Position numbers and translations under genes: made by a program
From: a virus
Reading direction: 5' to 3' (one strand)
IMG/VR virus record: IMGVR_UViG_3300025818_000132
Span: 1-28,454 of that record
Length of the DNA: 28,454 bases
Notes under the pieces: model-generated
Seen by the model: the letters and a program-made list of their open reading frames with translations, nothing else
The model's database searches: none
What the model was told of the DNA's origin: nothing
Shown: piece after piece, positions 1-28,454 of the stretch
How positions within the stretch are numbered: the first letter of the stretch is position 1
Layout: every line of letters starts with the position of its first letter

Positions 1-822
1 TTAGAAGGGGATTTCGTCATCCTCTTCTTGTGAGGAACCAGAGGAGGTTTGTGAAGAGGTGGTGGAGTCCCTCTCCTCTGGAGCAGCAGCTTTCACTTCA
101 CCGTCAGCGACGGAGACACTCAGAGCTTTGGCCTGTTGATATAACGCCGTGTCTGTAATGCGACCTTCAATATCGACAGCGTAGTTTGCATACGACTGGT
201 CATTTCTGTTTGTCTCTTCAACAGAAGTTACACGCCAGATGTTACCATACAGTGGCATTTTTACAACCTGCCCTGTCTTCGGATGCTTCATCATCTGAAG
301 ACTAATCTTCGACTTCCAACGGCGGCTGACCTTCAACGCTGTAATCTTCATGTCAAGAACCGCAGGGTTCCATGTGCCATTCTCTGATTCGTATAGCACA
401 TAATAGTTGTCAGCTTTGACCATCTCGTTGCCGTTTGGCAGCAACTCTTTGTTGCCTTCGCGTACAACTTTACCAAGGATCGGATCGGTAGGTGCGATCT
501 CTCCAACGAAACCCCCACCGTTATCGATAGGAACCCACTCAGTGTATTTGGTTATGGTTGCACAGATCACGACACGCAATCCTTCGCTGCCATCCCAGAA
601 CTCATTCGTAAGGTTGTTAAAGATATCGCCTGCACCAAGACCCTTGATGTACTCAGGTTTGTTTTTGTTTACCTGCGGTGACATCTGTTGTGCCAACCGC
701 AAGAACGGCATGATCATCTCGTCTGCGGCAAACGACGAACCGTCCCCCGCATCCGCGAACATATCTTCCAAAAGGTCTGTGCTTAACTCTGCACTTTTTT
801 TCTTTGCAACTGCTGTAGTCAT
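1..822 (-). CDS. Phage single-stranded DNA-binding protein (SSB-like)
   Basis: A 273-residue protein, complete: its stop codon is the first three bases of the window. The strongest clue is the C-terminus: a low-complexity Ser/Thr/Gln/Glu linker (about residues 245-265) followed by the acidic tip EEDDEIPF, almost the DDDIPF tip that bacterial SSB proteins use to recruit replication and repair partners. The body (about residues 35-230) resembles a phage family often labelled ssDNA-binding, with PFLRLAQQMSPQV near the start and the segments YIKGLGAGDIFNNLT and TKYTEWVP. It would coat single-stranded DNA during replication or recombination. It is last in a two-gene leftward unit, one base after its neighbour, and faces away from a helicase gene. 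The tip is seen directly; the OB-fold and DNA binding are inferred. Confidence 0.65.
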   Translation of the reverse strand: MTTAVAKKKSAELSTDLLEDMFADAGDGSSFAADEMIMPFLRLAQQMSPQVNKNKPEYIKGLGAGDIFNNLTNEFWDGSEGLRVVICATITKYTEWVPIDNGGGFVGEIAPTDPILGKVVREGNKELLPNGNEMVKADNYYVLYESENGTWNPAVLDMKITALKVSRRWKSKISLQMMKHPKTGQVVKMPLYGNIWRVTSVEETNRNDQSYANYAVDIEGRITDTALYQQAKALSVSVADGEVKAAAPEERDSTTSSQTSSGSSQEEDDEIPF

Positions 823-823
823 T

Positions 824-1387
824 TTACTTTCTCCGAATTTCTGCTGTGTTTGCTACGAACGCCCCGAACATATCGAGGTCGATTGGTTTACCATCCGTGA
901 TGCGTTCCTTTACAAACGCCTTCAATGTGGATGGGTGAACGTGGGTCTTGGTCTTTGGATCAAAACCACGGTCTTGCAGCAAACCAACTACGTCCCCTGC
1001 AACATTGTCCTCGCCTTTGCCAAACGAAACGGTGATGTCGTTCTTGATGATGCTGTCGAGATTGTTCTCGCGCAGCCACGCAAACGCTTCATCCTTCCGT
1101 CCGACAGGTATAGATGCATGTACCTGCAACTTTGTTTGTACAGTCAAGCCATCAACATCCAAGCGGTCCACTCCCATCTCATCCATGAGCATAGGGATTT
1201 GTTCCGTTGCTAGTCTGTGCTTGTCCTGCTTGAGCAGCTTGAGGTGATTCTCTGCTTGCTCGATCTCCTGTTCCACGCCGCGCAAAGCTCGGACCAAGGA
1301 ACTAAGTGACTTGCCAGTTTCAGTATCGACATTTGTTAATGCACTGGCGTCATCAAACATGTCTTCAAAGATATCGTCGGTATCCAT
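824..1387 (-). CDS. Conserved phage protein with N-terminal coiled coil, SSB neighbour
   Basis: A 187-residue protein. The first 25 residues are acidic. Residues about 28-65 form a charged heptad-like helix (coiled coil) and the rest is a mixed alpha/beta domain. It ends with a pattern I associate with a common unnamed phage family: KTHVHPSTLKAFVKERITDG followed by a hydrophobic helix and a basic end. The start has a GAGGAAAT ribosome-binding site about 9 bases upstream. It is the first gene of the leftward unit whose second gene is the SSB-like protein, so a role in DNA replication or recombination is likely by context. No catalytic motif was seen. Confidence 0.6.
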   Translation of the reverse strand: MDTDDIFEDMFDDASALTNVDTETGKSLSSLVRALRGVEQEIEQAENHLKLLKQDKHRLATEQIPMLMDEMGVDRLDVDGLTVQTKLQVHASIPVGRKDEAFAWLRENNLDSIIKNDITVSFGKGEDNVAGDVVGLLQDRGFDPKTKTHVHPSTLKAFVKERITDGKPIDLDMFGAFVANTAEIRRK

Positions 1388-1466
1388 TACAAGTATTTCC
1401 TCTTCAGGGTTGATTTGTGTGGCAGCCTCGTGCTATCCACGTTATGGACAATAGTGGAGATATGTG
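1388..1466. promoter_or_regulatory. Divergent intergenic region, helicase / SSB-like units
   Basis: This 79-base gap separates two genes pointing away from each other, so promoters for both must lie here or overlap the gene starts. An imperfect dyad is visible: CTAT-CCA at 1433-1439 mirrored by TGG and ATAG at 1445-1454, plus CCAC/GTGG around it. I see no convincing pair of -35/-10 boxes. The GGAG at 1456-1459 is the ribosome-binding site of the helicase. Confidence 0.35.
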
Positions 1467-2939
1467 ATGGATGTCAACTACAAATTTAAATTACCGCCCT
1501 TCGATCATCAGCGTGAAGCATTGGAATATGGGTGGGACCGAATAGAGTTCGGGATGTTTATGGAGATGGGGACAGGCAAGTCCAAGGTTCTCATAGATAA
1601 TATCGGCATGTTGTACCAAGCAGGGCAGATAGATTTCTGCCTCGTGATCGCGCCGAAGGGTGTGTATCGTAACTGGGTTGCCAAAGAAATTCCTGAACAC
1701 ATGTCGGACGCCGTGCCGCATCGAGTGATTCGGTGGGTCGCGTCCCCAAACAAAAGTCAACAGGCTGAGATGCGCTCAGTCAAGAACAAGTTCGATGGCC
1801 TGACCATCTTTGTGATGAATGTCGAGGCGTTCTCTTCACCCAAAGGTAGGACGGCAGGGGAGTGGATGGGTCGTGCGCTTGGGGCCAACGGCCTGATTGC
1901 AATCGATGAAAGCACCACCATTAAGAACCATAAGGCCAAGCGCAGTAAAGCACTAATGAAGATAGCCGCAGCCTTCAAGTACAAAAGACTCTTGACAGGA
2001 TCTCCCATAACAAAAAGTCCGATGGACATCTATGCGCAGTGCGAGTTCCTCCGCCCTGGGCTTCTCGGGTTCGACAGTTACTACGCATTCCAGGGTAGAT
2101 ACGCAGTGGTGCAGCGCAAAACCATGGGCGCACATGCTTTCCAACAGATCGTTGGCTACAAGAACCTCGATGAACTTACCAAACGCATCGATGCCTTCAG
2201 CTATCGGGTCTTGAAACAAGACTGCCTCGATCTCCCAGAAAAAATCTACACCGTTCGATACGTTGGCATGACCAAGGAACAGGTGTCGATGTACAATCAA
2301 ATCCGCAAACACGCCATGGTGCTGCTCGAAAGCGGGGAGATGTCCACCGCGCCTGCTGTCATCACGCAGATGCTCCGCTTGCAGCAGATATTATCGGGGC
2401 ATCTCAAGACAGACGATGACGAAATGGTATACTTCCCATCCAAACGCATGGATGCCCTCGAAGAAATTCTCGAAGAGCATGACGGCAAGTCAATCATCTG
2501 GTCCCGTTTCCGCTACGACATCCAACAGATCGTCGCGCGGCTTAATCAAAAGTACGGTGAAGGGTACGCCGCAGCGTACTATGGGGATACATCGGACGAA
2601 GAACGCAACGACATCGTCCGCAACTTCCAGAACCCAAGCCACCCGCTCAAATGTTTCGTCGGTAACCCAGCCACCGCTGGCTATGGTCTGACTTTGACCG
2701 AAGCCAATCTCGTGATATACTATGCTAATGACTTTAATCTCGAAACTCGGATCCAATCCGAGGACCGCGCACATCGGATCGGGCAAAAGAACAACGTGAC
2801 TTACGTCGATCTGATCACAGAGCGGACAATCGATGAGCAAATAGTCAAGGCACTTCGTGCCAAGATCGAGATAGGTGCAACAGTTTTAGGTGAACAGGCT
2901 AAACAATGGCTGACTTTGACCCCGACTACGAACAAATAA
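1467..2939 (+). CDS. SNF2/DEAD-like superfamily 2 DNA helicase
   Basis: A 490-residue SF2 helicase/translocase with two RecA-like lobes. Motifs in order: Q-like region FDHQREAL (about 12-19), Walker A MGTGKS (34-39), DExx box as IDEST (146-150), motif III LLTGSP (175-180), motif IV SIIWSRF (342-348), motif V GYGLTLTEA (405-413) and motif VI QSEDRAHRIGQ (430-440), which is the SNF2-type arginine-finger motif. Phage relatives remodel DNA during replication or recombination. A GTG lies one codon upstream, but GGAG at 1456-1459 sits 7 bases before the ATG at 1467, so I prefer the ATG. It is read rightward, unlike its neighbours on both sides, and its last 34 bases overlap the next ORF. Confidence 0.93.
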   Translation: MDVNYKFKLPPFDHQREALEYGWDRIEFGMFMEMGTGKSKVLIDNIGMLYQAGQIDFCLVIAPKGVYRNWVAKEIPEHMSDAVPHRVIRWVASPNKSQQAEMRSVKNKFDGLTIFVMNVEAFSSPKGRTAGEWMGRALGANGLIAIDESTTIKNHKAKRSKALMKIAAAFKYKRLLTGSPITKSPMDIYAQCEFLRPGLLGFDSYYAFQGRYAVVQRKTMGAHAFQQIVGYKNLDELTKRIDAFSYRVLKQDCLDLPEKIYTVRYVGMTKEQVSMYNQIRKHAMVLLESGEMSTAPAVITQMLRLQQILSGHLKTDDDEMVYFPSKRMDALEEILEEHDGKSIIWSRFRYDIQQIVARLNQKYGEGYAAAYYGDTSDEERNDIVRNFQNPSHPLKCFVGNPATAGYGLTLTEANLVIYYANDFNLETRIQSEDRAHRIGQKNNVTYVDLITERTIDEQIVKALRAKIEIGATVLGEQAKQWLTLTPTTNK

Positions 2940-3127
2940 CCAAGCTGATGGTGGAGCGCATAGGTGGCTACGCGTCTCCCAAAACCCAAGCCAAAGAATT
3001 GATGGCAATGACTGGCCTCGAAGCCGACGTAGCCGAGGCATTCTTTAAAGGTCTTACCTCCAGAGGAGCCAACCGCCCGTCCGATGTTCGAGGATACAGA
3101 AAAAAAGCCCCGCAAGAGCGGGGCTAG
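2906..3127 (+). CDS. Small hypothetical protein overlapping helicase 3' end
   Basis: A 73-residue ORF starting inside the helicase gene (34-base overlap). A tidy helical segment runs from residues 5 to 50. The preceding AGGTGAACAGGCTAAACA gives only a weak ribosome-binding site. I do not recognise the family. Its last eight codons (KAPQERG and stop) are written by the stem of a leftward transcription terminator, so the C-terminus is constrained by an RNA structure of the opposite strand. Either the ORF is real and shares its end with the terminator, or it is a minor product. Context suggests a helicase accessory, but nothing in the sequence proves it. Confidence 0.55.
   Translation: MADFDPDYEQITKLMVERIGGYASPKTQAKELMAMTGLEADVAEAFFKGLTSRGANRPSDVRGYRKKAPQERG
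3100..3124 (-). terminator. Rho-independent terminator of leftward block C
   Basis: In the leftward RNA a 7-bp GC stem (GCCCCGC, loop TCTT, GCGGGGC; 3107-3113 with 3118-3124 on the plus strand) is followed directly by seven U residues (A run at 3100-3106 on the plus strand). On the plus strand no T tract follows, so it acts leftward only. It ends the 3184-7489 operon and overlaps the 3' end of the convergent short ORF. Confidence 0.9.
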
Positions 3128-3183
3128 TACGAGGCGTCAAAGGCCACAGGCGTGTGGACCATCGAGCAGTCGGGTGTATTCTA

Positions 3184-3354
3184 TCAGGCAGCTTCCATTT
3201 CTGCAACAGCTTTGCGAATAAGAACAGATAGTTGTCGCGCCATGGACCTCTGCTCTGCTTCAGCTAACTTCCGCAGCAGATCGTGGTCCTCTTTTACAAG
3301 TCCCACGTTCTGAAATTGTACCTTGTCTTTTTCCTTTAACTTCTTGCGAGCCAT
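3184..3354 (-). CDS. Ribbon-helix-helix (Arc/CopG-type) DNA-binding protein
   Basis: A 56-residue basic protein with a strong AGGAG ribosome-binding site 6 bases before its ATG. The layout matches an RHH fold: a basic N-terminus (MARKKLKEKDK), a short beta strand (KVQFQNVGLV), helix 1 (KEDHDLLRKLAEAE), the turn RSMA and helix 2 (RQLSVLIRKAVAEME). RHH proteins dimerise, pair the strands and insert them into the major groove, typically as repressors. It is the last gene of the leftward block, 60 bases before the terminator. It may recognise the operator-like repeats near 7.6-7.75 kb, but that link is only positional. Confidence 0.8.
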   Translation of the reverse strand: MARKKLKEKDKVQFQNVGLVKEDHDLLRKLAEAEQRSMARQLSVLIRKAVAEMEAA

Positions 3355-3392
3355 GCTTGTCTCCTATTTGTTAGGAACTTATACCCCATTTG

Positions 3393-3860
3393 TTATTTCT
3401 CGACAAGTGTATATGCAGTGACCTCTTTGAAGCCGTTCGATGCCGTTGTAACGACAGGTTCTAGTTCATGTACGCTTAGTCCTGTCTCATATGACAGTTC
3501 TTCTAGGGTATATGACCCGCCGTGTTCCGCAATCAGTTGACGTATCGCGTCAGCAATCCGCTTATCTCTTGCGTCCTTGCGGTCTTCGCGTTCGACGGCG
3601 TGGATGTACCCTTCCACCGCATCGCTGTCCATCGCTTCTTCGATCCGAATGCACCGCCATGGTATGTGTTCGCGCTTGTCTTCGTAGTTCGGAATGCAGT
3701 GGGCAAACACCATCTGCCCTTCTTGCAAATCCATGCGGTCCACAATCCTTTTGTTGAAGAACACCGCCTCACCCTCGTCGTTCGCGCCAAACGCGCTATC
3801 AGAATAGGTGCGGCTCTCGATGATAACAGACATAGCTGTCGTATTAAAACTTTGGTTCAT
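3393..3860 (-). CDS. Hypothetical protein with C-terminal winged-helix-like region
   Basis: A 155-residue protein. I chose the internal ATG at 3860 because AAGGAG stands 6 bases before it; an ATG six codons upstream (3878) has a weaker site. The N-terminal half (about 10-85) is beta-rich and could be an OB- or SH3-like barrel (AVFFNKRIVDRMDLQEG, MVFAHCIPNYEDK). The C-terminal part (about 100-155) reads as a small helix-turn-helix/winged domain (IADAIRQLIAEHG, YTLEELSYETGLSVHELE). A nucleic-acid-binding role is plausible. I cannot name the family. It overlaps the upstream small gene by 17 bases. Confidence 0.65.
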   Translation of the reverse strand: MNQSFNTTAMSVIIESRTYSDSAFGANDEGEAVFFNKRIVDRMDLQEGQMVFAHCIPNYEDKREHIPWRCIRIEEAMDSDAVEGYIHAVEREDRKDARDKRIADAIRQLIAEHGGSYTLEELSYETGLSVHELEPVVTTASNGFKEVTAYTLVEK

Positions 3861-4026
3861 AAGTTTCTCCTTGTTCATGTTTGTTCCTGTAATAGTTTAA
3901 CTGCTGTACGAGTGCCTCGATCCTTGGATCTCGGTGGTTCTCCCACTCGATGTCGTCTACCTGTTTCTGTAGATCCTTAATTATGTCGCTGATCAGTTCT
4001 AATCTTTTCATTTCTTGGTAACCCAT
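3844..4026 (-). CDS. Small hypothetical helical protein
   Basis: A 60-residue protein, mostly one or two amphipathic helices (KRLELISDIIKDLQKQVDDI, then RIEALVQQLNYYRNKHE), possibly a coiled coil. It overlaps the upstream HTH gene by 50 bases, or by 35 if the second ATG at 4011 is used. Neither start has a strong ribosome-binding site, so expression may depend on translational coupling. Function unknown. Confidence 0.5.
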   Translation of the reverse strand: MGYQEMKRLELISDIIKDLQKQVDDIEWENHRDPRIEALVQQLNYYRNKHEQGETYEPKF

Positions 4027-4297
4027 ATCTATGTTTCACTTGCATCACCGCTTGATGCGTTACGCCAAGGATGTCTGCGATCTCTCGCAATGTCATTTCC
4101 TTTTCTAACATCCGATTAATCATCTTGGCTTTGTCCGACATGGCCTTGGGTCTTCCTCCCTTCCTTGCGTTTTCCTGTGCTTGTTTCGGATCGCGGAACA
4201 TTACGTTCGGACCTAGTTTGGGATTGTCCTCCCTGTCCTTTTTGTTTTGTGCGATCCATGCTTCTCGATACAGTTCCTCGTATGCCTCACGGTTCAT
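3977..4297 (-). CDS. Helix-turn-helix DNA-binding protein
   Basis: A 106-residue protein. Residues about 65-95 form a clear HTH: LREIADILGVTHQAVMQVKH, followed by a basic tail (YGLPRNEKIRTDQR). The middle has a basic patch (ARKGGRPKAMSDKAKMI) typical of phage or resolvase-type DNA binders. It is likely a small transcription regulator. Its start overlaps the stop of the upstream gene by four bases (ATGA), a sign of coupled translation. Confidence 0.75.
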   Translation of the reverse strand: MNREAYEELYREAWIAQNKKDREDNPKLGPNVMFRDPKQAQENARKGGRPKAMSDKAKMINRMLEKEMTLREIADILGVTHQAVMQVKHRYGLPRNEKIRTDQRHN

Positions 4298-4482
4298 ATG
4301 TTTATACCTGCCTTCCTCAAATCATATACGAACTTTTTTAATTCTTCCCGCGCTCTCCATAGATCATGCTGAACATTCGGATGGAAGTTGGTGCGGTTTG
4401 CTTCGCGTTCGTACTTGTTTACTTCATTCTTTAAGAAACGATACTCCGCCTGTTGGGCAGGGTTTAACGCCTCGTCACCCAT
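4294..4482 (-). CDS. Small hypothetical protein
   Basis: A 62-residue charged helical protein (EALNPAQQAEYRFLKNEV; DLWRAREELKKFVYDLRK). The start at 4482 has GGGAGG 6 bases upstream and overlaps the upstream stop by 8 bases. A longer reading to 4539 lacks such a site. No family recognised. Confidence 0.6.
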   Translation of the reverse strand: MGDEALNPAQQAEYRFLKNEVNKYEREANRTNFHPNVQHDLWRAREELKKFVYDLRKAGINI

Positions 4483-4720
4483 CGACAACCTCCCATACGC
4501 TCTCGGACCCCGCATCTGTGCCTGTGTCCCTGATCGCACCCATGTTGTGCAGGGCAGACAGGTTAGTCCGCACGATACTCAGCTTCAGACCCATGCGATC
4601 CGACAGTTGACGCGCGGTCCCCTGACCTCGGCGCAACTCAACTAGGATCTGTTCCTTACGCGTCAGCTTCTCGTTGTCGCCACGCTTTACTCTGATTCTA
4701 TTCCATATCTTCTTGAACAT
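4475..4720 (-). CDS. Winged-helix DNA-binding protein
   Basis: An 81-residue protein with a basic N-terminus, then a winged-helix pattern: LTRKEQILVELRRGQ, recognition helix region TARQLSDRMGLKLSIVRTNL, and the wing ALHNMGAIRDTGT...SVWEVVD (about residues 19-80). The RTNLSALHNMGAIR portion resembles MarR/ArsR-like phage regulators. AAGGAG sits 8 bases before the ATG. It is one of four likely DNA-binding proteins in this leftward block. Confidence 0.75.
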   Translation of the reverse strand: MFKKIWNRIRVKRGDNEKLTRKEQILVELRRGQGTARQLSDRMGLKLSIVRTNLSALHNMGAIRDTGTDAGSESVWEVVDG

Positions 4721-4904
4721 CTTTTATCTCCTTCAATGTTACTGGTTCACTATAGATATCTAGTATAGCAATCCCTTCCTTTTCTGCACCTGTTAATGCA
4801 CAGAACTCTTGACGCGCAGCCACTGCCGCATCGGCGGCGTTGGCTGCTTCAACCAACACCAACCGCTGCACCACGCCCTCGCATATTACTTCATACGTTT
4901 TCAT
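4698..4904 (-). CDS. Small hypothetical protein
   Basis: A 68-residue protein. It begins with a beta strand (KTYEVICEGVVQRLVLVEA) and then has an Ala-rich helix (NAADAAVAARQEFCALTGAE) and a second strand (IAILDIYSEPVTL), a beta-alpha-beta shape seen in several small phage proteins that carry an AANAADAA-type helix. The function is unknown. It overlaps the downstream winged-helix gene by 23 bases and shares an ATGA overlap with the upstream gene. Confidence 0.6.
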   Translation of the reverse strand: MKTYEVICEGVVQRLVLVEAANAADAAVAARQEFCALTGAEKEGIAILDIYSEPVTLKEIKDVQEDME

Positions 4905-5080
4905 TGTTCTTTCCTTTGTTTCAAGAAATAACCCTTGGGGTGGTAATTTGAATTGATGCAGTGAGAAACGCGGTGTCCCTCTTGTAACGCGTGTCGGTGC
5001 GTCTTCTCACACTTTGGACAAAAGAAAATTAGTTGGTTGCCCTCTTTTCTGCATTCATAGGTTGGTATATTCTCAGTCAT
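4901..5080 (-). CDS. Small zinc-binding-type phage protein
   Basis: A 59-residue protein with a likely zinc site: one Cys near the start (YEC), a CPKC knuckle, then several His residues and a second Cys within EGHRVSHC. The pattern CPxC-x-x-x-H...GHRVxHC...GY near the end is familiar from a widespread unnamed phage family. The start at 5080 is favoured by AGGAGA 6 bases upstream and an ATGACTGA overlap with the previous gene. Role unknown. Confidence 0.65.
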   Translation of the reverse strand: MTENIPTYECRKEGNQLIFFCPKCEKTHRHALQEGHRVSHCINSNYHPKGYFLKQRKEQ

Positions 5081-5390
5081 CCCATTTCTCCTCATACTCT
5101 ACCAACGGTGCGGTGTATTCACGGCACTCCTTGTCTGTCTGTACCTGTTCCTTAACGAACTTGATGAAATCAGAATACTCATTGTTCCATATTACGCCAG
5201 TAAATCTATCAACCGCCGCCTTCTGTTCGTCAGTCAACGTCTTCCAGTACAGATACAGATTGTTGCAGTATCTAGCTTGGTCCTCCCATTCCTCCTCGTC
5301 CAACTCATCTTCAGGATCAACCAAGTCCATCCAGTTCGACAAGGTCGGGTCGGCAATGTCAGCCTCGATTAGTCTATCTAACTCTGTCAT
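5073..5390 (-). CDS. Acidic hypothetical protein
   Basis: A 105-residue very acidic protein (DPEDELDEEEWEDQ in the middle; EYEEKWDD at the end) with aromatic helices (YCNNLYLYWKTLTDEQKAAV). I use the start at 5390 because it makes an exact ATGA overlap with the upstream stop and has GGGAG 9 bases ahead. Strong acidity suggests a DNA mimic or a partner of a basic protein, but that is speculation. Confidence 0.6.
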   Translation of the reverse strand: MTELDRLIEADIADPTLSNWMDLVDPEDELDEEEWEDQARYCNNLYLYWKTLTDEQKAAVDRFTGVIWNNEYSDFIKFVKEQVQTDKECREYTAPLVEYEEKWDD

Positions 5391-5725
5391 TTCTTCTTCT
5401 CCCACTGATCTACTTCCGCGTACCAATTGCCAGTGTCCTTGCTCTTGCAAACCTGTGCATTGATCCACTCACCCTGCTGCTCTTCCAACCATCGCAGCAA
5501 TTCTTCACGACGAATCGACAACTCAAACAATACCCATGGCGGCTTCTTGGGCTTCGGCTCTCGGACATAGAAACCTTTTACGAATATCTTTTCCTTCGAA
5601 CTGCGATGATACCCATGTTTCTGCATCAACTTCTCCGCCATGTTTCGGGCAGTCGCTGCTTCCTCAAACGTAGAGGCAGGGTCCTTTGCTTTCCGAAGCA
5701 AACTTTCAATCTTGTCCTTGCTCAT
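5387..5725 (-). CDS. DUF2786-type protein
   Basis: A 112-residue protein. Residues about 5-40 match the DUF2786 pattern: KIESLLRKAKDPASTFEEAA, then TARNMAEKLMQKHGY. The domain is known from many phages and bacteria, with no assigned biochemical role. The rest is basic and aromatic (KPKKPPWVLFELSIRREELL), with a final QVCKSKDTGNWYAEVDQW. GGAG lies 7 bases before the ATG at 5725, and the gene overlaps its upstream neighbour by 20 bases. Confidence 0.7.
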   Translation of the reverse strand: MSKDKIESLLRKAKDPASTFEEAATARNMAEKLMQKHGYHRSSKEKIFVKGFYVREPKPKKPPWVLFELSIRREELLRWLEEQQGEWINAQVCKSKDTGNWYAEVDQWEKKK

Positions 5726-5987
5726 CGGCACACTCCATACATACCTCGGCGTCATCCCCCATGATCTTAGTCACAGGCGCACCGCAGTCACATAGCCGCT
5801 CGATCTCTCCATCACCGCTGCACGTTTCACAGATCTCCATCTCAACATCGATCACGCCAACATCTCGGCCCACGTTATGCGGACGCGGAACCTCGTAGAT
5901 GATGTCCCCCTCACCAAAACAATCAGGACACGGCGTCATGATCGGCGTCTCTTGCAACTCGATCAACAAATCTTTCATCTTACCCAT
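5706..5987 (-). CDS. DnaJ-type zinc-finger protein
   Basis: A 93-residue protein with two CxxCxGxG-like repeats, CPDCFGEG (about 20-27) and CETCSGDG (about 53-60), the hallmark of the DnaJ cysteine-rich domain, followed by CDCG and CMEC. The four cysteine groups could hold two zinc ions. There is no J domain, so this is not a DnaJ; phages often carry such stand-alone fingers. The ATG at 5987 has GGAGG 7 bases upstream. Confidence 0.7.
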   Translation of the reverse strand: MGKMKDLLIELQETPIMTPCPDCFGEGDIIYEVPRPHNVGRDVGVIDVEMEICETCSGDGEIERLCDCGAPVTKIMGDDAEVCMECADEQGQD

Positions 5988-6387
5988 CACCCAACCTCCA
6001 ACTGTCTATGTCAACCAGACCCTTTGTTGCATCACGAATAGATTTAGCGTGTAGAACGTTTGGTGTGGTTTGCCCTTTCATGTAACGACTGATCGAACCC
6101 TGATTTATGCCAGTCAATTCGCTCATTCTTCTTTGAGAAATCTTATGCGCTTTCATGTATGCCTCTAACGTCCATTTAGCGTTTGTGTCTTCAGGGAGTG
6201 CAAATGGGTTTTTAAAAGTCGGTGGGACTTTCTGAACGATATACTCCTGCTTTCTCGGCACACTTATTTTTTCTGTCTTTGGTTTCGCTGTCAGCATTTG
6301 TTGTTGCAACGATATCATTTGACGTTGCGCTTCCATCACATTCTTCTGACATTCGATCACATACCTTAAATCATTTTCTGTCGTCAT
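5980..6387 (-). CDS. XRE/Cro-family regulator with N-terminal coiled coil
   Basis: A 135-residue protein. Residues about 5-32 form a Gln/Met-rich helix (QKNVMEAQRQMISLQQQML), probably a coiled coil, followed by a basic linker. Residues about 72-130 form a Cro/C1-type HTH: WTLEAYMKAHKISQRRMSEL, then TGINQGSISRYMKGQTTPNV. The GSISRYMKG stretch is the recognition-helix signature. It probably represses or activates phage promoters; the divergent region at 7490-7853 is the obvious candidate target. The ATG at 6387 is preferred to two upstream GTG codons because GGGAG is then 8 bases away. Confidence 0.85.
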   Translation of the reverse strand: MTTENDLRYVIECQKNVMEAQRQMISLQQQMLTAKPKTEKISVPRKQEYIVQKVPPTFKNPFALPEDTNAKWTLEAYMKAHKISQRRMSELTGINQGSISRYMKGQTTPNVLHAKSIRDATKGLVDIDSWRLGDG

Positions 6388-6455
6388 CACCACTTCTCCC
6401 CGAATACCTTGCGGAATATCTCGTCCAACATATCTTCCATCTCACGATCAGACAT
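6387..6455 (-). CDS. 22-residue micro-ORF
   Basis: A very short ORF that exactly fills the gap between two genes. Its start overlaps the upstream stop by 8 bases (ATGTCTGA) and its stop shares one base with the next start (TGATG). The peptide is acidic and amphipathic (MSDREMEDMLDEIFRKVF at its start) and ends in Lys-Trp. It may be a real microprotein or a coupling peptide that carries ribosomes to the XRE gene. Confidence 0.5.
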   Translation of the reverse strand: MSDREMEDMLDEIFRKVFGEKW

Positions 6456-6645
6456 CACGAAACTCCTTCAATACGGCCTTGACCAAGACCCGATGCGCAT
6501 TCGCATCCTCAATCGTTTCAAACTCTGGCGTCCCCGCCGTCACAAAGTTAACGCCGTTAACATCCATGGACCCGCACCAATACTCCAAGTCTCCAAGATA
6601 ATTCTCCAACAGACCCTCGATGTCTTGCTTCAATCCCTCACGCAT
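6448..6645 (-). CDS. Small hypothetical protein
   Basis: A 65-residue acidic protein: helix GLKQDIEGLLENYLGDLEYW, a short strand region with NFVTAGTPEFETIED, and a closing helix ANAHRVLVKAVLKEFRDV. The start at 6645 has GAGGAGG 6 bases upstream and overlaps the previous gene's stop by 8 bases. No family recognised. Confidence 0.6.
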   Translation of the reverse strand: MREGLKQDIEGLLENYLGDLEYWCGSMDVNGVNFVTAGTPEFETIEDANAHRVLVKAVLKEFRDV

Positions 6646-6826
6646 CTTCTTCCTCCTCACGATAAACAAAACCCTCTGGCACATCGGCATCGTAACCAAG
6701 CCAACCCTCCATCTCAGTCATGCCAAGCTCAAACGCATCCAACTCCGCCTTCGTATCGAAGCTGTATGTGATAGCCTCTTGCCCATCTTCGGGACACTCG
6801 CCCCACAAAATACTAATCTTATGCAT
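6638..6826 (-). CDS. Small hypothetical protein
   Basis: A 62-residue acidic protein with a strand-helix-strand layout (HKISILWGECPEDGQEAITY, then SFDTKAELDAFELGMTEMEG, then GFVYREEEED). The middle FDTKAELDAFELGM pattern recurs in small phage proteins of unknown role. GAGGAG precedes the ATG at 6826 by 8 bases. It overlaps the upstream gene by 8 bases. Confidence 0.65.
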   Translation of the reverse strand: MHKISILWGECPEDGQEAITYSFDTKAELDAFELGMTEMEGWLGYDADVPEGFVYREEEEDA

Positions 6827-7019
6827 ACTGATACTCCTCAATAAACGCGAACCCGCCGCCGTTGCCCTCTTCGTCCATCGACAAAGACATCTCAACAGTC
6901 TGACCGCCCAACCGCAACGTAAACACAGGGAACGGCTCCAACGCATCCTCGTCCTCGACAAACCGAAACCCAATGATCTTCGCTCCAACCAACTGGCTGT
7001 AATACTTCTGCATATCCAT
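6819..7019 (-). CDS. Small hypothetical beta-rich protein
   Basis: A 66-residue protein, mostly beta strands: YSQLVGAKIIGFRFVEDE, then FPVFTLRLGGQTVEMSLSMD, then a Gly-rich turn and an acidic/aromatic end. The AKIIGFRFVED...L..F.L..G pattern occurs in short phage and bacterial proteins without known function. The start at 7019 shares one base with the upstream stop (TGATG). Confidence 0.6.
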   Translation of the reverse strand: MDMQKYYSQLVGAKIIGFRFVEDEDALEPFPVFTLRLGGQTVEMSLSMDEEGNGGGFAFIEEYQYA

Positions 7020-7489
7020 CACGCGTCCTCCTCGTCTAAGTCTGGCTCCCAACACTTGTCCTCGCCATTCACATAATGGCCCTCGAACCCCATGCCCTCG
7101 TCCTGATAGTCAGCGTCAACGCTGATACCCATCTCATGCAGCTTGTCCCAAACAGGAACAGGCGGAGACCACGCCGTCCAACAGTTGAACACAAACGAGG
7201 CGTTCATGTTTGCAGGGTCAGTGTCTTCATCATCGTGGATCGTCAACGGCTGCGTGGCATCAACGTCAACGACATCCCACTTTGTACCCCAGTTCTTAAC
7301 ACGCCAGTCATACCAACCCTCGACCTCGTACCCCTGCCACTTGGTCTTAGGGGCAAGCCACTGCTCAAACGGCATCGGGCAGATTAACTGACAAAACTCT
7401 GGGTCAGCCTTGGTTAGATGATCATACAGTTCTTTGACCAAGAACCTTGGACCGTGAATCTCTACTTGCTGATAACAATGATTAGGCAT
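7019..7489 (-). CDS. DUF1281 / YubB-type ferredoxin-like protein
   Basis: A 156-residue protein, first gene of leftward block C. It opens with MPNHCYQQVEIHGP and contains the motifs VKNWGTKWDV (about 64-73) and FNCWTAWSPPVP (about 100-111), which I recognise from the DUF1281/YubB (Api92-like) family of phage and plasmid proteins with a ferredoxin-like fold. The biochemical role of that family is not known. The start has GGAAAGAG just upstream. Its promoter must lie in the adjacent 7490-7853 region. Confidence 0.75.
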   Translation of the reverse strand: MPNHCYQQVEIHGPRFLVKELYDHLTKADPEFCQLICPMPFEQWLAPKTKWQGYEVEGWYDWRVKNWGTKWDVVDVDATQPLTIHDDEDTDPANMNASFVFNCWTAWSPPVPVWDKLHEMGISVDADYQDEGMGFEGHYVNGEDKCWEPDLDEEDA

Positions 7490-7853
7490 TTTCTCTTTCC
7501 TTGGTTAGTTGTTTAATACTTGCAAGTAAAACACATGTGGAAAGAATAGTCCAGAATTATTTTAATCTCGGATCGTGGACCTTGGGTCACTGAGTTTACA
7601 CTATAGGGGTTTTCCCAGAGATTTTATTTTTTTTTTTTTTCATCCAAATCAGGTGTAAATTGTGTAAATTGTGTAAATGCACCTATATAAATAAGGGGTT
7701 TCAGAGATGTTTTCCGTTTACACTTCAAAAAATAATTTACACTTCAAGTGTAAATGCAGCCCAGACCTAGGTTTTTCTTCACAGGTTTTTCTGAAATCTC
7801 TGGAAAATACCGCTATATAAGGATAAGTTGTTGGCAGACAACAAGAGGCAGCT
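7490..7853. promoter_or_regulatory. Divergent control region between block C and terminase unit
   Basis: These 364 bases hold no credible gene and separate a leftward from a rightward operon. Contents: a 12-base palindrome TACTTGCAAGTA at 7517-7528; a run of 14 T at 7627-7640; seven GTGTAAA/TTTACAC heptamers (7595-7754); two CTATATAA boxes at 7683-7690 and 7813-7820, the latter a fair -10 candidate for the rightward unit; and related segments around TTTCCCAGAGATTTT (7611-7625), TTTCAGAGATGTTTTCC (7699-7715) and, inverted, CTGAAATCTCTGGAAAAT (7791-7808). The density of repeats suggests a multi-operator switch. Confidence 0.7.
7735..7755. promoter_or_regulatory. Perfect palindromic operator candidate
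   Basis: TTTACACTT (7736-7744) is mirrored exactly by AAGTGTAAA (7746-7754) around one central C, and the next base on each side also pairs. Five more copies of the half-site lie within 140 bases to the left: three tandem GTGTAAA at 7653, 7662 and 7671 (9-base spacing) and TTTACAC at 7595 and 7717. Phage repressor and activator sites look like this. The binding protein is not known; the XRE or RHH protein of block C is the natural candidate. Confidence 0.65.
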
Positions 7854-8426
7854 ATGACATCGATCAAACAGAAGGTTGAAGAAGAGTATGGGCGGCAGCT
7901 AACTAACCGACAGATGACCTTTGCTAGGCACATTGTCGAGGGCGTGTACTCAAACGCTGAGTGCGCTCGGAAAGCAGGGTATCAACCTGATCAGGCAAAA
8001 GACTACGCGTCCAGACTTTTAAACGGTCGAGATTATCCACACGTTCTGGATTACATACAGGAACTGCGAGAGGAACGCGAACGCCGATATGGTGTGTCAA
8101 CCATTGGTCAATTGGAAAGACTGCACAAGCTATCTCTTGGGGCCGAGGAGGCAGGGCATTTTTCAGCAGCCATCAACGCGGAGAAGATACGCTCTGCATT
8201 GGGTGGTCTGACTGTTGATCGAAGAGAGAACGTCAACACGATCGATCAGCTATCGAGAGACGAAATAGTGGCTCGACTTGCTAAGCTGCAAGAGCAGTAT
8301 CCACAAGCCTTTGTCATAGATGGAACAGCAAAGGATGTGACACCAGATGAGCAAGGGACCAGAGGCGAACTTTTGGAATACAATTCGGAACAATCTGCCG
8401 AAGAAAGCCTTCGCAACGAGGATTGA
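7854..8426 (+). CDS. terS: Terminase small subunit
   Basis: A 190-residue protein with the N-terminal pattern of the Terminase_2 small-subunit family: LTNRQMTFARHIVEGVYSNA (about 16-35), then ECARKAGYQPDQAKDYASRL and LREERERRYGVS. The first part is the DNA-binding HTH that recognises the packaging start; the centre (about 75-115) is the oligomerisation helix pair. The C-terminal 40 residues are acidic and probably flexible, where the large subunit binds. A GAGG site lies 6 bases before the ATG. It is unusual in lying about 9 kb from the large subunit and in its own transcription unit with a nuclease gene that overlaps its last 80 bases. Confidence 0.85.
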   Translation: MTSIKQKVEEEYGRQLTNRQMTFARHIVEGVYSNAECARKAGYQPDQAKDYASRLLNGRDYPHVLDYIQELREERERRYGVSTIGQLERLHKLSLGAEEAGHFSAAINAEKIRSALGGLTVDRRENVNTIDQLSRDEIVARLAKLQEQYPQAFVIDGTAKDVTPDEQGTRGELLEYNSEQSAEESLRNED

Positions 8427-8739
8427 GAACAAGCACGGCGGCGGTGTCCCTGATGTTCATGTGGTTTGGGATGGGCTTGCGTTCTGGTTGGAACTAAAGT
8501 GCGCGAAATCTAGCGCAGTAAAAATCTCTCCTCATCAAATCGCGTGGCATATGGCGTATTACGCTCGTGGAGGGGCAAGTTTTTTCTTAGTAAAGTCCCT
8601 CTCTACAGGGCATCTTTATTTGTTTTCAGGAGAAAAAGGGCCAGATTTACTTGAAAAAGGAGTAAATGGGACCGATGGTGCGCGGTTCGAGAGCCTTGCG
8701 GCTCTGTGGGAGCATCTTGCGGCTCGTCTTGCGCCTTAA
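8347..8739 (+). CDS. VRR-NUC-like PD-(D/E)XK nuclease
   Basis: A 130-residue protein with the VRR-NUC arrangement: ENKHGGGVPDVHVVW (about 27-41, catalytic Asp in GVPD) followed by FWLELKCAKS (about 46-55, the ELK of the E-x-K motif) and a helix with KISPHQIAWHMAYYARGG carrying the conserved Gln. Such phage nucleases cut branched or flapped DNA, for example Holliday junctions before packaging. It follows the terminase small subunit with an 80-base overlap in another frame. The last codons (LAALWEHLAARLAP) are written by CTTGCG repeats that continue beyond the stop, so the C-terminus may have been extended by repeat growth. Confidence 0.85.
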   Translation: MSKGPEANFWNTIRNNLPKKAFATRIENKHGGGVPDVHVVWDGLAFWLELKCAKSSAVKISPHQIAWHMAYYARGGASFFLVKSLSTGHLYLFSGEKGPDLLEKGVNGTDGARFESLAALWEHLAARLAP

Positions 8740-8774
8740 ATCTTGCGCGTCTCTTGCGGCTTGCGCCTCTTGCG
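8695..8774. repeat. CTTGCG hexamer array
   Basis: Seven copies of CTTGCG (at 8695, 8716, 8728, 8742, 8753, 8760 and 8769) occur in 80 bases, running from the end of the nuclease gene into the spacer. Four more lie at 9782-9836, between the two leftward units E and F. The array includes the small inverted repeat GAGCC-TTGC-GGCTC at 8691-8704. Confidence 0.65.
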
Positions 8775-8794
8775 CCTCGATGGGGACATAAAAA

Positions 8795-8827
8795 GCCGCT
8801 CGGGCGAGATACATTTTCCCGAGCGGC
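8795..8827 (-). terminator. Hairpin 1 of a twin pair; leftward terminator
   Basis: A perfect 10-bp stem, GCCGCTCGGG (8795-8804) with CCCGAGCGGC (8818-8827), encloses the 13-base loop CGAGATACATTTT. In leftward RNA the stem is followed by U5 (AAAAA at 8790-8794), so it can end transcription of genes 8879-9717. The loop is identical to that of the next hairpin. Confidence 0.75.
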
Positions 8828-8833
8828 GGGTGT

Positions 8834-8862
8834 CCAGGGGGCGAGATACATTTTCCCCCTGG
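8834..8862. other. Hairpin 2 of a twin pair with identical loop
   Basis: A perfect 8-bp stem, CCAGGGGG (8834-8841) with CCCCCTGG (8855-8862), encloses the same loop CGAGATACATTTT as hairpin 1. The outer stem sequences differ while pairing is kept. No T tract follows on either strand, so this is not a standard terminator. Confidence 0.75.
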
Positions 8863-8878
8863 CAAAAGGGCCACGGTC

Positions 8879-9034
8879 CTATAGTTCACTTTGTAAAATG
8901 TCTTTTAGTTCTTGAACAGTAATTCCTAATTTTTCCGCGTACCACTTCAAAGTGATGTTTGGATTTTGGTCGTAGTACTCGGCAATGTCTTGCCGAGTAA
9001 AGTCTGCGGGTGATTTCCAAAAAAGTTCTGTCAT
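8879..9034 (-). CDS. Small helix-turn-helix protein
   Basis: A 51-residue protein: MTELFWKSPADFTRQDIAEY, then NPNITLKWYAEKLGITVQEL. The second part is a simple HTH (ITLKWYAEKLGITVQELKDIL). Similar short proteins with an NPNITL...LA..LG....EL pattern occur in many phages. GGAG lies 8 bases before the ATG at 9034, just beyond the stop of the upstream gene. It ends the unit and is followed leftward by the twin hairpins. Confidence 0.7.
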   Translation of the reverse strand: MTELFWKSPADFTRQDIAEYYDQNPNITLKWYAEKLGITVQELKDILQSEL

Positions 9035-9036
9035 TT

Positions 9037-9717
9037 TTAATGCTCCACGATTGCTATTGATTTTGCTTGGCTCGATCCCTTGCATAGTTTGCAGGCGGTA
9101 CACTGGACGCGGCGTCCGGCCTCTTTTGATGCAGGGCAAAGTGCTTCGTTGTTATGGTCCAAGTGACCTAAGTCTGCGATCACTCGGAAAGTGCGGCGTC
9201 CGGCTTTCCAGTGCATCACGGCCTCGTGATAATCGTCTGCGGATTGCATTGCGATATCGGGGCGCCATGGTTTCTGGTGGCTGTAAGCTGTCCAAGTGTC
9301 GCATTCTGCTAGTAATTCGTCCCACACCTCGGATGGTACGGCGGCGGGGTCGCCGTACGTCCCGACGCGTACGAAGCGACCACGGCCCATGGTGCGTGGG
9401 TCGCCCTCTTTATATACGCCGTCAATAAAAGCCTTGTATACGATCAAGACGCCTTGCGCGATGTTTACATAACACTTGCGCTTTTTGGCTATCTTGCGCG
9501 TGGGGTCTGTCGTTGGTTCGCCGCGCATCACGCAATCGCCGCAAATAGAAAAGTCTGCGCCAGTTTTTGACGCGTCGCGCGGGTCCATGTCCGCGCGGAT
9601 GATATAAGTTTGAACTACGCGCCCCGTTTTAGTGTTGCGGTTCGAATAGGTCGCAATCATTACGATTGGTTCGCCATCCAATAGGCTAGGCCCGTTGTAA
9701 AGTATAGCGTGTTTCAT
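9037..9717 (-). CDS. Conserved seven-cysteine phage protein, unknown function
   Basis: A 226-residue protein with seven cysteines in two groups: C59-x2-C62...C82 and C194...C206-x2-C209-x2-C212, suitable for two zinc or iron-sulfur sites. Conserved-looking blocks include ICGDCVMRGE, KCYVNIAQG, VRVGTYGDPAAVPSEVW (about 117-132), AYSHQKPW and RTFRVIADLG. The GTYGDP and SHQKPW blocks recall TIM-barrel enzymes related to phage Gp37/Gp68 (radical-SAM-like) proteins, but the first cluster is not a canonical CxxxCxxC, so I do not assign that function. I know the overall pattern as an unnamed family in uncultured phages. AAAGGAAAG precedes the start. Confidence 0.7.
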   Translation of the reverse strand: MKHAILYNGPSLLDGEPIVMIATYSNRNTKTGRVVQTYIIRADMDPRDASKTGADFSICGDCVMRGEPTTDPTRKIAKKRKCYVNIAQGVLIVYKAFIDGVYKEGDPRTMGRGRFVRVGTYGDPAAVPSEVWDELLAECDTWTAYSHQKPWRPDIAMQSADDYHEAVMHWKAGRRTFRVIADLGHLDHNNEALCPASKEAGRRVQCTACKLCKGSSQAKSIAIVEH

Positions 9718-9808
9718 GTTCTTTCCTTTCTAGTTGAACAAGTTAACAATAACTAGAATACAAGTAAAACGCAAGCGTTATCTTGCGGCCCTCTTGCGCT
9801 TCGATCTT
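9718..9808 (-). promoter_or_regulatory. Leader of the leftward unit 8879-9717
   Basis: Upstream of the seven-cysteine gene there is an inverted repeat CTAGTT (9730-9735) with AACTAG (9751-9756), the segment CAAGTAAAACGCA (9761-9773), which nearly repeats CAAGTAAAACACA at 7523-7535 in front of block C, and the short palindrome AACGC-AA-GCGTT (9768-9779). The shared segment at a similar distance from both leftward starts may be a common promoter element. Confidence 0.4.
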
Positions 9809-9923
9809 GCGGCCCGTGGGCCGCGCCGCTCTTGCGGCCTCGGGCCGCTCCTTTACTGTGTGCCGCAGGCACTCCGTAAAAAGCGCGGGTACGCCGCGCA
9901 AGTGACCGCGCCACGCGCGGCAC
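9809..9923. repeat. Cluster of five GC-rich hairpins
   Basis: Five separate inverted repeats follow one another in 115 bases: GCGGCCC/GGGCCGC (9809-9824, 2-base centre), GCGGCC/GGCCGC (9834-9848), GTGCC/GGCAC (9860-9872, extended by TTTAC/GTAAA at 9852-9856 and 9876-9880), GCGCGG/CCGCGC (9883-9899) and CCGCGC/GCGCGG (9906-9920, extended by GTG/CAC). The two readings that span this stretch look like random translations of the repeats. Possible roles are termination of unit F, a protein-binding array or a replication/packaging element. Confidence 0.65.
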
Positions 9924-9945
9924 ACCTTTTATATTTACAGTAGAA

Positions 9946-9967
9946 GAAGGGAGCCGAAGCCCCCTTC
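9946..9967 (-). terminator. UUCG hairpin after last gene of unit F
   Basis: In leftward RNA the arms GAAGGGGGC and GCUCCCUUC form a 9-bp stem with one G-U pair, capped by UUCG closed by C-G, the most stable tetraloop class. It starts 3 bases after the stop of the gene ending at 9971 and is followed by a U-rich but interrupted stretch. It may end transcription or protect the 3' end of the message. On the plus strand the G-U becomes an A-C mismatch. Confidence 0.65.
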
Positions 9968-9970
9968 AGT

Positions 9971-10159
9971 TTAGTGTAGGTCTTGCTCGTCACGGTCATA
10001 GATATCCTGCCACTTGCGACGGGATTCTAGTTCGCGCCAGTACGTTTCATAGTCCTGACCTGCGAAACCTGACTCTGAGCTTTCCCAGAAGTCCCAGGGG
10101 TACGGCGCACCCCTGTCAAATATCTCTTTCATTCGACGTTCATCTTTTAGCTGTGACAT
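9971..10159 (-). CDS. Small hypothetical protein
   Basis: A 62-residue charged protein, rich in Asp, Glu, Arg, Trp and Tyr (RGAPYPWDFWESSES; YETYWRELESRRKWQDIYDR). The start at 10159 has AGGAATGG just upstream and lies one base after the upstream stop. No family recognised. It is the last gene of leftward unit F and is followed by a UUCG hairpin. Confidence 0.6.
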   Translation of the reverse strand: MSQLKDERRMKEIFDRGAPYPWDFWESSESGFAGQDYETYWRELESRRKWQDIYDRDEQDLH

Positions 10160-10160
10160 A

Positions 10161-10433
10161 TTACCATTCCTTTCTATCGCCGTTGCGTTCTGCTTCAGCG
10201 TACCCCGCACGGTACTCTTCGATCTCAGCGTCATCCATATAGAACATCTCGATACGTTCGCTGCTGTACGTGTCGCCAGCGTAGTAGTGCGGTTTGAATG
10301 GGCGACCGTAGTAGTAGTCGGCACCCCCTCTGTCGAAGGGGCCACCGTGTCTCTTATCTATTTGTTTAGCAACTACACCGTCTCCGATGTAGATGCCTGT
10401 GTTCCAGTCTGGTTTGATTTGAGGAACCTTCAC
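10161..10433 (-). CDS. Conserved small phage protein (GGPFDRG type)
   Basis: A 90-residue protein with the block RHGGPFDRGGADYYYGRPFK (about 29-48) followed by PHYYAG. The H-GGP-[FY]-DRG-x-AD-x-YYGR-x(3)-PHY pattern is one I know from many small phage proteins of unknown function. The C-terminal third is an acidic helix (DDAEIEEYRAGYAEAERNGD). It shares an ATGA overlap with the upstream gene. Confidence 0.65.
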   Translation of the reverse strand: MKVPQIKPDWNTGIYIGDGVVAKQIDKRHGGPFDRGGADYYYGRPFKPHYYAGDTYSSERIEMFYMDDAEIEEYRAGYAEAERNGDRKEW

Positions 10434-10717
10434 TTGTCTTCTCCTTTCAGTATCTTTCTTATGGCGTAGGTCACTGATCCAGCACCTCCGATCTCTGCTT
10501 GTAGATAACCGTCACTGTCGCAGTCGGCGCACAGTTCTTCGATCTCTTTGACAAGATCGCCACTGGCTTTGGCTGCTAGGTTCCAAGCCATCATAGCTGC
10601 GGTCATGAGGTGAACTCGGTCCTCCTTTGCGTGAAGGTTGACCCAGTCCATGATCTCGTCGAAACTATTTGGTGTCGCGAACATCTCGTTCGGTTTGATT
10701 ACATTTGCATTTGACAT
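10430..10717 (-). CDS. Hypothetical helical protein
   Basis: A 95-residue protein, nearly all helix: FDEIMDWVNLHAKEDRVHLM, then TAAMMAWNLAAKAS, then DLVKEIEELCADCD, with a Gly-rich end. No motif recognised. It overlaps the upstream zinc-ribbon-like gene by 53 bases, which suggests that one of the two annotated ends is less certain. Confidence 0.6.
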   Translation of the reverse strand: MSNANVIKPNEMFATPNSFDEIMDWVNLHAKEDRVHLMTAAMMAWNLAAKASGDLVKEIEELCADCDSDGYLQAEIGGAGSVTYAIRKILKGEDK

Positions 10718-10853
10718 CTTCGATACTCCAATCTGATGTGTCTGGTGTGATTGTTTGGTAGCACTTGGTACAACGCCACGTCGCTGTCATACCTTGGCGG
10801 TGAAAGCGGCCCCTGAACCAGAAGCCGCTCCAGTCGATATCATTCTTTGACAA
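10665..10853 (-). CDS. Small zinc-ribbon-like protein, start uncertain
   Basis: A 62-residue reading from a TTG codon at 10853, or 41 residues from the ATG at 10790. It contains CTKC (about 28-31) and CKC (about 49-51), a possible zinc ribbon, between Trp-rich segments (WSGFWFRGRFHRQGMTATW). Neither start has a good ribosome-binding site; AAGG lies directly against the ATG. It overlaps the upstream gene by 14 bases. Probably real, because the cysteine spacing is protein-like, but the boundaries are doubtful. Confidence 0.45.
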   Translation of the reverse strand: MSKNDIDWSGFWFRGRFHRQGMTATWRCTKCYQTITPDTSDWSIEDVKCKCNQTERDVRDTK

Positions 10854-11178
10854 TGGTCGCGTCTTTGTAGGTGACGGTCATGTTGCCAAACTTCATGTCG
10901 ATCTCACCGAGAGCTTTGAACACTCGCTCGTTGAAGTCGCTGTTGCTGGTGTCGAGCCAGTCCTTCAGATCACCGTCCTCGGCAAGATACTGAACCTGAT
11001 TGTCGATCATACCGTCTAGCTCGTACGAGTAGTCATCGAGCCGGAAGCTGTTGGACATGTAGTCACTGATCTTGTCGTCAATGTCGATGTCGGTATTGCC
11101 CTCGATCAGACTCTGGATGCGAGGTTCGAGTAGCGTCCACAGTGCGTCGGCTAACTTGTTGTTGAAGTCTTCTGTCAT
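10840..11178 (-). CDS. Acidic hypothetical protein
   Basis: A 112-residue acidic protein (DIDIDDKISDYMSNSFRLDD; LAEDGDLKDWLDTSNSDFNE) with a strand-rich C-terminus (KFGNMTVTYKDATIVKE). The start at 11178 has the strong site AAGGAGATACAAC directly upstream. Its leader (a UUCG hairpin followed by that site) is nearly a copy of the leader of the next gene upstream. Function unknown. Confidence 0.65.
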   Translation of the reverse strand: MTEDFNNKLADALWTLLEPRIQSLIEGNTDIDIDDKISDYMSNSFRLDDYSYELDGMIDNQVQYLAEDGDLKDWLDTSNSDFNERVFKALGEIDMKFGNMTVTYKDATIVKE

Positions 11179-11222
11179 GTTGTATCTCCTTTGACAGTTG
11201 GGGTGGGGGCCGAAACCCCCAC
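11179..11222 (-). promoter_or_regulatory. Intercistronic module: UUCG hairpin plus ribosome-binding site
   Basis: In leftward RNA the arms GUGGGGGU and GCCCCCAC (plus-strand 11203-11222) form an 8-bp stem capped by UUCG and closed by U-G; a spacer AACTGTCAA and the site AGGAGATACAAC lead into the ATG at 11178. The same arrangement, with changed stem sequence but kept pairing, occurs at 11504-11548. Confidence 0.7.
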
Positions 11223-11227
11223 GTTGG

Positions 11228-11503
11228 TTATACTTTGGGTGCGTACTCTTCGAGCCACTCGGGGTCGCCACTTATCAAAGCAGCGTTCCGTGTGATCTCT
11301 GTCTTGTACGTGTCACCATATTCGAAACTCCCGTCGTGCATGAGCGGTGACGTAGCTGCGACGAACCACCGAGCGTATGGGTCTTTCGCTTCGCTTTTGG
11401 GCATCTTGTACGTCTTGAGTATGCGCCACTCCCATCCGTAGGGCGAACGGTACACGGCGTATGGGTTCTCGATGTCACGGGTTTTTCCGAATTGATTAGG
11501 CAT
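11228..11503 (-). CDS. Hypothetical phage protein
   Basis: A 91-residue protein with an ordered, aromatic sequence: NPYAVYRSPYGWEWRILKTY, then KMPKSEAKDPYARWFVAATS and FEYGDTYKTEI. The NPYxV...GWEWRILK...YARWF pattern recurs in small phage proteins I cannot assign a role. The ATG at 11503 has AAGGAGATACAAC just upstream. It lies between two hairpin modules. Confidence 0.65.
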   Translation of the reverse strand: MPNQFGKTRDIENPYAVYRSPYGWEWRILKTYKMPKSEAKDPYARWFVAATSPLMHDGSFEYGDTYKTEITRNAALISGDPEWLEEYAPKV

Positions 11504-11548
11504 GTTGTATCTCCTTCTGCCAGTTGGTGCGGGAGCCGAAGCCCCCGC
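11504..11548 (-). promoter_or_regulatory. Intercistronic module: UUCG hairpin plus ribosome-binding site
   Basis: In leftward RNA the arms GCGGGGGC and GCUCCCGC (plus-strand 11529-11548) form an 8-bp stem with one G-U and a C(UUCG)G cap; then ACC, AACTGGCAGA and AGGAGATACAAC lead to the ATG at 11503. It is a diverged copy of the module at 11179-11222. Confidence 0.7.
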
Positions 11549-11555
11549 GATTGAA

Positions 11556-11858
11556 TTAGTATGGGATCTCGTCATCTAGCTCTTTGGACAAGTTGACCTC
11601 GTCCTTCCGAGACTTGAGCTTGATCTTGTACTCGACCACTTTCTCGAAGCGAGTCTGGTCGTACTCAGTGTTCGAGTGCATTGACTGGAACGCTTGAGTT
11701 AAGATCTGACGGATGTCCCGATGAAGACATTCTTCGTATGACCAGCCGTCTGAATCGACGTACTCAGTCAACACTCGATCCAGAACCTTGAGGTCGTGGA
11801 CAGTGAACTCACACTTGATTGCGATGTCTTCAGTCGGAACGTAAGAATATTTAGCCAT
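11556..11858 (-). CDS. Hypothetical protein with SSB-like acidic C-terminal tip
   Basis: A 100-residue protein, first gene of leftward unit F, with AGGAGATACACA before its ATG. It is helical with many charged residues (FTVHDLKVLDRVLTEYVDSD; RFEKVVEYKIKLKSRKDEVN) and ends in LDDEIPY, very close to the DDEIPF tip of the SSB-like protein at 1-822. In bacterial SSB this tip binds DnaG, helicases, RecO and other partners. This protein may dock onto the same partners, or compete for them. The body does not resemble an OB fold. Confidence 0.65.
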   Translation of the reverse strand: MAKYSYVPTEDIAIKCEFTVHDLKVLDRVLTEYVDSDGWSYEECLHRDIRQILTQAFQSMHSNTEYDQTRFEKVVEYKIKLKSRKDEVNLSKELDDEIPY

Positions 11859-11871
11859 TGTGTATCTCCTA

Positions 11872-11883
11872 TATTAGCTAATA
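11872..11883. promoter_or_regulatory. AT-rich palindrome between unit F and the RNA region
   Basis: TATTAGCTAATA is a perfect 12-base palindrome lying 13 bases before the leftward ATG and 3 bases before the first paired base of the structured region. It could hold overlapping -10 elements for transcription both ways, or be an operator. On the plus strand TTGTGT (11858-11863) is 17 bases before ATAATG (11881-11886), a weak promoter candidate. Confidence 0.35.
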
Positions 11884-11886
11884 ATG

Positions 11887-12600
11887 AACAACGACGACGA
11901 CAGAATGACCGTCGACCGTGCCCCTGTCTTTTGTCGGGGCTGATGTTTGGGTCAAGGGGTGCCACTGCATCGCAAAAAAAAGTTGTGCGAGACCTATGGC
12001 GATGTAACTAACTCGATGCCAGCGTCCCGCCCCACTAAAAAGAGTGCGAAGCACCACTGGGCGGGACTACGTTGCCGCGAAGAACGCAACTTTATTTTGC
12101 CCCCTTGACGCGAACAATCTGAACAGACTAAGACCTGGGGTCGTGTCGCACGGTCACTTCTGTTGTTGTTGTTGTTGGTACTCGATGCCTGGGTAAGAAC
12201 TACGCAGGCGCGACACCGACATCTCCATCTCTGTGCAACAACGCCTGAAAGTTCTTAGGACTATTCGGAGTCGTCTTCCGAATAGTCTGTGCCCAGGATA
12301 GCATCGAGTATGCCGTTAAAAAACTAAGCAAGTGTGAACTATGTAGCTGAACGTGTCAGCCTCGATCCTGATTTATCGTTCGCCGCCCTGCCGACACAGG
12401 CCAAGGCACGATAAATCGGGATCGTTAGCAGGCTGACACAAACAATGCATCGTTCGCATCGCCGCGTACCACAGACCATGGCTCGATGCCGTGGTCTGTG
12501 GTTCATACTTGCAACGGGGGTTACTATGCCTGTTTGCAACGGTTCGAAGGTTCGGGTGCAACCCCCCAACCCCCCTAAGAGCGGGGCGCATCGCTCTCGT
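11887..12600 (+). ncRNA. Candidate large structured non-coding RNA (about 0.7 kb)
   Basis: No credible protein gene lies here, but long helices tile the stretch. Domain 1 is closed by a 26-bp helix with one bulge (11887-11912 with 12150-12176). Inside it are a second helix (11945-11962 with 12099-12115) and hairpins at 11920-11940, 12024-12067 and 12071-12090. Domain 2 is a three-way junction closed by 12179-12188 with 12301-12310. Domain 3 is a long bulged hairpin (12353-12379 with 12408-12439). Domain 4 is a 14-bp hairpin (12469-12501). A C/G-rich end (12509-12600) can pair GGGGGTT with AACCCCC. Six G-U pairs in these helices would be A-C mismatches in the opposite strand, so the RNA is read rightward. 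Size, density of structure and phage setting recall the GOLLD and ROOL classes; membership is untested. The exact ends are inferred. Confidence 0.75.
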
Positions 12601-12758
12601 CTCTCCTATAATGTTGGTTTCATAGATTCATTCGTCGGTAGTTTCATTGCACTTGTATGTAGACCACAAGTAGGAGTCCCTAGCCCCCAAAAAATGCGGG
12701 GGTGTATTTTCATTTGGGTTTTGTGTAAACTGCGGCAGAGACTTAATCGGAGTTATTT
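12601..12758 (+). promoter_or_regulatory. Leader and promoter region of the late operon
   Basis: A consensus -10 box TATAAT stands at 12607-12612 without a good -35, as expected of an activator-dependent phage promoter. Further on are an inverted repeat ACTTGT (12651-12656) / ACAAGT (12666-12671), a possible attenuator hairpin (12683-12703), one more GTGTAAA heptamer (12723-12729, as in the 7.6-kb operator cluster) and the ribosome-binding site GGAG about 7 bases before the ATG at 12759. Confidence 0.5.
12683..12710 (+). terminator. Possible attenuator/terminator before the late operon
   Basis: CCCCC (12684-12688) pairs with GGGGG (12698-12702) around a 9-base A-rich loop, with an extra G-U pair, and is followed by TGTATTTTC. 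The stem is short and the T tract interrupted, so this is a weak terminator that could separate the upstream RNA from the late mRNA. Confidence 0.4.
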
Positions 12759-15716
12759 ATGGCCTTACCTCCTTTGACCCAGCCGATGTTCCTCGGGGAC
12801 CGAGACCCGATGATCCGCGATCCGTTTGCCCCATCGACTATTGAGCCTGGATATATACGTGACTCGGACCTTGGGTCAGCGTTTGTTCGTTATCCGGCTG
12901 CTGGCGGGAGGTTGATTGAGAAGGGCATTGGTGCGTTGATGGACGACCCGTTGGGATTGCTTACGGGTGCGGCGACTGGTGCTTATGATTTCATTCGAGA
13001 GAGTGGTGATCCTGCTACGTTTGTTCAGGATCTGGGTATGAGTTTGGGGTTACCTATTGTTGAGAGTGGTCAGCGTTTGGCTGGTGGTGAGTATCCTGGG
13101 ATGTCTCTTGAGGAGGAGGAAGAGGCTCGGTTATTGGATGCGTTGACGGTTGCAGAGTTAATTCCGTTGTTTGGTCTGGGTGTTAAGGGTGTGACTGGAG
13201 CGATGCGTCGTCGGTTACGCGCTGAGAATCCTGACATGACGGATCCTGAGATTGAAGCTATGATGGCTCAGATGGAGGGACCAGGTGATCCAGGGGGCGT
13301 GGACTTTGGACCTCGGCCTGCGGAACTGAGTATGGAAGAGCTTCCGGAGACTCCGTTGGCGGAGCTTGAGATTATGCGGGATGATTCTGACACGACGCTT
13401 GGCGGCATTCCTATGGATCCGATTGAGATTGAGATGATCAACGCGAGTCGTGTGGAGGACGGAGAAGCACCGTTGCCTGGAGAACAGATCATTGCTCAAG
13501 AGTATGATGAGATATTTAACGCGGGTCCGAGGGCGATCCCTCCTGTCCAGACTGCGGAACAAAGACTTAGTGAGCAGCTTGATCGTTATTTTTCTGGTGT
13601 AGATGATAATGCGTTCGATGAGATGGAAAGGATTGGCCTTGATTTACAGGGTCTTGGATATAGCGATGTTGATATAGCTGATGCGTTTGATAATGCGTTG
13701 AGCAGGTATACTCCTGAACAGCGTCGGCAGTTTAGAACTGATGCGGCGGCTTTTGTGGAAGCGGAGGATTATGATCCGGTTATTGCTGGAGACGAAGACG
13801 GATTTAACCCGATGGCTGGCGATGTGGATGTGGTTCGCGCAGTCCGCGATGCGGAGTCTGACATTGAGGACAGGTTGAACCTGGAGTTGGGTCGTTATTT
13901 TGGTGACAATGACCAGATGACGATCAGCGATGCGTTGGTTGTTATCGGTGAGGATGTAGTAGGTGGATTAGAGGATCTTGATTATGGAGCGGCTGAGACG
14001 TTTACGTTTATTGACGAAGCGATGGAGCGTGGTGGTTATACCCCTGATCAACGTCGTCAGTTGATGGATGAGTTATTTCCGCCTGTAGCGACGGAGCCAG
14101 GTCAGCCGTTGGATCCGTGGCGGAATGTTGCGGACGCGGACGAGATTCCGGAAGGCGGTGCCCCTCCAGGGCTTCAGGCGTTGGCGAATGCGGTTCAAGA
14201 GAACATGGCGAATGATCCGTTGGATCCATTTGGCCCTCCTCCAGGAGCAGGTCCAACCCCGATGAATCAGCTTGAGGCAATGGACTTCAGCCTGACGGGT
14301 CAGGACACGGCGTTGAACTCTCGCTTGGATGAGGTTCTGGCGCAGGGTGGTCAGACTAAGTTTGCTAACTTGGATCAGTTTATTAACTATCTGACAAATA
14401 ACAAGAACAGTGTGACGAACGCGGAGTTAGAGGCTCGTGGTATTACGAAAGCGAACTTTGGGAGCGGCAAGATTGATTTGAACAATCCTGACACTCAGGA
14501 GTTGCTTGCTAGAACTCCGTTGAAGGTACGGATATTGGACGGCGCGGACGTTCAGTATAAGAATTATTTCTTGAACAACCCTACGGATTATCGGGAGACG
14601 GTGATTACGTTGGCGAATACTCCGTTTGATGGTCCGCAAAGCGGCGTTGGGGATTCGGGGCACTTTGAATTAACGCAGTATTCTATGGGTGGTCCGTCTC
14701 TGGTTCACATGCGGACGGGGCAGTTTGACGTTGTTGATCCCCCGACAGAGAACAAAGGTGCGACGGTAGCGGGTAAGACGTTCCACGTTGGCGAGATTCA
14801 GAGTGAGGCGACTCAAGACGCGACGAATGTTCGTAAAAGCCGGAGGTTTTTGGAAGCAGTTGGGGGCGGAGACGTTGCTCTAGGGGACCAACGGTTGCAA
14901 ACTCCGTTCTTGCAGATTGCTCGATTAAAAGCTCAAAAGCGTTTAGAAGAAGATCGACTTGCGTTACAAGCTGCTGGTCAAAAATTCTCCTCTAGTGACT
15001 TGGCTAGATTAAATGAGGCAAGAAAAGATTTCAATTATAGAGACGATGGGGGCGCGGGAATCGACGCAGAGATCAAAGCGATTTTGGAAGCAAACGATTT
15101 ACCTGAGACGTTTTATGAAGACACGTTGAAGGGGATGGTAAACTCTAAATTGTTTGAAGAGGACGTTACTGCGTTTTTAGACGATCTTATCGAAGATGGT
15201 GGTATTTTATATTCTCCAGGAGAAGTTGCGAACAGGTTGGGGTATTTTGGGGATGAGGTTAATAGGTTTGCTCAGAACGCGTCCCCTGACGATGTGGGCC
15301 TTGGATCATTGTACCAGACGGACAGGATTACGAATATCGCGGTAAAGCAGGCACTTGAGCAAGCCATTAATTCTGGCGCGGACTTTATCACGTTTAACCG
15401 TAGTGACTTGGTGAAAAGCATGACGGGCGGTCGTTTAAAGGGTCACCAAGAGTACTACGATAAAATTTTGCCGAAGAACGTCAACAAGTTGATGGAAAGA
15501 CTTGAGAAGGAGCACAACGTCAAACTGCCACGGTTGGAGAAGCTGGAGTTAAAAACTCAGTCTGGACCCGAACTTGGAAAGGTCAATGGTTTTGCCCTGA
15601 CGCCTGAGTTAAAAGAAATTTTTAAAGGGTCAGGAATCTCGGCCTATAGAGAGGGTGGACAGGTTAAGATGCGCAGTGGGGTTATGGCGTTGCCAGGAAA
15701 CGGAGTAGTACGATGA
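12759..15716 (+). CDS. Large virion-type protein with polyvalent-protein-like domain
   Basis: A 985-residue protein opening the late operon. The N-terminal 260 residues are acidic with hydrophobic helices (AELIPLFGLGVKGVTGAMRR, about 132-151). Residues 269-325 and 372-436 are two diverged copies of one unit (RL..L.RYF ... YTP[ED]QRRQ). Pro-rich linkers follow (about 440-505). The C-terminal half (about 585-930) holds the blocks YRETVITL, GHFELTQYS, LVHMR and FHVGEIQSE, a pattern I associate with domains of large polyvalent phage proteins, then a helical region with ALEQAINSGADFITFNRSDL. It ends in AYREGGQVKMRSGV. It could be an internal or ejected virion protein, consistent with the transglycosylase gene joined to it by an ATGA overlap. 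Function is inferred from size and position only. Confidence 0.65.
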   Translation: MALPPLTQPMFLGDRDPMIRDPFAPSTIEPGYIRDSDLGSAFVRYPAAGGRLIEKGIGALMDDPLGLLTGAATGAYDFIRESGDPATFVQDLGMSLGLPIVESGQRLAGGEYPGMSLEEEEEARLLDALTVAELIPLFGLGVKGVTGAMRRRLRAENPDMTDPEIEAMMAQMEGPGDPGGVDFGPRPAELSMEELPETPLAELEIMRDDSDTTLGGIPMDPIEIEMINASRVEDGEAPLPGEQIIAQEYDEIFNAGPRAIPPVQTAEQRLSEQLDRYFSGVDDNAFDEMERIGLDLQGLGYSDVDIADAFDNALSRYTPEQRRQFRTDAAAFVEAEDYDPVIAGDEDGFNPMAGDVDVVRAVRDAESDIEDRLNLELGRYFGDNDQMTISDALVVIGEDVVGGLEDLDYGAAETFTFIDEAMERGGYTPDQRRQLMDELFPPVATEPGQPLDPWRNVADADEIPEGGAPPGLQALANAVQENMANDPLDPFGPPPGAGPTPMNQLEAMDFSLTGQDTALNSRLDEVLAQGGQTKFANLDQFINYLTNNKNSVTNAELEARGITKANFGSGKIDLNNPDTQELLARTPLKVRILDGADVQYKNYFLNNPTDYRETVITLANTPFDGPQSGVGDSGHFELTQYSMGGPSLVHMRTGQFDVVDPPTENKGATVAGKTFHVGEIQSEATQDATNVRKSRRFLEAVGGGDVALGDQRLQTPFLQIARLKAQKRLEEDRLALQAAGQKFSSSDLARLNEARKDFNYRDDGGAGIDAEIKAILEANDLPETFYEDTLKGMVNSKLFEEDVTAFLDDLIEDGGILYSPGEVANRLGYFGDEVNRFAQNASPDDVGLGSLYQTDRITNIAVKQALEQAINSGADFITFNRSDLVKSMTGGRLKGHQEYYDKILPKNVNKLMERLEKEHNVKLPRLEKLELKTQSGPELGKVNGFALTPELKEIFKGSGISAYREGGQVKMRSGVMALPGNGVVR

Positions 15717-16387
15717 ACTATATTGAGATGGCGCAGGACATTGCGAAGCAGGAGGGCATTGATCCTGATATCTTTGTCCGCTTGATTCAGCAGGAAAGCA
15801 GCTTTGACCCTGATGCGGTGAGCGAGAAGGGTGCTGCGGGACTTCCAGGAATCATGCCTAAGACTGCGGTGAAACCTGGATATGGCGTTGAGGCTATTAG
15901 TGTAGAGGATCGGTTTGATCCGGAGATTAGTCTAAGGTTCGGGGCACAATATCTGAAGGCTATGCTTGACAAGTACGACGGTGATTATGCGAGGGCACTT
16001 GCTGCGTACAACAAGGGACCAGGTGGTACTCCTGAAGAGGGGAAGGTTCCGTATGTCAAAGAGACGTATGACTATGTAGGTAGTATCTTGGACCCTGCAT
16101 CTGCGGTTAATTTGTTTGACGTTGGGGATTATCCTGTTGGGGTTACGGTTCGCGAGGACGTTCAGAGCATTTTGGATTTGGCGGAGGGTTACGAGACGAT
16201 TCCTGAGATGTTGGATAGGATAAAAGAAGAGGACCAAGACGCGGCGTATAGTTCGTTGGTGCGTCAGTATCAGGCTATAGAAGAGGCTCGAAACGAGCAG
16301 CCTGAAATGATCGAACCTATTCAACCTCGACGAAATAGAATAAATGTACTAAGATCCTTGGGCATAGGAGGAATATTTGATGACTGA
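15713..16387 (+). CDS. Lytic transglycosylase (SLT fold)
   Basis: A 224-residue protein with a soluble-lytic-transglycosylase domain in residues 1-125: catalytic Glu28 in LIQQESSFDPDAVSEKGAAG, then GLPGIMPKTA (usually GLMQIMP) and FGAQYLKAMLDKYDGDYARA followed by LAAYNKGPGG (usually AYNAGPG). It cleaves peptidoglycan between MurNAc and GlcNAc. Because it lies directly after the large virion-type protein (ATGA overlap), it is more likely a virion component that opens the wall during DNA entry than the lysis enzyme, which is encoded at 23.0 kb. The C-terminal 100 residues are acidic and unassigned. No signal peptide is seen. Confidence 0.88.
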   Translation: MNYIEMAQDIAKQEGIDPDIFVRLIQQESSFDPDAVSEKGAAGLPGIMPKTAVKPGYGVEAISVEDRFDPEISLRFGAQYLKAMLDKYDGDYARALAAYNKGPGGTPEEGKVPYVKETYDYVGSILDPASAVNLFDVGDYPVGVTVREDVQSILDLAEGYETIPEMLDRIKEEDQDAAYSSLVRQYQAIEEARNEQPEMIEPIQPRRNRINVLRSLGIGGIFDD

Positions 16388-16925
16388 TGCATTCAACGAC
16401 CCACAGGAAGGCTTTAGCTACCCTGGCGGAACACCTGATAATAGTCCCGTAAATGACAATCAAGGTAGTTTTCTTGATGCACTTGCAAGTTTTTTTGGCG
16501 GAGGCGGAGGAAACGCTGACGGGCAAGGTCAGGATTCTACTTCTCAAGACGAGGCGACTGACGGTGACGCGGACGTAGGTCTCATTAATAGTATCTTGAT
16601 GGGTATAGGCTTGAAGGATCGTACGGACGATTACTATAGGGCCACGTTAGATACGATTAATCGAACCGATGGTGCGGCGGCAGCGGAACGGTATCGCGAT
16701 TACATTACGGGTAAGGGCGTGTTGTCTGTTCCAGGTGCATTGAGCAACTACGACATAGCAACGATGTCGATTACGGGTCAGCCCTCAATTCCACAGGCAC
16801 CAGTTCCAACGATTGTTCCGCCACAAGCTCCAATGATACCGATGCCTCAGACCATGCAACCTCCGATGCAGCAGGGTGTTGGATCGTTGATGCAGCCTCC
16901 AGGAGCGATTAGACCTCTTGTCTAA
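16380..16925 (+). CDS. Low-complexity hypothetical virion-associated protein
   Basis: A 181-residue protein with an unusual composition: Gly/Asp/Gln-rich from about 28 to 65 (a run of five Gly after FF), a short ordered centre (LINSILMGIGLKDRTDDYYR; AAAAERYRDYITGKG), and a Pro/Met/Gln-rich tail (IPQAPVPTIVPPQAPMIPMP). AGGAGG sits 8 bases before the ATG at 16380, which overlaps the transglycosylase stop by 8 bases. Likely disordered; a virion or connector role is guessed from its neighbours. Confidence 0.6.
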   Translation: MTDAFNDPQEGFSYPGGTPDNSPVNDNQGSFLDALASFFGGGGGNADGQGQDSTSQDEATDGDADVGLINSILMGIGLKDRTDDYYRATLDTINRTDGAAAAERYRDYITGKGVLSVPGALSNYDIATMSITGQPSIPQAPVPTIVPPQAPMIPMPQTMQPPMQQGVGSLMQPPGAIRPLV

Positions 16926-17376
16926 GACCGAGTACCGCAGGGCCACGCCCCAGGATTTGACGGGTATTGTAAAACTTGGGGAGGAGATGCATCAGGAGAC
17001 GGCGTTCTCTAACATAGAGTTTAGCGTGGAGCGCACTGCGTCGGAAACGATGCGGTGCATTTTGGATCCGAATTACTTTGCCAATATCGCGGTTCAAGGG
17101 GACAAGATCGTTGGGATTTTGTTTGGTTATCTTGAAAAGCCGTTTTTTACGGAGCAGATAGCGGGATTCGACTGCGTTTGGTACGTGAGCCACGATGCGA
17201 GGAACACGATGGTTGGACCTCGGCTCTTGAAGCAGTTTGAGGCTTGGACAAAAATCAATGGCGGTAGTATAGTCTACACAACACTAGGGTCGAACTATAA
17301 GTCGGATCGTGTTGGTAAGCTCATGGAACGTATGGGTTTTGAGTGTCAGGGCGGTTGGTATCGGAAAGACATATGA
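16918..17376 (+). CDS. GNAT-family acetyltransferase-like protein
   Basis: A 152-residue protein with the GNAT layout: N-terminal RRATPQDLTGIVKLGEEMHQ, a central strand pair (IAVQGDKIVGILFGYL, about 57-72), the VWYVSHDARNTMVGPRLLKQ region where acetyl-CoA binds, and the closing LMERMGFECQGGWYRKD. The usual Q/R-x-x-G-x-G/A loop appears as ARNTMVGP, so cofactor binding is plausible but altered. Substrate unknown; such proteins are common beside terminase genes in marine phages. It starts with TTG, forced by an 8-base overlap with the previous gene, and shares an ATGA overlap with the large terminase. Confidence 0.75.
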   Translation: MSKTEYRRATPQDLTGIVKLGEEMHQETAFSNIEFSVERTASETMRCILDPNYFANIAVQGDKIVGILFGYLEKPFFTEQIAGFDCVWYVSHDARNTMVGPRLLKQFEAWTKINGGSIVYTTLGSNYKSDRVGKLMERMGFECQGGWYRKDI

Positions 17377-18836
17377 ACTTACAAGGTTTACCAGAGGAAG
17401 CGTTAAAAGAGATCTTGGCATTGACGGAAGCCAAGAAACGGATGGAGTTGCGTGAAGAAGCGACGGAAAAGTTCATGCCGTTTGCGCATCATGTGTACGA
17501 AAACTTTATCGAAGGGGCGCACCACAGAATTATCGCGGAAAAACTTGAACGCGTTGCACGAGGAGAACTCAAGCGGCTTATAATTAATATGCCACCGCGT
17601 CATTCGAAATCTGAATTTGCAAGCTACTTGATGCCTGCTTGGTTTCTAGGTAGAAACCCAAAGCTCAAAATCATTCAAGCTACACACAATACGGAGCTTG
17701 CGGTGCGGTTTGGGCGCAAAGTAAGGGACTTGATCGATGATCCACAGTATAAAGAAATATTTCCAGACACGATTCTCAAAGAAGACAATAAAGGCGCGGG
17801 TAAGTGGGGCACTGACAAAGGCGGCGAATATTTTGCAGCGGGTGTTGGTGCAGCCGTTACAGGCCGTGGTGCGGACTTGTTCATCATTGATGACCCGCAT
17901 TCGGAACAAGATGCGTTAAGCGAAACGGCATTTGACCACGCATATGAGTGGTACACCTCTGGTCCACGACAGCGTTTACAACCTGGCGGTGCAATCATCC
18001 TAGTTATGACACGCTGGGGTAAGAAAGACCTGACTGGGCGGCTGATTGCGAACCAAGCAGGCGATAAAATGGCGGATCAGTGGGAGGTTGTGGAGTTTCC
18101 AGCCATTCTGCCGAGCGACAAACCTCTTTGGCCTGAGTTCTGGGAGAAAGACGCGCTACTGTCTATCAAGGCATCGCTGCCTGTAGGCAAGTGGAATGCT
18201 CAGTGGCAGCAAACTCCGACGGCATCAGAGTCAGCTATTATCAAACGGGAGTGGTGGCAACCTTGGGAAAAGGAAGAAATCCCCACTGTCGATTACATTA
18301 TACAAGCATATGATACGGCGTTCTCGAAAAAAGAGACGGCGGACTACTCAGCTATCACAACGTGGGGCATTTTTCACCCAGATGACGGTGGGCCAGAGCA
18401 GATCATACTTCTGGATGCGCGACGGGGTCGATGGAACTTTCCTGAACTGAAAGAGGTAGCGTATGAAGAACACGAGTACTGGGAACCGGATATGGTGTTG
18501 GTCGAAGCGAAAGCGACGGGGATGCCACTCATTGACGAGTTGCGGTTACGCGGTATTCCAGCACTTGGCTTCTCGCCTGGTAAGGGGAAGGATAAAGTAA
18601 CCAGAATGCACATGGTTGCCCCGTTGTTCGAAGCTGGTGTAGTATGGGCACCAACGGACAAAAAGTTTGCTGACGAGGTCATTGAGGAAGTAGTTTCATT
18701 TCCTAATGGCGATCACGATGACTTTTGTGATAGTATGACGTTAGCTTTGATGCGTTTTAGGCAGGGTGGGTTTATTTCTCTGTACAACGAACGCGAAGAG
18801 GAAATGGAGATTCCTCGTGTTAAGGAGTATTACTGA
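17373..18836 (+). CDS. terL: Terminase large subunit
   Basis: A 487-residue packaging motor. The ATPase part has the deviant Walker A PPRHSKS (74-80), Walker B LFIIDD (169-174) followed by PHSE, and the coupling motif VMTRW (211-215). The nuclease part has the acidic residues expected of an RNase-H-like fold: Asp314 in QAYDTAF, Glu378 in LVEAKATG and Asp449/Asp453 in HDDFCDS. It pumps DNA into the prohead and cuts concatemers. The start at 17373 gives an ATGA overlap with the GNAT gene; an upstream GTG is unnecessary. The stop overlaps the portal start (TGATG). Its small-subunit partner is far away at 7.9 kb. Confidence 0.95.
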   Translation: MNLQGLPEEALKEILALTEAKKRMELREEATEKFMPFAHHVYENFIEGAHHRIIAEKLERVARGELKRLIINMPPRHSKSEFASYLMPAWFLGRNPKLKIIQATHNTELAVRFGRKVRDLIDDPQYKEIFPDTILKEDNKGAGKWGTDKGGEYFAAGVGAAVTGRGADLFIIDDPHSEQDALSETAFDHAYEWYTSGPRQRLQPGGAIILVMTRWGKKDLTGRLIANQAGDKMADQWEVVEFPAILPSDKPLWPEFWEKDALLSIKASLPVGKWNAQWQQTPTASESAIIKREWWQPWEKEEIPTVDYIIQAYDTAFSKKETADYSAITTWGIFHPDDGGPEQIILLDARRGRWNFPELKEVAYEEHEYWEPDMVLVEAKATGMPLIDELRLRGIPALGFSPGKGKDKVTRMHMVAPLFEAGVVWAPTDKKFADEVIEEVVSFPNGDHDDFCDSMTLALMRFRQGGFISLYNEREEEMEIPRVKEYY

Positions 18837-21304
18837 TGGCGTTGCCACCACTTGTAGATTCTGGGATTCGTCCTGAAGACATGATGCCAACAGAGGCGTC
18901 TGTCGAAGTACCCGTTGAACAAATAGAAATGTTTGAGAACGGGGCAGAAGTTATTCCAGACGGCGAAGGTGGGGCAATTGTTCAAGCTCTAGCGGAAGCT
19001 ATGATGGGAGAAATGGATCAAGAAGAGTTGATTCCGTTTGACGCCAACTTAGCAGAATACCTTGACGATTCGGACATGGGTGAGATTGCAACTGAATTGT
19101 TGGCATCTTACGAAGACGACATAGAGTCAAGAGACGAGTGGGAAGAAACATATACCAAAGGATTAGATCTCCTAGGCGTTCGTACTATCGAGCGTTCAGA
19201 GCCATTCCAAGGTGCAAGTGGCGTGACACACCCTCTGATTAGTGAGAGCGTTACGCAGTTCCAAGCACAAGCGTATAAAGAACTACTGCCTGCTGGCGGT
19301 CCAGTTAAGACACGTATTGCTGGTTTACAGAACCAAGAGACAGAGGCGCAGGCCAAGCGCGTCAAAGACTACATGAACTACTTGATCATGGAAGAGATGG
19401 AAGAGTTTGATCCGGATATGGATCAGCTTCTGTTCTATCTACCACTGTCTGGTTCTACGTTTAAGAAGGTATACTTTGATTCTGTTCGCAACCGCCCAGT
19501 ATCTAAGTTTGTCCCTGCACAAGATGTCGTGGTTCCATACTCAGCGAGTGATCTAGCGACTGCGCCACGCATTACGCACGTTCTGAAAATGTCAGACAAC
19601 GATCTGCGTAAACAACAGGTCATGGGTATGTATCGCGATGTGGAGCTTTCCGCAGCGGGAGATGACGAAGAAAACCCAGTGCGTCAGAAGGTAGACGAAT
19701 TACAGGGTACATCTAAGTCTTACATGGATGATGTCCGCACAGTATTAGAAATGCACGTTGATCTAGACATCGAAGGTTTTGAAGATGTCGATGAGAACGG
19801 AGAAGCGACAGGAATTAAACTTCCATACATTGTTACGTTAGATCGGGATAGTTCTACTATTCTGGCTATTCGCCGTAACTACATGGAAGGTGACCCCTTC
19901 AAACAAAAGATCCAATACTTTGTTCACTACAAGTTCATGCCAGGTCTAGGCTTCTACGGCTTTGGTTTAACCCATATGATTGGGGGTCTTGGTCGTGCGG
20001 CAACGAGTCTCCTCCGACAACTGATCGACGCAGGTACTCTTGCCAATCTCCCAGCAGGATTCAAGGCCAGAGGGGTGCGGGTTCGTAATGATGACGAGCC
20101 GTTGCAGCCTGGGGAGTGGAGGGACATTGACGCACCTGGCGGAAACATACGGGACTCGATCATCCCGCTGCCATACAAAGAACCGTCTGGTACGCTGGCA
20201 CAGCTTCTAGGAGCACTCGTAGAGGGCGGAAGACGCTTTGTGTCAGTAGCTGACAACGCAGTGAGCAACATGAACCAGGAGATGCCTGTAGGCACTACTG
20301 TGGCGATGCTAGAGCGCGGCATGAAAGTTATGTCGGCTATTCACAAACGGCTGCACTACGCTCAGAAAAACGAGTTCCGCATTCTGGCACGGATTATTGC
20401 AGAGAATCTGCCTCCAGCATATCCATATCCTGTAGCCAACGCAGAGTCTTCTATTAAAGTCACAGACTTCGACGGACGGGTTGATATCCTGCCCGTCAGT
20501 GACCCAAACATCTTCTCGATGGCCCAACGTGTATCGTTAGCACAAAGCCAGCTACAGCTTGCCCAGTCTAATCCTCAGATGCACAACCTCCACGCTGCAT
20601 ACCGTCGTATGTATCAGGCACTAGAAGTGCAGAACATTGACGAGATACTGCCACCATTGCCACAACCGCAGCCAACAGACCCTGCACAAGAACATGCGGA
20701 GGTTATCAAAGGCGCAGGGTTACAAGCATTCCCTGGTCAAGATCACAACGCGCATATTATGGCGCACGTTGCGTTTATGCAGACTCCGATGGTTATGGCG
20801 GCTCCAGCAGTACAAGGTGCAATGTACGGGCACCTACAGGAGCATATCTCACTGTTGGCACAGGAGCAGGCGATGCAGCAGGTACAGCAACAAATGCAGC
20901 AGGTGCAGTTACTTGTTCAGTCTGGCGGTATGAGCTTGCAAGAGGGCGAGATGCAAATGCAACAGCTTCAAATGCAGATGCAAGACCCAGCGGCGTTGGC
21001 ACGAGTTGTCGCTCAGATAGAGCAGACAATCGTACAGCAGGTTGCGCAGATGCTAACCCCACCACCGCAAGACCCAGCGGCAGATCCGCTTGTACAAATC
21101 CGTATGCAAGAGTTGGGACTCAAGCAGCAGGAAATGCAGATGGATGCTCAGAACGACCAGAACAAACTGGCGTTGGAAGCGGCGAAACTACAACAACGTG
21201 CAGCTACGGACGCAGCGCGGCTTGAGACGCAAGAGGAGATTGCGGACGAACGTAACGCGGTTAACCGCGAACGGATTGATGTACAACGTCAGAGGATGAG
21301 CTAA
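18836..21304 (+). CDS. Portal protein
   Basis: An 822-residue protein directly after the large terminase, with AAGGAG 9 bases ahead. Recognisable portal-type blocks are TYTKGLDLLGVRT and PFQGASGVTHPLISESVTQF (early), QDVVVPYSASDL, YFVHYKFMPGLGFYGFGLTH, LRQLIDAGTLANLPAGFKAR, PYPVANAESSIKVTDFDGRV and NIDEILPPLPQPQP. The last quarter has a Met/Gln-rich region (about 670-730, MQQVQQQMQQVQLL and MQMQQLQMQMQ) and a charged coiled coil, probably the barrel or crown. Twelve copies would form the ring for DNA passage. Its length suggests the podovirus-like, uncleaved type. It begins MALPPL, as does the 985-residue protein. Confidence 0.9.
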   Translation: MALPPLVDSGIRPEDMMPTEASVEVPVEQIEMFENGAEVIPDGEGGAIVQALAEAMMGEMDQEELIPFDANLAEYLDDSDMGEIATELLASYEDDIESRDEWEETYTKGLDLLGVRTIERSEPFQGASGVTHPLISESVTQFQAQAYKELLPAGGPVKTRIAGLQNQETEAQAKRVKDYMNYLIMEEMEEFDPDMDQLLFYLPLSGSTFKKVYFDSVRNRPVSKFVPAQDVVVPYSASDLATAPRITHVLKMSDNDLRKQQVMGMYRDVELSAAGDDEENPVRQKVDELQGTSKSYMDDVRTVLEMHVDLDIEGFEDVDENGEATGIKLPYIVTLDRDSSTILAIRRNYMEGDPFKQKIQYFVHYKFMPGLGFYGFGLTHMIGGLGRAATSLLRQLIDAGTLANLPAGFKARGVRVRNDDEPLQPGEWRDIDAPGGNIRDSIIPLPYKEPSGTLAQLLGALVEGGRRFVSVADNAVSNMNQEMPVGTTVAMLERGMKVMSAIHKRLHYAQKNEFRILARIIAENLPPAYPYPVANAESSIKVTDFDGRVDILPVSDPNIFSMAQRVSLAQSQLQLAQSNPQMHNLHAAYRRMYQALEVQNIDEILPPLPQPQPTDPAQEHAEVIKGAGLQAFPGQDHNAHIMAHVAFMQTPMVMAAPAVQGAMYGHLQEHISLLAQEQAMQQVQQQMQQVQLLVQSGGMSLQEGEMQMQQLQMQMQDPAALARVVAQIEQTIVQQVAQMLTPPPQDPAADPLVQIRMQELGLKQQEMQMDAQNDQNKLALEAAKLQQRAATDAARLETQEEIADERNAVNRERIDVQRQRMS

Positions 21305-21504
21305 TGCCCTTAAAGAAAGGTAAGTCTAATCAGACTGTTAGTGACAACATCAGTAAGTTGAGAAGCGAAGGCTACAAGCAAGACCAGGCTGTAGCCATTG
21401 CTTTAAACCAAGCAGGTCGCAAAAAGCAAAATAAGTACGAGGGTGGGGTCATTAAAGACTTCAGTCCTATTGCGCGGCCTCAAAGGTTTTCAGGTATCTT
21501 CTAA
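21304..21504 (+). CDS. Small conserved phage protein
   Basis: A 66-residue basic protein: MPLKKGKSNQTVSDNISKLR, then EGYKQDQAVAIALNQAGRKK. The KKGKS...ISKNI..L...GY...QAVAIAL..AG pattern is very common in marine phages, in late operons, with no known role. The tail carries KYEGGVIKDFSP, a GG-x-[VI] motif like those at the ends of several other proteins here. It shares one base with the portal stop (TAATG). Confidence 0.75.
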   Translation: MPLKKGKSNQTVSDNISKLRSEGYKQDQAVAIALNQAGRKKQNKYEGGVIKDFSPIARPQRFSGIF

Positions 21505-21980
21505 TGGATCCCGTTAGCTGCGTTGCATTAGCTACGGGGGCGTACAAAACGCTCAAAGCAGCTATTTCTACGGGCAAAGACATTCAAGAGATGGGCAACA
21601 CGATAGCAACGTGGGGTCAAGCGTTTAGTGATTTCAATCGGTTAGAAGAACGTCAGAAAAACCCGCCTTGGTGGGAGAAGACGTTCAAGGGTTCTGATGA
21701 AGAAACCGCAATCTTGATTTGGAATCAGAAGCGCAAGATGGAACAAATGCGCAAAGAAATAAAGGACCACATTAGTTTTGTGTACGGTCCTTCAGCTTGG
21801 GATGAAGTCCTTCGAATTGAGGCAGAACAGAGACGTATTCGCAAGGAAGCCGCGTATCGTAAGCAAGAGTTCATAGATAACTGCATTAACTGGGCGGTTG
21901 GTATTGTTGCGTTTTTAGTTGGCGGAGTGATTTTGGCGGCGGCAATTTGGATTGTCGGTAAGGCAAGGGGACGTTGGTAA
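21504..21980 (+). CDS. Phage membrane protein with one C-terminal TM segment
   Basis: A 158-residue protein. The first 40 residues are helical with small residues (VSCVALATGAYKTLKAAIST). A charged coiled region follows (WNQKRKMEQMRKEIKDHISF; RIEAEQRRIRKEAAYRKQEF). One transmembrane helix lies at about 128-152 (NWAVGIVAFLVGGVILAAAI) before a short basic end. I know similar unnamed proteins between portal and lysis genes in marine phages. The topology would fit a spanin-like or membrane-anchoring role. TAATG overlap at both ends. Confidence 0.7.
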   Translation: MDPVSCVALATGAYKTLKAAISTGKDIQEMGNTIATWGQAFSDFNRLEERQKNPPWWEKTFKGSDEETAILIWNQKRKMEQMRKEIKDHISFVYGPSAWDEVLRIEAEQRRIRKEAAYRKQEFIDNCINWAVGIVAFLVGGVILAAAIWIVGKARGRW

Positions 21981-22156
21981 TGCTGTATATACTTGTGTTT
22001 ATACAATACATTCCATCAACGACACTAAAGTATTACCAGATAGGGCCATCATATAGCACGTTTGAAGAATGCGAACAGGAACGCAGAAAAGCAAAAGAGG
22101 GTTTAATAGTTCACAACAGCCAAACGGTGGCTTGTCTTGAGGTTAGTGGAAATTAA
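21980..22156 (+). CDS. Small protein with hydrophobic N-terminus
   Basis: A 58-residue protein: hydrophobic MLYILVFIQYIPSTTLKYYQ (a signal or anchor), then SYSTFEECEQERRKAKEGLI and a second Cys near the end (TVACLEV). Two cysteines after an export-type segment suggest a disulfide in the periplasm. The ATG at 21980 overlaps the previous stop (TAATG). Possibly a lysis accessory by position. Confidence 0.55.
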   Translation: MLYILVFIQYIPSTTLKYYQIGPSYSTFEECEQERRKAKEGLIVHNSQTVACLEVSGN

Positions 22157-22280
22157 GCCAAATGTCTGGTGTGTGTACAAAAACGGGAAAGTTGTTATAA
22201 TTACCACCCATAAACGGATAGCCGAAAGGTATGCGAATGAAAAAGGAAGATTACGATCTAAACGGAAACGGAAAGATTGA
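22146..22280 (+). CDS. 44-residue small protein, GTG start
   Basis: A short ORF starting with GTG at 22146 (GAGG 4 bases upstream) inside the end of the previous gene and ending 44 bases inside the next. The sequence is protein-like: NVWCVYKNGKVVIITTHKRI, then AERYANEKG and a very basic tail rich in Arg/Lys. It fills the only gap between two lysis-region genes. Function unknown. Confidence 0.5.
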   Translation: MEIKPNVWCVYKNGKVVIITTHKRIAERYANEKGRLRSKRKRKD

Positions 22281-22569
22281 TCCCGATGAGCGTGAGATCA
22301 TGCTCGAAGATCGCCGCCGCCGCATGGAAGATCAAGATGCTAAAAGAGACACGCAGAGGCGACTCACAATAGCGTGTACTGCTGGGATGCTTGTCTATCC
22401 GCTAGTTATCTTTCTCGCAGTCTGGGTGGGCTTAGATCGGGCCGCAGAGCTAATTACCGACATAGCAAGTGTTTATGTGATTGGAGCGAGTGGCGTGGTC
22501 GCAGCTTACTTTGGTTTCAATGCAATGGAAGCCAATGTTTCGCGGAAAGAAAACGTAGATGTCCGGTGA
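22237..22569 (+). CDS. Holin-like membrane protein with EF-hand loop
   Basis: A 110-residue protein. Residues 7-18 (DLNGNGKIDPDE) form a canonical 12-residue EF-hand calcium loop with ligands at positions 1, 3, 5, 9 and 12. An Arg/Asp/Glu-rich helix follows (about 20-43), then two transmembrane helices (LTIACTAGMLVYPLVIFLAV, about 44-63, and ASVYVIGASGVVAAYFGF, about 76-93). Two TM helices, small size and a place just before another holin-like gene and the endolysin suggest a holin, pinholin or antiholin. The second ATG (22237) fits AAAGG 8 bases upstream better than the first. Confidence 0.75.
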   Translation: MKKEDYDLNGNGKIDPDEREIMLEDRRRRMEDQDAKRDTQRRLTIACTAGMLVYPLVIFLAVWVGLDRAAELITDIASVYVIGASGVVAAYFGFNAMEANVSRKENVDVR

Positions 22570-22654
22570 AGAGTTAGTCACGCACCTCATAGTGAAGTTG
22601 CTTGAGTTAGTGCTTGGCGTAGAGATGACCTTATATGGGAGTGTAATGGTATGA
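22559..22654 (+). CDS. 31-residue hydrophobic micro-ORF
   Basis: A tiny ORF tiled exactly between two membrane-protein genes: its ATG overlaps the previous stop by 11 bases and its stop overlaps the next start as ATGA. The peptide is hydrophobic and helical (MSGEELVTHLIVKLLELVLG at its start), the kind of sequence that inserts at a membrane. It may be a lysis regulator or a coupling peptide. Confidence 0.5.
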   Translation: MSGEELVTHLIVKLLELVLGVEMTLYGSVMV

Positions 22655-23040
22655 TTCAGGCACTAATAGGACCGATTACAGAGTTAGCTGGAGGTTGGCT
22701 CAAAGGGAAAGCAAACGCACAAGCAGCGGCTGCAAACCTTAAACTTGTAGAAGCGGAAGCCAAGGCGACGATTATGAAGTCGGCTGCTACGTCAGAAGCT
22801 GATTGGGAACGGCTGATGGCGCAAGGTTCGCAGAACTCGTGGAAAGACGAGTGGCTCACTATTTTGTTTTCGGTGCCGCTTATTCTCTGCTTCTTACCGT
22901 TTGAGTGGGCGGAGAGGGCTGTACAGAACGGGTTCGCAGCATTGGAGTCTATGCCAGACTGGTATCAATACACGCTTGGTGTTATTGTAGCGGCAAGTTT
23001 TGGTGTACGTTCTGCAACTAAATTCTTTGGAAGGAAGTAA
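22651..23040 (+). CDS. Holin, GTA 3TM-like
   Basis: A 129-residue protein resembling the three-TM holins of gene transfer agents and alphaproteobacterial phages: an N-terminal helix with GGWLKGKANAQAAAANLKLV, a polar region ending in SQNSWKDEW (about 59-67), then TM helices LTILFSVPLILCFLPFEWA (about 68-88) and YTLGVIVAASFGVRSA (about 106-121). The SWKDEW block before the first strong TM is typical. It would make the inner-membrane hole that releases the endolysin encoded next. Confidence 0.8.
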   Translation: MIQALIGPITELAGGWLKGKANAQAAAANLKLVEAEAKATIMKSAATSEADWERLMAQGSQNSWKDEWLTILFSVPLILCFLPFEWAERAVQNGFAALESMPDWYQYTLGVIVAASFGVRSATKFFGRK

Positions 23041-23041
23041 A

Positions 23042-23494
23042 ATGGCTTACAAACTAGGAAAACGTAGCGTGGAGAAGCTAGAGGGTGTGGATGAGCGCAT
23101 GGTTGCTGTTGTCCGCCACGCTATTTCGGTGACGAAGCAGGACTTCTCTGTGATTTGTGGACTCAGAACCATCGAAGAGCAACGCGCATTGGTTGCTAAA
23201 GGTGCAAGTCAAACCATGAAATCAAAACACCTGGACGGTATTGCCGTAGACCTTATGGCCTATGTGGATGGGGGCCGATGGGAGTTGAATTTGTATGATG
23301 AGATCGCAGATGCGATGGCAGAAGGTGCCCGTGCAGTTGACGTTCCGATCCGTTGGGGTGCGGCATGGACTGTGCCAAACATTGCGCAGTGGGATGGCGA
23401 CATGGAGTCAGCTATGAATGACTACATCGATACTCGTCGCTCACAGGGCCGTCGTCCTTTTATCGACGCGCCACACTTTGAACTTATGGTATAG
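23042..23494 (+). CDS. Endolysin, M15 (VanY-like) peptidase
   Basis: A 150-residue single-domain enzyme. The zinc ligands fit the M15 family: His and Asp in SKHLDGIAVDLMAY (about 61-74) and the final His in APHFEL (about 143-148). FSVICGLRTIEEQRALVAKG is the usual lead-in, and RWGAAW comes from the catalytic loop. It cuts peptide cross-links or stems of peptidoglycan, like the T5-type L-Ala-D-Glu endopeptidases. The ATG at 23042 has GGAAGGAAG just upstream and follows the holin stop by one base. No signal peptide, so it needs the holin. Confidence 0.88.
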   Translation: MAYKLGKRSVEKLEGVDERMVAVVRHAISVTKQDFSVICGLRTIEEQRALVAKGASQTMKSKHLDGIAVDLMAYVDGGRWELNLYDEIADAMAEGARAVDVPIRWGAAWTVPNIAQWDGDMESAMNDYIDTRRSQGRRPFIDAPHFELMV

Positions 23495-23503
23495 GAGGTC
23501 AAT

Positions 23504-23947
23504 ATGGCTGATCGAAGTAAAGACATTGAGGACGCGGTATCAGAAGCGTTGTCTCCTCCAGATAATAGAGGGTTTTTAGAAAAAGCAAAAGATGCTCTTA
23601 CAGATCGTGCTGTTCGCGCCCAAGACGCTATGTCTCATTACCGAGCGGTAGGCGAGCTTCCTGATGAATACCGCAAATCAAAAGACCCTGGAAAAATTAA
23701 AAAAGATCCAAAACCACCAAGAAAAATGGGCGGGGAAAAAATTTTCCAGCACCCATTCAACCGTCGAATCTCAAACGCACTAGGTACATCAGAGCTTCCT
23801 GTTGGTAATCAGGTTCCAAATCGGATGCGACCCGCAGGATCAACATATAAGTCTGGCAATCTAACTCAAAAATTTGCTCCAGGCGGCAAAGTTGAGATTC
23901 GTTCTGGGGATGTTCGTGATAACCCTAAACGCGGGAAAACATACTAA
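23504..23947 (+). CDS. Basic hypothetical protein
   Basis: A 147-residue protein with GGAGG 5 bases before the ATG. The first half is helical (KAKDALTDRAVRAQDAMSHY). The second half is basic, Pro/Gly-rich and likely disordered (KDPGKIKKDPKPPRKMGGEK). It ends with FAPGGKVEIRSGDVRD, matching the GG-x-V end motif of the 985-residue protein (YREGGQVKMRSGV). Unknown role between the endolysin and head genes. Confidence 0.65.
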   Translation: MADRSKDIEDAVSEALSPPDNRGFLEKAKDALTDRAVRAQDAMSHYRAVGELPDEYRKSKDPGKIKKDPKPPRKMGGEKIFQHPFNRRISNALGTSELPVGNQVPNRMRPAGSTYKSGNLTQKFAPGGKVEIRSGDVRDNPKRGKTY

Positions 23948-24324
23948 TGGTTAATATTATGATCAGCGTTCTACCGGATGGCATTCCGGTAGATAAGATG
24001 GAAGAGACAGAAGAGGGCTACACATGTCCTCTTCCTACACAAGACCCTGAGTTAAATGAGATGAATCGAGACATGGCGATTGCGGATCACAACTATCGTG
24101 AGCCGAACACAGGTGTCTCGTTTCGATCAGATCAAGTTTGTGGAAGTTGTGCAATGTACAACCAAACAGAAGATATGCTTGAGTGCCTTGGAGACGAATC
24201 AGGTAATACAGGGTATTGCCAGAGCCTCAAGTTTGCGTGTATGAAAGAAAATACATGTGACTTATGGGCAGAAGGTGGCCCAATCACATCAGACATGCAA
24301 GAGGATTACAAGGACAACCTATAA
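23947..24324 (+). CDS. Cysteine-rich, HiPIP-like phage protein
   Basis: A 125-residue protein with seven Cys. C65-x2-C68-x11-C80-x10-C91, with Gly89-Tyr90 before the last, resembles the ligand spacing of high-potential iron-sulfur proteins (C-x2-C...C...GxC). C98 and C104 (followed by DLW) come after. I recall similar cysteine-rich proteins in marine phage late operons. It could hold a 4Fe-4S cluster or be cross-linked. The tail has AEGGPITSDM. TAATG overlap with the previous gene; a second ATG at 23959 is possible. Confidence 0.65.
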   Translation: MVNIMISVLPDGIPVDKMEETEEGYTCPLPTQDPELNEMNRDMAIADHNYREPNTGVSFRSDQVCGSCAMYNQTEDMLECLGDESGNTGYCQSLKFACMKENTCDLWAEGGPITSDMQEDYKDNL

Positions 24325-24536
24325 TGGATGTTGTCGACTTGGCAAAATATCTGTATAAGAAAATGCAAGAGCGGGAAAAAGATTTAACTTCTGCTCTGGC
24401 ACATGGTTCTGTTCAGAATTGGGAGCAGTACAAAATGACAGTGGGAGAGATACGGGGTCTCTCTTTCGCGCGTGAAGAAATCAAGACCCTGTTGGAGAAA
24501 AACGTAGACGATGTCGAAGACCTTATATCTTCCTGA
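24324..24536 (+). CDS. Small hypothetical helical protein
   Basis: A 70-residue protein made of two long helices (VVDLAKYLYKKMQEREKDLT; EIRGLSFAREEIKTLLEKNV) joined by a short loop with a Trp. This antiparallel coiled layout is common in small head-region proteins. The ATG at 24324 shares a base with the previous stop (TAATG), and the end overlaps the GroES-like gene by 26 bases. Function unknown. Confidence 0.65.
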   Translation: MDVVDLAKYLYKKMQEREKDLTSALAHGSVQNWEQYKMTVGEIRGLSFAREEIKTLLEKNVDDVEDLISS

Positions 24537-24999
24537 ACACGTTGCGCAAAAAATGAACAAAGAACGAGAAGAGGCAAAGGCCGATTCTTCTGCTTTGGAC
24601 AGCGCATATGTAGATCCTGGCAAACGCGAACTGGATCCTTCTCTCCTAGACAAATCACTACTCGAACGTCTCCCGCAGCCCACAGGTTGGCGGGTTCTTG
24701 TTATGCCATATCAAGGGCAGGCAAAGACGGCGAGTGGGCTTTATATTCCTGATGAAGTTCGGGAACGGGAGTCCGTTGCTACGGTTGTAGCGTATGTGAT
24801 GAAGCTAGGTCCACTGGCATACAAAGACCCAGATAAGTTTGGGCCAGACTGTGAGCCGTGGTGTGAACAAGGCCAATGGGTATGTATTGGTCGTTACTCA
24901 GGTTCTCGCTTTAAGATTGATGGTGGCGAAGTACGCATCATTAACGACGACGAAGTGATTGCCACAATCTTGGAGCCGACAGATGTCAAACACGTATGA
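24511..24999 (+). CDS. GroES-like co-chaperonin (Cpn10 fold)
   Basis: A 162-residue protein. Residues about 54-155 follow the Cpn10 fold: PTGWRVLVMPYQGQ (in GroES, ..DRVLVK), the mobile-loop-like KTASGLYIPDEVRERE (about 72-87) that would contact GroEL, SVATVVAYVMKLG, GQWVCIGRYSGSRFKIDG and the end EVRIINDDEVIATI. It has an extra 50-residue N-terminal arm and an insert with two Cys (PDCEPWCEQ). Like T4 gp31 it may adapt host GroEL to fold the capsid protein; its position just before the scaffold and capsid genes fits. The proximal ribosome-binding site is weak (GGAG about 12 bases away). Confidence 0.85.
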   Translation: MSKTLYLPEHVAQKMNKEREEAKADSSALDSAYVDPGKRELDPSLLDKSLLERLPQPTGWRVLVMPYQGQAKTASGLYIPDEVRERESVATVVAYVMKLGPLAYKDPDKFGPDCEPWCEQGQWVCIGRYSGSRFKIDGGEVRIINDDEVIATILEPTDVKHV

Positions 25000-25903
25000 A
25001 GAAGAAAAACCTGAAGTAGAAACAGAAGACGAAGGCCAAGAAGTATTTCTTGAGTCTGACGATTCTGAGGAACCTGAAGAAAAAGTAGCGGTTGCAGAAC
25101 AGGAACCAGAGCCAGCCTCTGGTGACGAAGAGCTAGAAAGCTATTCGAAAGGTGTTCAAAAGCGGATTAAGCAGTTGAATGATCGTTACCGTAATGAGCA
25201 ACTTCAACGCGAAGAAGCTGTTCGTATGGCGGAGCAGTTGCTCGATGAGAACAAAAAGCTCAAGAGCAGAGTTGAGAACTTAGACTCTGGTTACTTAAAT
25301 GAGTATGGCGCACGTATCGAGAGTCAACTTGACGCGGCAAGACGTGCGTACAAGGACGCTTACGATGCAGGTGACGCGGATGCTATGATTGCTGCGCAAG
25401 AGTCGTTGGCACGAGCTACGGCGGAATCTGACCGTTATACGTTGGCTAAGAAAAAAGCCGAAGAGCGTGTTGCAGTGCAAAGAGCGCAGCCTCAACAACA
25501 AGCGCAGCCTCAACAGCAGTATCAGCAGCCTGTTCCACAGCAAGCACAGCCTGATCCAAAGGCACAGCAGTGGGCTGAAAAGAATGAGTGGTTTGGTCAA
25601 GACGAAGTTATGACATATGCCACATTTGGGATTCACCGTAAACTTATTGAGGAAGAGGGGTTTGACCCAAACAGCGATGAGTATTATAGTGAAATAGATC
25701 GTAGGTTGCGTTCGGAGTTTCCGAACAAGTTCCAACCTGCGAAGAAATCGGGATCGAATCAGGTCGCTTCTGCTGGTTCATCTGCATCTCGCAATCCAAA
25801 ACAGGGGCGTAAGAATAGCGTGAAACTATCACCATCGCAGATCGCTATTGCAAAAAAGCTGAATGTTCCTCTTGAGGAATACGCCAAGTATGTAAAGGAT
25901 TAA
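24983..25903 (+). CDS. Scaffolding protein
   Basis: A 306-residue, highly charged protein: an acidic disordered start (about 1-55), a long coiled coil (about 60-170, with RIKQLNDRYRNEQLQREEAV and AEQLLDENKKLKSRVENL), a Gln/Pro-rich hinge (about 175-195), then an ordered part (WAEKNEWFGQDEVMTYATFG; GFDPNSDEYYSEIDRRLRSE) and a basic tail ending KLSPSQIAIAKKLNVPLEEY. Acidic front, coiled coil, and basic end just before the capsid genes is the scaffold pattern. The ATG at 24983 has GGAG 7 bases upstream; it overlaps the GroES-like gene by 17 bases. Confidence 0.82.
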   Translation: MSNTYEEEKPEVETEDEGQEVFLESDDSEEPEEKVAVAEQEPEPASGDEELESYSKGVQKRIKQLNDRYRNEQLQREEAVRMAEQLLDENKKLKSRVENLDSGYLNEYGARIESQLDAARRAYKDAYDAGDADAMIAAQESLARATAESDRYTLAKKKAEERVAVQRAQPQQQAQPQQQYQQPVPQQAQPDPKAQQWAEKNEWFGQDEVMTYATFGIHRKLIEEEGFDPNSDEYYSEIDRRLRSEFPNKFQPAKKSGSNQVASAGSSASRNPKQGRKNSVKLSPSQIAIAKKLNVPLEEYAKYVKD

Positions 25904-25906
25904 ACA

Positions 25907-26365
25907 ATGGCTGATAGAAAACCACGCGCTCAAAATACCCGAGATTTAGACACTCGTAGAAAACCATGGGCACCGCCCAGTCACCTTGCTGCACCACCCG
26001 CACCTGATGGGTATGTGCATCGTTGGATTCGAGTCGCAATGCGCGGCGAAGAAGACAAAATGAACGTAAACGCAAAGCTGCGTGAAGGATGGGAACCTGT
26101 TCGTAAGGACGAGTATCCAGACTACGAAGCACCAACTATCGACGATGGTCGTTACGAGGGCGTTATCGGGCAAGGCGGATTGATGCTGTGCCGCATCCCT
26201 GAAGAAACAGCCCGTGAAAGAAACGAGTATTACGGGGGCCGGACCCGAGAACAAATGGTAGCTGTGGATCAGGACTTGATGAAGGAACAACATCCTTCAA
26301 TGCCGATCAATCAAAGTCGGCAAAGTCGTGTAACTTTCGGAGGCCGTGAACGCGACTCCGAGTAA
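25907..26365 (+). CDS. Conserved head-region protein, unknown function
   Basis: A 152-residue protein between scaffold and decoration-like genes. It has a basic/proline start (RRKPWAPPSHLAAPPAP), then RWIRVAMRGEEDKMNVNAKL followed by REGWEPVRKDEYPDYE, IGQGGLMLCRIPEETARERN and SRVTFGGRE. I recognise the blocks from marine phage head modules but know no role. A minor head or capsid-associated protein is likely from the constant position. Confidence 0.7.
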   Translation: MADRKPRAQNTRDLDTRRKPWAPPSHLAAPPAPDGYVHRWIRVAMRGEEDKMNVNAKLREGWEPVRKDEYPDYEAPTIDDGRYEGVIGQGGLMLCRIPEETARERNEYYGGRTREQMVAVDQDLMKEQHPSMPINQSRQSRVTFGGRERDSE

Positions 26366-26382
26366 TTTAGAGGATTGCTACT

Positions 26383-27018
26383 ATGGCAAATACTAATGGT
26401 GCATTCGGACTACGTCCGGTGGGCGTCCAGGGTTCTGGCGCAAACACCACTGGTACGACAGAGTATCGTATTGCCTCTGGTAACACTAACGCGATCTATC
26501 AAGGTTCTCCTGTTATTCCGCTGTCAACTGGTTTCATTGACATTGTTGGCGCGGCAGCAGGTGGTACAGTAGGTCTACTTGGTGTTTTCTGGGGTTGTGA
26601 ATACGTTTCGTCTACTACTGGTGAAAAAGTTTTCTCAAACTACTGGCCTGGTTCAGGCGCGGACTCTAACCATCCGGTTAAAGCCTTCGTCTATGACAAC
26701 CCAGCCCAAACATTCGTTATCACTTCAAGTGCTTCACTAACAAGCGAAGCAACTGCTCGTGGTCACGTCTTCGCAAACGCGAACTTTGCAGCAGGTACTT
26801 CTGGTTCAACGACCACAGGTATTTCATCTGCTACATTGGGTGTTAGCACAATCGCCACCACCGCAGCATTGCACTTGCGTATCATCGGGATTCAAGACGA
26901 TCCTGAGAACCAAGACTATACAGCGGCTGGTATTCCACTAATCGTACGTTTGAACAACAGCTTCAATGCGCCTAACGGTGCTATCGTCGCTGGTACTGTT
27001 TCGAACACAGGCGTATAA
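26383..27018 (+). CDS. Capsid decoration-like structural protein
   Basis: A 211-residue protein with a composition typical of virion surface proteins: rich in Gly, Ala, Ser and Thr, almost no Lys, and beta-rich (AFGLRPVGVQGSG; FIDIVGAAAGGTVGLLGVFW; TSGSTTTGISSATLGVSTIA). AGAGGATTGCT lies before the ATG. It directly precedes the major capsid gene, where decoration or minor capsid proteins sit. It lacks helices expected of an HK97-fold subunit, so I do not call it the main capsid protein. Confidence 0.65.
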   Translation: MANTNGAFGLRPVGVQGSGANTTGTTEYRIASGNTNAIYQGSPVIPLSTGFIDIVGAAAGGTVGLLGVFWGCEYVSSTTGEKVFSNYWPGSGADSNHPVKAFVYDNPAQTFVITSSASLTSEATARGHVFANANFAAGTSGSTTTGISSATLGVSTIATTAALHLRIIGIQDDPENQDYTAAGIPLIVRLNNSFNAPNGAIVAGTVSNTGV

Positions 27019-27030
27019 GGAGACTAACTT

Positions 27031-27942
27031 ATGGCTATCTCTCGCGCACAACTAGCGAAAGAGTTGGAACCAGGTCTTAACGCCTTGTTTGGTATGGAGT
27101 ACTCTCGGTACGAAAACCAACATGCGGAGATCTTTACAACAGAATCTTCTGATCGTGCATTCGAAGAAGAGGTTATGTTGAGCGGTTTCGGCGCGGCACC
27201 GACCAAATCGGAAGGTTCCTCAATTAACTTTGACGACGCTAACGAAGCATACACTGCTCGTTACAACCACGAGACCATTGCGTTGGCATTCTCGATCACA
27301 GAAGAGGCTATCGAAGATAACCTTTATGATCGTCTTGGCTCACGTTATACTCGTGCGTTGGCTCGTTCAATGGCACACACAAAGCAAGTTAAGGCGGCAG
27401 CGATCCTTAACAACGCATTTACTGCTGGCGCATCTGCTGGCGGTGACGGCAAAGCATTGTGTGCAACTGACCACCCACTTACTTCAGGTGGTACATTTGC
27501 CAACGAACCATCAACTCCAGCGGACTTGAACGAAACATCTCTTGAAGATGCTTTGATCAACATCGCAGGCTTTGTTGATGAGCGTGGTCTAAAAGTCGCT
27601 CTACGTGGCACAAAGTTGGTAATCCCTCGTCAGTTGCAATTCGTTGCAGAACGTCTGATGGTTTCTAACTTGCGCGTTGGCACAGCGGACAACGATGTAA
27701 ACGCAATCCGTTCAATGGGAATGTTGCCTGAAGGCTATGCCGTCAACGACTTCCTAACGGACCCAGATGCGTTCTTCATCAAGACAGACGCACCTCGTGG
27801 ATTCGTCCACTTCGAGCGTACTCCGATGTCAACAAACATGGAAGCTGACTTCGACACAGGTAACATGCGCTTCAAAGCGCGTGAGCGTTACAGCTTCGGG
27901 TTCTCTGACCCACGCTGTGTGTTCGGTTCACCTGGCGCATAA
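27031..27942 (+). CDS. Major capsid protein (Mu gpT-like HK97 fold)
   Basis: A 303-residue protein with GGAGA 8 bases ahead. Blocks: LEPGLNALFGMEYSRYENQH near the start, SSDRAFEEEVMLSGFG and YNHETIALAFSITEEAIEDN, then KALCATDHPLTSGGTFANE, KLVIPRQLQFVAERLM, and the end KARERYSFGFSDPRCVFGSP. This order resembles the Mu gpT-type major head subunit family, an HK97 fold. No N-terminal delta domain is obvious, in line with the separate scaffold gene. It ends the long late operon, followed by a strong terminator. Confidence 0.85.
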   Translation: MAISRAQLAKELEPGLNALFGMEYSRYENQHAEIFTTESSDRAFEEEVMLSGFGAAPTKSEGSSINFDDANEAYTARYNHETIALAFSITEEAIEDNLYDRLGSRYTRALARSMAHTKQVKAAAILNNAFTAGASAGGDGKALCATDHPLTSGGTFANEPSTPADLNETSLEDALINIAGFVDERGLKVALRGTKLVIPRQLQFVAERLMVSNLRVGTADNDVNAIRSMGMLPEGYAVNDFLTDPDAFFIKTDAPRGFVHFERTPMSTNMEADFDTGNMRFKARERYSFGFSDPRCVFGSPGA

Positions 27943-27955
27943 TTTATGCTACAAT

Positions 27956-27984
27956 GAGGTTGTCCTTTTCATTTTGGACACCTC
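27956..27984 (+). other. Hairpin between capsid gene and terminator
   Basis: GAGGT and GTCC (27956-27965, one bulged T) pair with GGAC and ACCTC (27976-27984) around a 10-base T-rich loop. It stands 14 bases after the capsid stop and 11 bases before the terminator stem, and may protect the mRNA end. Confidence 0.55.
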
Positions 27985-27995
27985 CCTGTTGGACT

Positions 27996-28024
27996 GGGGC
28001 TGCTTCGGTAGCCCCTTTCTTTTT
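27996..28024 (+). terminator. Rho-independent terminator after major capsid gene
   Basis: GGGGCTGC (27996-28003) pairs with GTAGCCCC (28008-28015), 8 bp with one G-U, capped by TTCG and followed by TTTCTTTTT. This is a strong rightward terminator that separates capsid expression from the next late genes. Confidence 0.92.
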
Positions 28025-28058
28025 GCTTAAAACTTCTGTATGGTTGGTATATCCCTGA

Positions 28059-28077
28059 CAGCTACATGGTGTAGCTG
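28059..28077. promoter_or_regulatory. Perfect inverted repeat before the next late gene
   Basis: CAGCTACA (28059-28066) is mirrored by TGTAGCTG (28070-28077) around TGG. It lies between the terminator and the ribosome-binding site AGGAG of the next gene. It could be an operator or a leader hairpin of the transcription unit that starts here; no clear promoter boxes are visible. Confidence 0.5.
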
Positions 28078-28102
28078 ACACTAGCCGAGACAGGAGATAC
28101 CC

Positions 28103-28318
28103 ATGGCTAACACAACTTTTAGCGGTCCAGTACGCTCAAAAGGCGGATTCAAAGAAATCGATGAAAACGCTACAACTGGTGCAATCACAGAGAACATCTC
28201 AATCACACACGATGGAACAAACAGCGTTGTGATCATTAAAGACCTACCGACATCTGACCCATCTGTTGCAGGACAAATCTACAGCAATTCAGGCGTTTTG
28301 ACTGTCTCCGCAGGATAA
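28103..28318 (+). CDS. Small structural-type phage protein
   Basis: A 71-residue beta-rich protein: MANTTFSGPVRSKGGFKEID, then AITENISITHDGTNSVVIIK and SGVLTVSAG. The short, Gly/Ser/Thr-rich pattern with FSGPVRS..GF at the start is one I know from marine phages after the capsid gene; probably a virion protein. The site CAGGAGATACCC stands directly before the ATG, which follows the capsid terminator. Confidence 0.7.
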   Translation: MANTTFSGPVRSKGGFKEIDENATTGAITENISITHDGTNSVVIIKDLPTSDPSVAGQIYSNSGVLTVSAG

Positions 28319-28329
28319 GGAGGTAGATC

Positions 28330-28454
28330 ATGGCTGGTCCAGTCAGTGCATATAATTGGGTTCAAGGAACGGCGGCTGCGGTTGTCGGTCCATCTCGTTC
28401 TCGTTTACGGCAGGTTGTAATTTACGGTGCGGCTGCGGGTGCGTTCACGTTGAA
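28330..28454 (+). CDS. Hypothetical virion-region protein, 3' end outside window
   Basis: The start and first 41 codons of a gene that runs past the window end. GGAGG lies 6 bases before the ATG, 11 bases after the previous stop. The N-terminus (MAGPVSAYNWVQGTAAAVVG, then a basic segment and RQVVIYGAAAGAFTL) looks like a beta-rich structural protein. Nothing more can be said from this fragment. Confidence 0.65.
   Translation, partial: MAGPVSAYNWVQGTAAAVVGPSRSRLRQVVIYGAAAGAFTL

Follow-up and report, generated by a model that had tools for sequence, protein, structure and literature searches.

Hypervariable loci of phages are normally protein genes. What, then, is a folded region of about 630 bases that lies where the early (leftward) and late (rightward) genes of a marine tailed phage diverge? 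The region belongs to a virus record of 28,454 bases, IMGVR_UViG_3300025818_000132, the whole of which (positions 1 to 28,454) was analysed and is called the window here. The gap in question, 11859-12758, separates a leftward gene of 100 aa from a rightward gene of 985 aa, which is followed in rightward order by the SLT transglycosylase, TerL, portal and capsid genes. The 100-aa gene had no match in Pfam or PHROG and its function is unassigned; the 985-aa gene had no family match. As had been proposed from the sequence, the gap holds no believable protein gene, since its open reading frames are short and its middle is conserved neither as protein nor as DNA in close relatives. Homologous loci (L numbers) were fetched by means of the flanking genes. 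The features of the locus are as follows.

11556-11858, minus strand: leftward 100-aa gene, the left border of the region; 94-95% identical in L003 and L005-L009
11859-11884: left junction, holding the ribosome-binding site of the leftward gene; 96-100% identical in L003, L005, L006, L008 and L009
11887-12176, plus strand: domain 1, a long-range helix (11887-11912/12150-12176) around a large interior
11940-12118, plus strand: interior of domain 1, swapped in L003 for a different, larger folded interior
11951-11959 with 12101-12109, plus strand: inner helix GUCAAGGGG/CCCCUUGAC, from sequence and folds
12177-12314, plus strand: domain 2, a three-way junction, from separate folds of the window and L003
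12332-12459, plus strand: domain 3, a long bulged hairpin (hairpin 12353-12439), missing from L003, L005 and L009
12468-12502, plus strand: 15-bp hairpin with loop UCGAU, which L003 has and L005 and L009 are without
12511-12615, plus strand: right-hand element of 105 nt, GGGGUUACU ... ACCCCC ... CCTATAATGTT, common to all three groups of relatives
12607-12612, plus strand: TATAAT, nearly invariant (TATAGT in one group)
12616-12758, plus strand: leader of the first late gene, 97% identical in relatives and unstructured (z about 0)
12759-15716, plus strand: first late gene, 985 aa, 80% (L003) and 57-62% (L005) identical

RNA folding of the whole gap gave -383 kcal/mol, with z scores of -12.7 on the plus strand and -8.4 on the minus strand. 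The signal comes from the variable core, 11886-12510, which reached -300.5 kcal/mol on the plus strand as against -197 in shuffles (z -15.8, compared with -12.1 on the minus strand), and 12241-12480 is among the most extreme 240-nt windows in a scan of this phage and parts of 36 other sequences; the 248-nt right flank has a z of about 0 and is not structured. The ornate, strand-asymmetric fold that had been predicted at this early/late junction is therefore real. Its architecture also stood up, with the helices, the three-way junction and the bulged hairpin confirmed, apart from the last hairpin, which has 15 bp and not 14. The long-range helix of domain 1 comprises 26 bp in two runs and includes three G-U pairs. 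Altogether the helices of the window contain seven G-U pairs and zero A-C mismatches: the six listed in the original prediction (11893/12170, 11896/12167, 11899/12164, 11948/12112, 12369/12418 and 12479/12491), all of which are present, and 12334/12506.

Comparison with relatives showed that the middle of the gap is exchanged wholesale. Both ends of the gap, the first 26 nt and the last ~250 nt, match the window at 96-100% identity in L005/L006 and L009, and the middle has no blastn match to it. Such relatives have neighbouring genes of 94-96% identity, but their middle is an unrelated-looking, also strongly folded sequence, of 768 nt in L005 (z -6.4; identity to the window 96% for TerL and 94% for the upstream gene) and of 405 nt in L009 (z -5.5). 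The counterpart of domain 1 covers 230-490 nt in L003, L005 and L009, and the GUCAAGG motif of the inner helix, 11951-12109, is found again in L005, L007, L009, L111 and L115. L003 has domain 2 and the outer portion of helix 1 in common with the window, and both breakpoints of its interior fall at matching positions of helix 1. The outer helices of domain 2 differ in sequence in L003, yet pair fully, so that pairing is kept despite sequence change. A MAFFT alignment of domain 2 from the window and L003 mis-registered these outer helices, and the separate folds of the two sequences were used for this reason. A pattern search for domain 2 returned only L003 and one chance match in a coding gene.

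The locus hence combines a strong fold, a plus-strand bias and maintained pairing with conserved ends, between which helical domains are exchanged as wholes. That folds of different build have taken each other's place in non-coding sequence between near-identical neighbours suggests selection on changing structure. In the literature searched, mostly outside subscription journals, we found no description of folded domains that are exchanged wholesale at an orthologous position with conserved ends.

One explanation is that a rightward transcript starting at the left junction yields a large, ornate non-coding RNA, which would act in folded or oligomeric form as GOLLD and ROOL do; its 3' part would be conserved and its 5' domains hypervariable and exchangeable. 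The size, the long-range helix and the multi-branched domains are as expected of such an RNA, as are the excess of G-U pairs over A-C mismatches in the window and the pairing of domain 2, and there are precedents in GOLLD and ROOL (PMC12286853) and in phage ICP1, whose most abundant transcript is non-coding and ~800 nt long (PMC7567579). Membership of GOLLD or ROOL, or else a new class, had been suggested for the locus, with a cmscan search of all Rfam models as the check. That search returned nothing in the region of the window, either at gathering thresholds or at E up to 10, and at E up to 0.5 none of the scanned loci of relatives matched in the region. ARAGORN found no tRNA in the 28-kb window, and blastn of the region against INPHARED phages had no match. 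We therefore rejected identity with either RNA on the defining features tested, namely the covariance-model match and, for GOLLD, the tRNA. GOLLD lies often, although not always, near tRNA genes, accumulates in lytic growth and forms a homo-oligomeric cage (PMC12286853). The present locus resembles it in being phage-borne, several hundred nt long and elaborately folded, and in layout only by its conserved 3' part (here the 105-nt element) and variable 5' part; it differs in the lack of an Rfam match and of a tRNA and in its wholesale domain exchange, and is known from sequence alone. ROOL is likewise phage-borne, about 600 nt long and elaborately folded (PMC12286853), but its 5' and 3' parts are intertwined and co-evolving, whereas here domains are swapped and no Rfam match exists. 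The ICP1 transcript similarly occupies about 800 nt of ORF-less space in a phage genome, but its transcription has been shown.

The right-hand part of the gap extends these observations to a wider phage group. The right-hand sequence GGTTACTNTGCCTNNTTGCAACGG led to eight further contigs, and the 105-nt element ties the window to ~40 further contigs with inserts of 0.4-1.3 kb; in all the element was found at 44 loci, some of them from the earlier GGTTACTNTGCCTNNTTGCAACGG search. A pattern for one block matched 69 contigs, most of which carry the same right-hand element. Where sequence suffices, these loci are syntenic with the window (TerL 83-93% and, for most, TerS 66-81%), and several of L040-L050 have weaker matches to the element just upstream of TerL. 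The shared element and the synteny indicate one orthologous, hypervariable, folded locus in this phage group. Its inserts are mosaics of hairpin blocks that have been gained, lost and exchanged: L113 equals L108 plus about 155 nt, a 48-nt block is duplicated in L112, and the same blocks turn up in different company among arrays.

Such a mosaic could in principle have no dedicated function, being a tolerant insertion hot spot for foreign hairpin-rich pieces that are kept perfect by template switching at inverted repeats. The presence or absence of whole hairpins, the duplicated block and the gene-poor junction between TerS and TerL fit this explanation. However, every full-length member examined retains a strongly folded array of 0.4-1.3 kb between the conserved ends, of 19 arrays the plus strand is the more stable in 17 under DNA and in 14 under RNA parameters, and the long first-domain helix is present in all groups of relatives; neither the strand bias nor this helix is expected of independent insertions, and we consider a mere hot spot quite improbable.

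The element also bears on where late transcription might begin. TATAAT at 12607-12612 is a candidate -10 box of a late promoter, judged from its sequence and without a clear -35, and the late promoter may thus well be downstream of the array. This speaks against the idea of a cis-acting late leader, in which the array would form the 5' portion of the late mRNA and influence either RNA polymerase, by antitermination, or translation of the first late gene. So does the exchange of the array, since conservation would be expected of a cis regulator. In favour of this idea, the fold immediately precedes the first late gene of the window and is close to TerL in relatives further removed; even so, a cis-acting leader ranks as the least probable of the explanations considered.

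Several other observations were made around these arrays. The repeat TTCTCTTTG often occurs where neighbouring blocks abut in the L113, L112, L111, L109 and L108 arrays, and is a possible junction for block exchange. In one group of relatives, L123, L134, L147, L152 and L160, the right-hand element is separated from the late genes by a small basic ORF (~84 aa) that matches HNH_3. Distant relatives have strong intergenic folds between or near terminase genes (L018:10086-10632, from HTVC023P; L015:14127-15068; L101:3476-4469; z -6.6 to -8.6), and the right-hand element is absent from these three stretches. The motif CCACTAAAA..TGCGAAGC was discarded as a homologue finder, its matches being mostly chance ones inside genes. 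L024 was judged unrelated: its structured intergenic stretch at 1400-1600 contains CCCCACTAAAAGAGGTGCGAAGCACC and is like window positions 12030-12054 in this short motif only.

A block of 74 nt in the sister arrays links the locus to single-stranded DNA. The block folds as a three-way junction that shows covariation, with 96% of cells paired and 55 cells doubly changed where shuffles have 17; this structure replaced an initial pseudoknot reading. The block contains 3 G-U and 8 A-C cells and has no Rfam match. Among ssDNA Microviridae it was found in MH572438 and, over 53 nt, in KT264808; other phages have it close to small-terminase-like genes. Bacterial genomes and plasmids also contain it, frequently as multiple copies, and its sites on conjugative plasmids include leading regions; together with its flank it is matched by 1053 plasmid records. 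All three copies in pDR208 are on the minus strand and all four in an IncN plasmid on the plus strand, so that in the two plasmids examined 7 of 7 copies lie on the inferred transferred strand, the first to enter, and several are antisense to neighbouring genes. This strand was inferred from the order of the relaxase gene, the gap before the stb genes and the leading region, with no mapped nic site. Within each replicon checked, all copies keep to one strand (loci L197:2536-2621 and 7447-7532; L260:4853-4938, 10233-10318 and 14512-14597; L261:13660-18769; L117:2704-2781). In the IncN plasmid L261, six tandem 33-nt copies of CAAGCGGAGCGCGGAGGGCGAAAGCCCGGAGGC stand beside one copy of the block, at 16929-17126.

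Leading regions of plasmids are known to harbour single-strand promoters and initiation sites (PMC11541004). These Frpo/ssi elements are, like the arrays, strand-specific hairpin elements of mobile DNA, and the sister-array block shares their placement on the (inferred) transferred strand of leading regions. They differ in that the window has no plasmid match, the phage arrays are longer, and action at the DNA level is inferred for the phage. Three of the four IncN copies lie in the leading-strand gene region where CUP sequences, ArdK-binding upstream regions of IncN leading regions, are described in PMC6289460 (citing Delver and Belogurov 1997); this likeness is one of location. In the window itself the 74-nt block was sought and is absent, and blastn of the region against plasmids gave no sequence match. 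The likeness of the locus to plasmid single-strand elements is thus only through the sister arrays, and that to large ornate phage RNAs is in layout.

Is the folded strand, then, RNA or single-stranded DNA? Fold stability beyond shuffles and compensated helices in relatives are equally expected of folded ssDNA. The G-U pairs had been read as a sign of RNA; they do tell which strand folds, but discriminate RNA from DNA poorly, because a simple count on RNase P RNA (47 genes used as controls) gave 32 G-U to 30 A-C. No weight was therefore rested on the simple count, and a G-U versus A-C test on all predicted helices, which had seemed to argue against RNA, was dropped, the RNase P control being nearly identical. 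In compensation-validated helices the arrays have 15 G-U and 8 A-C against 108 compensated changes, and RNase P has 161 and 51 against 314. G-U intermediates are accordingly rarer relative to compensated changes in the arrays than in RNase P (15:108 versus 161:314), in counts taken from related sequences in which block exchange can mimic compensation without G-U steps. A search of 11600-12900 for sigma-70-like promoters, the one type covered, found none. Loops of the phage arrays favour neither GNA nor GNRA, loop type being informative for the plasmid flanks only.

The placement of the block on the inferred transferred strand, the few G-U intermediates and the lack of a recognisable promoter lean slightly towards ssDNA, and the lean is small because the sequences are related and exchange can imitate compensation. 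The other indications divide. For ssDNA speak the steadier plus-strand preference with DNA than with RNA parameters, the block in Microviridae and plasmid leading regions, the altered left junction of L007 (the presumed start of the RNA) and the absence of GNRA enrichment. Against it, the window is without the block and without a plasmid match, ssDNA elements known so far are smaller, the 26-bp helix with its three G-U pairs suits RNA better, and a dsDNA phage needs a single-stranded stage, which is assumed here. On these sequence features ssDNA appears slightly favoured over a non-coding RNA, the latter remaining a serious if somewhat less probable explanation that the missing Rfam match and the block's ssDNA contexts also disfavour.

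We therefore propose, with a probability of roughly 0.45, that the locus is a hypervariable, mosaic fold-back element whose folded strand is more likely single-stranded DNA than free RNA. The element would act as a folded single strand of rightward (plus) sense: its hairpin array would be laid bare as ssDNA during replication or entry and its hairpins would be recognised by the replication or transcription machinery, like single-strand initiation sites or single-strand promoters, and its blocks would be interchangeable parts traded among tailed phages, ssDNA phages and plasmids. A broader version is possible but doubtful, namely that a fixed genomic position of marine phages holds an array of exchangeable nucleic-acid fold modules, so that structure and not protein would be what varies at this hypervariable locus. 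The modules would move between tailed phages, ssDNA phages and conjugative plasmids, and might serve as single-strand recognition elements, of DNA or RNA, in host adaptation or defence evasion. Were the element DNA-borne, single-strand fold-back control would reach beyond plasmids to abundant marine phages; were it RNA-borne, it would represent a large new class of modular phage RNA. Published infection RNA-seq (PMC12753301) exists for a distant relative, HTVC027P (genome MN698241; TerL 58%), whose divergent gap is at 17671-18218 and in which the right-hand element has no match.

Two other structured places were seen in the window. A second strong fold lies between leftward genes at 9721-9960 (25 kcal/mol below shuffles in a 240-nt window), and the Rfam Mu-gpT-DE RNA (RF03012) was matched at 28053-28105, just 3' of the capsid gene, with 69.7 bits.
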